Source: Pilaira anomala
Lineage: Eukaryota; Mucoromycota; Mucoromycetes; Mucorales; Mucoraceae
NCBI GenBank assembly: GCA_025716855.1
Contig: JAIXMQ010000020.1
Coordinates: 434,001-498,000, forward strand
Direction: 5' to 3'
DNA: 64,000 nt
Positions 1 to 64,000 of the stretch are shown one piece after another (positions within the stretch are counted from its first letter, which is position 1; the number at the start of each line of letters is the position of its first letter). Under the pieces are notes generated by a model. That model ran no database searches. It worked only from the letters and a program-made list of their open reading frames with translations, and had not been told where the DNA came from. Made by a program: the position numbers and the translations under genes.

Positions 1-2
1 CA

Positions 3-450
3 CTCACACCATCACCACCACCACCACCACCATTGCCTACACAACAACAACAAACCATAAAAAAAGTTGCTGATATTTTACCCGCACAAAACAATAATAA
101 TAATAATAATAGTAGTAGTAGTACAGTAACACCAACAAACAATACAACCTTATCTGCAGCTGAAATATTAAAATCAATGAACATTCAAAACCTTAATTTA
201 TCAGCGCTTCATCAAATGACATCGAATATTCCTAGTCTACAACATTTATCTCCTACGTTTGATTTAGCAAAGACAATGGCAGCTTATATGCAATCCTTGG
301 CTAAATCAGCGAATACAAATGCAGCTTCTTCAACAACAAATTCACCACATGCAATGGATCTCAAATCTATCTTGACACGATTTCCTGCACTTGAAGCATT
401 TATTAAAAAGGATCCAGTTGTACCTAATCCATCCACATCGCCTCAACTGC

Positions 451-484
<34 letters not shown>

Positions 485-486
485 GC

Positions 487-518
<32 letters not shown>

Positions 519-1651
519 GCATCATTACAAAATACAACTACATCACAAACCAATTCCATACCGCAACCACCCCCTTTAGTTTCAGCTGTACCAGGGTCTG
601 ATTTTATACCAAATTTAATCAGTGCAACTGAACCAATTGTGCATACATTGACACCTACCACACCACCAATGTATATCACCTTAATTGATCATATTGCAGT
701 CTGTATTGTCGTACTTGCAAAAACCGAAACCACACCTGAGTATCGTATCATGCGTCGAGTGGATACAGGATTTATTAACGGTACCGTCTTATTAACTGCA
801 GGAGGTATTGAAACCGAGAGCGAGCGAAGCATGATCCTATCATTTGAGATGGAGCGAGTGCGTATGCCTAAAAAGAAATCGCAATTGTTCGGTACTTGGA
901 TCCCACTAAGAAGAGCGCAAGAACTCGCAGCGACCTGTTCGATCCAACATAAACTCGGTCACTTTTTAGAAGACTCGATCGAATCCTATTTTCCAAATCC
1001 TTTACCCATTCAAGTCAATACCAGAAAACCGCATCGAGATAATCGTTTAACCGCTTTGGCTTTAGCCGCTTTAAGATCGGATAACTCGAAATCCAATGGC
1101 TTTATCGTGCCTCCCATCTCACGTCAATCTTCTTCGTCGGGAAGTATGGGCGCGGCTCAGTTACAGGAATTGTTATTGACCCATCCGAATAAAGCCTTGA
1201 AATCAAATGGGTTGAGTAAAGCGCCTTTGTTAGGTCGGTACGAGGATCAAGAACCGAAATCAATACCTATCTCGGCTACGACTACGACTAACAACAACAC
1301 AACGACTTCAACTACCACAACCGCTACAATTGCGAACAACAGTATAAAGAAAAGTAGTAGTATCAGTGGAAAGGAAGAAAGTGATGTAGATATTGTCAAC
1401 AGTAGTGATTCTTCTGTAGCAGCTACTTCTTCAAATGAAGAGGACTCGGATTCTGAAGATCATGATACTGCTTCAAACGATTTAGAGGAAATGATCAGTA
1501 GAGTCACCCATACCAATAAGCAACCACTTCATATTCATCCACGTGATTTACAGAAAAAACGTAAAAGAAGTATAAAAGAAGAAGACAATGATTTAAAACC
1601 AACAAAATCTGTTCGAAAGAAATCAAATTCTTCGGCTGGTAGTAGTCATAG

Positions 1652-1686
<35 letters not shown>

Positions 1687-2050
1687 GCGGTGGTAAATGG
1701 TCTTCTAATAATAATTCAAGTAATATTGGTGCTACAACGACGACGACTACAACTACGAAACCAAATATAATTACTACAGCTGTACCAAGTACGAAAAAAT
1801 CATCTACAATCATTATTAAAAAGTCGGTTACAGGTGGAGGTAAAAAGGCAACAGTAAAGAAAGAAGAAGATGAAATTGATAATGTAGTGGTGGAACATAA
1901 ACCTGTATCAGAACCCTCCGCTGTTAAAACTGAATCTTTGCAATCACCAAAAATAGAAGATGTGCCGGATGATGAAGAACACGCGGATGAAGATGACGAG
2001 GATGAAGATATTGATATTGGCGGTAGTGATTTTGATGATGATCTTCGTTA

Positions 2051-2051
<1 letters not shown>
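3..2051 (+). CDS. APSES/KilA-N-type transcription factor, 5' truncated
   Basis: The reading frame is open from the left edge, so the true start lies outside the window; translation can be read from base 3. About nt 669-1010 encode an APSES-like DNA-binding domain: YRIMRRVDTGFINGT, a spacer, then LFGTWIPLRRAQELA, the G-T-W-x-P-L block typical of the family. Known members (Swi4/Mbp1, StuA, Xbp1) are sequence-specific nuclear regulators of cell cycle or development. The rest is low complexity: an N-terminal Asn/Ser/Thr-rich region, a glutamine tract coded mostly by CAA (about nt 448-518), an alanine tract, basic KKRKR-like clusters that could serve as nuclear localisation signals, and a strongly acidic C-terminus. 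No intron is seen. Family assignment is good; the exact orthologue cannot be named. Confidence 0.75.
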
Positions 2052-2052
<1 letters not shown>

Positions 2053-2088
<36 letters not shown>

Positions 2089-2222
2089 AATAATTATAAA
2101 TACCTACTTGTATACTTGCTTCTTTTTTCTTTCTTTTTTTTTTTTTTAAAAAAAATATATATACATAAATCCTCATTTTTATTTTATTTTAAAATGTACT
2201 TTTTCATGCATGTTACATCATC

Positions 2223-2275
<53 letters not shown>
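2053..2275. repeat. (CA)n microsatellite and long poly-T
   Basis: A CA dinucleotide run of about 35 bases follows the APSES stop codon directly. A T-rich spacer leads to an uninterrupted T run of about 50 bases near 2225-2275. Both lie between two same-strand genes, in the 3' UTR/promoter interval. Homopolymers of this length are common throughout the window. Confidence 0.9.
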
Positions 2276-2277
<2 letters not shown>

Positions 2278-2417
2278 CTTAGTGGCGCGCATAAAAAATT
2301 AAACAATAAATCCCCTCTCCCTCTCTCTTGACTGCAACTAGGAGAGTGTAAATAGATATAAAGGAAAAAAAAAGGATGATTTTTATCTTCTTTCTTTCTT
2401 TTGATATAAAAATAAAA

Positions 2418-3321
2418 ATGATCCCCATCTACTTATTTTTATTGATTATTATTTCCAATTATCAATTAAATGCTTTAGAAGTAAATAATAAAACCGTGGT
2501 TTGTTATGGAGGACCTGATACGTATACAGACGTTGACAGATACAATGAAGACGGTAATTGGAACCAAACCTATCATCCTGCTTATCCACAACAAGTCCAC
2601 ATCTCTTGGACTTCTGATGGAATAGCCTTTACAGTTCAATTCACTACAATGAAACCAATACAAAATTCTCGATTATTGTATTGGTCTCACGATGGATTTG
2701 AAGAAGAACAAGTGAATGAAAGTCAGGTACATAAAAAAAAAACTTAGTTAATGCACTCTATTTGTTCCTTACACACAGACTAAAATAATAATTATGCTAT
2801 GCTGTGCAGGATTGGGAATTTATTGATGGCGGAATTGCTCAAACGAGTCGATATATGCATACTTTAATCTCTAAAAAATTAGACCCGGCTACTATTTATG
2901 AATACAAGATTATTACTTTGGATACTGAGAATGAATTACATACTTCTGATATTTATCAAATGCATACACCTGATTTACTTTCTTCTAACCCATTCAAGTT
3001 TATTGCAACAGGAGATATTGTAAGTATCTTATATCCTTTCATCTCCTTTTATACATATATAAATTCTATTTTTACTCAATTTTCTAAAAAAAAAGGGAGT
3101 TGTTAATGCAGTATCAATGCCTTTATTTAAGCAATTAGCGAAATCACACGATTATGAGTTTGTAGCTATTATGGGTGATCAAGCTTATAATTTAGATGAT
3201 TTTAACGGTACAAAGGGTGATGAGTACATGAATTTCGCACAAGAATTTTATGCCAATCTACCTATTCTTACTACAGCCGGAAATCACGAAAGTGCCTATA
3301 ATTTCTCCCATTACAAGCACA

Positions 3322-3357
<36 letters not shown>

Positions 3358-4108
3358 TTTGTATACATCTATATTCATAAAATAACTAAGCTAAACTGTA
3401 TTGGACTATGTATGTACATACAATAGATTTGACCTTTTACCTTATAAACAATCAAATTTTCCAGACGCAATGCAGTATTCGATTGATTATAAAACACTAC
3501 ACTTGATATCATTTGCAACCGAAGTATTTTTTGAAGGTTCCGACGATCAAATTAAAACCTCCCTCAATTGGTTAGAACAAGACTTGATTAAAGCAAGCCG
3601 AAATAGATCATTAAGACCCTGGATTATTGTGATTGGTCATCGACCCCTCTACTGCTCAATTTTATCAAATCCAGATTGTACAGACTATGCTAACCGATTG
3701 AGATTTGGTGTTGACGGTCAATTAGGTTTAGAGACCTTATTAACTAAATACAATGTAGATGTTTATTTGTGCGGTCATAAACATAATTATGAACGTACTT
3801 TTCCCGTAAAAAATGATCAGCTCTTGACTACTTCCTATCATAATTCACCTTCCTTCTTTCAAGTGATTACAGGTAATGCAGGGAATTATGAAGGACCAGA
3901 TCAGTTTGATGATACGAATCCATTACCTGCTTGGTTAGGTCATCGTTTCCAAGGTTACGGATATTCCTCTATTACTGTCTCTACTCATCATTTAGACTTG
4001 CATCATTATGAAACAAATATCGATGGTTCTCTTGGTAGTTTACAAGATCATGTTCGTGTATCGAAAACTACAAGTCATGTCAATAAGCAAAAGATTATAC
4101 CCTCTTAA
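2418..4108 (+). CDS. Secreted purple acid phosphatase (metallophosphoesterase)
   Basis: Four exons: 2418-2726, 2810-3019, 3096-3322, 3427-4108, giving 475 aa; all introns are GT-AG. The start is the second in-frame ATG because it directly opens a hydrophobic signal peptide (MIPIYLFLLIII); an ATG at 2376 would add 14 residues. All five metal-binding motifs of the family are present in order: GDIG (split by intron 2), GDQAY, GNHE, VIGHRP and GHKHNYER. Purple acid phosphatases hold a binuclear Fe-metal centre and hydrolyse phosphate monoesters outside the cell or in the vacuole, usually for phosphate scavenging. An N-terminal fibronectin-like region precedes the catalytic domain, as in plant and fungal forms. 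Several N-x-S/T sites suggest glycosylation. The signal peptide is seen in sequence; secretion is inferred. Confidence 0.93.
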
Positions 4109-4223
4109 AATAGGCGGAGTTGTCTAAATGATTTTATTTATAAAAATAAATTATCCTTCTTTTTTTTTTCCTTCTCTTTTTTTTTTTCCTTTAGTTGAAA
4201 AAAAATAAAAAAAAGTAAAAGAA

Positions 4224-7200
4224 ATGGCTTTATTTGCCAATGCTATCGACTTGAGACTTTGTCAAGACCAAAATAATACAAAGTTAGCCTCTGTTAACTT
4301 TGTCGCGTCTTCACGTGTATCAGAAGCTTTAGCTCAGTCAGGTCATTTAGCCCTTAGTGCTCCTTCACAAATTATGGGTCAGTTTCAGTTTTTAAAAGTA
4401 AGTGTCCCCCCCCCCTTTTTTTTTTTTAAAAAAAAAAACTGTTTGACTTAATCTTTCTTTTTTTCATAAACAGACTTTAATTCATCCCAATCTTTGTGAA
4501 TATGTTGAAATTCATCGAGGAAAGCATGGTAATGAAATAAAGCATCTATTGCATAATTTTTATTTTATTTTTTTTAGAAACTGAAAAAAAAAACCCCCCT
4601 TTAGATCGATTATTTGTTGTTTCTGAATATTACGATTCTTCTCTTCAAAAAGCTCGTAACCTTGATTCAAATCATCCACCTGATATAAGGTAAAGATAAT
4701 GTTTTTATTTTTACCTTTTTTTTTTTTTGCCTTCTTTAGTTACTCTTTTTTTTTTTTTGTGCTTTAGTCTTTCCGTACTACGACAATGGGCATTTGAAAT
4801 ACTCTCGGCATTACAATTCCTTTCAGACAACGGAATCATTCATGCCGCATTATCTCCTACTAATATTATGCTAGATACCAAAGTAAGTCAATTTTTATAT
4901 ATGTGTTTGAGACAAAGTTTTTTTAATTCATATTATAAAAAATCTATCTAGAATCATATCAAATTGTTTGGATATGGATTATATTATATGACAAGTGGAG
5001 GTAGAGATGTGGATTTTCCTATTGGATACCCACCTTACTTGGCACCCGAATGTCTTGAAGGTAAATCTGGAGATAAAAGAGATATATGGGCATTAGGTAT
5101 CATCTTGGTAGAACAATATACACGTAATTCATTTTGGACTACGAGCGATCTCGGTTTAATTTTCGATTCACTCATGACTTTAAAGGAATGGCATACAGAG
5201 AATCCAACAAAAAGTGTTTGGGAACATGATGAAATTAGCTCACTCGATATCAATAAATCCATATTAGCATTTTTACAAGGAAAGCAAGAAAATGAAAATG
5301 AGGAATTACGATTATTTCGACAATTTATTACAAGTTGTTTGGATTTAGATGAAATCAATCGAATGGATATAACACAAGCGCTTTCAAATGATTTTTTTGA
5401 TAAAAATAGTCTAGTTTCAATAGAATCTGTGGATTGGGTAAAAGGTCCTATTTTGGCTTCAGATATTGTTGAACCAGAAACGATTGATTCAAAAAATAGT
5501 GCAAGCCAAAAAGATATACATGGTGTCTTAAGAGGATTACCGACATCTCAAATTTATAATTTATGGAAATTAGCTGGTGGTGATGTCGAATTAGATTTAG
5601 TGAAACGTGGTGTATTTTTATCTACACCTGTCATTAAACGATTACCCCGTGTTTGTTTGATGCCAGATGGTACAGAGATTGGAGATAAAGTAAACGATAC
5701 TGCACAACTTTATTCTGACGCAATTTATGTACTTGGATTTAAAGAATTATATCAAAGATTAGAAGATGGTAGTAAAAAAGTAGCTGCTTCTGATAAATTT
5801 GAATGGGATACAGATTATTTCATGTTGGTAGATGAAAATGATGTAAATTTCTTATTAGAGGATGAAGAACAACTAGATCCAACTGAAGCATTTGAAAGTT
5901 TAGATGATTCAGATGAAAACGACTTGTTGTTTTCAGATGATTTAGTCTCATCTCCTGCTTCTGAGTTACCTGTACCCACTACACCTTCTTCTTCTTCAAG
6001 ATCTTTAAGTCGTACTGTATCTGTCACAGGCATGGGTAGATCTCGTTCTACTTCTTCCATCTCTATGAACAGTACGACTTCTTTACCGCCACAACCTAGT
6101 GTACCCAAGTTACCCTTATTCTTGCGAGAACAGGATATTAATTATCAATACTATCGTCAAACACTATTCTCAGAGTTATTACGTCAATACCCAGCTTCTC
6201 GTAAAGAAATTTTACATCATGCTAAAGTCGACATTCCACCACTATTGCGAGGAAAGATATGGGCTGCTGTATTAGGTGTACGAGGTGATTTGGATTATGC
6301 CTATGATAAAATTAATAAATGTACAGATATGGGCGCAGATAGACAGGTAAGCTAAAGAGTAGAAACAAAGTGCCTCAATTGGCTCATTTTCTGATATATA
6401 TGTATATACATATATATATATATAAAGATTGAGGTAGATGTTCCACGATGTCATCAATACAATCAACTATTAGCCTCTTCAACAGGACACGAAAAACTAC
6501 GTCGATTATTAAAATCCTGGGTATCTGCCAACAAAAACCTAGTATACTGGCAAGGTCTTGATTCATTATGTGCACCATTTTTAACCTTGAATTTCAATGA
6601 TGAAGCGATCGCATTTGCCTGTTTACAGAAATTTATACCTAAATTCCTCAATAATTTCTTTTTATCGGACAATACGCCTGTGCTGCAAGAATATCTGGCT
6701 GTCTTTCGACATTTATTAAGCTTCCATGATCCCGAATTATCAAGTCATTTAGATACCATTGGTTTCATGCCGGATCTTTATGCTATTCCATGGTTTTTAA
6801 CCTTATTTACACGTAAGTTTATAAGAAATAAATTATGTTTTTTTTTTCTTTATTAAAAAAATATGTTTTATATAGATGTTTTCCCTTTGGACAAAATATA
6901 TCACTTGTGGGACAAGTTGTTGGTTGGTCCTTCCTCATTACCACTATTTGCAGGTATTGCAATCTTGCGTCAAATTAGAGATACGTTACTAGGTTATGAA
7001 TTCAATGACTGTATCGTCTTGTTTTCAGATAGCTTTCCCAAAGTAGATATTGAAAAATGTGTGCAGAGCGCGTTGAATATGTGTAAGGTAACACCGCCTA
7101 GTATTTCTGCTCGTGTTCACGGTCCTGACCCTGACACCTCTGACTCTATGCAAGACAAGAAAGAGGTAAATGATAATATTAATGTAACTTACTTGTAAGC

Positions 7201-7764
7201 CTAATAAATTTTTTTTTTTAAAAAGCCTCAATTAAAACAATGGTGGGATGAACATGTGTCAATAGAAACAAAAAAAATCGAATTAGCTCCACGAATCAGC
7301 ATCAAAGATATTCCAAAGATCCTTCCTTATTCGCTTATATTAGATATTCGAGCTGAAACAGAGTATGTGAATGGACATGCCCCTTCATCTATGAACGTTG
7401 TAGCGTCTCAGTTATCTAGTTATGCCAACATTTTAAAGAAATTGAATCGTAAATACCATATTGTTATTGCAAACGAAGGTGGACCTGAGGTAATATATAT
7501 ACATATATACATAAGAATGTAGTAGAAAAGAATCAACTAATTTATATGTATTAGTTTGCTTCTGATCTTGTCAGGCATAATTTCCCTCGAACTGCGTTAT
7601 TGCAAGGCGGTATTGAAGCTTTTGAAACCATAAAAGATTCATCAGCACATTTATGCGCTTGTCGCCCTCAAAAGCAAACTACAGCAGGATTAAAAGGAAA
7701 AGGTTCCGAACCTCCCTTTGTTATGTGGCGATGTAAAGCAGCTCCTTCATTAAAAAAGAAATAA
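4224..7764 (+). CDS. TBCK: TBCK-like protein: pseudokinase, TBC Rab-GAP and rhodanese-like domains
   Basis: Nine exons (4224-4397, 4474-4528, 4578-4689, 4768-4882, 4952-6346, 6428-6812, 6876-7165, 7226-7489, 7555-7764) give 999 aa, against about 890 in human TBCK. The N-terminal kinase-like domain has [11 protein letters not shown] where an active kinase has HRD, and FGYGLYY where DFG is expected, so it should be a pseudokinase; [10 protein letters not shown] is the TBCK-like activation-segment block. The TBC domain keeps both catalytic fingers: the Arg in IEVDVPR and the Gln in YWQG. The C-terminal rhodanese-like domain reads VIANEGGPE where the active-site Cys loop would be, so it is probably not a sulfurtransferase. 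A serine-rich acidic insert lies between kinase and TBC domains. In animals TBCK acts on endosomal traffic and mTOR signalling; its role in this fungus is inferred. Confidence 0.93.
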
Positions 7765-7864
7765 AATAAAAAAATCCTCAACTCCCCCATTTATTTATTT
7801 GCATGCAAATATGTAATATGTTTTTTTTTTTTTTATTTTATTTTTCAAGTAAAAAGTTGTATAT

Positions 7865-9218
7865 TTACAAGGCAGTACCTCTTTCGAGATTTTCGCGAAT
7901 TTCTTTTGTATACTTGTCGTAAAATCTTGCAATCTTTTGGTTAAAGACACGATTCTTTTCGTTAATCCAGGAGATATCATCACTTTCTTCCTTACGGTCG
8001 CGAGATCTGGTTTCACGTTGAATGATTCTATACAAATCAAAACAGAAATATTAGTAACAAGATCGTAAAAATCATTGTTTAAAACATACTGTTTCTTAGT
8101 TTCTGCAGCTAATCTGTTCACAGCTTCTTCTGAGGGTTTATCATCGAGTCTTGCATAATCTAAACTATTGGCCATAGCTGAAATATCAGAAGGATCTTCT
8201 CCATTACGAATAGCCCGTTCAATATCTGCAAGTTTCTTTTCGGAATAAGCTGACATATCTGGTTTAAATTCTGACATGAGACGAATATATTTTTTATGTG
8301 CAGCTTGTGAATGGTCTATTATCGAAAGAAAAATAATGAGCCTTTTTTTTTTTTATATAGAAAAGTATTGTGAATGCAATCGTTTTTTTTTTGTCAGTTT
8401 TTACCTGTAAATCCATTATTGGCCATTTTAGCTTTTTTAGCCATCTTCTTTTCCCAAGCAGCAGCAGATTCAGCAGAGTATTTCCAAAACTGTTTACGCT
8501 CATAATCCTCTCCTGCATCTTGTGCTTCTTGTTTTTCCAATAATTTTAAAGCTTCTGCCTTCTTTCTTTCATTCTTTACTTCCAGCTTGGGGTTTTCTTT
8601 TGTTCGTTGAAATTCAAGGTTACGATCTTTACGATTGCCTTGTTCAACTTCGGTTGCCTACAAGTAATTTATATATTTAGTCTTTTTTTTTCTTTACACT
8701 AAAGATTCATTCTCTCTCTCCTTTTTTTTTCTACATACTCTACGTCGTTTAAGTTCTTTTAATTTTGCCATTTTATCAGCAAGAGAGCTACCAGTTGATT
8801 CTTCATATTTACGTTTAGATGCGGTTGAAGATTGTTCTTCTTGCTCTGGTTCTGTCTCTTTTGTAATTGTTTCAGTTGCAGATGATTGTTCTTGCTTAGA
8901 TTCAACATCTTCTGTAGTCAAGGATTGTTCTGCTTGGGTTGACTCAATCTCTTTCGTACTTGGTGTTTGTTCTTTTTGCTTTTGTTTAATATCTTTTGTG
9001 GTCGATGCTGGTTCTTCAATATTTGGTTCAATCTTTGTTGTGATCGTTTCGGTCATTATTACATCCGTAGTATTTTCATCGTTCGTACTGTTTTGAATTG
9101 AAGATTCTGTTCGCAAAGTCTCTTTCACTTCTTTAACAGTAGCATCTTGTGTTACTTTGGCAGTAGTCTTTACTAATCTATCTTTTTTTGTTGCTCTTGT
9201 TGATTTTCTAGGCGGCAT
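7865..9218 (-). CDS. SYF2: Pre-mRNA-splicing factor SYF2
   Basis: Four exons on the minus strand (9218-8739, 8657-8405, 8315-8090, 8027-7865) give 373 aa. The C-terminus, with [19 protein letters not shown] and ending ENLERGTAL, is the signature of SYF2, a component of the Prp19/NineTeen complex found in activated spliceosomes. The middle keeps [10 protein letters not shown] and the [14 protein letters not shown] block. The N-terminal exon is unusual: after [12 protein letters not shown] it is a long Glu/Thr/Ser-rich repetitive stretch with recurring short TxxxxS/E-QEEQS-like units, which makes this protein longer than human SYF2 (about 243 aa). The gene is tail-to-tail with TBCK, about 100 bp apart. 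The start is the first ATG of the long first exon. Confidence 0.92.
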
Positions 9219-10976
9219 ATTTTTAAATATTTAAAGTGAAAAGCAAACTAAAGGGAGACAAAAAAAAAAAAAATCTTTTTGCCTTCCCTTTTATTTGAGA
9301 AAAAAAAAACAATGGCGTCATCAAAATATACATTGATACGTGTATGGATGATAATTATGGCAACCTATTCTTTCCCTTTTTCTCTAACAAACTCCATTTA
9401 AATAGTGCCTAGTTCTTATAGGACTAATCCCACAGAACGCAAGGTTTGAAGGCTATCAGGATGGACCTGTTATATTTGGTACAAGCTGCGCGAAACACCG
9501 TCTGCCTTTTGTTCAATATGACTAAGGACTATTTGAAGACATTGATAGCAATATTAAGCTTTAATGTGTTATCAAATCAGATGCATATCTGATCAAAAGA
9601 AGCCAAGTAGAATTTATGTCTTTATAAATGCTCAATTGGAATAGCACTGACAACGGTGTTGTGCTTTTGGGGCAATAGGGTTGTACATAGGGTTGGCAGA
9701 AAGTCCATGGTCCAATGGTCGAAACAGTAGTATACCCAAAATCTTAAACGAAGAGGCACCGAACAACATACTTGATTTCTTTAATATGAGTTTACTTCTA
9801 CAGTTTTTCTCTTAGAAACTAAGGCTTTGCATAAAATTTAGTTTATTTGAAAAAAGCTCGCTAACTAATAACTTTCGTCACTTAATAATCCATATTGACG
9901 GTTTGCAGTACTTATCAATTAGTTAAATCCAAAATACTCTTCCTTTCAATACTGGGAGAAATTAACTTTTCCTTGGCATATTATGGTTATGATATTGCTC
10001 ATTTTTAACTGGTTTTTCAGATAGGTAACTTTTTTCCTCGTACCTACCCTAATATGTATAAAATGGACAGTTGATTCTACCATTATTTTTCCATTTCTTT
10101 TCGAGCTTCGTCTGTTAATTGCGAATGTTTCTATACGCTCCATTTTTTACATATTTAAAGTGGACTACTGTTGCAGTAAAACAGGCAATAGGTCCTTCAA
10201 AATTGTTTTCGACAGTAAGCTCTTTTAAAGTTCTAACTTTAACAACTTTGGTAGCGTTTTTTGGAATAGAAGGTAACAATTCAGAGCTTTTAAAAAGTTC
10301 AGTAGTTATTCATTTTATTATAATAATTAGAAAAGAACGACAGTTCTTTTGACTCAAGTTTTTGAACTTTTGATTCAGGGACCATGAGGTTGATTTTCTA
10401 CTGCTGCTTTAACTATCGACTACGGACTTTCTGTCAGCCCTATGTACAACCCGTTGCCCCAAAAGCATAACCTCGTTGTCCCTAAGAAAATCGATAAATA
10501 TATGATATCCTGTATCATGAAAAGTAATATCCCCTCCTTTTTTTTTGCAATAGTTAGCAAAAAAAAAAAAAAAAAAAAAAAAAAACTCAATTTACCAACT
10601 GCTTTCACTAAGATATAATACTCTTTATAGTTTCATTATTGATAGCGTCCTAGCCGAACATGTATAGCCGGAATAAGTCTAACTGTACATCAATAGCACT
10701 ATTTTCATACAACACGCTTTTATTTTACAATACTGCTACTACTATCGGGATGTTTATTACCTGAAGATTACGTTGTTTGCTTCGATTTTTAGATTAGCTT
10801 AGTCCGAGAAGAAATAAAACAACCTTATTGGTCACTGACACACATACATATAACAAAAAAAAAAAAAAAAAGAAAAACGGGCTGAAAAAATAGAACCATA
10901 AAGCATACTATTTATTATTCATATAAGAAAAAAGAAAGAAAGAGAGTGTTTACTATCAAGAAATTCCTTGTCATTC
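9219..10976. other. Intergenic region with inverted-repeat arms
   Basis: About 1.75 kb without a convincing gene. Short open frames at 9946-10143 (minus) and 10119-10352 (plus) have no recognisable domain. The main structure is a pair of inverted arms listed separately. Poly-A/T runs occur at 10558-10585 and 10855-10872. Confidence 0.6.
9648..10480. repeat. Imperfect inverted arms, probable decayed DNA transposon or MITE
   Basis: The segment 9648-9706 (TGACAACGG...GCTTTTGGGGCAA...GTTGTACATAGGG...AGAAAGTCC) recurs as its reverse complement at 10424-10480 with a few mismatches. Weaker similarity continues inward, for example the cAGTAGTA-type block. The arms enclose about 720 bp of unrecognised sequence. 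Arms at both ends of non-coding DNA fit a non-autonomous transposon. No clear target-site duplication was found, so the boundaries are approximate. Confidence 0.6.
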
Positions 10977-11816
10977 CTAAGGAGGAGAAATATCAGGGAC
11001 GACAACAGAAAACTTGCTACGCTTATTGTTATTTATGTACTCAGATATCCTGACTTGACCACCACAAACAAATTTTTTTAATGATAAACAATGCGCCTCC
11101 AAGGCTTCGATAGTACGAACAGTAATCATATTGCTTTGAAAAATATTGCTAGGTAATGTCACCACCAATGTATTCAATTCTATGCAGCTTTTCGCAATTG
11201 TCATCATCGACCTATCTGATAAGCACCCACATTGCTCTAATCGTAACACCTGCAGGCTAGGGCAATACTGAACAATATTCTCTACTTGACTATCTGTCAC
11301 TTGGCAGTCATGCAGGCAAAAAACTCTCAAATATATGCGATTTTTTTGTCGAATGGAGGAAGCCACGGATTCTAAAGTAACTGGCGTACATTGGTACAAG
11401 TGTAATTCGGATAAACCTTGGTCTAGTTGAGCTTGCAGGAAGTGTTCAAATGAGAGGTCCTTAATTAAGATATTAATTCGCAGTAAAGATAAAATTTCTA
11501 GCTTTAAATTTGAAAGACTGAAAAATATACCCTTTGGTATGTTCTGGTAACTATATCCGTCTTCTTCTTCACGCATATGAAGTGCTAAACCGGCGATCCA
11601 ATCTTTATAGGGGTAACTTGGTGAAGGTAAGGAAAGTGTTGTAGAAAGTCGATCTAATGATTTGACTGTAGTTATGTAAGGCATATGCCATAATTGTGAA
11701 AGGGCGTGAGGTGAAATAAGACGACAAGTTGTGCTGAGATTATAGAGTACTGACTTATCCGCATAGTATCGTATAATGATGAGTAAAATATCCAATGGTA
11801 ATGATAATTTGTTCAT
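10977..11816 (-). CDS. F-box / leucine-rich-repeat protein
   Basis: A single-exon 279-aa protein. The N-terminus (LPLDILLIIIRYYADKSVLYNLS) looks like a short F-box: Leu-Pro followed by a hydrophobic helix and a Leu/Cys-containing second helix. It is followed by leucine-rich repeats of the cysteine-containing type, for example CPSLQVLRLEQCGCLSD and CIELNTLVV. F-box/LRR proteins bind Skp1 in SCF ubiquitin ligases and pick substrates through the repeats; the substrate here cannot be told. Mucoralean genomes carry many such genes. The C-terminal tail is basic and lacks repeats. Confidence 0.7.
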   Translation of the reverse strand: MNKLSLPLDILLIIIRYYADKSVLYNLSTTCRLISPHALSQLWHMPYITTVKSLDRLSTTLSLPSPSYPYKDWIAGLALHMREEEDGYSYQNIPKGIFFSLSNLKLEILSLLRINILIKDLSFEHFLQAQLDQGLSELHLYQCTPVTLESVASSIRQKNRIYLRVFCLHDCQVTDSQVENIVQYCPSLQVLRLEQCGCLSDRSMMTIAKSCIELNTLVVTLPSNIFQSNMITVRTIEALEAHCLSLKKFVCGGQVRISEYINNNKRSKFSVVVPDISPP

Positions 11817-11836
11817 ATCTATTCTATTTAATTAAA

Positions 11837-12443
11837 ATGAGGTTACTAATGAACTCTCAAGCTACAATCAAATGGGAGAAGGATAAAAGGATCGGGTAGA
11901 GGCTAGTTTATAAGAACACTTAAAAGAGGAAAAAGGGAAAAGGGATTAGATAATTCTACCGTTTTATATGTAGTAGACTGTATAGTAAAAGTAAAAATAA
12001 AAAGTCGTAACTCCATAGGTTTTTTTTTTTCATTTACCACGTTTTTTTTTCTTTTTCTTTTTATACAACAGATAAAAAAAACAAAACAAAACAAAACAAA
12101 GAGTTCAAAATAAGAAAAAGATCGGAGCATATGGTTTCGATTTTGAGGAAACAATCGATTTTTGTAAATTAGAGCGTAAAATAGATTTAAGGAACGGAAA
12201 CCGGGAACTAGAACAAGTGTATGTACTCCCTGATCGGATCTGTATACTAGAAAAGGAAGCTTCAGGTAATGTAGATATACAGCTCACAATGAAAAAAAAA
12301 AAAAAATAGAATTAGGGATTACAGATGTTACTTATTTCATGTAACATACTAATGCAGTGTCCAACCAATATATTTTCTTGTGTATGGTTAATATGCGCCA
12401 TATGGGAACACGAACATCATGATCAAAGCGATGGAAGGACAGC
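11837..12443 (+). other. Possible small unrecognised plus-strand gene
   Basis: The interval between the F-box start and the next minus-strand gene has coding-like stretches on plus. Bases 12121-12258 read in one frame as a charged protein segment (GAYGFDFEETIDFCKLERK...EQVYVLPDRICILEKE) followed by a plausible GTAATG donor. A later frame ends near 12443 with a stretch rich in His/Glu/Trp. An ATG at 11837 opens a short frame (MRLLMNSQATIKWEKDKR). I could not join these into one consistent exon model, so this may be a small spliced gene or a remnant. Confidence 0.22.
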
Positions 12444-12598
12444 TATACATTGAAACCCATCACTTTTTGTTTTTAATAAATAAGTGTAACTCTAGAACAT
12501 TTTTTGTTTTTGTTTTGTTTTTTAATTTTTTTATTATTTACTTTAGGTTACAATCATTTACAATAATAATAAAAAAAATTTATAGAAATATACAGAAA

Positions 12599-13150
12599 TT
12601 AAGCTCTTTCCTTAATGTTTTTACCGGCATCAGCTACCTTTTCACCAATAGCCTTTTGTGCATCCTCACCCTTTTCGATAGCAGCTTGCTTAGTAGCTTC
12701 AAATTGGTTTGCACCTTCCTTCTTCAAGTCTTGAAACTTTTCCTTGGCATCTTCTGCTTTGTTTTCTGCAGCTTGGCGTGCTTCGATCTTACTTTGTTCG
12801 AATCTGGACTTGGTATCATCAATCTTTTCATTTACTTGTGCTTTAGCTTCTCTGACCTTTTGATCGAGAATTTCTCCCTTCTTTTCAATAGGACCCTTTT
12901 GAGCTTCTATTTTTTTTTTTTTTTTTTTTTTTTTCAGTTAATTAAATTATAAACTCATTTTATATAATAATAATAATAATAAAAACTTACCTAATTTTCT
13001 TTGGTATAAGTAGAAACCAGCACCACCGGCAGCAGCGAGGAATAAAAAGAGGGGACCATTACCTGAACCGTTTTTGGGGGCAGGAGGTGCAGTAGTATAG
13101 AAACGCTTGTTGTTGATAGCGGCACGACGAATAGATGTGAAAGCAGACAT
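12599..13150 (-). CDS. Small mitochondrial-type membrane protein with charged helical (LEA/apolipoprotein-like) tail
   Basis: Two exons (13150-12991, 12906-12599) give 155 aa. The N-terminus (FTSIRRAAINNKRFYTT) is Arg- and hydroxyl-rich without acidic residues, as in mitochondrial presequences. A Pro/Gly-rich linker and one hydrophobic segment (LFLFLAAAGGAGFYLYQ) follow. The remainder is a long Lys/Glu/Ala-rich amphipathic stretch with recurring AxxKxxxAK-type units, resembling LEA or apolipoprotein-like helices. Such proteins are often tied to inner-membrane or stress functions, but no specific role can be given. The intron holds a long T-tract before its acceptor. Targeting is inferred from composition. 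Confidence 0.7.
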
Positions 13151-15309
13151 TTTGAGTTATAATTAAATTTTTTTTTTGTACAATTAATAAAAAGTATATA
13201 AAAAAAATCAGAATAACTAAGAAAAGTTCTCTGTTTATATACCTTGAAGAAAACTAAAGTGAAACTGGTTATGATGAAATCTTTTTTCCTACTAGCTACT
13301 AGTTTTTAATGGCCGATTTCAGGACTGACGTAAATCTTTGCGCATTTAGGTTCATGTCGAAATAAGTTGGCAACGAATGACGTATAATTGAATATTGATG
13401 ATATTATAGCACCATGACGTTTCCTAAATGTCGCATTAACATATGCTTTTTGTTTTAATACACTTATAATCATATATGTGAGCTGTAACACAAAAAATCA
13501 TTTACAGGATCTTTTTCAGTATATCGTTGAACACAGGCCACATACGATAAATTATCTTTTATTCCCCTGATTTTGATTCTGTATTCATAAAGCAAATTTT
13601 AACATAAACTGCAAGTTTATTTTGGGAATATTCATGCAAAATAAAAGCAGACGCCTTCGAAAATATTTTTTTTTTCTCAGCATTTTCCCAGCATTTTTCT
13701 TTTACATAAACAAGTATTATTTACGCGTCTAGAATTCTTGTATGAAGCAGGCCACTTTTTTTGATTTTTGTTCTTGGCGAAATAATTAGCAACTAACTTT
13801 ACGGAATATCCTAAAATGTTATACGAAAAAACGGATAATATATTATACCTGATAAGTTTTCTCCCAGTTTTCAAATTGAGTCAGCAGATAGTCAGAAAAT
13901 AGATGCTTATTGGTTCATATTTATAATACAAAAATATTAAGGCCGACAATATGCTAGGAAATAGGAGAGTCGTATCTCATAGCTTGTTGATATGTAAACC
14001 ATTAAATCTATTAGAAGAATATATAGACCAGTAACCAGCAAATTTAAAAGATTAACCTATAATATTATACATCTAGTTAAACAGGATACTTTTGTCTTTT
14101 CTGCAAGTCAGGAAAAAAGCAGAGACAGATAGTACTTAATTGCTAATGTTGCATGAATCAGGCGCTTTCAAACTTAATTAACCTAGCAGAGGATCAAATG
14201 CGTGTTATGTGTGTATAATAATTGGGAAGTTCTATGCTGGCCTTGTGAATATCAGGAATATATTTGACATGTCTAATAATAGCCTGTCAATTAGGTTTGA
14301 TAGCCCCGGTAATTGCAGCCTCTATATATGTATATATATCCAGTTATAGAGAGCACTATCAACATCTTGTAATTAGCAATATATCTCATATAAGTACTTC
14401 ATATGATAATATTAATATAATTCGATAATAGGTAGAAATGTGTCATCTTATGTCGAGTCGTAAACTTGGCAATCATCAGACTATGCTATATAGTGTAGCA
14501 GTATTGTTTATGGATAGCCATTATAATATTAAACCAAGTTTCGCTCTGGAATGACGGGCAGTTTAGATTCGTGCTTTTTCTAAATTTGTTTAAACCATAA
14601 AATATCCGCAATGTTTGTAGTTATATTAAAATCGGGATATCCTATATTCAGTTAAAAAAGCTTACATCAAATCAATTCAGTATAATTTGCAATCAACTTT
14701 TTGATTTAAAACAAACTATTAAGTAACTGAATCATACGATACTTCGGCAGCAAATAACTTAATTGAATGATTAGATGATGCATGTGATGATAAGATTGCT
14801 TTGTTTATACAAATATTTTTTTCTTTTTTTTTTTTACTTTTAACCGATATATCTCGATTAAAATCGAGTATCTATTATTGATTATAAACAAACTTGAAAG
14901 ATGTTTTTATAGTTTCTGTAACTTCCTTATGCAATCAACAGGTCAGTAAACATTCTCACGCAACTATCTCATCTTCTCTTTTGAAAAAAAATTGGTGTTC
15001 CGCTGTCCACAAAGAAATTTATCAACAGGTGCAATACAGAAAGAGAGAAGAAAACACTCGTTATATGATTAGACATATATGTCACAATATCAATACATTT
15101 TGTCAAGTGACAGCATTTATAGTAGAGATAATAATTTACGATAATCCATTTGTTTATTTTAGAAAATAATTTTTTAATACGTCATCATCAACCAAAGTGC
15201 ATTGAATTCTACACGGACCTTTTTTTTTTTATTCGCCCCTTACAACATATACATATTTTAAATCCTACACCTTTTCTATCTTTTACGTCTATAGTCGATT
15301 ATATACAAT
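13151..15309. other. Gene-poor AT-rich interval
   Basis: About 2.1 kb between divergent genes with no convincing coding region. Open frames at 13306-13491, 13677-13874 (minus) and 14894-15169 (plus) are short and lack family signatures. Two stretches near 13355 and 13775 share the loose pattern TCxTGxCGAAATAA..GCAAC, perhaps an old duplication. A T-rich promoter-like region lies just upstream of YME1. Confidence 0.5.
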
Positions 15310-17809
15310 ATGAGTACGCCTGGAGCTTTTTCATTTACACAAAAGGTAAGTATTTCTCATCATCATCAGAAACACGAAACTGATTGTCTCCTGTTTAAAC
15401 AAAAACAAGCTTGCTATGGTTACTTCAGAAGCAACTCGACTTTTTCAACATTGTAATATTACGTCACGCGGTGGATTGAGTAAATCTCCAGTACTTGTAA
15501 AGAACTATGAACAATGGATTCGGTTAAATAAAGAGACTGTAAGAGAATTTTTGCATACATGTATACTTTTTTTTAAAAAAAACACAAGTTCAAGCTTACA
15601 CCGTAATCTTAGTTACCTTCTTCTATACTTGAGTCGAATCTCGGTCAATTAAATAGAGCTGTATCCAACGCAACACGTTTACTTAATTCTGATCCTAAAC
15701 TCGCTTTGAATATTGCACGCATCATACCCAGAGGTTCAATTGTTAAACCGATTTCTATGCAACGCCGTACCTTATTTAATAACCAAGGAGGTGCAACAAA
15801 TCGAATTATCAATTATCGTCGATTAAATAAATTGGAACAAGAAGCTAATGCTTCACCTACCGATATATCAAAGCAAGCAGCACTTTACAAGGTAAAATAG
15901 GGAGGGTTTCTTTTTCTAAACAAAAAGGATTAGGAAGTATATTAATATAAGGCGTAGGAATGGCTTCGATCAGGTAATCCATCAGCAGTGATTACAAGAT
16001 TTGAGCGTGGTAATTTTGCTCATAACGAGGAATGTTGGCAGTATTATATTTCAGCTTTAACACAAACTGGCAAATCAGAATTAGTATTACCAAAGATTTT
16101 ACAAAAATTGGAAGAATCAGCTAAAACTAAAGGTGACAGTACGATATCAAAAGAAGTTTTGGAGCAAATTATTGCTAATCGTCAAGGGGGTCGTGTTGTC
16201 AGTATGGCAGAAGGTACAATTCCTTCAGGCACAGGTAATAAGGCCAACCCAATTTATGTTGTGGTTGAAGAGGCGCGTAAATATATGTTCTGGAAGGCAT
16301 TAAGATGGGTTGGTGTTACTTTAACATATGCTTTCTGTATCTTGACTATCTTATCATTGGCGTTGGAAAATTCGGGTCTTTTAAAAAGTGCTAATTCTCA
16401 AACAGAATACGAACCTGTCACACAAACTACAGTCAAATTTGAAGATGTACAAGGTGTGGATGAAGCAAAGCAAGAATTAGAAGAAATTGTGGAATTTTTA
16501 AAAAATCCTCATCGTTTTACAGAACTTGGTGGTAAATTACCAAAGGGTGTTTTACTAACAGGCCCCCCAGGTACAGGTAAAACTATGTTGGCAAGAGCTG
16601 TTGCTGGTGAAGCAAATGTACCGTTCTTCTTTATGAGTGGTAGTGAGTTCGATGAAATGTATGTTGGTGTTGGGGCTAGAAGAGTACGTGAATTATTCGC
16701 AGCTGCAAGAGCAAAGGCTCCTAGTATTGTATTTATTGATGAAATTGATGCTATTGGATCTAAAAGAAACCCTAAAGATCAATCTTATATGAAACAAACT
16801 TTAAACCAATTGTTGGTTGACTTAGATGGTTTCTCTCAAACAGAAGGTGTTATTTTTATTGCTGCTACAAATTTCCCTGAATTGTTAGATAAAGCGTTAG
16901 TGAGACCTGGTAGATTTGATAGATTAGTAAATGTACCATTACCTGATGTACGTGGTAGAATTGAAATTCTTAAACATCATATGAAGAAAATTCATGTTGC
17001 AAGTGAAGTGGATGTGAGCGTAGTTGCTCGTGGTACACCTGGATTTAGTGGTGCAGATTTAGCTAATTTAGTGAATCAAGCTGCTATTCAAGCAAGTCGT
17101 GAAAATTGTAAACAAGTCAATTTACGTCACTTGGAATATTCAAAAGATAAAATTATTATGGGAGCTGAACGTAAATCAGCTGTTTCAACCGAAGAAAGCA
17201 AACGACTGACAGCATATCATGAAGGTGGCCACGCTTTAGTTGCTTATTATACACCAGGTGCTATGCCATTACACAAAGCAACTATTATGCCTAGAGGATC
17301 TGCATTAGGCATGACTGTGCAATTGCCAGAAATTGACAAGGTAAGTTTATTATTATCATTATTATTATTAAATATATTAACATTGAAATCAATAGGATTC
17401 ATTTACAAAGAAAGAATTCCTTGCACAAATTGATGTTTGTATGGGAGGTAGAGTGGCAGAAGACTTGATATTTGGACCGGAAAATGTTACAAGTGGAGCT
17501 AGTAGTGATATTAGCAAAGCAACAGATGTAGCTAAGCGTATGGTCCGATACTATGGTATGAGCGATAAGGTTGGACCTGTCAATCATGATGATGATGACA
17601 TGCAGTTATTAAGTTCACAAACTAAACAATTGATTGAGAGTGAAATTTTAAATTTAATTGAAACAAGTGAACAAAGAGCGAGAAAGATTTTAATTGAACA
17701 TCGCCAAGAGCTGGATAACTTGGCAGAAGCTTTAATTGAATACGAAACTCTCGATTATCAAGAAATTATAGATGCTTTGGCTGGTAAACCCATTTCGAGG
17801 TCAAACTAA
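15310..17809 (+). CDS. YME1: Mitochondrial i-AAA protease YME1
   Basis: Five exons (15310-15345, 15410-15538, 15613-15891, 15958-17340, 17396-17809) give 746 aa, nearly the length of the yeast protein. Features in order: an N-terminal leader and YME1-type N-domain; one membrane segment ([19 protein letters not shown]); Walker A GPPGTGKT near residue 350; Walker B VFIDEIDA near 406-413; the second region of homology with LVRPGRFDR; and the zinc-protease motif HEGGH near residue 569. This FtsH-family hexamer faces the intermembrane space, degrades unfolded or excess inner-membrane proteins, and tunes lipid transfer and cristae factors. The protease tail is somewhat compressed after [11 protein letters not shown] compared with bacterial FtsH. 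No defect is seen in the catalytic motifs. Confidence 0.95.
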
Positions 17810-18128
17810 TTAAATAAAAATAAATACAATTGAAACACAGCAATAATCTTTATTATATTTCTTCATTAACTATTTTTTTACTTCACTTTTCTTTTCTGTT
17901 CCTTTTTTTTTTGGTTATCAATGGACGTTTCCCAGTTATGTGAAAACCCTTTAGTAGAGCATGCGCCTACATCAATAAAGTAAACAGAGAAAAGAAAGCG
18001 TTATATATTTTTATATACGAGTATACTTGTTCTTTTTGTTTATACATATATATATATATATATATTTTTAAAATTGTAGAAAAGATCAGAAAACAACTGC
18101 TTCAAGTTTAGACTTCATTTTGTCGCCA
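17810..18128. other. Intergenic spacer, 3' of YME1 and promoter of the GATA gene
   Basis: About 320 bp with T-rich tracts and a (TA)n run near 18045-18065. Nothing gene-like was found. It probably holds the YME1 polyadenylation region and the promoter of the next gene. Confidence 0.5.
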
Positions 18129-18406
18129 ATGACTGAACCTGAAAAGGTAAAAATGCTACTGCCATTTTGAAGAATGTTCAATAACTAAGAATTATTTTAC
18201 AGGTTTATGATCAATGTTCCAAGCTCTGTCAAAATATTTGGCAGTTAAAACTTCAGCATAAATCGATTTCGCTAGAAGAAAGAGAAGCAATGATTGACAA
18301 TTTAGCTAAAGCTGCTGAGCATCTTTTTAAAACCATGCAATCAACTCACTCAACCTTAGGGAAAAAGAGCGATATGATTCATAAACTAGAAGAAGAAGAA
18401 GAGGAG

Positions 18407-18438
<32 letters not shown>

Positions 18439-19301
18439 AGAAGACGAAGAGGAAGGCACTTCCTCTAAAATTACAGTAAGGGTGTTATTATATAATTGTG
18501 TGTATATTCTCTGTATGTACTGAATCAAAAGTTAGGATCATGTTGAGTATGAACTTATTAGACAGGCGAGAAATTTACAAGATACTCAGCCTAGACCAAA
18601 GTATCGTAGACGAAATGTAAGTTTCTTGGGAAAGAGATTTATTTTTTTCTACAACATTTGTTTACTTTTTCTTTGTGTTTACACACAAATAGAGACGTAG
18701 TATGATCGGGCAAAAATGCCATTCTTGTAGTACGACTGAGGTATATTATTCTTTATTTTTATCTTTACAAAAGTATTCTAAATAGTTTTTTTTTATTATT
18801 TAGACACCTGAATGGAGAAGAGGACCGGATGGTGCAAGGACCCTATGTAATGCATGTGGACTTCGTATGTGAAAATCTTGATTATAAAACCCCCTCCCCC
18901 CTTTTTTTTAATACAGTTCAATCTTTATAGATTATTCCAAGTTATTGAGAAAAGGTTCAATTGGCGTTCAAACACAAAACTACTTAATAACAGGTGGCGT
19001 CACTCCACAAATACCATCGATCGTATCCGCATCTTCTATAAGTAACAATAACAAACGTATACAAACAAATAGGGAAACAAACGCCCTTGTGAATTTTCCT
19101 TTTGTTTTGATGGATCCGAAATATGGTATGAATACAAATACGAAAAAAATCGGTGCTTCTGCAATACCTTCAATTTATACCCAATCCAATTATCCTGTCA
19201 ACAATAGTGTAAATACTTCTCTTCTACCTCAGCAAAACACAAGTAATCAAAACAGTATTACACCACTGCGGATACATCAATGGAAACAACAACAGCAATA
19301 A
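18129..19301 (+). CDS. Single-finger GATA-type transcription factor
   Basis: Six exons (18129-18146, 18203-18475, 18536-18616, 18693-18740, 18804-18864, 18931-19301) give 283 aa. The zinc finger is assembled across two introns: CHSC, then 18 residues including TPEWRRGPDG, then CNACGLHYSKLLRKG, i.e. C-x2-C-x18-C-x2-C followed by the basic tail that contacts the GATA minor groove. A helical N-terminal region with paired Cys (CSKLCQNIWQL) precedes an acidic run of more than 20 Glu/Asp encoded by GAA/GAG repeats. The C-terminus is Asn/Ser/Gln-rich. Fungal factors with this x18 finger include light and nitrogen regulators; no PAS domain is present, so white-collar function cannot be claimed. The acidic repeat is a likely length polymorphism. 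Confidence 0.87.
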
Positions 19302-19526
19302 CCATTATTAATTTATTCTTTTTTTTATTTTATTTTTCTGTCGTTATTTTTTTCCAATATTTTATAATGCTTTTTTTTTTTTTTTTTTTTTTTTTTTTGA
19401 ATCAACAGGTTAGGGTTGAATTATACAGGGCGCTCAAGTTCACTTCTCAATCTGTTAAGTTGAAGAAATAAATAAAAAAATAGTGCATTGATAGACTACA
19501 TAATTAAATTTGTTCAATTACTTTTT

Positions 19527-19790
19527 CTGGGCGCGCCACATATAATAAATCTTAAACAGGTTTATTTAACTTGATTAACAGGTTTTACTTAATTTGATTA
19601 TAAATCACTTTTTTTTTTCTTTCTTTTGATTTCTCTTTCTTTTTTTTTTCAAAATAAAATATGAATCACTCGTACCACTGCCACATTCATTTCTTGTTTG
19701 ATTTCCCACGTTATCCATACAAGAGATTATATCAAGAATTAACAACTTTGAAACCTGTCTAATTTATATTGTCAGTGGTAAAGATGTATT
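19527..19790. repeat. Dispersed repeat, copy 1 (partner near 38.05 kb)
   Basis: A block beginning TGGGCGCGCCAC, with AACAGGTTTATTTAAC, a long pyrimidine tract, then CAAGAGATTATATCAAG and ATTGTCAGTGGTAA, matches 38048-38258 in the same order and orientation with many substitutions and small gaps. Both copies end at the same CAGTGGTAA point. It may be an old transposon fragment or duplicated 5' end of a gene. Confidence 0.6.
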
Positions 19791-20190
19791 GCAGCTGCAA
19801 AGAAGTTCATTGCCTAATAAATCTCAATAACAAACATTCTTTTCTGTGCATTCTTTATTGAGCAGTATAATTGTGTTTGTTTCAATGTCTATACATAAGG
19901 TCTAGCTACACTAGGCGAGCATTTAATTTAAACACACGGCAAGCATTTATATTAAACTTATTATACTCATGAAACACCATTAAAGTGAAATATTTCATTC
20001 AGTGTATTCCAAGTATCCAGCGGGTGAAGCGGCTTTCAATAAACTTGATCAAGAGAAAAAATAGAAACTCTCGACCGGGAAAATCGTGGAGGATACACTG
20101 TCTGAATTTGGATAGCAATGTCGTGTGGACCACCCGGCTTGCTCAATGATTTTGGATTTGCAAGACAAAACATAATTGAAGGAAGGTTAA

Positions 20191-20361
20191 TTTACAGAAG
20201 ACGAGATTAATCAGATGATAAGGATGAAGGATCCTGTAACTATAGTATATAAGCAGAATACCAAAAGAGCTTGCTACGTGAGCGCATATAATTTCAGTAA
20301 TATCAAAGATCTACGTGCTAAACTCTTGAAAACCCAAGATTGGGAAGCTGATTATTTATAA
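20191..20361 (+). pseudogene. Decayed coding fragment
   Basis: A 56-codon frame with no start codon (FTEDEINQMIRMKDPV...KQNTKRACYVSAYNF...KLLKTQDWEADYL) has the composition of real protein in an otherwise unstructured region. Shortly after the stop another frame continues protein-like (INEDHDLYLD, then AYHTFHHKTL), which suggests frameshift decay. It faintly resembles the region upstream of the DDE core in Mutator-like transposases, but this is a guess. Confidence 0.3.
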
Positions 20362-20436
20362 CATTAACGAAGACCATGACTTGTATTTAGATTAAGCGTA
20401 CCATACATTCCATCATAAGACACTATAAATCTGGTA

Positions 20437-20571
20437 CAGTACCCGCTCTATTTAAGGCCGTAATTCTCTAAAATTTTGGCCATATTTGATTTTCTCAAGT
20501 CAGAAATAAGGCCATGATACGATTTAACGCCACGTCTGAAATTTTTTCAGCCTTAAATAGAGCGGGTACGG
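20437..20571. mobile_element. 135-bp MITE with 22-bp TIRs and TA target duplication
   Basis: The left end CAGTACCCGCTCTATTTA... (20437-20458) is matched by its inverted complement at 20550-20571 with a single mismatch (CA versus CC at positions 1-2). TA flanks both ends (20435-20436 and 20572-20573). TIRs opening with CAGT and a TA target site are typical of Tc1/mariner-derived MITEs. The 91-bp interior is non-coding. A truncated relative lies at 41615-41696. Confidence 0.88.
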
Positions 20572-22440
20572 TAGCCTTAAAATTGATCAGAAGGAAGCAT
20601 AATACAGTACACGTGTATGGCTCTTGATTGATACTGTATTTTATTTTATATAAAAAGTTTACAAGTTGTGCGGTAAGTCTAGAATATAAAATTACGTCCA
20701 AAGATCTAAATTAAATTGCATTTTATGTTATAGTGGAGAAGCACCAAGTGCATTAACAATTAAATGTAAAAATGTTGATCGAAAAATTGGATCTAAACAG
20801 TATAGCTCACTCCAGCGTGGGGTATAAGTGCGAGCTCTTAATCAGGGAAAGTAAAGTTCAACATGAGCATTTGTATGAGTATTGAGCCGGTGAGATACTG
20901 GACTATTGATAGATATCATCTATATATCTTTATAATTAACTACTATTTACACCCTCTTTTTTCTCATTAATAAAATTCAAATCTTAATTTTAAAGACTTT
21001 CAATAACAAAAAGAATGAACGTTTACGTAGTTACTTTAAAATATATTTATCGGCTATCTTTGAATCTTTCAGCTACTGATAACTATGTAAACCATCAAAA
21101 TATATTACCAAAATTGCTACTCAACTAAAAAATTGCGATATCGCTAATGATGTAGATTTTTTTGGCAGTATTATTTTACTCATGTTGGTAGAGATATAGG
21201 AGATTAAGCAACGAGTCAATTACTAAAGTAAATTAATCACATTTTTTCAAACCAAACGCAGTAGTAGTAATTAGCTGCAGAGTTATCTATACGAGAATGC
21301 AGATATTGTCATACCTGTTACATCTACATCAGTAGAATTCACAAATAAGAAGAGCAAGGCTGGAAATTAGATAAAACAAGTTACCGAGATCTCTTCTTTT
21401 CTGTTAAAATATTCACATTTTTGAAGCTCAACTTCAACTTTTCCCAAATGCTACCATTGAAATATCTTCAAACTTCTGATAGGTTGAGAGTGAAAGCCTG
21501 TATGTACTATGCATGCGGTAAATGTTAATTTTTTTTTTTACTTTTTGTCCTGCATATTGTCTTCTTCCCTTTTTTATTCATCTGTAAATTGATTCGATCT
21601 AGCCCTTTATTTAATATAAATCAAAGTGTAACATTGGATTACATGAACACTAGTCATGTTTTTTATAGACAGCTAATATATTCTATACGACATATACCTT
21701 GATTAAATAATAAGCCAGTAGCCTTTCTGAAACCTAATATGATGTAAGCTTTTTTTCATAAGGCAACTGTATGAATCGATGTCCCATTTCTTGTTCTCGC
21801 GAAGAATCCAATGTTTACGGATAGCCCCTTTATTTAGGTGCTGCAGGATTTGAGAAGAATATTCTTTGCCCTTTACTATTATATAACTCTAGTTAGCTCA
21901 AGGTATTGTTATTTATTAGGTAGACGAGCCAAACTATGCACATGACCTAAATTCTAATTGAAAATTTGGTTTTGTAATTATTTCAATGCTTGGCATGAAT
22001 TTTAGACTATTTATTGCATCGAATTGAAATATTTGTTTTTTTTTTTTTATATTACCATTGTACAAAAAGCATATACTTTAAACCGCTTTTTACTTGAACA
22101 TAAAGTATAATACATACATTAGAGACAACGACTTAAAATAATGAATTTTATAAACAGATGTATGTAGTTCCGCAGAATACAGCAGTAATTAAAAATCTTC
22201 AATTCTTTCGTTGACAGTCGCAAAGTCCTTTGTAAATTTAGGATGTATATAACAGAACCGACTTTTTTCAAAATTAATGTAAAGTTTATTACAGTGTTTA
22301 TTTGTTTGACTAACACTGCCACTTTTTTTTTCACTAAAAACAATAGAAAAATGTGTTTATAGCATAGTAAACATTATTTTTACAAACCAATATTTAGATT
22401 TTATTTAGGATATTTGAATTACAAAAGAGCAGAAAAGTGA

Positions 22441-22866
22441 TTAAGGACAAGTAGCAGGACCGGAGTTCTTGTTATAAATAACGTTGAAATAAGATGTCTT
22501 GATAGGCTTACAGTTACTATAAGTGACAAGGAAGTAGTAATTACCTGTCTTTTTTGTACTTCCCAAGTTGACATTGAACCAAGGAGTAGAAACACCGTTC
22601 GTAGTAGGTGCGCGATTCACAAGTTTATTAATTAACTTGTTAGTTCCATACTCGTAAATATCTACGCTAATTGGAGCAGGAGTAGTAGGAGGGTTGGGAC
22701 CAAGATCATAAGAGACTTCCTGACATTGACCAGCAGTAGTAGTAAAGTAAGATGTAGGAGATGTTACTCTGAATCCATCGCATCCATTGTTAGCAGGTGC
22801 TGCAGATACAAAAGAAGAAATGAGAGCCAAGAAGGAAATAGCTTTGAATAAGTTGAAGGAGACCAT
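22441..22866 (-). CDS. Small secreted four-cysteine protein, copy 1
   Basis: A single-exon 141-aa protein with a clear signal peptide (LFKAISFLALISSFVSA) and predicted mature start at about APANNG. Four cysteines (NGCDG, GQCQE, NCKP, ATCP) could form two disulfides. The mature part (RVTSPTSYFTTTAGQCQEV...) alternates hydrophobic and polar residues like a beta-sandwich and recalls the Ig-like N-terminal domain of Kre9/Knh1 cell-wall proteins; that fold is a hypothesis. It differs from copy 3 at only four residues but is clearly diverged from copy 2. Likely cell-wall, surface or extracellular. Confidence 0.8.
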   Translation of the reverse strand: MVSFNLFKAISFLALISSFVSAAPANNGCDGFRVTSPTSYFTTTAGQCQEVSYDLGPNPPTTPAPISVDIYEYGTNKLINKLVNRAPTTNGVSTPWFNVNLGSTKKTGNYYFLVTYSNCKPIKTSYFNVIYNKNSGPATCP

Positions 22867-24056
22867 TTTTAGTTGAGTAGTTGAGATGATTGAATTAATT
22901 TATAATTTACCTTTTTTTTTTTAGCTGTCTAGTTATCTTGTATTTATACTCTTTCCTTTTGACTCATTCGTTCATGTCTGAGCCTTTTTGTTTCCATTGG
23001 GCTGAAGCTAATAAAATTAATTCCTGAGACTTTGTTCTTTTACATGTATCATAGGTCACTATCTAATTATAAAATCAGCTAGCTTTTACTGACTGTTTTA
23101 AAACTTTTTGAATAATATCTGTTGTTTGTGTGGCTTTTAGGCTGTATTATGATTTCTTCGAAACTAAACAAGCCACATAATTATTTGAATGTTTATGTGT
23201 GCTTTCAAATTTATGGTTTTAAATCGTGTTATTCAGCTTAGTCCAGAGTTAAATTAGACATGCAGTAACAAAAAAAAAATGTTTGATTTCTTTTATTTTG
23301 AGTAAACCAAGGTAATACAAAAAAAAAACAATTGTTTGCATAATTTGTAGAACATGAATTAACTACCCTCTTTTTTTTTTTTTTTTTTAACTAATTTTGA
23401 AAAAAGATGTAAAACTTTGAAAATGATCTTCCGTACAATTTTGAAACGTAAATTAACCATTTCTGCTGTCGATTTTTTTTTTGTATATACATTGTTCATT
23501 CAACAACCGTATCAAATGAATTTTCTAAACACTAAACATTTATTTAAATGTATACATATGCACCCTTTAATTTTTTTTTCCACTTTTCAATATTAATACT
23601 TGAACCTCTCAAATTTAAATGTAATAAGCCAACTTGATGAAAAGCATTCCAAAAACTTGTTTACTATTGTTTATAACTAGTAATATATCTAATCATAAAA
23701 AGCCCAGCCCATTGTTTATATTTAAGAACTCTAATTTTAATGTCCCATAATTTTTCCGAATATCCTCAAATGTAACATGTGTACTTTAATTTGTTCAAAA
23801 GAAAACAATGGCCAGGGCAAGACAAATTAAACAAAAACTATAGTCTGCGTCTATCCTTTCATAACAATAAATTGCATAGTCGCACAGTCATTTGTTAATT
23901 AATATATATAATATATATTTAAAAAAATGGCCTTTTACAAACTTAAACATTAAAAATATCAAAATATGTCCACAGGGCAAGGTATTATTTTAAAAATCAA
24001 CATGTGTATGTAGTGATTTATTTATGATAGGTGGACTACAAAAGAGTAGAAAATAG
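22867..24056. other. Spacer between secreted-protein copies 1 and 2
   Basis: About 1.2 kb of upstream and duplicated DNA of copy 1, with poly-T tracts near 22912-22922 and 23371-23388. Nothing gene-like beyond the duplicated-unit landmarks. Confidence 0.5.
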
Positions 24057-24482
24057 TTAGGCGGGACAAGTAGCAGTGCCAGAGTTTGGGTTATAGATAA
24101 CGTTGAAAGGGGATGTTGCAATAGGTGGACACTCATCATAAGTAACAAGGAAGTAGTAAGTGCCACTTCGGTTGGTTTCTCCCAAGTCAACATTAAACCA
24201 AGGGGTAGTAATACCATTAGTAGTAGGTGCTTCATTAACAACATTACTAACGAAGTTGCCTGTTCCATATTCATAAATATCTACACTAATAGGAGCAGGG
24301 GTCTCGGGAGGATTAGGACCAAGATCATAAGACACTTCGTAACATTGACCAGCAGTGGTGGTAAAGAAAACAATAGGAGATGTTACTCTGAATGCATCAC
24401 AATTATCTACAGTTTGTGCAGATACCAGAGAGGAAACGAAGGCTAAGAAGGAAACAGTTTTGAAAATATTGAGAAAGACCAT
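24057..24482 (-). CDS. Small secreted four-cysteine protein, copy 2 (divergent)
   Basis: A 141-aa paralogue with a signal peptide (IFKTVSFLAFVSSLVSA) and the same four cysteines. The mature protein is more acidic than its neighbours: lysines in the KKTG, NCKPIK and NKNS segments of copy 1 are replaced by NRSG, ECPPIA and NPNS. This suggests the middle copy has taken a different surface charge, and perhaps a different role or partner. A single-exon gene, expressed on minus like its neighbours. Confidence 0.8.
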   Translation of the reverse strand: MVFLNIFKTVSFLAFVSSLVSAQTVDNCDAFRVTSPIVFFTTTAGQCYEVSYDLGPNPPETPAPISVDIYEYGTGNFVSNVVNEAPTTNGITTPWFNVDLGETNRSGTYYFLVTYDECPPIATSPFNVIYNPNSGTATCPA

Positions 24483-24545
24483 TTTTTAGTTAAGTAGTTG
24501 AGATGGTTGAATTGATGTATAAGATATTCTTTTTTTTTTATTTAG

Positions 24546-24876
24546 GCAGTTGCCTTGTATTTATACTTTTTTCTTTTTGATTCATGATCTATTATACACG
24601 CTCGAGCTGTTTTTTTTTGGTTAATTCTGATAAATTAATTTCTAAGACTTGGCTCTTCTACCTGTGTCAATACGCTACTAAAACTAATACTAAAAGTAAC
24701 TAGTTTCTACAGCAGTTGCCTTGTATTAATACTTTTTTTCTTTTTGATTCATGATCTATTATACATGTTCGAGCTGGTTTTTTTTGGTTAATTCTGATAA
24801 ATTAATTCCTAAGACTTGGCTCTTCTACCTGTATCAATACGTTACTAACTAATAATAAAATTAACTAGTTTCTACA
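24546..24876. repeat. 166-bp tandem duplication upstream of copy 2
   Basis: GCAGTTGCCTTGTATT... at 24546-24711 is repeated immediately at 24712-24876 with few differences. The unit spans the proximal promoter of copy 2, doubling whatever control elements lie there. Copies 1 and 3 have only one equivalent unit. Confidence 0.85.
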
Positions 24877-25901
24877 GACTAACTTTTTGTGAACTCTTCA
24901 ATAAATCCAATACGTAGCATTTGGATCTTTGAATAGAACTAAAACATAATAGTATTTATGATGTTTGCGTGATTTTTAGACTACATATATTATGAATATT
25001 ACAAAAACAAACTAATTACCTAATTATTTGAATGTTTATGTATGTTTTCAAAGTCTTTGTTTTTGTATGTGTGCTTGACTAAAATAGCCTACATAGAATA
25101 TTTTTTGAATCAAACATGTGAAAAACAAAAATGTCTAATATTCTATCATTTTGAATAAACCAAGGTTATACTCAATGTATTAAAAACAGAAAACAAAATC
25201 GTTTGCATAATTTGCAAAATATGATTTACCCCCTTTTTTAGCAATATTTACTAAAAAAAAAAAAAAGGCGTAGTAGTTAAAAATTTCGAAAGCAATCTCT
25301 CCGTACAGTTTTGAAACACAAATAACAGAATTTGCATAAAAAAATTCTGCGCATTCATAAATCGTATTTTGTATGAATTTGCTAAAAGCTAGATATGTTT
25401 AAATGTATATTGACCCTGCAAGTAATTCTTTTCTGCCGGGTTTTCAATAATAACCTTTAGAAGTGCATCATATTTAAAAAAAAAAAAAAAAAAAAAAAAA
25501 ACTCCCCATTTAGCTGTAATAAAAGTACATTAAAACTTGTTTGTACTCTTGGAATCTAGCCATGAAAACCTGGGTTATTGATAAAAAAGCTTAATTTTGA
25601 TTGCGTACAAAAAATATGTAAACAAAATACATTCTAAAATTACTAAAAAATACAATGGTTGGGACAAGAAGAATCAACTGAAATGTAGGATTTGCGACTA
25701 ATCCTTTTCGAACAATAAATTTAATAATCGCACAGCCATTTGTAGATTAAAATGCTGTAGAGCCCAACTCAAATGCTCTGAGATCGAGCGTGTTTTTTTC
25801 AATAACTAAGAATATGTTTACAAGACAGTAGAAATTATCTGAACAAATAAATTTTTAGATTTTATTTAGGATATTTGAATTACAAAAGAGCAGAAAAGTG
25901 A
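24877..25901. other. Spacer between secreted-protein copies 2 and 3
   Basis: About 1 kb of duplicated-unit DNA with poly-A runs at 25250-25266 and 25475-25500. No gene seen. Confidence 0.5.
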
Positions 25902-26327
25902 TTAAGGACAAGTAGCAGGACCGGAGTTCTTGTTATAAATAACGTTGAAATAAGATGTCTTGATAGGCTTACAGTTATTATAAGTGACAAGGAAGTAGTA
26001 ATTACCTGTCTTTTTTGTACTTCCCAAGTCGACATTGAACCAAGGAGTAGAAACACCGTTCGTAGTAGGTGCGCGATTCACAAGTTTATTAATTAACTTG
26101 TTAGTTCCATACTCGTAAATATCCACGCTAATTGGAGCAGGAGTAGAAGGAGGGTTGGGACCAAGATCATAAGAGACTTCCTGACATTGACCAGCAGTAG
26201 TAGTAAAGTAAGATGTAGGAGATGTTACTCTGAATCCATCGCATCCATTGTTAGCAGGCGCTGCAGATACAAAAGAAGAAATGAAAGCCAAGAAGGAAAT
26301 AGCTTTGAATAAGTTGAAGGAGACCAT
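25902..26327 (-). CDS. Small secreted four-cysteine protein, copy 3
   Basis: A 141-aa paralogue almost identical to copy 1: four substitutions (L/F in the signal peptide, then T/S, N/D and S/N). The immediate 3' flank (ATTTTTAGATTTTATTTAGG...) and the first tens of bases upstream are also nearly identical to copy 1, while more distant flanks differ. Same signal peptide and four cysteines, presumably the same function. Confidence 0.82.
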   Translation of the reverse strand: MVSFNLFKAISFLAFISSFVSAAPANNGCDGFRVTSPTSYFTTTAGQCQEVSYDLGPNPPSTPAPISVDIYEYGTNKLINKLVNRAPTTNGVSTPWFNVDLGSTKKTGNYYFLVTYNNCKPIKTSYFNVIYNKNSGPATCP

Positions 26328-26859
26328 TTTTAGTTGAGTAGTTGAGATGATTGAATTAATTTATAATATACTTTTTTTTTTTTAGTTGTCTAGTTATCTT
26401 GTATTTATACTCTTTCCTTTTGATTTATTTGTTCGTGTTTGAGCCTTTTTTTTTTCTTTTCTGGGCTGAAGCTAATAAAATTAATTCCTGAGACTTTGTT
26501 CTTTTACATACTTGTATCATAAGCTACTAATTATAAAACTAACTAGCTTCTACTGACTATTTTAAAACTCTGAAGTTTGAATAGAGTTAAAAATAAAACA
26601 ATTTTTGGCGTGTGCGTGGCTTCGAACTTAACTATATTTAATTGCTTTTCGAAACCGAACGAGCCACTTGATTACGTGAATGTTTATGTATGCTTTCAAA
26701 GTCATTGTTCTTAATCTCTCTGACTTAGCCCAGGGTTTATTTTTGAAATAGATCTGTAGTAACAAACAAAAGTGTCTGATTTCTATTAATATATACCCTT
26801 TTGAATAGACCAAGATAATACATAAAAATAATCGTTTTCATAATTTGTAGAACGTGAAA

Positions 26860-26899
<40 letters not shown>

Positions 26900-27633
26900 G
26901 TAATACTGAAGCTATAAAAGGCTAGAAAATGATCTTTCCGTACAATTTAAAACTGTATGACTTTTCCGCACAAACATTGTTCTTCAATAATTGTATCGCA
27001 TAATTTTTTTAAACACTAGAAATTTGTGGACCCTGTAAATTTTTTCTTTTTTATCCTTTGGTTTTCAATGATAGGTGTAACCTATGCAAATAGTTACATT
27101 CAATTTAAAAGATAAAAACTATTTCAATGTAATAACACCACTTGAAAAGTGCTTTAAATTTACCTGCTATAGTTTTTAGTTGTAGTATATACCTAATCAT
27201 GAAAAGTCTGGCTTATTGTTTATAAGTAATCTAATTTTAATGTCGCATGTTTTGCTGAATATCCTTTGGTGTGTAACATTTTGATCGCGTACAACACAAA
27301 CGTGTAGAAAAAATGTACATAACTAACCCAAAAGAATAATGGTTGGGATAAGAAGGACTAAGTAAAGCGTAGGATCGGTGTCCATCCTTTTCGAATGGCG
27401 AACAGTAAAATATACATTTTTATTTAAAAAAAAAAAAAAGAAATGAACAAATGTATTTATTTTTAGCCACACACACAGCTTTTACAGTGCATTTTATTCT
27501 TTAATCATCTAGTCACACTGGATAACAATATTTTTTAGTTATCTCAAAAAGGGATCTTAAAGCGGGTCTAAAAGAAGGTTCTCTTTAATTATCCAGTTTA
27601 TCCAGTATATTTTCTTTGAAAGTATTATTAACT
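26328..27633. other. Upstream DNA of copy 3
   Basis: About 1.3 kb of promoter and duplicated-unit DNA with a poly-T of about 35 bases near 26863-26898. No convincing gene. Confidence 0.5.
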
Positions 27634-27867
27634 ATGACTAAGAGACTTACACGTGAAGAGATTCAAACAACACCTGATATATTGCATATCCCAGAGGCTA
27701 GCCTTCTTGTAGAAATTACTTATTACTTTGATGGTCTAACAGACGAACAATAAGATAGAAAACGAAGATTTATTGCTAACTAGTGAAGTTTCGGAAGGTC
27801 TAGAGTGCAATATCGTTTTTAAAACAACATATGATTTTGATGAGCCAGAAGAAAAAAGATCATGGTA
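27634..27867 (+). CDS. Possible small unrecognised gene
   Basis: ATG at 27634 opens a charged frame (MTKRLTREEIQ..., ILHIPEASLL) that would stop at 27753, while an overlapping frame reads NKIENEDLLLTSEVSEG...TYDFDEPEEKRSW to a stop at 27867. Removing a 34-nt GTAGAA...AACAG segment (27710-27743) joins them in phase into about 67 residues. Such an intron is shorter than others here, so a frameshifted remnant is equally possible. No family is recognised. Confidence 0.3.
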
Positions 27868-28505
27868 AAAGAATGATAATATTTTTTTTTTTCTGTTTTC
27901 ACACAATAAAGTTTCTTCTTGTACCAAGATTATGCGCTTCATATTAATAAGGATATGAATACATACTAAAAATTACTGAAATAATATTATAATCTAACTA
28001 CTATTGATTAAAAGCCAATGATAAAGGGAAAAATGTATTTCCATACTCAATGTACAATCATAAATAAGGGTGTCCTCCATTCATTGCATGTAGGTATTTA
28101 GTTTTCATCTGCGAGAGAGATCTTGGCTTAGTTTTTTTGTTATTCCAAATACTGTACATATTTAGTTAACATATGTATGTAGGTCTGTCAAAATGTTTAT
28201 CAGACTAAAAGGTTAAATAAAGTTGAAGCATGTTGAACAATTGCATTCCTAGTTATGATTTTAAATCAAACAAGATATGAGATGTAAAAAGCCTTGAGTT
28301 CTCAAATAAAAGGGTTATTATTATCATATATATATATAGGAACAGCATTTGCTTTACAAAATATTTAGACTTATAGAAAATAAACTTTACTTGGTTAGAG
28401 CCAAGATTTTGCATTCTACATATTAACGGAATGATATATATGCATAAGTTTTAAAAGGATCTCTCTTGTTTGATAAGATTGTCAGGTAAAAATAATATGA
28501 ACAAG
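27868..28505. other. AT-rich intergenic interval
   Basis: About 640 bp with a (TA)n run near 28328-28338 and no coding signal. It contains the 3' flank of the leucine carboxyl methyltransferase gene. Confidence 0.5.
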
Positions 28506-29838
28506 TTAAGGTTTATTAAAGATAATTGTGGTTTGAGTTTGAGACTGGTGTAATCGAATCTTTGAAAATTCTTCAGCATAGTCCATTGATTTGAATGCCC
28601 AAGCGACACAGTAATGAGCAGATAAGAGATGCCATTCTTCTAATTCATCTAATATTTCTAACCTCGCCATTCTAGATTATATAAAAAAAAAAAAGTGTCA
28701 AAAAAAAAAGAAGAATGTGATGCATGTAGGAAGTGGGGTTTTTTTTTTTACCTTGAAATTTCTTGCCTATCTAAACATTTATCATGAATTGTATTTATAT
28801 CCACTGCAGTTGCACTTTGCCAACCTAAATCTTTAAACCTCTTTTCCTGATGAATCAAATCAGGAAAAGCTTGAATACCTTTTAAATCAATACTTCGACT
28901 TTTCAAGTTACGAATCATCATTTTTCCAAAGGCATCTTCTGGATGAATTTGTTCATATAATGCGAAGAATGTATTTGTCATTGTATCAGTGATCCATTTC
29001 AATATGATGTTGGTATCTTCAGGAGTCAAGTAAATGAATACACATTCTGACAAGAATAAGGTAGGCGCACTTGAGTAAAAAAAGATCAGCGAATCAGGGT
29101 AATAATAATTAAACCTTTTTTTTTTTTTTTTTTAACTCACTTGAGATCTAATCCTGCATCCACTAATTTTGTAGTGATATCAGACCAATTTCTTAAGTCG
29201 CCACCAAGTAAACAATAACTAGAACTCTTTAAATCCATACCACCTCTTTCAATCTTTGCTTGTTCAGGATCATCTAATAAAGAGAACAATTCTTTACGTT
29301 TCTTGATCGTCATGACTTTTTTCATTGTAATCTCGGGAAAATCGATTTCAAAATATCTCGATAGTTGACAGGATACTTTATTTTCTTCTTTATCAAGATA
29401 ACCAGCCTTGATATTAAAATATCTTGTATCAAATCCAGCTCCAAGAGCAACAATTTGTTTCTTTGGACCTGTTGTGGATAAAAATTGAGACACAAGTGTA
29501 TCCATGGCATAACTTCGAATGAATGTTCCTTTTTTTTTTTAAAAAAAAAAAAAATTACTTGATGTGTTATAAAGTGAAAGTTGAGGATATTGTGTTTTTA
29601 CCTCTGTTTATAATAGGTGATCTTCTAACGGGTTTCTTAACGAAGAAATGAACAAAGGGGTCTTGAAAATAACCCAGTGAAACAGCTGATCTAATAAAAA
29701 AAAAAAAAAAGGTAGGTTGGTGAATGAGAACTGTTCCAGAAGAAGTTTTGGTATTTACGATCGACTTATAGTAGCATCATCATTCGTTCCTCTAATAATA
29801 TCTTCACTCGTTTCTATTTCCTCGTCTAAAAAATTCAT
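28506..29838 (-). CDS. PPM1: Leucine carboxyl methyltransferase (PP2A methyltransferase, PPM1/LCMT1 type)
   Basis: Five exons on minus (29838-29759, 29690-29602, 29528-29141, 29069-28752, 28671-28506) give 346 aa. The SAM-binding motif is VALGAGFDTRYF; further family blocks are GYFQDPFVHFFV, SPIINRG, LFLSECVFIYL and, near the C-terminus, RLEILDELEEW...HYCVAWA. LCMT1/Ppm1 methylates the C-terminal leucine of the PP2A catalytic subunit, which favours assembly with B-type regulatory subunits. An upstream segment (about 29899-29940 on minus) could be another exon by phase, but it has no in-frame ATG, so the start at 29838 is the conservative choice. The gene is divergent from the importin-alpha-like gene, sharing about 330 bp of promoter. 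Confidence 0.9.
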
Positions 29839-30170
29839 ACTTGTGATAGAAAGGTTTAAAAGTTTCCTTTGAGTTTGATTTTTTTTTTTTTTTTTTTACC
29901 AATTTGACGTGTATGTAGCTCTTTTGTTTTCACGAATAAGGCCACTTAAACATCAAAATAAACAGGTGATTCAAAAAAGAAAACCTTGAGCCAATAGAAA
30001 CTATATGAATGCAGCAGTCATTTTTTCCATAACTTGCTAAATTTGCATGAATTTTTAAAAAGAGAGAATTCCCATGCTATATATATATATAAAAAAAGTT
30101 TTTTTTTTTTTTTCCTTTTTCTTTTTTTTTTAATTATTTATTTTTCTTTTAGAAACTAATAACAACAAAA

Positions 30171-32221
30171 ATGGTTACAACAAGAAGAAGTTCTGCTGCT
30201 GCTGCTGCCAATGCCTCTGCTGAACATCGCGCTTTATATAAACGTACAAGTATTTCAAGAACTCCCGATGAGCTCAAACAAAGAAGGGTTGCTATTGATG
30301 AAAGTCTTCGTAAGAAACATCGCGAACAGCTCATTACTGCCAAACGGTATCGTAACTTGACCAGACAAGAAGAAATTGAAAGTGCTGGTGAAGAAGACCC
30401 AAGTGCTGAAAAAAATGATGACGATGGTATATATACATATAAAAAATTATATTAGTAATATAGGGTATTAATAATATATATTTTTTTTTAATATAGAGGA
30501 AGTAAGTCCTTATTATAGACTCTCTCCTGCTCAAGTAGAAGCTATTGCTAAAGACTTGACAAGTGACAATAAAGAGACGCGTATTGAAGCTGCTCAACAT
30601 ATCGCGAAATTTGTACTTGAACCTGCTAAAGCTTTGACTAAATACATTACTGAAGGAGATTGTATTAAAACACTGACTGTAAGTGTTTTTATATAAATCC
30701 TTTTTGTAAAAAAAAATATATTTTTTACTTATTCGTGTATTAGCAAATGATTTCTGGTTCCAATTTGGACGAACAAACTGAAGCCGCTCAGACAATTTCC
30801 AGTAATTTCCATTTGTTTACTTTTTTATTTATTTAAATCTAATTTCTTCTTCTTCTTATTATTATTATTAGATATTGCTGCTGGCCCTTATGATCTTTGG
30901 ATCAAGTCTGTTTCTACTGTACCTTACCTTATCTCTCTTTTGGATTCTGATAATATGGTAAAAAAAAAAAAAAAAAAAAACTACTGAAACGAATGAGCTG
31001 AAAACAAAAAAATCAAAACAAATAGAATCTCCGCGAAATTGCCGCTGGGGCACTCGGTAATATGGCTGCAGAAGATTTAGGTGACATGAATGACGAAGAC
31101 GACAAAGTAAGAGCCACGATCCGAGATAATGGAGCGATCAAACCTTTAGTTCGTATGTTAGATTCTCAAGACACTCGATTGGTTCAATCTGCTTGTTTCG
31201 CTTTAGCGAATTTAGCTCGAGGACAAGAAGGTCAGCTTCAAGAATTCTTTACAGCTGGTTTATCCGATAAACTCTTGAAACATTTGGAAAATGGTGATAC
31301 TGCACCTGAAGTGTGTTGGGTTATTAGTTATTTGACTGCCGGTAGTGAAAAGTTCCGTAATGAGTTTATGGAGAAAGGCTTTGGTCCTCCTTTGGTGAAG
31401 GATTTGGCTAAATTGGCTGATCAAGGTCCTGTAGTTTTACCTGTCTTGAGAACTTTGGGTAATTTGGTCGGAACCGAAGACTTCTTAAAGACCTTGGCTG
31501 AACAAGATCAATTCTTACCCACTGTTGTCTCTCTTACCAAATCTGATCAAAGGTGTGTGTTATTATACTATATTAAAAATTATGTAAATTATTGTTGACC
31601 AATTCTATTTAGTAGGGTTGTAAAGAAAGAAGCACTTTGGGTTTTATCCAACATCACTTCAAGGTAAAAAAAAAAAAAAAAAAAAAAAAAAAGAGAGAGA
31701 AACTTAGACACATGTTTAACAATTTATTTATACACAGCCAAGATCCTGAAATTATTAAACAAATTGAAGAACTTGACGTTTTGAAAAATCTATCTGAACT
31801 TGTTGGTCGTGGAGCATTTGATATTCGTAAAGGCGTAAGTTGCTTTTTTTTTTTCATAAAGATAAATCATGTATATCCTAATTTTTTGTATTTTTTTTTT
31901 TAAAAAAAAAAGGCTGCTTATTGTATTATAAATATTGCATCTCATGGACCAGAACATTTAGATAAATTAGCTCATAAACAATTACTTCCTGCTTTCTTGG
32001 ATCTTGTAAAATCTCAAGATGCAGATATGATGAGATTAGGATTAGGATATATTGAGTTACTTTTGACTCAAGCCACGAAGGGAAAGGAAGTGATTGACAG
32101 TGTTCCTGATTGTATGGAAGCACTTGCTGCTGTTGCACCTAAACCGGATCCAGAGTTATTTGCTTTTGCAAACAAATTAGTGGATCAATATTTTGGTGAA
32201 TCTCCAGACATGAAGGAATAA
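30171..32221 (+). CDS. Importin-alpha-like ARM-repeat protein
   Basis: Eight exons (30171-30426, 30497-30678, 30744-30801, 30872-30957, 31026-31552, 31616-31663, 31738-31834, 31913-32221) give 520 aa. The basic N-terminus (LKQRRVAIDESLRKKHREQ) resembles an importin-beta-binding domain. It is followed by armadillo repeats with the typical N-L-R-E-I-A-A-G-A-L-G-N, ACFALANLARG, CWVISYLTAG, LRTLGNLVG and ALWVLSNI blocks. Importin alpha bridges nuclear-localisation-signal cargo and importin beta at the nuclear pore. The W-x3-N pairs are only partly canonical, so this may be a divergent karyopherin rather than the main Srp1/Kap60. The exon-6 acceptor is a TAGTAG pair, so one extra serine could be included. 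Confidence 0.85.
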
Positions 32222-32330
32222 AAAAGTTTGTCTATATTTGTGATGTAAATATTTATAAAGAATAAAATAAAAAAATTTCCTGTTTATTTTTTTCTTATGA
32301 AAAAAAGCACTTTTTTTTTTATCTTTTCTG

Positions 32331-34146
32331 TTAAATTATACTTTTTCGACTCATATCAAGTTCACATTTACGAACCCATCTCCTTCTTCTTGTAATACTT
32401 TTATCTTTTGGTGTTGTTGTAATGGTGGTATCTGAGACTGTGTTTGTATCGTTGTTTCTAGGATTTTCCCAATTGTTGTCTGTATAAACCCAACCTCCAC
32501 TTTCAGGATAAACCATTACCTCTACTTGAAATAAATTAAGTAAAAAAAAAAAGGGGGGGGGGTGTATCTTGTATATACTTTACCAATACCTAGTGTATCA
32601 TCTGTCCATGGACCAGTTTTATCCAAACTCCAATTATCTTCAATCCAATGATATCCTTTTGGAGCAGGTAACTCTTCTTTAGGTGGAAGTTCAATTGCAC
32701 CAGAAAAATCTGACCATAATCCACGTTCATCAGGAAGCATCTAAAATAATGATTTTTTTAGTTCACAAACAAAAAAAAAAAGTGATTTCTAGTTTTATTT
32801 ACATGAGGAATAAAACCACTACCAGACCACCATCTTTGATTTTCATATAACGACAATTCTTTAAAATTTGCTTGATCATCCAATCTCTTTTCTACTTGAG
32901 TATACCATTGTACAGCCGAATCCATTTGAGATTGACCAATTTCAGTCACTTGAGGCAACATTTCCTTCATAACAAATTTTGCAAATCGAGTATTTAATAA
33001 GAACATAACGATACCAGCTACTAAAAAGACGATATTCAACGGGATAAACCAAATACCAATACATAATACGATCAGAGAAATTAAAGCTGCTTGAAAGATA
33101 CGCATTGTATCTGCTTCTGAAGACCAATCGAAATGATGTGCGTTGGAAGCACAAAGATCATAGAGATCACTCATTTCACCCATCATATTTTGCAAGTTTT
33201 GCATATTTTTAAGGTATTCAGGGGACGCTTCATCGAATGCAGGAAATAATGAGGTTGCAAAACTGAATCGAGAGGAAGAAGTAGGTTTGGATGTACTTGT
33301 ATTTGAAGAAGTAGTTGAAGATGAAGAGGAAGAAGAAGTAGTAGTAGTAGCAGTAGTTGCAGTATTAGTATTAGTATTAGTATTATTTGATTGAGGTGTT
33401 TTATTCTTCTTTTTATTATATCCTGTAATAATTATTTGTAATAAAATTACATGTGGCACAAGCAATACAAGTTTAGGATGAAGACCTGGTAATTTGATTA
33501 GTCTTTCTTTATATATAAATATAGTTAATACACACTTACAAATAATACAATAAATTAACATTGCAACCATTGTATCAATCGGTTTATTCCAACTTAATAA
33601 CAATATCAAATTATCTCTACCAGCAAACATTGGACCACATCTTGATACGAATCTAGAGAAATTTTTTGCTGTACTTTGTGGATTTAAAGGTGGCAAATTA
33701 GCAAGATACTGGTTTGGTGGTTGAGTTGTATCGGTTGAATTAATAGCAGCTGAAACAAGTACGTTTTGAAATTCATCTGATGTCGCAATACGTTTCAATT
33801 TACCAAGTGAAGTATCGTTATTAAAGTTATCGCTACTATGTTGTTGTTGTAAACTACGTAATGATTTTGCTGCTGGTGAATCAGTCATGGATCTTTGATA
33901 TATCGGTGGCTCTGGTTTTTCATTAGTGCAGGAAGGTATACTCTTTTGACACTGTTGATGACATACTGCTCCACAACCTATTATATGAAAGGGTTAAAAC
34001 AATAGAAAAAGAAAAAAAAAAAAAAAAAAAAAAAGAAAAGTACCTGTACAACGACAACCTTGCTTTACAAGACCCCATAATAAACCTTGACAATGGTCAC
34101 AGTAAGTAAGTCGAGAGAAATTACTTTCTATAAACGAATGAGACAT
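32331..34146 (-). CDS. C1-domain, dysferlin-domain integral membrane protein (Pex24/29/30 family-like)
   Basis: Four exons on minus (34146-34044, 33977-32803, 32740-32584, 32521-32331) give 541 aa. The N-terminus is a complete C1 zinc domain: H-x12-C-x2-C-x13-C-x2-C-x4-H-x2-C-x6-C, starting at HSFIESNF. The middle has two membrane regions (VAMLIYCIICKCVLTIFIY and LISLIVLCIGIWFIPLNIV with adjoining hydrophobic segments). The C-terminus carries dysferlin-domain tryptophan motifs: YENQRWW, YHWIEDNW and GGWVYTDNNWENPR. Fungal Pex23/24/29/30-family proteins shape the ER at peroxisome and lipid-droplet budding sites. A C1 domain on such a protein would add lipid or diacylglycerol sensing. A poly-Ser/Thr/Asn linker lies between membrane regions. 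Confidence 0.85.
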
Positions 34147-34265
34147 GGTATTTAAGATATATAAAAAGAAAAGAGAGAGAGAAAAAAGAAAGTAACTTTA
34201 AAATTGTGTGAACATTCACACGTGAAGTGTTGTGGTGGTGGCATAGATCACAGTCACCTTACAAT

Positions 34266-34330
34266 TATTGTATTTTTCAGCAATTTAAGCGACATTTTAT
34301 TTCTGATTAGGCGGCGTTTTATTTCTGATT
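34266..34330 (+). repeat. Orphan transposon end related to the Tc1 element at 43.6 kb
   Basis: TA followed by TTGTATTTTTCAGCAATTTA and AAGCGACA is nearly the same as the terminal inverted repeat of the element at 43647. Further in, TTTTATTTCTGATT(A/G)GG(C)G is repeated twice, and TGATTGGCCGACA(C)TTT also appears just outside the 43.6-kb element. No matching right end was found downstream, so this is a solo or truncated end. Confidence 0.65.
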
Positions 34331-34460
34331 GGGCGACATTTTGTTCGGCCCGAAAAAACATAATTTATTGGATCAACTGTATTGGATTTCCCACTGTTTT
34401 TGGGACTAAATGTCAGAGTTGTTGGAACAAAATCAGAACTTTTTATATTGAAAAATAAAT

Positions 34461-35807
34461 ATGTCCACTTTTGATATCGATATGTCTGAACTCTATTTAG
34501 AAGACCAAACAACGGAAGTACATGTTAGTCTTATGTCGATGATGAGAATTGAGTACGATGGCATAAGCGCAATGGAATTAGATGAGGAAGTGAACGAAAC
34601 CATTGGCATTACAGCTGAGACGGAACAGTTTGAATCTGAACAAGAAGAGGAAAACAGTTTACAAGAAAAAAAAAATCATATCATTTTAACTGCATTAGTA
34701 TATGAATACTAATTTTTCTTGAATTAAATAGGAAGAAAAGAAGAGTTACTACTGTTAGAACTCCATCTCCTCCTTCTAAAAGCGTTAATGCCTATGAAAA
34801 TTGCATATGAGGAAAGTAAAGCTGAATTATGCAAAGCAATGAACCTTGATGTCAGACAAGATATTCATATCCCTGCTCCGCTCAAAATGTACGACTTGGA
34901 AAATCATCATTACACGAATATTACAGATGATACTTTAAAGAAGCTTCAATTAAGTGATGACCTCGATGTCTTTGAATTAAATTCTGTAGCCAGAGCACTT
35001 TCCTCATATTTAATTGAATCAATTGTACAATTTAATAAACAATGGTTTTTCATAACGGAACACGAAATGTATATTCGTAATAATATGCAAATGGTTGATT
35101 GTGCACAAGAATCATTATGGTTAAAGTATCCTAGTGAGCTAGAAGCTCATACTTTAAAGAAAAACGAAAATGAAGACACGTGGTTTGAGTTAAGCTTGTT
35201 CTTTGACAAGTTTGAATTCTTTGTTACAGGTGGCCTTCGTGGTAATTATTCAAGTGATACTATAACATCTTTTTTTAGGATCGGCTCAAAAGTCTTTGGA
35301 GCCTTAGACCATTAAATCAAATACAAGAACAACAGATATCTCAGTTCTCAAAGAAGAAAATCTCTATCAGCCAAACTACCAGCAGACTTCGACAATACAA
35401 AAAAATAGCTGCACCTCGAAACTGGTTGTTCCGTTCTTCAAGATTTGTAAATAAGAAAAGGTTTTTTCACAATTGTGCCATTAGAAATGTATCGTAACAC
35501 GGGTAAGACCAATTTGGCTTCCATTGCGTCGTTTTTGTTTTTTAAAATTACTGAAAAAAAGTTTGTAAAAGCAGACATTAACAATACCTTGAAGCTATTT
35601 GTGAAAGCTAAGATCTTTCCTCATGATCAGCAAAAAATCTCTCTAGCTATATTGAAAAAGAACTACCAACAGTTATGTCTCAATAGTAATCAACACGCTA
35701 TTGTTAGTTGTTTTATAGCGTTGGCAGAAGGGAAAATGCACAAATTGAAAGGTGATCTTGTTTTGTCTGTTTACAAAAGAGCTTTAGCCAGTTTCTGCAA
35801 AAAATGA
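34461..35807 (+). pseudogene. Decayed or oddly spliced unknown gene next to the orphan transposon end
   Basis: Four protein-like stretches on plus follow one another: an acidic N-terminal segment from ATG 34461 (MSTFDIDMSELYLEDQ...), a basic proline/serine piece near 34733 (TVRTPSPPSKSVNAYE), a 34788-35240 segment (ELCKAMNLDVRQDIHIPAP...FELNSVARAL...FFDKFEFFVTGGLRG), then 35280-35460 (DRLKSLWSLRPLNQIQEQQ...KKIAAPRNWLFRSSRF) and 35475-35807 (NTGKTNLASIASF...). Changes of frame between them need either very short introns (34-40 nt) or indels. No domain is recognised. The position just inside an orphan TIR suggests transposon cargo. Confidence 0.45.
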
Positions 35808-38047
35808 AGATGCAAAAAAGCTTCGTAAAAATGTTCATTTGTTATGAATAGTATGATGTAGCACATTAAATAGCCATGAGTTTTACATTCTCTATAAGGA
35901 CACGTTTTTACTTTATTTATATTTCTATTACTCTCCTGATGATTAATTTTAACACTGACAATATGCGTAATTCTGGTTTAAATACCATTTTAGATTTGCC
36001 AAATCTACAAGTTACAGGTTAACTATTAAAGCAAACAAAACAACAACTCTTCCTCATACCTTTCTTAGTTTTAAAATAGTACTTGAATAAATGGAAAACT
36101 AGTTTTTTTATAAATGATAAAAAAGTATTATTAAATATAAAATCAGAAAAAAAAAAACTGGCTAGGAGCTTTAGGAATAGGTTATAGAAAAAAGTGTGAT
36201 GAAGCAACCACAAATTATGTAATGAGTATGTTTCTTGCAATTGAAGGTAAAATTTACTAACTTCGTATATTCTTAAATGAAATATACTGCTGAACTGTTT
36301 ATAGGAGCATATCAATAATCCATGTATTATTATCATTACGTATTATAGGTTGCTCATTTTGAATAGTAAACGTCTCTTTTTCTTTTCAATTCTTGACCAA
36401 CAGCACGTTAAGATAAGCACATCTTCACAAGCTGGATACTGTCTGCTAAAATAAAATAAGAATATTTTCTTAATAAATTGTATTTTGAGGACCATTTACG
36501 CTGGCATTTTTGCAGTACATCCATCAAAGTCTTTCAAACTTTGTATGTACATGCACTATTTATGGCCCTCTAGTTATGTAAGTATAAAGTACCATGGTAC
36601 GATGACTATCCCTATCTAAGAATATAAATTTAGAAATTATGATGATGGAAATTGCTTTAAAGAAGAGTTAATCTTGGCGCTAGTCAAGTTACTACTAATC
36701 ATGTATCGAAACTTCATCGTCCTTCAAGTTTTAGAAAATAAAAACCCCTATTATGTTAGCTCATCCTTTTCTGAAATAAATATACATATAATCACGTACT
36801 TTTAAGAATAGTATGATTCTCCAAGTTATCTGGTATCTTGACATAAGTTACCTGGTTATACCTGTGGCTACTTGTAATATCAGAGTCCTTGCAGCTTTTA
36901 TCTTTGTCACATTGCTTAATTAGACTTCTCTCTTCAGCAAGTTTTTCCCATTTATTTATGCGCAACCTCTTGTATGATAATAGTTTCTTGTTTGTGTTTT
37001 TTTTTTCTTATCACAACTAGTAACTACTCGATTTAACGCTAGCTGTATATAATCTTCATGTAAATGTGCCATTAAAAATGTTTTGATTTGAAAATCCAAT
37101 TTAACAGATGGTTTAACTGCTGGTGCTATTGCCTCTCCTCGAATGATAAATGCCAGCTTCTTCAACTCATCATACAATGTTGTTAGCAGTTTGAAACTGA
37201 GAATGAAAGTAGCGTGAATTTACATGATAAAAGTCAGTAGGTAAAAAAAAGAAAGTGATAAAAAAAAAGTAGGCTTTACTACGTAAACCGTTGTATAAAG
37301 ATTGGTACATGGAAAAACAGTACCTCGGCATACAGGAGTAAATAACAACCAAAGTAGAAGTCAAAGTAGTACAAAGGGTTTAAGTTTATAAGGTAAGAAG
37401 AAAAAGAAGGTATTTTCAATTTATTAAGTGTATGCATTAGAGAGGTGCAAAAGGATTTAAAAAGAAATAGCATCCGAGTGACTAAGAGCAAACCAGGGAA
37501 AATTCCACCAAGATATATCGGATAATATTCATTCATCAAAATGTATTTAGAAGTCAAAATATTAAGCAGTCAGAAATAACCAGTAAATAACATGGAGCCA
37601 GCAGTTGTCTTAGAACCAAAGAGAGTACGAAAGTTAATTACAAAGTAAAACGAAGAGTAAGAGCAGCCATGTCAAGTAGTCTATCTTCCCACAAATACCT
37701 TTCTGCGCAATCAATCCGAGAAAGGAAATTTAGTGGGTGACATTTAATGGCTCTCAAAAAAAAAATTTTTTTTTTAATGTAATAATTAGTTACTAGCTGT
37801 AATCATACCCACTATGTATCATGTACTCATTTTAGTAATTGTGAAGCAGCATATGAATATGCTTCTACTTTTCGTCGGATTTCTCAAAAAGTAAAAATAA
37901 TAAAAATTCACATATGTAGTTTGCTTCCTTAGCTAATAAAGGCGATATTTTTTTGTAAAAAGGCATGTTTTTTTTGTCACTTGTATTGATGTTTGGTGTT
38001 AAGAAAGAGACATAGATTTATGCATATTTTAAATTCCAACACATTTT

Positions 38048-38258
38048 GGGCGCCACGCATGATCGCAAACAGGTTTATTTTACCACCTTTTTTTTTATTT
38101 CTTTCTACCTTTTTTCTTTTTCTTTTTTCTTTTCTCCTTTTTTTTTCTTCAAATAAAACATACATATTCTTTAAAACAACCTCTTTGATGACATACAAGA
38201 TATTGTATCAAGGAATGAACAATTTTGAAATGTGCATAATAAATATTATCAGTGGTAA
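38048..38258. repeat. Dispersed repeat, copy 2 (partner at 19.5 kb)
   Basis: GGGCGCCACGCATGATCGC, AACAGGTTTATTTTACC, a pyrimidine tract, CAAGATATTGTATCAAGGAAT and ATTATCAGTGGTAA follow the order seen at 19527-19790. In this copy a frame MTYKILYQGMNNFEMCIIN runs up to a possible GGTAAG donor. Confidence 0.6.
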
Positions 38259-39263
38259 GACTTATAACTTTATTACAAGAATAAGTAGATAACTGTCTAA
38301 TATATTCCCGCGTGTTCTTAAGAATAATTCTATATTTATTTTACTACAAGTCCTTGCATATAAAATGGCTATTTCTTCCTTGGTTGCTAAGCTTTTGTCT
38401 TGATATTGCTTAGTTGGTCTAATACAACGGTTGTTGCCATAGGGAGAATGTCTGATTCAAGATGACTCTATTTTATGTGTAAGAGATCTTCTTCTGGTTG
38501 TTACTGTTTGGTGTGTGAGATGTTAGTATAGTCTATACGTATAGTTTAATTGAAAGATTCAGTACTGGTTATCGAAAACAGCTTTTGACCACGAATAATC
38601 GATTTCATTATTTGATAACTTGCTTCTTAACTGACTCGCAGTACAATATGGGCACCGTAGTCGGGATGATAGTAGTGCCATTAGTAGGGATGTTCCATTC
38701 ATCTGAGGCGGCTTCGTTTCGTTGGGAGGAGATAGCTGGGAAATGGTTTTCTAATTTTACAAATAGGTATTTATTTATCTTTCTTGCTCGTCATGATGTA
38801 TTCGTCAAACGTCTCTTTTGCTGACTGTGATGGTTACTATTTGTTATGTCATCTCTTTCTTTTTAATCTGGCAACATGGTATTGACTACTCATATTTTAC
38901 ATGCCTTGAAATAATTCTTGTTATTAACAGAAGCAAAACAAAAAACAAGAGAACAAGAAAACAAAAAATCAAACAATACTATAACTGTTCTGGGTAATCC
39001 GGAAAGCATCTTTTACACATCTCTCTTCATCTACTCGCCTAAGATAAAGTACTTGCAAGCTTGTATACGTTTTAATTCCCAACTCGAGGCCTTCCTCATA
39101 TCAAAATTACTTCTCAATTCATATTTGGCTCTATCCTTATACAGACATAGTTGGTTCTCTGAAGTACCTTCCAATCCCGGCCAATTCGTTGCTACAATCA
39201 TCCGTTTTGAAAACATTTATACATATAGACAAACTCTCTACACCACATACCCCACTTCCAGCA

Positions 39264-39294
<31 letters not shown>

Positions 39295-40408
39295 TAAACT
39301 AATTCAAAGTCTCTCATATATTAAAGTACATAAGTAAATTCATTACATTCATCTCGTACATGCAAAAATAAAGCTGCCATTACTTCCTTTTCCTTTTGAA
39401 TCAATTTATAACCATTCATTTCTTTCTTTCAATTCTATTTCGATGAAACAAGTGAACTTATTGTAGTGCCTATAAATATTGATTGATTTGCCCATTCTCA
39501 TTAAAATATAGCTAACATATGTACTAAGTAATATTATTACAAAAACTTCTAAACAAAAAGTAGTCATATTGTACCAACAATTGTCAATTGAGTCCCGGTA
39601 CTAGAAAGACATAATAATATTAATCTAAAAATAAAAAGATGAGTCAGGTTGTAGCTACGATAAAAAAAAATAGTTCTTGTCAATCTAAAAGTATATGCAT
39701 TTACCAATGAAATCTGTAACAACGAGATCCAGACTAATAACAACCATATAAATACTTACAAGGAACTATGTACGTTGTTATTCAATCGGGCAGATAGGAT
39801 CCACGATTAAATATGATCAATTCGAAAGAGTACATTGTTTATATTCAAAGCAGAGGAAATGGATATAATAGATTCATTTAAACCCATCAAAAAAATGGTC
39901 CTTATTCAAACACAATTCATCAGGATATTCAAGATATAAAAAGATGATTATTATTTTAGTTTAGAAGAGCTCTTTCAATTAAAGATAATAATGATGAGCC
40001 ATAACTTCCTATGGCTTAAGCTCAATATTTTTTTTTTCAAATATGAAGGTTGTTTTATGTAAGGTATCTCTTTTATTCTTATTCAATTAGTTTTTGTAAT
40101 GTGGCAGCTTATGTAAACTATCAGAATAAGTAAAGCAGTTAAAGACGTTGTATGTGGCAAGGATTTACTTTAAACGATAAAAAATAAAAAAAATTACTAG
40201 GATTTTATTTATTTATTTATTTATAGTGATTGTGTTTATACATATTGTAATTTATAGATTGCAAGTTTTATAGTGACGTTTTTGTTATGTTATATTTCTA
40301 TGGTATAGGGCTTTTAGTAATCATATTAAGTTCTAGTTGGTTTTTGATATTTACCGTATTTAGCTTTGTAAGTTTTAATTTGTAGTAAGTTTTTAAGTTT
40401 TTAAGTTT

Positions 40409-40490
40409 TTTATGGTAATTACAATATTATGGCAGGTGATGTTTATGGTATGTTACAATATTATGGCAGCTGATGTTTATGGTAATTACA
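40409..40490. repeat. Short tandem repeat, about 33-bp unit
   Basis: TTTATGGTAATTACAATATT...GCAGGTGATG is followed by TTTATGGTATGTTACAATAT...GCAGCTGATG and a third partial unit TTTATGGTAATTACAAGG. It abuts the foldback element directly. Confidence 0.75.
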
Positions 40491-40493
40491 AGG

Positions 40494-40829
40494 TGTCAGA
40501 AAGAAGTTTATGTATTTGTTGTAGTAATACAGATATGTGTTACTGTCAACAACAACTTCTCTAATATAAATACCTTGGTATTTTATGTAAATAAAAACGA
40601 CTTCTTTCTCACATTGCTAGTCTTTTACTATAACCCTAAGCTTAAGTAATTGATAAAGGTTTTACTATCAATTGCTCAAGTGTAGGGCTATATTATAAGA
40701 CTAGAACTTGTGAGAAAGAAGTTGTCTTTATTTACATATGTTTACTAAGATATTTATATTGGAGAAGTTACTGTTGACAGTAACACATACTTGTGCTACA
40801 ACAACAAATCAATAAACTTCTACCTGACA
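40494..40829. mobile_element. 336-bp foldback (near-complete palindrome) element
   Basis: The left half starts TGTCAGAAAGAAGTTTATG... and the right half ends ...CATAAACTTCTACCTGACA-like sequence (AAACTTCTACCTGACA). The two 168-bp halves are reverse complements over nearly their whole length, meeting at ATTGATAAAGG/TTTTACTATCAAT near 40661. Shared internal blocks include GTTACTGTCAACA and AACTTCTTTCTCACA. A single-stranded copy would fold into one long hairpin. No coding sequence and no clear target duplication. Confidence 0.8.
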
Positions 40830-41484
40830 TTACTATTGAAGGTGCTTTTCTTTCCCTTTTTGCTCTCTTATATAGAGCACTATTTTTTTAGTATGGACAA
40901 GTTGTGGGTCTTGGAGACGCGAAATTTTTAAGACAAAAAAAAAAGTCATGGAAAGTAAAAAATCACGTTAGGTACATATAGAGAGAAAAATTTTTAACGC
41001 AAAGACACGCTTCTTTGATATCAAATTTTAATGGAAAAGGTGTATAAACTTTTTTTCTTTTTTCAAAAAGAAAAAAGAAGGTTGTTTACTTTGTTTTGAT
41101 AAGACGACTTCTCATAAACAAAATATGCTGAGTAATAAATTTGACAAGTACTGTACACATGTACAGGCTATATAAATGACCATTCCAAATGCATACACCA
41201 GTGTATGTAATAAATACTACAGTCAAATAAAAAAAAGAGTGATTAATAATAAAACCACCTTGTAGCCTGTAAGAAAAAATAAAGAAATCTGGTATGTAGT
41301 TAAAAAATAGGAACTCTAGTGACAATCGGCTCTCAATCTGTTATTAACTCATAAAAAAAAAAAAATAATTAACGCATGACTGTAAAATAAGCACTTAATG
41401 TTTTTAGTAATTGTAGGAAAGGATGAAAAAATCTGCCACCCACTTTTCGTTTTTAAACAACTTTAACACTCTTTTTTTTTCAAG

Positions 41485-42174
41485 GAATTCGAAAATAATT
41501 TCTTCAAGTACAATTATCTCATCACGCAATGGTAAGGCTATGTTACATATCGTTTGCCATATAATTTTATGCAGTTTTTTATTGTGTGATAGTTAAAGAG
41601 ATTTTTCATTGTTACCGTACCAGCTCTATTTACGGCTGAAAAAAAATTCAGACTTTTGTGGCCTTAAATCGTATCATAGCCTTATTTCTGACTTGATAGT
41701 AATATTTTTTCGATGCATAAGTCAATAGCAACTAACTTAATTTTGGTTTAATAGGCCAAGCAGTTAAACACTGGACAATGATGACTCCGGAACCTGGAGT
41801 TTATATTATGACAAAGGAGCAAAAGGCCACCATTCCTGTGAACATCAACAGAATGGCTGATGATTTGATCTCCTATGTTCGATTCCATTTGAACTTGACA
41901 GTAAGATAAGAGTTTCTAATTCATTTCAACTGCAATGGTCACTGACCAAGTTTTTTTTTAGGAGTCATTGAGGGAGACCTTGGATAGCATCGAGGGGCTT
42001 CAAAAAGAACACCGGAGTCAGCTGCAAGAAGTAACTATTAACAACAAACATATATCAGCTGAGACTTTGTTATCAAGTGTTGTTAAACCAGTCATCATAA
42101 GGTTAAATGAAGGCAAACATTCCAAAGAAGTTGTGGACAGCCCCCGAAGTAGTTCAAACAGTCCTCAAAGGTGA
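41485..42174 (+). CDS. Unknown gene, 3' exons recognisable, 5' end unclear
   Basis: Three exons can be joined in phase: 41485-41531, 41755-41900, 41962-42174, with the stop at 42172. They encode ...ISSRN|GQAVKHWTMMTPEPGVYIM, then KATIPVNINRMADDLISYV, then a helical, charged C-terminus ending SPRSSSNSPQR. No family is recognised. An acceptor (TTTTCAAG) precedes the first exon and its phase requires an upstream exon, which I could not find. The first intron is 222 nt, three to four times the local norm, because it contains a truncated MITE. It may be a live gene with unseen 5' exons or a fragment. Confidence 0.45.
41615..41696 (-). mobile_element. Truncated MITE inside an intron
   Basis: From TA|CCGTACCAGCTCTATTTA onward, 82 bp match the reverse complement of the right two-thirds of the MITE at 20437-20571 (shared CGTATCAT(A/G)GCCTTATTTCTGACTTGA). 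The other TIR is missing. It lies within the 222-nt intron 41532-41754. Confidence 0.82.
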
Positions 42175-43646
42175 ACAGCTCATCTTCTCAGTTCAAATAT
42201 TTTACAAGTATTACGTTATTGCAGTTTATTATGTCTATTTTTTCATCATTATAATTATTAAATAGCTTATCTTTGTCTATTTCTTTGCAAAAATAAACAA
42301 GCAAATAAACATTTAAGCACGTATATTAAAGTGTTTATCATGATGTACTGGTAATGGCATGTCAAAGTAGTTTGTGTTGCGTTTAAAGCTCGAATAGGTG
42401 CATCTTCATTATGCAATGTATCTATACTGAGGTAGACAAACAGGGAAAGCTGCAATTCATTTGTGATTGAGCAAATACCATCAAAAGAATTTAAACAATA
42501 GCAACTCAAGAGCTTGACAAAGTCTTCACTTTTCACTCTGACCGAAGAATACTCTTTTTTTTTTTTTTGTATGAAACGAAGAAAATTCGTCAGTATCACG
42601 AGCTTCTCCTAACAAATGTGTAATCACATTTACCAGAAAATACACATAAGATCACAGAAATAATTTAATACCTCATTTTAGCAACTTCTTTAAGATTAGG
42701 ATCGCTCTTAAAAGGTTTATTGAGCATGTTTTCCGCTATAGAAAAATGAGACTTTTGTAAAAGGAACTGATCATGTGAAAGAAAATAATAGTTTATAATG
42801 CTTACTTTGTTTCATAATAATCCAAACCAGTTATAAAACAGGTCGAAACAGCTTTGGCTATATATGTGTTTATAAAAGTATCAGATACCCATCAAACTTT
42901 CCGAAAATGTGTATGTGTATACCACTACTGTAATGTATGCAACATTTTTTGAAAGCATCCAAACAAAGTATTTATTAAGTATTTCTCTAGAAAAAAAAAA
43001 TTGTGAAAAGTTAGAATAAGCCCTCCTTTTGTTATTCCTTGTATTCGAGGAAAAAGACATCTTCCCACTCGTAGCTGGGTGTCTAGTTAAAGACAAAAGG
43101 CAGCCACAAATTTCTCCGTCGCGGGGCAGGGTTCATCTGTGTCTTTTTCCCACAACGGCAAGGCACTGCTCCCACTCGTAGCTGGGTGTCTAGTTAAAGA
43201 CAAAAGGCAGCCACAAATTTCTCCGTCGCAGGGCAGGGTAAATGTGTACTTTACCATTGTGTTTTTCAAATACAAAAAAGTATAGAAATGTAAAATAAAG
43301 ACTTATCTTAAAATCATTTGGCTTGTTTTTGCTGTTAATCAATAAGGATTGCTAGGATTGCACAGCAATAAGATGTTTCTTTTAGAGTAGGAATCAGGAC
43401 TTGCTGAACAGTTTGGTAGCAATTTAGAATAAAGTTATAAAAGTAGAATATATAATTGTCGTTTGAAATGGTTAAAAGAAAAGAAAAAAAAAATACGCGT
43501 TTTTTTTTTAAAAAAAAAAAGTATGACGAATAAGTCTACAAGACAATTTTATTTGACGTAGTTGTCCGGTGTACTGAACTGTCCGGTGCACTTGTTAGCC
43601 AACAACCGCGAAATTTAATTCCTGATTGGCCGACACTTTACTTCTA
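42175..43646. other. Interval with coding remnant and duplicated 68-bp block
   Basis: A minus-strand stretch at 42290-42560 reads like old coding DNA (KSEDFVKLLSCYCLNSF... then VYLSIDTLHNEDAPIRAL) but has no intact gene around it. The direct repeat at 43064-43238 is listed separately. The 43560-43600 stretch has a small TGTCCGGTG(T/C)AC duplication just outside the Tc1 element. Confidence 0.45.
43064..43238. repeat. Two direct copies of a 68-bp block, 107 bp apart
   Basis: CCCACTCGTAGCTGGGTGTC...CTCCGTCGC(G/A)GGGCAGGG occurs at 43064-43131 and 43171-43238 with a single clear mismatch. Its GC content is well above the surroundings. On the minus strand both copies can be translated (TRHPATSG..., PATEKFVAAFCL) but no family is recognised; it does not fold as a tRNA by eye. 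Confidence 0.85.
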
Positions 43647-45122
43647 TTGTATTTTTCAGCAATTAAGAGACAGTCTCAGAGAAAATAAGAGAAAATTATT
43701 GGATGAAATAAGAGAACATTATTGGACAAAATAAGAGAAAAAAAAGGCAATTAGTAGATAACACTTTAACGGAAAATGGATATTGAACGAGATCTCTCTA
43801 CAAGACGAAGTTGATATGGTTGATAAGGAAAAATTAAAAGAAGAGAGTCCTTTGAAAGACCAGCCCGTAAAAAAAGAGGACGCTAGCAAAGTTAGACGTG
43901 TATACACGCAGTACGATATCAACAAGCTCATTGCTCTGTTAGTTAAACAGGTGCCTCTAAAAGATGCAGCTTTAAAGACAGGTATTAATGAGAAATCAGC
44001 CTATCGTTTTAAGTCGCAATGGCAGAAAACTGGGGAGGTACCTCACCAGAAACAAAGAGGACGCAGAATGGGAGCCGTCTCTGAACTTACTGAGAAACAC
44101 TCGAAATTTATTATTGATCCCGTTGATGAGCGTTCGACTATAACTGTTGCTGGAATACACGAGCTGTTACTTAAAGAGTTTCCAAGTCTCTCAGTAAGTC
44201 CATCCGCAGTATACCGACATCTTAGGACCAGCTGTGCACTATCTATGAAAAAGTCGGAAAAGATTTCAGTTGCGCGAAATTCTGAGGAAACTTTAAAGAA
44301 GAGAAGGGATATCATCCTTCAATGGCTATCTGATAAAGAGATGGACTTTGCTGGGCAACTGTATATTTTTGGATGAAGCAGGATTCAATCTTCATATGAC
44401 ACGCACTCGTGGCTGGTCTAAAAAAGGAGCGCCTGCTAAGATAACTGTTCCTGCTTCAAAAGGCACTACCGTTACCATCCTTGGTGCCATATCAAGTGTT
44501 GGTATTATTGACATTTCTTTAAGAAAACCAATAATGGTTTCAGGAACTAAGAAGAGAAGAGTAGATGGTAAAGTTGTTACAACAACAGCCAAAGTTGGAA
44601 CAAGGGCTGAGCATTATCTAAGTTACTTGAGTAATGTGATGGACGTTCTTGACCGAAACAACATGAGGGGTTTTTACTTAGTAATGGACAATGCTCCCAT
44701 ACACAAGCCAGCTACATTAAGGAATTTGATAGAAAGCAGAGGCTATAGGTGTGCATATCTTCCACCATACTCACCATTCCTAAACCCAATTGAGCTATTC
44801 TGGTCGAAGGTGAAGTATGGTATCAAAAGAAAGCCTTTTGAAACTAGTGAGACGCTCACGCCCAGAATTATGGATGCCTGTTCCAAGGTAACCAAAAAAG
44901 ATTGCCAAGGGTGGATCCATCATTCCCTTGGATTCTTTGAAAAGTGCTTAGCCCTTGAGAAAAATTTATAATGGGATTAAAAACCTGATACGTTTTCTAC
45001 TAGATGCCTTTTTTTTTTCTCGAAGTTTTTCTCTTAATTGATCTAAATTTTTCTCTCTTATTTCATCCAATAATTTTCTCTTATTTTCTCTGAGACTGTC
45101 TCTTAATTGCTGAAAAATACAA
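43647..45122 (+). mobile_element. Tc1/mariner-type transposon, 1476 bp, 69-bp TIRs, TA duplication
   Basis: The ends are inverted repeats starting TTGTATTTTTCAGCAATTAA (43647-43715 and 45054-45122), matching for about 69 bp. TA flanks both sides (43645-43646, 45123-45124). The element encloses one transposase gene on plus, which is frameshifted. The TIRs contain repeated AATAAGAGA motifs that could be transposase-binding sites. Near-identical TIRs suggest a recent arrival. The right end lies 53 bp before the HEN1 start codon. Confidence 0.93.
43783..44971 (+). pseudogene. Tc1/mariner DD34E transposase, frameshifted
   Basis: The 5' frame (from about 43783; first in-frame ATG 43816) gives an N-terminal helix-turn-helix region (KLIALLVKQVPLKDAALKTG, then a basic RGRR linker). 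The 3' frame (44348-44971) gives the catalytic core: FLDEAGFN, VMDNAPIHKP and PYSPFLNPIE, with 34 residues between the second Asp and the Glu. The two frames overlap at 44348-44376; comparison with the intact relative at 59132 shows that a G run near 44352-44354 carries one extra base, breaking the gene just before the first catalytic Asp. All catalytic residues are otherwise kept. Confidence 0.9.
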
Positions 45123-45175
45123 TACCTTGATTTTTTTCGTAAAAATAAAATAATGAAGACACTCATTTCTTGTCC

Positions 45176-46387
45176 ATGTTAAACGAAGATCGATATAAGG
45201 AGTTCTTTTGTCCTCCTTTATGGAGACAAAGAAGAATCTTTATTAAAGACGTTTTAACACGCTTCAAAATTAAAACTGTAATTTCTTTTTTTTTAAAAAA
45301 AAAAACTAGTTTTTATTCCAATTTACCAACCTTTTTTTATTTCTATTTCCTAGGTATTGGATTATGGTTGTGGTGAAGCAGCTGTATTATCTTATTTGAT
45401 ACCAGATAATGATACTTTGATTGTTAAAATGGCTGGCATTGATGTATGTGATGAATCGTTGTTAGAAGCAGTGGATCGTTGTACACCGTGGCAAACAGAC
45501 TATGAACAACTTCGAAATAATCCTCTCGTAATAGATATTTACAAAGGTTTGAACTTGAACAATCAAAATAAAATTAAACTTATATTTTTTTTTTTTCACT
45601 TAGGATCTATTGGTATTCCGGATGATCGATTCTTGGGATATCAAGCTATAATATGTACAGAAGTAATTGAACATGTCTTTCCTGATGTACTTGATTCATT
45701 TCTTGATATCACATTAGGCAGTTATCAACCTGAAATATTGATTGTCACTACACCAAATGGTGAATATAATGTTAATTTTCCTGATCTTAAATATGGTACA
45801 GAAGAATCTACTTTTCGACACGACGATCATAAATTTGAATGGACACGAGATCAATTCGAGACTTGGTAACAAAAAAGAGTACTATATATTGAAATACTTG
45901 TATAATTTTACTTACAATAATAATGTAGGTGCAATAATGGAGCTGAAAAGTATGATTATAATGTAGAATATCATGGTATTGGATTATTACATGGAAAATA
46001 TGATGATTTAGAACATGGTTATTGTACCCAAGCATGTATCTTTATTCGTCGCAAGAAAGATATTAAAGAACCAGAAAAAAGTTATGGAAAATCACATCAT
46101 TTATTAAAACATATCGAATTTCCTTACTTTAATGAACCACCACCACCAAAAGAAAGGATATTGGATGAATTACTTCATTTTATTGAGGTTCTTTGTGTTT
46201 CAGAAATGTATGCAAATGAACTAACAACAGATACGAAATCTATAAAGTATCATTATCATGAACAAGAGCAAGTCAATATTGATCTCTCAATTGATGATTG
46301 GAATACATTTAATATTGAAGATGTTATACCCGAAACAACCACCCATCAACAAAATAATGTTTATAATTGTAAGAATACCACCAGTAG

Positions 46388-46429
<42 letters not shown>

Positions 46430-46649
46430 AATACCACTTCATTTGCCTATTTCTAGTCTTTGGAATATTTTAAGACTTCGTCAAATATGTGTTACCATGG
46501 AAACTATGATTCAATATTTATCATTATTAGATAGTGATAAATACCAATTACTAAACGATTCAAGTACATTACAAGTGAAAACTTCATTTAAATTGGATTT
46601 AACAGATACACACTCTGCCACTAGTTTTTCCTCCCGAGAAAGTTGGTAG
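45176..46649 (+). CDS. HEN1: HEN1-type small-RNA 2'-O-methyltransferase
   Basis: Four exons (45176-45277, 45354-45546, 45604-45865, 45929-46649) give 425 aa. Signatures of the HEN1/HENMT1 family are clear: FFCPPLWRQRR near the N-terminus, SAM motif VLDYGCGEAAVL, the metal-binding EVIEH, and DHKFEWTRDQFETWC. HEN1 methylates the 2'-OH of the 3' terminal nucleotide of small RNAs (siRNA, piRNA), protecting them from uridylation and decay, so an RNAi pathway with 3'-modified small RNAs is implied. The C-terminus has a threonine run encoded by ACT repeats (about 46389-46428). A Tc1 element ends 53 bp upstream of the ATG. The second intron is 57 nt with no in-frame stop. Confidence 0.95.
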
Positions 46650-46698
46650 TATGTGCATTTTTTTTTAAAAAAATAATAATATTGTTATTATTTTATTA

Positions 46699-48476
46699 TT
46701 ATTCCTCTTCTTCTTCTTCAAGTGACTTGAATAAAGGTTTTCCATAATCAACTAAATATTTTGCTTGAGAATCACCAGCTTTTGCCAAATTAAAAATCAA
46801 TAATTTTGTATGATCTCTACACCAACGATGTAAACGTACACATTCTTCTAAAGCTTCTCTACTATGAGTCCAATCAGTATCTACACCAATTGTACCAGTT
46901 GTAACGGCAATAAATATACGCCAAGAAGCAATGACTTGTTTCAACATATCATAATTCTTGTCAATTAAAGCCATATGATACCAAGCGAAAATAGGTAATA
47001 ACATACAGACGCATAATAAACTAAATAAGCCATAACCTGTTAACTTCCAAAGTAAGCAAATGAGAGTACTATAAAAGGGTAATGCTAAAAAGAATGAAAA
47101 TATAAGTTTATCTTGAGCAACGGATTCAGTATAAGGTTCATAAGAATCAATTAAACGACCCAAAAGATAAAATGGTGAGTTGATGATGATGCCAGGTAAG
47201 AAGAAGGGTATCTGAATTAATAATCCAATCCAAGTGGATAATAATTTTAAGGTGGCTTTCGTTTGTGTAATCTCTTGATTTTCGTACATACTAATATCAC
47301 ATGCATTTAATCGAAGACTTTTCAATTTCTTGGAAAACATGAGTAACCGCTCTTTTAATTCAATACGTTCCTTTTGATATAATCCCTTCTTTCCTTCTGT
47401 TTGTTCTGGATGAAACAACCCCACAAAGCTACGTGTGTGTACGTTAGTATTTATCATTAGTTTTATACATGTATCTATCTATCTGTATTTTTACCTTTGA
47501 GATACGTGAACGTATTCTTCTAATCGAACACCTCTTGAGTCTCCGAATAAAACAAATCTCGCTTCTTTTGCTGCATTCGTCGTATCCCTACATAATATTC
47601 CATTCATTTAAATAAACTTCCTTTTTCTTTTCCCTTATCTACACATAATTTACCAATCAGGACTATTGATCGTACTACGTTCAACACCCTTTGCAATACG
47701 ATCTGTCAAATTTTTCACTATAGATTTTGGATCATTATGAAACGCTTCCAGATCATCTACTCTCTGAATAATTGGGTCTCCATATCTAAAAATATAATTT
47801 TTTTTTTGTGTGTGTTGTTAGTCATCATCATGATTATTTAAAAATAAATATAAACTTTACTCGACAACTGCTTCACTTCTCCATCTATTTTTTGTACTAT
47901 AGGTGATACCAACCGGTATAATCGAAATAGTTTTTGGTCCATCTTTTCTGTTAGCCAATTGAGTAAGATATTCGAAGCTAGCCCAAGATATACCGTCCTT
48001 AAAAGGTAAATGATTAGGCGCGGTATATGATGTACCTATTACATCGTGTTAAAACTTTCTTATTATTTTTTTGTGTAAAAAAAAATAAAAAATCTATTTA
48101 TACCTTCTGGAAATAAAGCAACTACAGCGCCCTGATCGAGAGATTGTATTGTGGATTCAAATAGTTTAGCATTACTATGCGTTTTGGTATCTACGGGTAA
48201 TACGCCTGCAGCTTTCAATATTTGTCCAACTACGGGTATACGAAAAAAACGAGCAAGCGCCCAAAAATGACAAGGTCTTGAATGAGGAAAAGTAGCAATC
48301 AATACAATGGGATCCAATACCATATTGGAGTGGTTGGCTGCAATAAGTAAAGGTCCTTCGGCAGGAACAGGTGTTCTACAAATAATCTTTATCTTTCGAA
48401 AATATACCCATAATGCTAACCTCGAAAGGTATTGTAGTGTGATATATGTTTTTCCTTCTCCTTGTTTTTCTGGCAT
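46699..48476 (-). CDS. PlsC-domain glycerolipid acyltransferase (GPAT/DHAPAT-like)
   Basis: Five exons on minus (48476-48104, 48035-47861, 47785-47654, 47587-47495, 47428-46699) give 500 aa. Acyltransferase motif I is ANHSNMVLDP and motif III is ALFPEGTS, split by the first intron; IPVGITY fits motif IV. The C-terminal half has at least three hydrophobic spans (IPFFLPGIIINSPFYLLG, SFFLALPFYSTLICLLW, FSLLCVCMLLPIFAWY) and ends in a run of Glu. Fungal Sct1/Gpt2-like enzymes use acyl-CoA to acylate glycerol-3-phosphate or DHAP at the ER, the first step of phospholipid and triacylglycerol synthesis. Substrate assignment is by family resemblance only. It converges on HEN1 with about 50 bp between stop codons. 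Confidence 0.85.
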
Positions 48477-48923
48477 AATATTAAAAGCAACAACAACAAC
48501 AACAACAACAACAACAAAAAGGCGTTTTTTTTAAGCTTTTTTTTTTTACCTTTTTATTTTTTTTTTAATAACCAGTGACTGTCCTCTTCTTTCAGCAGGA
48601 AATTTTATTTATCACTGGTGTACTTTGCAACAACCTTTGATTTTGAATCTGGATCGAACATTGTGTTGGATATCATCTTTGTTGTTCTTTCAAGAGTTAA
48701 ATGATGTTTTTTTTTAGCTATTCATATACATCTAGAATTGCTTTCAACATAAATAAACTTTGAGAGTATCACCTGAACCTGGATCTCCCAATGCTGGGAA
48801 ACACATTTTATTTTCCCAAATCACCCAGTCTTTTTTTAAAAAGGAAATGAACCCTTTTAAAGATACTATTGGATTACGGAAACGGAGCGTCTACACTATG
48901 TTACGTGTTTACTGACCTTAATT

Positions 48924-48958
<35 letters not shown>

Positions 48959-49043
48959 ATAAAGAAAAAGGATATACTTAACCAAAGTTTTTTTTTATAG
49001 CGGAAGAGTAATTAGCCAATCATCTTAAAATAAAGTACATATG
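48477..49043. other. Spacer between acyltransferase gene and Fanzor element
   Basis: About 570 bp. Contains an (ACA)n run near 48488-48516 just upstream of the acyltransferase ATG and a T run of about 31 bases near 48927-48958. No gene. Confidence 0.5.
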
Positions 49044-49045
49044 TA

Positions 49046-49898
49046 CAGGGTTTCCCACTATTTTTGGAAATTAATATGGAAAAACTTAAAAGTTAATAAA
49101 CCTAAGTTTGAAAGTTGATGGAATAAATTTTGAAGATTAATTAAATAAAGTTTGAAAAAGCTAGTTAGTAATTTGATTCTTACATAGACGTTTTAAAGCT
49201 CTACCTGTATCAAGGTTTTCTAAAGCGATAACTAAGGAGGATAATTATTGTTAAAGAACGAGTTTTTTTTTTCTCTCAGTTTGATTGGGTCATAGTTTTT
49301 TCTTTTGATTGAGTCTTTTTGACTTCTCAAGAATATCGCAGGTTTCTGGGATGTAGTCCTTAAGTTAATTACGATCTTCTTGAAATTTAATACAACAGCA
49401 AGATCCCTGTTCCATAGTCGATACTTTATATTCTCTTGATCCTTTTCAGTTAATGCCTGTTTCTCCAAACAGTTTTGATTTAAGCATCTAAAACACAAGT
49501 TATTTAAACCTTTCGTTGATATAAAATATGTAAGAAATAACTTAAAAGCCCATGGCATGTTGCTTTTGGATCAGTCGAACGTTGGTGTGACCTTGGATTA
49601 ATGCATTCTTTAAAAGTTGCTAGCTTGTTTTCACAAGAAGGACAGATACTAGAAGTTTTGAACTCATCCAAAAGATAAACTTTAAACCTTTCTTTTCGTA
49701 AGCTATTTCTTAATCCGTTTCCTTTAATGGGTTCGTGAAATCTTGTGCGGGAAGCAGACCAGTTTCCCAAAATTAAGATACAATCCTTTCCAAACTTTTT
49801 TCTGATGTTTTTTGATAAACGTTTGGTTGATTGAACTTCATTGATATGGGCATTGAGCTTCATCTTTCTAAAGGGGATTAAGTCTTTCTTTCTCTTAT
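49046..49898 (-). repeat. Left inverted arm containing an inverted Fanzor 3' fragment
   Basis: Read on minus, this arm encodes the same Fanzor segment as the right arm: DLIPFRKMKLNAHINEVQS through CPSCENK to the 108-aa segment at 49232-49558 that contains NRDLAVVLNF. The fragment has no gene start and no RuvC-I half, so it cannot be functional alone. Homology stops abruptly at CTTAT (49898). Subterminal motifs such as AAGTTTGAAAGTTGATGGA and AAATAAAGTTTGAAAAAG are repeated near the tip. Confidence 0.92.
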
Positions 49899-50106
49899 TT
49901 TTATAAAATAATTGAAAAAGTATGGTATTCAAAAATGAGATACGAGATGCACTGGTTAATTAGTGTAATTGCTTACGTAATAAAATGCAAACAAGTTTCT
50001 TTTACCAGTCCCAAAAACCGATAACCAGTTGGATAAATGTTGTCAAAATCCTTCTTTTTTTCTTCTTCTTCGTTCTTTCCTCTTTCTTAACAATTTCTCC
50101 CTTGAG

Positions 50107-52316
50107 TAAAAGTGGAGGGATTCGTTGAACAATATACCTCTGTAAGTATTTTTAACGGGCTTAAATGTATTATTTTGCTCACATTTATTTTCACAGGTGA
50201 ATACATTATCAATAGACACTGATGATGATGGTAAAAAGGTTATAACAGTAAAGTCTTCAATTACTGGAATAGGATGAAAACCTCAGTATCTTTCTATTTT
50301 GAAGAAACTCGTTCATGAAGTTCATATTATCGTTACCTACTATGTATTCGTTTACAAGATACATATTATCCAAGAGCTTAATCTTAATTTATAAGAGTAT
50401 GCAGTCCAAAGTTTTTACAAGGATGTGTTCCTATCACTTTTAGACAGTAAAACTGTGAATGTTAATAGACTATCGGGCAAAGTAAAGACATATAGAGAGT
50501 TGATAAACAAGTATAAAGCATCGTATTGTAGAGATTCATTATTCACGCCAATCAAACTAACCTCTGCTCAACAAATAGCCTCATATGAAGCTACAAAAAT
50601 ACAAACTGCTTGTACTAATGCAATCACTAAAGATTTTGGAAATAAGCTGAGAATGGTTGTCAATAAACTTATTGGACTGAAACACCGTATCTCACAATTG
50701 AATAACGATTTGAAAAAGCAAGGCTACTCAAAAGAGGAAACCAAAGCCAAAATTAAAAGTAACATTCTAGAACCTGCTACACAACTTGAACTGGCTATTT
50801 CATCAAGAGATATCAGCCGAATCCCAAAAGAATTCCAAGATCAAAAGGCTATTATCAACTATAGTAAGGACATATTTTCTGCTTAGCCTGAAACTTACAA
50901 GTTTAAAAAGATTCCACTTATTATGATGTTGCTGCAAATCCAGGAAAACACTTACTTGCTTATTTTAAACTAGCAGGGATATGCGAGGCTAACAAGTTCA
51001 AATTATTACAATGCTTTCCTGTTAGAAAGACTTTTATTCCGTCATATATGACTATTGATACTATGACATTAAACTATCATACATTAAAAAATTCCCAAAG
51101 GCGTAAATTGGATAAAGGGCATATCTGGGGAAAAGTCCTAAATTTATCTTCAAAACCTTTCAAAGATCAAGGCCTAGACAGCTCCATGAAGTTAAGAGGA
51201 ACTATAATGACAGATAGCATAGGTATTTTTGTAATAAAACAAAATTTCGACACGTATGTAATCCCAAGGCCAGTTTAGTGGAAGAAGAAGAACTTAAATA
51301 TATTGAACAAATCCCAAACGAAGAACTACGATCTACAGATGGAAAATGTGTATTCATTGATCCTGGTCGACGTGATCTAATTTATTGTATGCTCGAAGAT
51401 AGCACAGTCAATAACAAAAAAATTTACAGGTACACGAGAAATCAAAAAGCATAGGAAACAAAATAAACAAAATTTAAAAAGCTGCGGCAACAATTGAAAC
51501 CAAAAGACATTCAAGATTGCGAAAACAAACCCAGCAAGTGCTCGCCACTCACAGTAAAGAAGGAAGCATTTGTAGAATGCTTAAAGATTATAGCTGAAGT
51601 TACTTCTAAGATGCAAGAATACTATTCAAATGAAGATGTAGAGAAGGATAAGAGAAAGAAAGACTTAATCCCCTTTAGAAAGATGAAGCTCAATGCCCAT
51701 ATCAATGAAGTTCAATCAACCAAACGTTTATCAAAAAACATCAGAAAAAAGTTTGGAAAGGATTGTATCTTAATTTTGGGAAACTGGTCTGCTTCCCGCA
51801 CAAGATTTCACGAACCCATTAAAGGAAACGGATTAAGAAATAGCTTACGAAAAGAAAGGTTTAAAGTTTATCTTTTGGATGAGTTCAAAACTTCTAGTAT
51901 CTGTCCTTCTTGTGAAAACAAGCTAGCAACTTTTAAAGAATGCATTAATCCAAGGTCACACCAACGTTCGACTGATCCAAAAGCAACATGCCATGGGCTT
52001 TTAAGTTATTTCTTACATATTTTATATCAACGAAAGGTTTAAATAACTTGTGTTTTAGATGCTTAAATCAAAACTGTTTGGAGAAACAGGCATTAACTGA
52101 AAAGGATCAAGAGAATATAAAGTATCGACTATGGAACAGGGATCTTGCTGTTGTATTAAATTTCAAGAAGATCGTAATTAACTTAAGGACTACATCCCAG
52201 AAACCTGCGATATTCTTGAGAAGTCAAAAAGACTCAATCAAAAGAAAAAACTATGACCCAATCAAACTGAGAGAAAAAAAAAACTCGTTCTTTAACAATA
52301 ATTATCCTCCTTAGTT
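50107..52316 (+). pseudogene. Fanzor (eukaryotic TnpB-like RNA-guided nuclease) pseudogene
   Basis: A short first exon ends near 50141 with GTAAGT; after an intron (50142-50196) the frame continues VNTLSIDTDDDGKK... Three in-frame stops follow (TGA 50275, TAA 50392, TAG 50884), a frame change near 50900, another near 51260, and two more stops (51452, 51464). Recognisable parts: RuvC-I FIDPGRRDLIY with its Asp at 51359; ILGNWSASRTRF where RuvC-II lies, lacking an obvious Glu there; zinc finger CPSCENK with a second Cys pair CLNQNC; and RuvC-III WNRDLAVVLNF with Asp at 52141. A 53-bp insert between CHGLL and CLNQNC also breaks the frame. The fold is clearly Fanzor/TnpB-like; the gene is dead as it stands. 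Confidence 0.88.
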
Positions 52317-52500
52317 ATCGCTTTAGAAAACCTTGATACAGGTAGAGCTTTAAAACGTCTATGTAAGAATCAAATTACTAACTAGCTTTTTCAAACTTTA
52401 TTTAATTAATCTTCAAAATTTATTCCATCAACTTTCAAACTTAGGTTTATTAACTTTTAAGTTTTTCCATATTAATTTCCAAAAATAGTGGGAAACCCTG
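51648..52500 (+). repeat. Right inverted arm of the Fanzor element
   Basis: Reverse complement of 49046-49898 with equal length. It contains the 3' end of the Fanzor gene and about 180 bp of 3' non-coding DNA up to the TIR tip. In characterised Fanzor and TnpB systems the guide RNA lies at this end of the element, so a guide-RNA sequence, if any, would be duplicated in both arms; this is inference. Confidence 0.9.
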
Positions 52501-52502
52501 TA

Positions 52503-53338
52503 TACATGTTTATTAACATCACGTGATAATCTATGCAGTTGACTTATTTATTTTTACACATCACATTTTTTTTAATAATAAACTTATTAACATTTGATTT
52601 CTGTTATTCAAAATTCTATATTTTCAACTGAGTGTACCTTTTTTGCTGTGGTCTTTAGTTGTAACTAGCAACTAGCTGATAGTTTCGGTAGTATTTTGAC
52701 GAATAATGAAAATTTAGCTAGCGAGAATTTTATCTAGTAAATAAAAATAAATTGAAGAATTTCGACATATTACATAGATACAATTATATATATATATATA
52801 TGATCGTGCCAACTACTTTAGATGTGTTATAGTATGGAGTTGAAAAGAATAGCCTACAGATGTAAATACAATCCCTCTTTTTACGTAACCCATTTTGTTG
52901 TCAGTGCTGCCAATAAGAGTTTATTCATGCCCCTTTAGTCTCCTTTTTTTTTTAATCCTATTGAAGAGTGCCGGTTAAGAATAAAGAGCAAAATCAGGAG
53001 GAAGCCACTTGATAAAGCAGATAGTTACTCTGACATCTCATCTTCTTCCTGCAACCAGTCTAGTTGACTACTGTTTAGAATTACAAAGGTTGGAATAAGT
53101 GTGCTGAGGCAATCTGGAGTAGGTGCATTGACAATGAATTAAGCGTAGAGTAAATATTATTTATACATGTCACTTTATAGAATATTTTTATCATACATAA
53201 GCGTTTATCTTCATTCGTGCCGCCCCCCCCCCCAAAAAAAGAAAGTAATCCGTCTCAATTTCTATTTTCAAATTGTCCCAAGAGATAAAAAAAAAGAAGG
53301 TTTATTCGTAAAAAAAAAAAAGTAATAAACTCCTGTTT
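52503..53338. other. Spacer between Fanzor element and VAP gene
   Basis: About 835 bp, AT-rich, with a (TA)n run near 52787-52801 and a C run at 53222-53233 followed by A. No gene. Confidence 0.5.
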
Positions 53339-54271
53339 CTATCTTGTAAGATATGCCACAGCAATTGCCAATAATACAAATAAGATAACGATACCGACAG
53401 GTAATCTATTGGTCTTTGTTTGAATAGTTTGAATATGCGCTGATTGTGTTTTAGCGTTGCGTAAGTTTTCGTTCTCTTCTTTAACCTTTAACAACTCGTT
53501 TTCCATAGATTTTAATTTTCTGGCAAGTTCCTTAGCTTTTGCATCCTATATTTTTTTTTTTCTTTTAGTACACTTTTTTTTTTATTGTGATTTACTCTCT
53601 TTACCTCCAATTCTGTTACCTTAGTAACAGGAGCAGGGACCGGAGTTGCCTCAACTGCAGGTCTAGTAGCATCTTGTCCTGGTTGACCGTACACACAAAG
53701 AAGTTTACGTTCACTGATACTGGATTTCGCTTCCTTCTCGACATAATTCCACTATTATTCATATTGGTTAAGCCTTCCAGATAGATAAAAACCTGGTCAC
53801 AAAAAAAAAGAAAAAAAAAAAACTTACCAAATCAGTAATGTTCATTGATTCTAAAGCTCCTTCAACAAGAGTACTCCAGATGAGGAACTTGTCTTTACAC
53901 CTTGCGTCTAGGGCAGGTTCTTCTCTCAAAGCTTTGCGCATAACTAATAATAAAGAGAATCCCTTTCTTTTTTAGGAGGAGTGTTTTTTCGTAATCTTTC
54001 TCTAAAACTTACTTTCAATTTCGATAGCGGCATGAGGAGGAATAATATCATAGTTAGGTCGAACACAATATACACTTGGTGCGGTCGTCTTTACTTTATA
54101 AGCAAGTGGTTTAGAATGAGTGTTTTCAATTCTAATGTTTTGTTTGACAACACGTGTTAAAGGACCTAAGGAGATTGTCAACTATTTTATGAACATCTTT
54201 TTTTTTAAAAAAGAAAATAAAAACTTACGCTCAAAGGTAATAGAGTTTTCGAGATCTAGTTTAATAGACAT
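53339..54271 (-). CDS. SCS2: VAP/Scs2-like ER membrane contact-site protein
   Basis: Five exons on minus (54271-54229, 54165-54013, 53943-53828, 53751-53605, 53545-53339) give 221 aa. The N-terminal MSP domain begins KLDLENSITFERPLTR and continues KVKTTAPSVYCVRPNYDII, the segment that binds FFAT motifs; EEPALDARCKDKFLIWS matches the domain's end. A short linker, a coiled coil (ARKLKSMENELLKVKEENEK) and a C-terminal tail anchor (LPVGIVILFVLLAIAVAYL) complete the VAP layout. VAPs tether the ER to plasma membrane, Golgi and other organelles by recruiting lipid-transfer proteins. The domain order and tail anchor are seen directly. Confidence 0.92.
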
Positions 54272-55115
54272 GGTGATATATTGATAGAAAAAAAAAGAAG
54301 AAAAAAAAAAAGAAAAAAGGGGAAATTTTTGTTGCTCACTTTCTCTTTTTTTACCGAAACTTATTGGTCTGCTTTTTAAAAAATAATAAAGAGCTTTATA
54401 TGTAAATTTCGATGGCAAAAAGTATCTTGACATTGCAGAGTTTTGAACATTTTGCTTTTTCATGGAGGGAACCAATAGTTATTAAGTCATTGATTGACAT
54501 CAATTATATGGGGGTAAAGCCAAAGCATGGTTTTTTTATTAGTTAATACTTATAATCCTTTTTTCTCCCAGCTTATTCCGGATTAGTTATTTTATAACTA
54601 AAATCCCATGCCCGTAGTTTACGAATTGTCTTTATATTACTCAAATACGTTGGATCCTTCTTTCTCCCTCTTCTCTTTGAAAGTACTTTGGCCCCTTTCT
54701 AGTTTTAATAAAATAAAATATGTATGATGTACATCAATTCGTAATTGTTGCATATTTTATACTCAAAGTGACCAGTGAATAAATTTCGTTATTCACACCT
54801 ATTTTGGGTCGGTTGTTATTTTGACAGGATTGTTATTCATTTAATGAATAATACAAAAATAATATGGATAAAAAGGATTAGTAAAATGACCTACACACCT
54901 AAAGATTTTTGTTACAAAAAGGTAAGTTGGATATTTAAATGTTAATAAAACTTACGTGTAAGCGTCAATCAGTTTTCAATACTGAGACATGTGGGTTTTT
55001 TTTTATCTTCTGAATTTTGCTGGTATTTCGCTGTTGTTAATAATATTCCAGAAAATATGATACATGTTTCCTGAAGCGTTTACGTATTACAAGTACATAT
55101 GATGTAAGCAGAGTA
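54272..55115. other. Intergenic interval
   Basis: About 840 bp of AT-rich DNA, the promoter side of VAP. No convincing coding or repeat structure. Confidence 0.45.
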
Positions 55116-57780
55116 CTACACTAAACAAAGGAACACCATCAATCCGAACATTCTGCATCTGATTTCGAGAACAGTTCGAGCATGTCTATTTCCTTCTGTT
55201 ACAAACATATTAGCAATATCTGCATCAGCTCGTTGTCTACCAATATAATTTAAAAACCGGAGAGCAGTAAAACGATCATCGTAAAAGGGTAAGATAGTAC
55301 CGAGATTGTTAAAAACAGAGTGAACGTATAGGGCAAATGTTTCAATGTTGGCTGTCTTGTCTGTTAAGATATTTCTTTCGGCTTGACTAAAATTATTATC
55401 TGCATTTTTCATTGCTAAGATTTTTCTGTTTGTTTTCTTGAACCCTGCGCGTGTGTAATACTCGTCAGTTGAATATTTCCGTACTTGATGAGGATCTTCG
55501 CCATGCCCATCAGAAGCTGTAAAGAGGGTTTTTAGTCCAGGATCAACACCCCACAAATGGAATCTTTGGTTAATTTCTTCACCAGTAAAATCGTTTAAGT
55601 CAAGATCTGGAAGTGCTGTCTGTTGTTGTCTTGGACCAACCAAGATAAAATAAATACCATAACCATCTGTTCGCACCATGTTGGTGAACATTTCTTTACC
55701 ATTATTATGAAAAAAATGAGTACTTAACATACAAATTAACGAAGATGATACACGATGATTATAATACTTACTAATTTAAATCAATTCTTAAGAGACTAAA
55801 ATCAAATACTTCACTAATAATCTTGTCGCAGCCTCATGTTTCGTATTATCATCTGCATTTTCATCTAATATGCCCATATCTACTTCGGTTTTGTTTTGGA
55901 CCTTCAGATTAAAGATCTCAAATGGGCTATGTCGGTTTCAATATACTTTCGGGTAAAATTGTACATTGGAACAAGAGTGAAAAGTTTATACTTTCTAACT
56001 GATTCAGACATACTAGGTCTGAAACAGTTTTGGATATCGATATTGTCTCGGTTTTCATGGTGCAACCTTGGATTTCTTAATTGTTCCTGCGTTGTTGCGA
56101 TGAAATTAATTAGGAACGCCAGTTGATTATTTTCTAAGTTTAAAGCAGTTCCGAAAAGAGAGTGATCCTGAATGCACCGAAAAACCAAGAAAGACAGCCT
56201 ATTTTTTTTTTTTCTGCTGAAATTTTTAAATTGGCTGCTTGTTGATAAAAAACTTTTGATCCATGCGTATGTTATGTCAACTTGGACTTCGCCGAAGGTT
56301 CTGATGTTATCGTTATTGTATGCCTCGAAATATTGTTATATTCGATGCATATGTTGTAAAAAAAATCCAGGGTTAGCAGATACTGAGGTCAGAGTAATAT
56401 GTACGTTTGTAATTCTACAATCAGCGATAATAATGTTAGCTAGATTTAAATTGCCGGGTGTGTTTTCTACTGTTTCAGGCCATGCTAAACCAGTCCTTGA
56501 ATTAGTTGAATTGTTAAGGACGAAATGACAGAGTGAATTGCTATACGGCGCAGTTAAATTCTAAAAAACCATCAAGAAGAAAAGTTAGCAACTACATCTA
56601 TATTTACATTGTATCACATTATACTTACAAAAACTTCTTTCAATCTAATTTTTATATATTTCCTAAGAATTTTCGAGTAATTTTCAGAAACATGAAGAAT
56701 GAGGGTCTGAGCCGATATATTAGCGAGAGAGGCAAGTGCATTGGCGTGAACAGTATGACCAGGTTCCATTGTGACACTACTATCGAAACCTGGCGATCAT
56801 ATTCTTCAAAAACTTCGTTAATGTCTGCTCGAGGAAGACGCTGGTTGGTGTTTGTTATATTTTTTCCCGATACCTTTTGTATACAAGCGTAGAAAAAAGC
56901 TTGGTTAAATATTATGGGTTGCAAAGGTATGTTTGCTGACAAGCGACGCCGTATATAGTAAGAAGCGAACAATTGGGATTTGATTGCAACTACACGGTAA
57001 TCATCAACAAATTCAGATATTCTTCTTAAAAAGATATCTTTTTCTTCACTTGGAAAAATAATCGATGCTTCCAAACCAATTTTTCTTACAAATCTTCAAT
57101 ATACCGTTTCAACGTTCTCTTCAATATATTCACTAGTATTTTGTATGTGACCAGGATATATGATAGACCGATGTAAAGAGTGAGGCTGTTCAGCGTTATA
57201 GCAACCTTTGCTTATGAAATCAGGGCATGGTTGATAACAGCAGTATTCCGGGAATCATTTATTCGTTGAATTTTTTCATTTGCTAGTGTTAATCTATTTG
57301 CTTTTTTTTTGAGCCAGTATTAAAGTAGTGTTCTGTATACCGGTTCTAATTGCTGCTGTGATTGAACGGCTATGTTCTGTGGTAGCAGATGACACAGAAG
57401 TGGAACCAGAATCATTCTCTCTTTTTCTCTTTCTTTCAAGGATCTCATCTTTTTAATAGATGGTTTCAGTATATTGTATGTTTATATATTATGTTAAAGA
57501 AACTTACCTGCGCGTTGTGGAACACAGTTCTTATTCATTCGGCAAAAGAGACTTCTGGTGTTCTTATGGCCTGTCTGACCACAATTCTTGCAACGCTCTA
57601 ATGGCAGGTTAAATTATTAGAAAAACAAATTTCGAAAATAATGCAAGTAAAGCTTACCTTCTTCTGGTTGCTCCTCTGGTTACTCCTCTGTGTGTGTAGG
57701 GGCAGCAGTATCACCAGCTATTAAACGGTTGGCCTTCTCTATTTTTTTTATCCCGGATGTAGGCCAAGTTATTAAGTCTT
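55116..57780 (-). pseudogene. Decayed zinc-knuckle / RuvC-like nuclease gene (possible second Fanzor/TnpB-like element)
   Basis: Read on minus from about 57780: IEKANRLIAGDTAAPTHTEE, then an in-frame TAA, then zinc knuckle CKNCGQTGHKN...C. After frame breaks come a Cys-rich block (CCYQPCPDFISKGCYN), KIGLEASIIFPSEEKDIFL, YYIRRRLS and ADINEVFEEYDRQ (to 56652), a piece at 55904-56188 with NFIATTQEQLRNPRL, and the 3' part 55730-55116 with TNMVRTDGYGIYFILVGP, WGVDPGLKTLFTASDGHGE and KYSTDEYYTRAGFKKTN. The DPG motif after a TDG block is like RuvC-I of TnpB/Fanzor proteins, and RQRADADIANMFV fits the region before RuvC-II; later motifs are missing. A nuclease origin is probable, its exact family not certain. 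Confidence 0.6.
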
Positions 57781-59131
57781 TGTCTATGACTCTAATATGG
57801 AAATAAAACAAGTGAAACGAAATAATGAGACTAAGGTGCTGTTATTTATATTGTTTAAATTTTGTACATCAATATATCTTTTATCATTGATTATACTATT
57901 TAATGGGGTGGCTCCATCTTTTACTTGATTAATATCCGGGTATCACAAAACTCTCAATGTGTAGTACATATATTATTTCTAATCTAGAGACTGTCAAAGA
58001 CCCAGACTCTTTTCCAGACTCTTTATTTTAGTATAATGCAACCTCTTTTCACATTGATAAAAATTAACAAACTCTACGTTTACTTATTAATATATTCATC
58101 TTACAAAAGTTGTTATTGTAACTAATGGAAAAACAATGAGAAAAAAATTGATAAACCTGCTTCATTAAAAAATATAAGTTCTTGTAGTTAAAGATAAATT
58201 TGATATATTTAGAAAACCTGTTGTCCGCTCTCTTGTTGTTAACTAAATAAAGATCCTAAGAAGTCTCATCATATTTTAAGTCTTTCTCCCCCTTTTTTTT
58301 ATTAAATTTCCAAGATACATAATATCTTAATCAATATTTGTCAAACATAATTAAATATAGAATGGCCTACTGCTTTCTGAAAAAGTTATTTCAAGTAAGT
58401 ACATCATATATCATTTTCTATACTATTTTACACATTGTTTTTGTTTAATTTGGTTCTTCTATGTTTTTGTATGTATGAAGCTTGGAACATTTTAAAGGTA
58501 TAATAAGCAAATGTTTTTATAATAGCTTATATGTATCTGTTTCGTATTTAATTTAAAAATTTATTTTAATAGGTAAGCCATTCGTGATTATTATCGCTTT
58601 TGCGACATGTTTCTGCTTTCATAGAGTATCTCTTACTGTAAAGCTATTCTGCTGCTACGGATGTTTCTGTTCTAAAGCACTATTTTAGAGGCTCTTCAGT
58701 AGCTATTTTAGTTGAAACATTTAAACCAATAAAAGTCAAATTATTTTTACTTTGTATTCGTCCCCCTCCCCCAATTTCCAAATGATTCCCCCAAGCCCCC
58801 CATTGTAACCCTTATTGTCATATAAGGAAGGAATTAGGGACAAACGTAAAAAGACTGCTGAATTACAAAAAAAAATCCTTGGGTGTGTTGATATCTTTAG
58901 TCAAAATACTTGTAGAATACCTACTGTTTTTTGAATATGAATTTGCGCTGGGATTAGAAAAATTTTGCATTGACCTTAAAAAAATACTTGCGCCAAAGTA
59001 AAAATAATTTTGGCGTTGCTTAGTAATAAATTTTGCGCCAAGAGATTAAAAAAAAAAAAATATAATAACCAAAAGATTGTAAGCGATTCATTTGCTTTTT
59101 TCTTTTATTTAATTCAAATATTCTAACAAAC
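57781..59131. other. Gene-poor interval upstream of transposase
   Basis: About 1.35 kb. An ATG at 58362 followed by ten codons and a GTAAGT could be a first exon (MAYCFLKKLFQ) but no continuation is convincing. Near 58990-59045 the motif TTGGCG / GCGCCAA recurs three times within 60 bp upstream of the transposase gene, possibly regulatory or a TIR remnant. Confidence 0.4.
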
Positions 59132-60523
59132 ATGCAAAACTTTAGCGAATTTATTACTAATAGAGAAATTATTTCAGATAATGATATGGATACTTCATCT
59201 GATGATTATATGGAAGTAGATGAGGAACAGGAAATTGAAATTGACCATTTTAATTTGAGTAAAGAATGGGTTGAGAAAATAAAACAAATTGGCAATTCAT
59301 TATCTTGTGTACATGAATTTATGGATGTTGATGCACCAGAAGAAATCAAAGATGAAGATTCATTTGGCGATGCATTTCTTTTTGCAGAATCAATGCCATT
59401 AAAGAAAAAGCACAAGACTCCTGTAGCTAAAACTCGAGGCTCTTACAGGAAATATACTGTTGAACAAATTGAAAAACTCTTTGATTTAATCATTGAAGAA
59501 GGCTTTACTACCAAAGATGCAGCTTTAGTCACTGGGATTAATATTCGTACTGCTCAAAATTATGTAAAAACATATAATAATGATCCGCAGAAACGACTTC
59601 CAGGATCTTATAACAAACCTCGTGGAAGACCTTGTTCAAAGTTAACTGAGGAGCATTCTAAATTTCTTGTTGACTATGTCAAAAAGAATACTACTGCTGT
59701 ATTAGATGAGTTGAAGTTAAAACTTTTTGAGAAATTTGAGGGTTTGAAAATCTCTATTTCTGCCATTCACAAACATTTAGTACATAAACATAACATTACT
59801 TTAAAGAAACTTGAAAAGATACCAGCAGCGAGAAATTCTGACAGAGTAATAGCATTGCGAAAAGCGATTGTTGAGCAGTATAAGAATGATACAGCCATGG
59901 ATTTTTCCAATAATTGTGTTTTCATTGATGAAGCAGGTTTCAATTTACATACTCAGAGAAACCACGGCCGTTCATTAAAAGGCACACCTGCAAAGAGCAC
60001 TGTACCAACTGGAAAGGGGGTTACATTTACAATTTTAGGTGCAATTTCTCAAGCAGGTATCATAAATATTGGGGTTAAAAAACCAGAATCAGCTTCTTCT
60101 AAAAAAAGAAAGGCAGATGGTAAGGAAGTAAAAATAAATGGTAAAGTTGGAACAAGAACTGAGCACTTCTTGGCCTACATAACCAACGTAATGAATACAC
60201 TAGATAAAAATAATATAAAGGGTCAGTATATTGTTATGGATAATGCACCTATTCATAAGCCAAAAGTGATCAAAGCATTAATCGAAGAACGAGGACATAA
60301 ATGCATATATTTACCACCATATTCTCCTTTCTTGAATCCAATTGAGGAATTTTGGTCAAAAGTAAAAGCTGGTGTTAGAAGAACACCATTGACGGCAGAT
60401 GATCGTCTCACAGATCGTATATGTGAATCGGCTAGAAAAGTAACAAAAAAAGATTGTAAGGGGTGGATTGAGCACTCAAAGTCTTTTTTCGAGAAGTGCT
60501 TAAATGAGGAAAGAAATATTTAA
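59132..60523 (+). CDS. Intact Tc1/mariner-type DD34E transposase
   Basis: A single-exon 463-aa protein. The N-terminus is acidic (DDYMEVDEEQEIEIDHF). It is followed by a helix-turn-helix region (YTVEQIEKLFDLIIEEG...KDAALVTG), a basic RGRPCSK linker and a second helical block. The catalytic triad is complete: FIDEAGFN, VMDNAPIHKP and PYSPFLNPIE, with 34 residues between second Asp and Glu. It is homologous to the frameshifted enzyme at 43.8 kb through its whole length but is clearly another lineage. No terminal inverted repeats or TA-flanked ends could be found around it, so either the element ends have decayed or the gene is no longer part of a transposon. Confidence 0.9.
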   Translation: MQNFSEFITNREIISDNDMDTSSDDYMEVDEEQEIEIDHFNLSKEWVEKIKQIGNSLSCVHEFMDVDAPEEIKDEDSFGDAFLFAESMPLKKKHKTPVAKTRGSYRKYTVEQIEKLFDLIIEEGFTTKDAALVTGINIRTAQNYVKTYNNDPQKRLPGSYNKPRGRPCSKLTEEHSKFLVDYVKKNTTAVLDELKLKLFEKFEGLKISISAIHKHLVHKHNITLKKLEKIPAARNSDRVIALRKAIVEQYKNDTAMDFSNNCVFIDEAGFNLHTQRNHGRSLKGTPAKSTVPTGKGVTFTILGAISQAGIINIGVKKPESASSKKRKADGKEVKINGKVGTRTEHFLAYITNVMNTLDKNNIKGQYIVMDNAPIHKPKVIKALIEERGHKCIYLPPYSPFLNPIEEFWSKVKAGVRRTPLTADDRLTDRICESARKVTKKDCKGWIEHSKSFFEKCLNEERNI

Positions 60524-60630
60524 AATGGTAAATTATTAGTCGTTAGGGGTTCAGCGTTCAATAGACGTACTTTGAATCCTCAATGAGATTTGAATATCAT
60601 AAAACATAAACATATTATTTTGAAGAAATA

Positions 60631-60632
60631 GC

Positions 60633-60684
<52 letters not shown>
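60631..60684. repeat. (AAT)n microsatellite
   Basis: Roughly 18 perfect units of AAT/ATA downstream of the transposase gene. Confidence 0.95.
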
Positions 60685-60690
<6 letters not shown>

Positions 60691-60973
60691 CAATAAAAGC
60701 AATAAAAAAAAACTTATTGACATTATAGGATAAATAAATCTTTCAGTGACATAAACTCAATTCATAGTAAACGCATTGAATAGTTTAAATAATAATTTAC
60801 AGCATATGATTTTCTAATTTTTTGACCAAAAACAGTTTGAGACTGTATAAAAATTAATAAAAACATAGCCAATCACATAAATTTATACACATGACGCAGC
60901 AAAAAAATTTCCTTGGTTTTGTTTTTTTTTTTCTTTTTCTTCCCAACACTCATAAAAACAACAACTCTTTGCT

Positions 60974-61365
60974 AGGCTTTGAAACGCGACAACCACTCCA
61001 TATAACGAGGGATTTTACAAGTTATATGATAGTGCGCAAGAGAAGAAGGTTATGGAGACACTTGGCAGCTATCCAAAGCTGCGACAATGGCGCCCGTCTG
61101 TGTGATAGTAGACTTTATCGTTTTGCTGTTACCTGGTGGTAATCGTTCTCAACCTTCTTATTTTATGGGGCAGACAAGATGATAGAAAAGATGCAGCTAG
61201 GCTTTGAAATGCGACGCAACATTACGACATATCAAATGGACTTTTGAAAGATATGCCCTACTGTGCTGTAAGGTATTGTTTTGGACTAGACAGCCATCCC
61301 TGGTTGTGACAAATGCCTCCGCTTGTGTGATGGTAGACTTTATCGTTTTTCTGTTGCCTGACGCT
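60974..61365 (+). repeat. Two decayed tandem copies of a former coding segment
   Basis: CTAGGCTTTGAAACGCGACA at 60974 and CTAGGCTTTGAAATGCGACG at 61198 begin two roughly 170-bp copies that also share TGTGTGAT(A/G)GTAGACTTTATCG and CTGTT(A/G)CCTG near their ends. The first reads as protein in one frame (EGFYKLYDSAQEKKVMETLG, then SYPKLRQWRPSV) before stops. The copies have diverged in their middles. Confidence 0.65.
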
Positions 61366-62376
61366 GGCTTTCCATGCATGCCTATACTTTTCCAATCATT
61401 TTGTATTATGAAAATTGAAAATAATGATGGAGGGTTTAAGTGTCAAATTATATATATTTATATTCTTTATCAATACTAACTATAATTTTGTTTGATTTTA
61501 GAAACAATACGCAACCTATATTAAGTGGATTTCTTCGGAACTGACCACTTCAACTTTAAATAGCACAAGTTTTAACCTTAACAAGCCTGATTGCTCTCCA
61601 TGGATTTACTCTACACTCAATATCTCATTGTGGTTAAGTTCTTTTGATCAATTAATTTTCATATCCTTGCACATTATTAGAATATTTGTGAAGAAGTACA
61701 ACTACTAAATATTATATTGTAAATTTTGAATACGTTGAAGATAAATAATAGTAGTTGCCATTGTAACAATAAAATTGCTATGGTGATAGTTTATTTAAGT
61801 TGCTTACTGTTGTTAGTTATCTTTCTTGACTATATTATGCACCTTGTGTTTATTGTGAGTACAGTGTTTTCTGATAGGTTGCTATACATTTTAAATGATT
61901 GTTGTTTGAAAAAAAAAGTCTATTACCTGCTTTGGCCTTTGGGAGTTCTGACTCTGTAATAGCCAATTTTTTAAGAAAAAAAAAGTGACTTGTTGTCATT
62001 CTGTGTTTTGGGGAATGTTTTCGCCGTCGCTTCTGAATTAAACCCCTTTTTACTGTGTCAAGATTAACCCTGATAAGTGCAAGAAACCTCAAACTCAAGG
62101 CTCCTTTGATTTATATATGAATTGTTATCATATGAATTATATTTTTTTATCACTATATATATAGCTATTTTTTTTTATCATTTTCAATAAAAAAAAACAC
62201 ACCTTTATTTTCAGTTTAACCCTTTTCATTATTTCTGACTTAAAATTAATCCCACACAACACTGTGCATAAAAATAAATTTTTTGATTTTCCCTCTTTCA
62301 GTGTTCTTATTTCTTCAAACATGAATTGTCCTAACGAATTTTCACAATACACGTTAAGCTGCCCTGTCAAGAATAT

Positions 62377-64000
62377 TAGTCAAGAATTTTTACTAAAAAT
62401 ACTGCTCCAAACTGGGATTTTGATAATTATTATCAATTCAATTGTCCTAGTGAAAGTTCCAATCATTATAAAAATGCCAAAAAGATTTTGCATTCTTATT
62501 TAAATGATTTACATTGGATTCAAACTTTAGAATTACCTGAGGAACTACTTAGATATGTTTCCAAATTGAAAAAAAAGAAAGTAAGTGTTTTGTAACTAAG
62601 TTTAATTTATCTCTAACATACAATCAGTATCCATTAGCCAATTTAAAAGACAAAACATCCTCTCACCAACCAATTTATATTAAAGATAATTATGGAACCA
62701 TTAATATGGCAAAGGTAAAAAAAGTAAAATAAAATAGCGACAATAGAAAGCTCACCATAATACTTTCTTCTTAGCGACAAAACATAAATAATCATTACCA
62801 AGCAAATGACCTAGCAACAAGTAACACTTTGACAACACCTAGTAGAAGGGATGACAACGAAGAGGTAGAAGAAAAGGTAATTTTATAAACTTCTTTAAAT
62901 AAATGCAGATATTTAAAGTTATAATAGAATTCTTTCAATTCTAAGTGGAAGACGTTTTTGCTCATGGCTGAAACTGATGAGTCTATCCACAAGTACAGGT
63001 AAACCTGAATAAGCAACATACAAAAAAAAAAAAAAATAAAAATAAAACATATATATATATATATATATGTATTGACATTTTCATTTCATATAGCCCTGCT
63101 AGACATGGGATCATCTGCAGTGGCGATAACGTTTCTGGGAGCCCACATTACCCAACAGACATCTATAATGAGTACAGAAAGAAAAAGACAGGTACTCAAC
63201 AAATATATTCAATGGATCAAGAAGTGTGTCCATATATTGACCAAGTAATTGATAGTGTAATTATCCATATATATATATTTTTTTTTGTTTACGTATGCAT
63301 TTTTATTTATTCATTTAACAGGACTGTTTACAAGAGTTTAAGAAGAACATCACAAATACACCCGACACTGAAGATACCACCATTGCTTCACAGGTTCTTT
63401 TTTTAGAAGAAATCTTTGCAGCATCGTAAGTAATCCCTTGTTTTATTTCAATATGTATGCATATCTGATTTAAATGTATCCTTGTATTCAGATTGAAGTT
63501 GTATAAGATTAACGTGCCTTTGAATCACAATGAAGCCATTTTCAATAATTACTTTGTTGAACCAAACTTAAAGGCAGTTTGCAATTCAATTCATCATAGC
63601 AAATATAATTGGGCAAAACTAGGATTCTTTGACGGTGAAGAAGAGCTTCTTTCCATGACCAAGCAGCTAAAACGAAAAGGGACATTTGTAGATCACCGAT
63701 ATATTTATAAGGCTGATGGTGTAGTACGTCTTCAAGAAGCCCATGATATCGAAATTTGCGTGGTAGAAGTCTCTAATGAATATTTGAATCAAGATAACAG
63801 AAAGATATACTTTGATCACCACAAGGCAAATTATGGTTGTCTTGCAATGCTAAAGACTATTGCTGATCAATACAAGTATGCATCAGTTGATGTCTTTGAA
63901 CAATTAAAAATATATTTCGTTCATGCAGCAGGTAATGTACATTCCGTTATGACTATAGCATAATCTAATCATTTCACTATTTGATAGACAACAAAATCAA
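62377..64000 (+). CDS. Unknown multi-exon gene, cut by the right edge
   Basis: Exons that join in phase: about 62377-62580, 62628-62714, 62775-62876, 62946-62998, 63094-63244, 63322-63425, 63492-63931 and 63988 onward. The 5' end is uncertain (an acceptor-like ATTAG lies just before the first block). The protein includes TAPNWDFDNYYQFNCPSE, KTFLLMAETDESIHKYS, RHGIICSGDNVSGSPHYP, a region ending LKLYKINVPLNHNEAIFNN, and a C-terminal block EAHDIEICVVEVSNEY...KIYFDHHKANYGCLAMLK. I recognise this only as resembling a family of uncharacterised mucoralean proteins. The D-x-E...E-V-S...K spacing loosely recalls PD-(D/E)xK nuclease folds; that is speculation. Confidence 0.6.

Follow-up and report, generated by a model that had tools for sequence, protein, structure and literature searches.

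A TA-inserting Fanzor1 transposon family of Pilaira anomala with inverted arms that carry part of the nuclease gene

The element and its broken nuclease gene

The window that we analysed, that is, a stretch of 64,000 nt from the forward strand of Pilaira anomala (assembly GCA_025716855.1, contig JAIXMQ010000020.1, 434,001-498,000), holds a TA-flanked Fanzor1 element, hereafter the window copy, whose features are collected in Table 1. Its tips read CAGGGTTTCCC, with TA before 49046 and after 52500, and the 22-base tip together with TA is found only at these two ends in the 64-kb window, allowing up to three mismatches (chance expectation, 0.00). Direct comparison of 49046-49898 with the reverse complement of 51648-52500 revealed no differences in 853 positions, and the same comparison offset by 1-10 bases, used as a control, gave 540-627. 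A repeat finder recovered the same arm pair as 862 bp including a little flank, with a spacing of 1749 bp and 99.77% identity over 862 bp. A preliminary description, made from the DNA letters only, had reported this TA-flanked element with two equal 853-bp arms, which the alignment confirms, and a decayed centre, which we also find: no ATG frame on this strand of the gene exceeds 143 amino acids, and a protein search of the genome recovers the window copy in pieces with stops. The protein search also finds a sister Fanzor family, with 56-57% protein identity, at C172:13872-15686, C171:559329-561143, C146:7123-8937 and C24:343068-344882.

Table 1. Features of the window copy (positions in the 64,000-nt window).
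Feature	Position	Strand	Description
TA-flanked Fanzor1 element	49046-52500		Two 853-bp inverted arms around a unique centre
Left TA target duplication	49044..49045	.	Flank is CATATGTA, hence the border is not CATA
Left (5') arm, 853 bp	49046..49898	-	Inverted full copy of the element's 3' end (0/853 differences from right arm; allele type)
Left-arm segment absent from the 5' arm of ordinary copies	49347..49754	-	Arm positions 302-709
Unique centre	49899..51647	+	Short 5' leader and first two thirds of the broken Fanzor1 gene
Putative first exon and first intron	50113..50196	+	Exon 50113-50141, intron 50142-50196; by comparison with relatives
RuvC-I motif FIDPGRRDLIYC	51353..51388	+	Relatives aligned to PpFz1
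Right (3') arm, 853 bp	51648..52500	+	Final third of the Fanzor gene with 3' untranslated region and tip
Segment of 408 bp that five S/S relatives lack in both arms	51792..52199	+	Arm comparison
RuvC-II glutamate and first zinc-finger cysteines, YLLDEFKTSSICPSC	51869..51913	+	Arm positions 588-632; relatives aligned to PpFz1
Putative 53-nt intron	52006..52058	+	Same letters in left arm, 49488-49540; splice backed by predicted protein P0002
RuvC-III motif LWNRDLAVVLN	52129..52161	+	Arm positions 340-372; P0002 alignment to PpFz1
Site of 12-bp gap in both window arms	52467..52468	+	Left counterpart 49078/49079
Right TA target duplication	52501..52502	.	Adjoins the right arm

Each arm carries the 3' third of the gene, with the zinc finger and the motifs that we take to be RuvC-II and RuvC-III, and the motif that we likewise take to be RuvC-I lies in the centre. 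The left arm thus contains the tip, the 3' untranslated region and the final third of the gene, and its copies of RuvC-II, the zinc finger and RuvC-III fall within the segment absent from the 5' arm of ordinary copies. The preliminary description set such arms apart from ordinary short TIRs, which do not hold a third of the gene. A long arm is not, however, special to the window copy but a family trait, since ordinary relatives have a 5' arm of 326-449 bp (n=15) opposite a full 3' arm; the peculiarity of the window copy lies in having two full-length arms with no difference between them. Long inverted arms recall foldback elements, but tandem-repeat arms were not found in a direct-repeat search of 47-55 kb, which returned only five T-/A-rich or chance families, none of which makes up the arms.

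The relationship with Fanzor1 was established using the relative L023, whose intact frame matches PpFz1 of Parasitella parasitica (PDB 9cf0), the closest solved relative by sequence, with 536 bits and SpuFz1 with 157 bits. The predicted protein P0002 matches PpFz1 with 504 bits, the RuvC-I, RuvC-II and RuvC-III regions being aligned; PpFz1 has an insertion that is skipped in this alignment, positions 454-460 of the query corresponding to 986-1090 of the chain. The RuvC acidic residues and the zinc finger are present in the window copy over broken frames and continuous in P0002. Most homologues carry PF26935, and the window copy's own broken frames (51494-52042 and 50425-50886) gave no Pfam family at 0.001. 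Its putative first exon has GTG where relatives have ATG, and its putative 53-nt intron starts with TT, where L025 and L037 have GT. For a further frame, 55116-55730, an initial assignment to Fanzor was not borne out, with no Pfam family and no solved-structure match below E 0.7.

As the preliminary description had anticipated, the putative 3' guide-RNA region is duplicated, as sequence, in that both arms extend to the tip and TA. If this region is active, the convergent or divergent guide transcripts and the long dsRNA proposed in that description may arise from the arms. A terminal stem is predicted for L022 and L037 but not for the window copy, and the four folds of the last 148 nt were no better than shuffled sequences (z 0.01 to 0.94). 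The element has no long frame besides the Fanzor pieces, and hence no DDE transposase of its own. There are at least 197 DDE_3 matches in the genome, none linked to the family tips among the matches listed. The tip pattern occurs at 54 places genome-wide, 51 of them on copies already known, and among the matches listed no DDE_3 or DDE_1 match, as expected of an autonomous partner, lies within 3 kb of the other three.

Precursor-type and palindromic copies

The family was read from 32 Pilaira anomala copies, leaving out L052 (71% over 589 bp). In 24/32 copies, or 26 when two fragments are counted, the 3' end, copied in inverted orientation, has taken the place of the 5' end, with one common junction; five copies, namely L037, L040, L041, L044 and L046, have instead a 5' end of another, ordinary short-tip kind. 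The alternative 5' regions of these five non-palindromic copies are 85-92% alike among themselves, their tips in L040 and L041 reading CTGGA.TTCCCATTGTTTTTGG, and L040, L044 and L046 share a different 5' junction. The tip of L046 is not readable.

The inner junction is identical in 26/26 palindromic copies with a readable 5' junction. In the tree of centres, 21 palindromic copies form one clade (support 99) with respect to L040 and L044, and within it the window copy branches off first, as sister of the remaining 20 (97); its centre is 86-93% identical to other near-full-length centres. We infer that the palindrome arose once, in an ancestor of the window copy and at least 20 others. Most of the copies have retained arms of unequal length. 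Fold-back repair can make palindromes in principle, and the perfect arms would suit the proposal of the preliminary description that a hairpin or fold-back palindromised the window copy on its own. Nevertheless, the junction common to all 26 copies and the single clade of 21 centres contradict that proposal, and we give it practically no credence. Nor is a hairpin required for the founding event, because one shared junction is also compatible with a jump between templates in the course of gap repair, although fold-back repair may have acted in the founder.

Among the closest known systems are Fanzor1 elements in Tc1/mariner-type transposons, such as SPu-1 of Spizellomyces punctatus, reported to have 33-bp TIRs (PMC3627910). 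As far as the available part of that source goes, it is similar in having one Fanzor1 gene, TA duplication and no transposase, and its ordinary short-tip kind corresponds to the five non-palindromic copies in Pilaira; in contrast with its 33-bp TIRs, the two ends of the palindromic copies form a long inverted repeat (853/853 or ~440/853), within which a third of the nuclease gene lies.

Exchange between the two arms

Arm-to-arm gene conversion around a decaying centre, as suggested by the preliminary description, is borne out once relatives are included, with several independent events. The arm alleles form two classes; four copies have a 5' arm of the 3' class, and in five the 3' arm is of the 5' class. 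Of the 23 class columns, 18 fall on indels or deletion edges, so that few are independent. L038 and L039 have the 5' state over a 14-nt gap in their 3' arms, and the window arms have the 5' state at two class columns and other letters at five. In five copies, termed S/S, the 408-bp deletion is present in both arms, with loss of RuvC-II and RuvC-III, and a single origin of these five was rejected by every topology test (p-AU 6e-45, p-SH 0). In L047 and L048 the missing segment is a little longer than 408 bp.

The divergence between a copy's own arms is 3.9-7.7% in 13 ordinary copies and 0.9-3.7% in the five S/S copies (p 1e-4), 0.6% in L025, which has two full arms, and zero in the window copy; these values leave out L024, whose flanks are the same as those of L023, and the mean also leaves out L039, whose 3' arm is interrupted. 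An older arm split, deduced from ~84% BLAST identity (arm 1-301), was discarded after gapped alignment of the own arms of ordinary copies gave 91.5-97.2%. At the level of sequence, these data establish 5'-to-3' arm copying on several independent branches. Against the conversion account, the own arms of the S/S copies L045 and L048 are not mutual nearest neighbours in the arm tree.

The window arms have 23 private substitutions in 808 conserved columns and the 12-bp gap, all of them in both arms, and the window centre has 48 private substitutions in 1641. Since the split, the arms should have accumulated some 66 differences, and none is observed. Since the arms have 23 private substitutions and a gap in common but no differences, the last conversion would be recent, bounded to about 5% of the branch of this copy. 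L049 has a 10-bp gap at the site of the window's 12-bp gap, likewise in both of its own arms.

That 853 bp should be perfectly identical within an otherwise decayed copy could also be produced by assembly, with one arm copied onto the other or two copies joined via common tips. We consider this very improbable, as the repeat ends at TA on each side and the flanks differ, the 13 ordinary copies of the same assembly retain their arm differences, as do the two full arms of L025, and homologous arms occur throughout the family, independently of the window copy. Selection, for instance on ends bound by a transposase, is a still weaker candidate, bordering on the negligible: the last 22 bases are invariant in all of the right ends aligned (17 of the 26), but selection would not explain why the gap and the 23 private substitutions are common to both arms, or why the second arm came to have the same 408-bp deletion on several branches.

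A different question is whether the window copy had a short 5' arm that was recently overwritten by its own full 3' arm. Such 3'-to-5' copying is likely elsewhere in the family: that L025, L032 and L035 all branched before the deletion is rejected by AU (0.006), though not by KH (0.082) or SH (0.38), and L032 alone has the 3'-side CC at its 5' junction. A tree that places only L025 outside the deletion lineage is not rejected (p-AU 0.395). However, the 408-bp deletion is most simply placed later, because the window copy diverges ahead of the 20 other palindromic copies (97), and AU rejects the grouping of the window copy with L025 (0.031), albeit not KH (0.0504) or SH (0.375). We therefore regard a regained arm as improbable; the window copy may always have had two full arms.

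The explanation that we favour, with good confidence, is a four-step history of an old window copy: end replacement, spread with deletion, mutual arm conversion and recent homogenisation. The family would be a non-autonomous, TA-inserting, Fanzor1-coding transposon of Pilaira anomala, with the window copy an old member. The founder would have exchanged its original 5' end, which was ~0.75 kb long and had a short, divergent tip of its own, for an inverted 3'-end copy of 853-857 bp that included the gene third and was joined just upstream of the gene leader, with ~1 bp of overlap. Whereas both end states are seen among the copies, we infer the mechanism from them: during repair of the gap left by excision, the left flank, whose tip matches in 18/22 bases, would have invaded the wrong, right end of the template, copied inward and jumped. 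As the copies themselves document, the palindromic form then multiplied, one line losing 408 bp from the 5' arm. Each arm would have become a repair template for the other, the nuclease losing RuvC-II, the zinc finger and RuvC-III in the well-documented 5'-to-3' direction, and full arms being restored or kept in the 3'-to-5' direction, which is likely. The window copy would have split off before the other palindromic copies, gathering private mutations before its recent arm identity.

Other elements resemble parts of this four-step history. Bari elements with long TIRs, among them Bari1 of Drosophila rhopaloa, are TA-inserting and Tc1-like, with lines that have short or long identical repeats; they differ in that their ~250-bp repeats flank the gene, their identical arms were interpreted by the authors as young, and the portion of the article available to us reports no series of precursor, palindrome and arm conversion (PMC4877112). 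The foldback-type Galileo and Tetris share long inverted repeats and structural variety (PMC2775673, PMC4168063, PMC4079207), and gap repair with template switching (PMC4168063) and homogenisation (PMC4079207) have been invoked and suspected, respectively, for such elements. Nevertheless, according to the accessible parts of these sources, Galileo belongs to the P-superfamily and Tetris is without apparent coding capacity, both have internally repetitive arms, and a gene part within the arms is not reported (PMC2775673, PMC4168063, PMC4079207). TIR-TIR recombination in bacterial insertion sequences likewise takes place between the two ends of one element, where, in the section available, crossover inverts the centre (PMC3004938); the Pilaira family mainly has conversion.

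Among nine right ends outside the alignment of the last 22 bases, L028, L040 and L047 differ there.

Flanks and the possible role of the nuclease

TA borders 23 palindromic left ends and 22 right ends, in agreement with a TA target duplication, and is absent at L035 (left) and L037 (right). On the 5' side of the gene, away from the presumed guide end, a TAM-like motif, CATA, is found in 13/23 copies, the placement expected under TnpB-style retention by TAM and guide; on the opposite side it is found in 2/22, a count that by itself gives p 0.35. These counts are without L024, which has the same flanks as L023, L035, which has no TA, and L041, L042 and other non-palindromic copies. TACATA occurs on the right in 2/22 (p 0.012), too few to claim use of the guide of the 5' arm. 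According to the available parts of the reports, the TAM of SpuFz1 is CATA (PMC10432273) and that of PpFz1 is ATN (PMC11423790).

The left end being a copy of the right end, a transposase should hardly distinguish the sides, and CATA still lies mainly opposite the presumed guide-bearing end. The one-sidedness of CATA, despite ends that by now hardly differ, hints that this flank may be set by the nuclease and not by the transposase. A transposase preference acting via differences between short and full arms, with no part for Fanzor, is a serious competitor, whose chances we put somewhat short of even: the arms do differ by the 14-nt gap, the 408-bp gap and some substitutions. Yet in the 9/21 paired copies where both ends start with CAGGGTTTCC, CATA is found on the left in 7/9 and on the right in 0/9, and the motif kept its side although the end itself was replaced, for on this same side the non-palindromic copies L037, L040 and L041 have CATA and L044 has CATG (read by eye).

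It is thus tempting to speculate, as a tentative reading that we hold to be rather unlikely, that the family is a natural end-swap, in which Fanzor cuts empty donor sites that are refilled from an intact copy, so that the palindrome would stem from the same break repair, which would also drive the arm copying that deletes the active site. If so, a eukaryotic RNA-guided nuclease would shape the fate of its transposon. The family bears on the question of what Fanzor nucleases do for eukaryotic transposons, as the precursor-type element coexists in a single genome with its palindromic derivative and several conversion products, so that what became of the nuclease gene can be compared side by side with the repair events and the flank motif. 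Should the flank bias be due to Fanzor, it would be natural evidence of the nuclease working in its host; if not, this is still a clear case of a transposon whose ends took up a duplicate of part of its gene and which went on to damage that gene repeatedly by copying.

In L031 and L047, CATA lies on the other side, and these copies could be inversions of the centre.

Structure of the window copy and its relatives

As the preliminary description had claimed, the two 853-bp arms of the window copy, a palindromic Fanzor1 element, are exact inverted copies, and alignment of the left arm to the reverse complement of the right gave 0/853 differences. The element is bordered by TA at both ends, and its left and right flanks are unlike. 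Each arm contains the last third of the Fanzor1 gene, with RuvC-II and RuvC-III within it, which bears out both the Fanzor identity and the presence of the 3' end of the nuclease gene in the arms; RuvC-I is located in the centre. In this copy the gene is broken, and its interrupted frames matched no family in a Pfam scan. The putative intron starts with TT in both arms, as opposed to GT in L025 and L037, two other copies of the family. In a further copy, L023, an unbroken frame of 601 aa matches Pilaira anomala proteins at up to 100%, with homologues in Thamnidium, Rhizopus, Parasitella, Gilbertella and others (53 proteins); its closest solved structures are Fanzor1 from Parasitella parasitica (536 bits) and from Spizellomyces punctatus (157 bits). 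The predicted protein P0002 has a spliced C-terminus, and its RuvC-III aligns to PpFz1.

Coordinates of the features discussed (window numbering unless an arm or a contig is named)
Feature	Position	Details
Palindromic element	49046-52500	3455 bp; centre 1749 bp
Left arm	49046-49898	
Right arm	51648-52500	
RuvC-III, window copy	arm 340-372	
RuvC-II, window copy	arm 588-632	
Putative intron, window arm	between RuvC-II and RuvC-III	53 nt
Frame with acyltransferase domain, left neighbour of element	48063-48476, minus strand	PF01553, 58.4 bits
Copies L023 and L024	C143:254191 and C143:362030	nearly identical, same flanks, opposite orientation
Stretch with DDE_3 transposase frame	58906-60792	frame of 484 aa
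Its inverted copy	C113:498941-500847	98%; ~4.1 kb on, beyond the window
Whole DDE_3 inverted-pair unit again	C4:56694-64671	
More equal-score inverted DDE_3 pairs (examples among the matches listed)	C171:492152+/498922-; C113:75472+/82390-; C150:53702-/58996+	few kb apart
Near-palindrome	40494-40829	336 bp; 80% to own reverse complement
Related tandem segments	22347-26948	three, 73-85% alike

Searches of the whole genome placed the arm at no fewer than 56 sites (40 of 59 candidates scored) and the centre at 41. Besides the window copy, 31 copies were read, with L052 set aside. About 0.9 kb of other sequence, probably a nested insertion in each case, lies near the tip of the L025 5' arm and of the L039 3' arm; L023 and L024 are a segmental inverted duplication rather than two insertions.

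Arm types among the 32 copies (5' side/3' side; F, full arm; S, arm without positions about 302-709)
Type	Copies	Members	Remarks
S/F	15	L021-L024, L026-L031, L033, L034, L036, L038, L039	3' arms of some copies carry smaller gaps or an insertion
F/F	2	window copy, L025	L025 with insertion near 5' tip
5' F, truncated centre, 3' tip	2	L032, L035	
S/S	5	L043, L045, L047, L048, L049	
Other 5' end	5	L037, L040, L041, L044, L046	
Only 5' S side visible	2	L050, L051	
Arm fragment	1	L042	

Origin of the palindrome

In the five copies with another 5' end, about 0.75 kb unrelated to the arm precedes the gene or its remnant, with 85-92% mutual identity over the main stretches. In L040 and L041 this region follows CATA and opens with CTGGATTTCCCATTGTTTTTGG or a close variant, and by manual count 18 of 22 bases agree between this 5' tip and the 3' tip, CAGGGTTTCCCACTATTTTTGG. 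These five copies resemble conventional short-TIR Fanzor1 elements, and because the L040 type has an ordinary architecture and its centres fall in the outgroup, we infer that this type was the precursor.

In the tree of the centres (23 copies, over 1100 letters each, rooted on the L040 type), the 21 palindromic copies group together to the exclusion of L040 and L044 (99); within this group the first split separates the window copy from the other 20 (97). Therefore, the palindrome arose once, before the split of the window copy, and its formation in this particular copy, as initially proposed, does not hold. Most simply, the 408-bp deletion came after that split. Wherever the 5' junction of a palindromic copy could be read (26/26), the arm meets the leader at the identical point, and L040, L044 and L046 have the alternative junction. 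The junction letters are TTATCCTT followed, across the junction, by ATAAAA in L032, TTATTTTTATAAAA in most others and CTCATATAAAA in L040. Judged from these letters, arm and leader overlap by about one base, and in our own reading the true length of the homologous arm is about 857 bp, with CC versus TT at its inner edge.

Conversion between the arms

Comparison of 5' and 3' arms among the 15 S/F copies, at thresholds of 75% and 70%, gave 23 alignment columns separating the two classes, namely, 18 indel or deletion-edge columns (13 inside one 14-nt gap) and five substitutions. The 3' arm of all five S/S copies is of 5' class, and the 5' arm of the window copy, L025, L032 and L035 is of 3' class (in the window copy, 16 columns of 3' class, two of 5' class and five of neither). 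In L038 and L039, the 3' arm has the 5' state across the 14-nt gap.

The S/S copies are scattered over several branches of the centre tree: L048 groups with L027 (97-98), L043 with L034 (99), L049 and L047 with L028 (98-100; L035 joins them in the tree used for topology tests), and L045 with L022, L023, L024 and L031 (84-85). A single clade of the five costs 139 log units (p-AU 6e-45), and is rejected by KH and SH too. When L025, L032 and L035 were all made to branch off outside the deletion lineage, p-AU was 0.006, KH 0.082 and SH 0.38; when this was done for L025 alone, p-AU was 0.395. Grouping L025 and the window copy in one clade gave p-AU 0.031, KH 0.0504 and SH 0.375. Based on this spread and these tests, conversion from 5' to 3' happened several times, and conversion from 3' to 5' is likely to have happened at least once. 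The arm-to-arm gene conversion proposed beforehand is thus established in the family for the former direction, and likely for the latter.

Divergence between a copy's own arms is 3.9-7.7% (mean 5.5) in 13 S/F copies and 0.9-3.7% (mean 2.7) in the five S/S copies (Mann-Whitney, p 1.2e-4), with 5/828 in L025 and none in the window copy. In L045 and L048 the two arms do not pair in the arm tree, which counts against recent conversion there. In the window copy, private substitutions number 48 over 1641 conserved columns of the centre and 23 over 808 of the arms, the latter each present in both arms; both arms also have a 12-bp gap, of an extent found in no other arm covering the place, where each of the two L049 arms has a gap of 10 bp and the L048 3' arm a larger one. 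With a branch length of 0.0385, about 66 arm differences were expected and none was found; this confines the last conversion to approximately the final 5% of the branch. Since this copy may always have been F/F, what it demonstrates is homogenisation rather than a change from one arm type to the other.

Ends, flanks and other inverted structures

Of 26 right ends, 17 were aligned, and their last 22 bases do not vary; L028, L040 and L047, outside that alignment, differ in these bases. A terminal stem of about 10 pairs is predicted for L022 (both ends) and L037 (right end), and the predicted fold of the window copy lacks it; none of these folds scored better than shuffles.

Among palindromic copies bordered by TA, with both sides read the same way, CATA stands at the 5' side in 13/23 (background 5.6% of TA, p 3e-11) and at the 3' side in 2/22 (p 0.35; Fisher between sides, 0.0012). 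In the 21 paired copies it is on the left only in 12, on the right only in two (L031 and L047) and on neither side in seven (p 0.013); ATA is found in 17/23 versus 9/22. The window copy, flanked by TGTA on the left and TATA on the right, lacks the CATA motif. An end-blind transposase would be expected to leave symmetric flanks, because the 5' end itself copies the 3' end. The asymmetry may, tentatively, point instead to the nuclease with a guide from the gene-side end; the sample is small, at 21 pairs, and the arms are not fully equal. Meers and others reportedly described, in 2023, TnpB cutting the emptied site in bacteria. SpuFz1 requires CATA (PMC10432273), the PpFz1 motif is reported as ATN (PMC11423790, where the SpuFz1 and GtFz1 motifs stand in the order opposite to PMC10432273), and bacterial TnpB acts by cutting the emptied site (PMC11870625). 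In L031 and L047, TACATA lies 3' rather than 5' of the gene, the arrangement expected if a crossover between the arms had inverted the centre.

Among the open-licence papers listed by searches on Fanzor and long-TIR transposons, no Fanzor element with gene-containing arms was found; long-TIR variants are already known in Bari, Galileo and Tetris. The DDE_3 inverted pair recurs partly at C127; isolated single arms occur at C83 (96%) and, in partial or diverged form, elsewhere (84-92%). The pair resembles a composite in which two inverted Tc1/mariner-like elements enclose a cargo. Since other DDE_3 matches form inverted pairs, elements with inverted arms may be a common feature of the genome. 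The three tandem segments are probably a local gene duplication.
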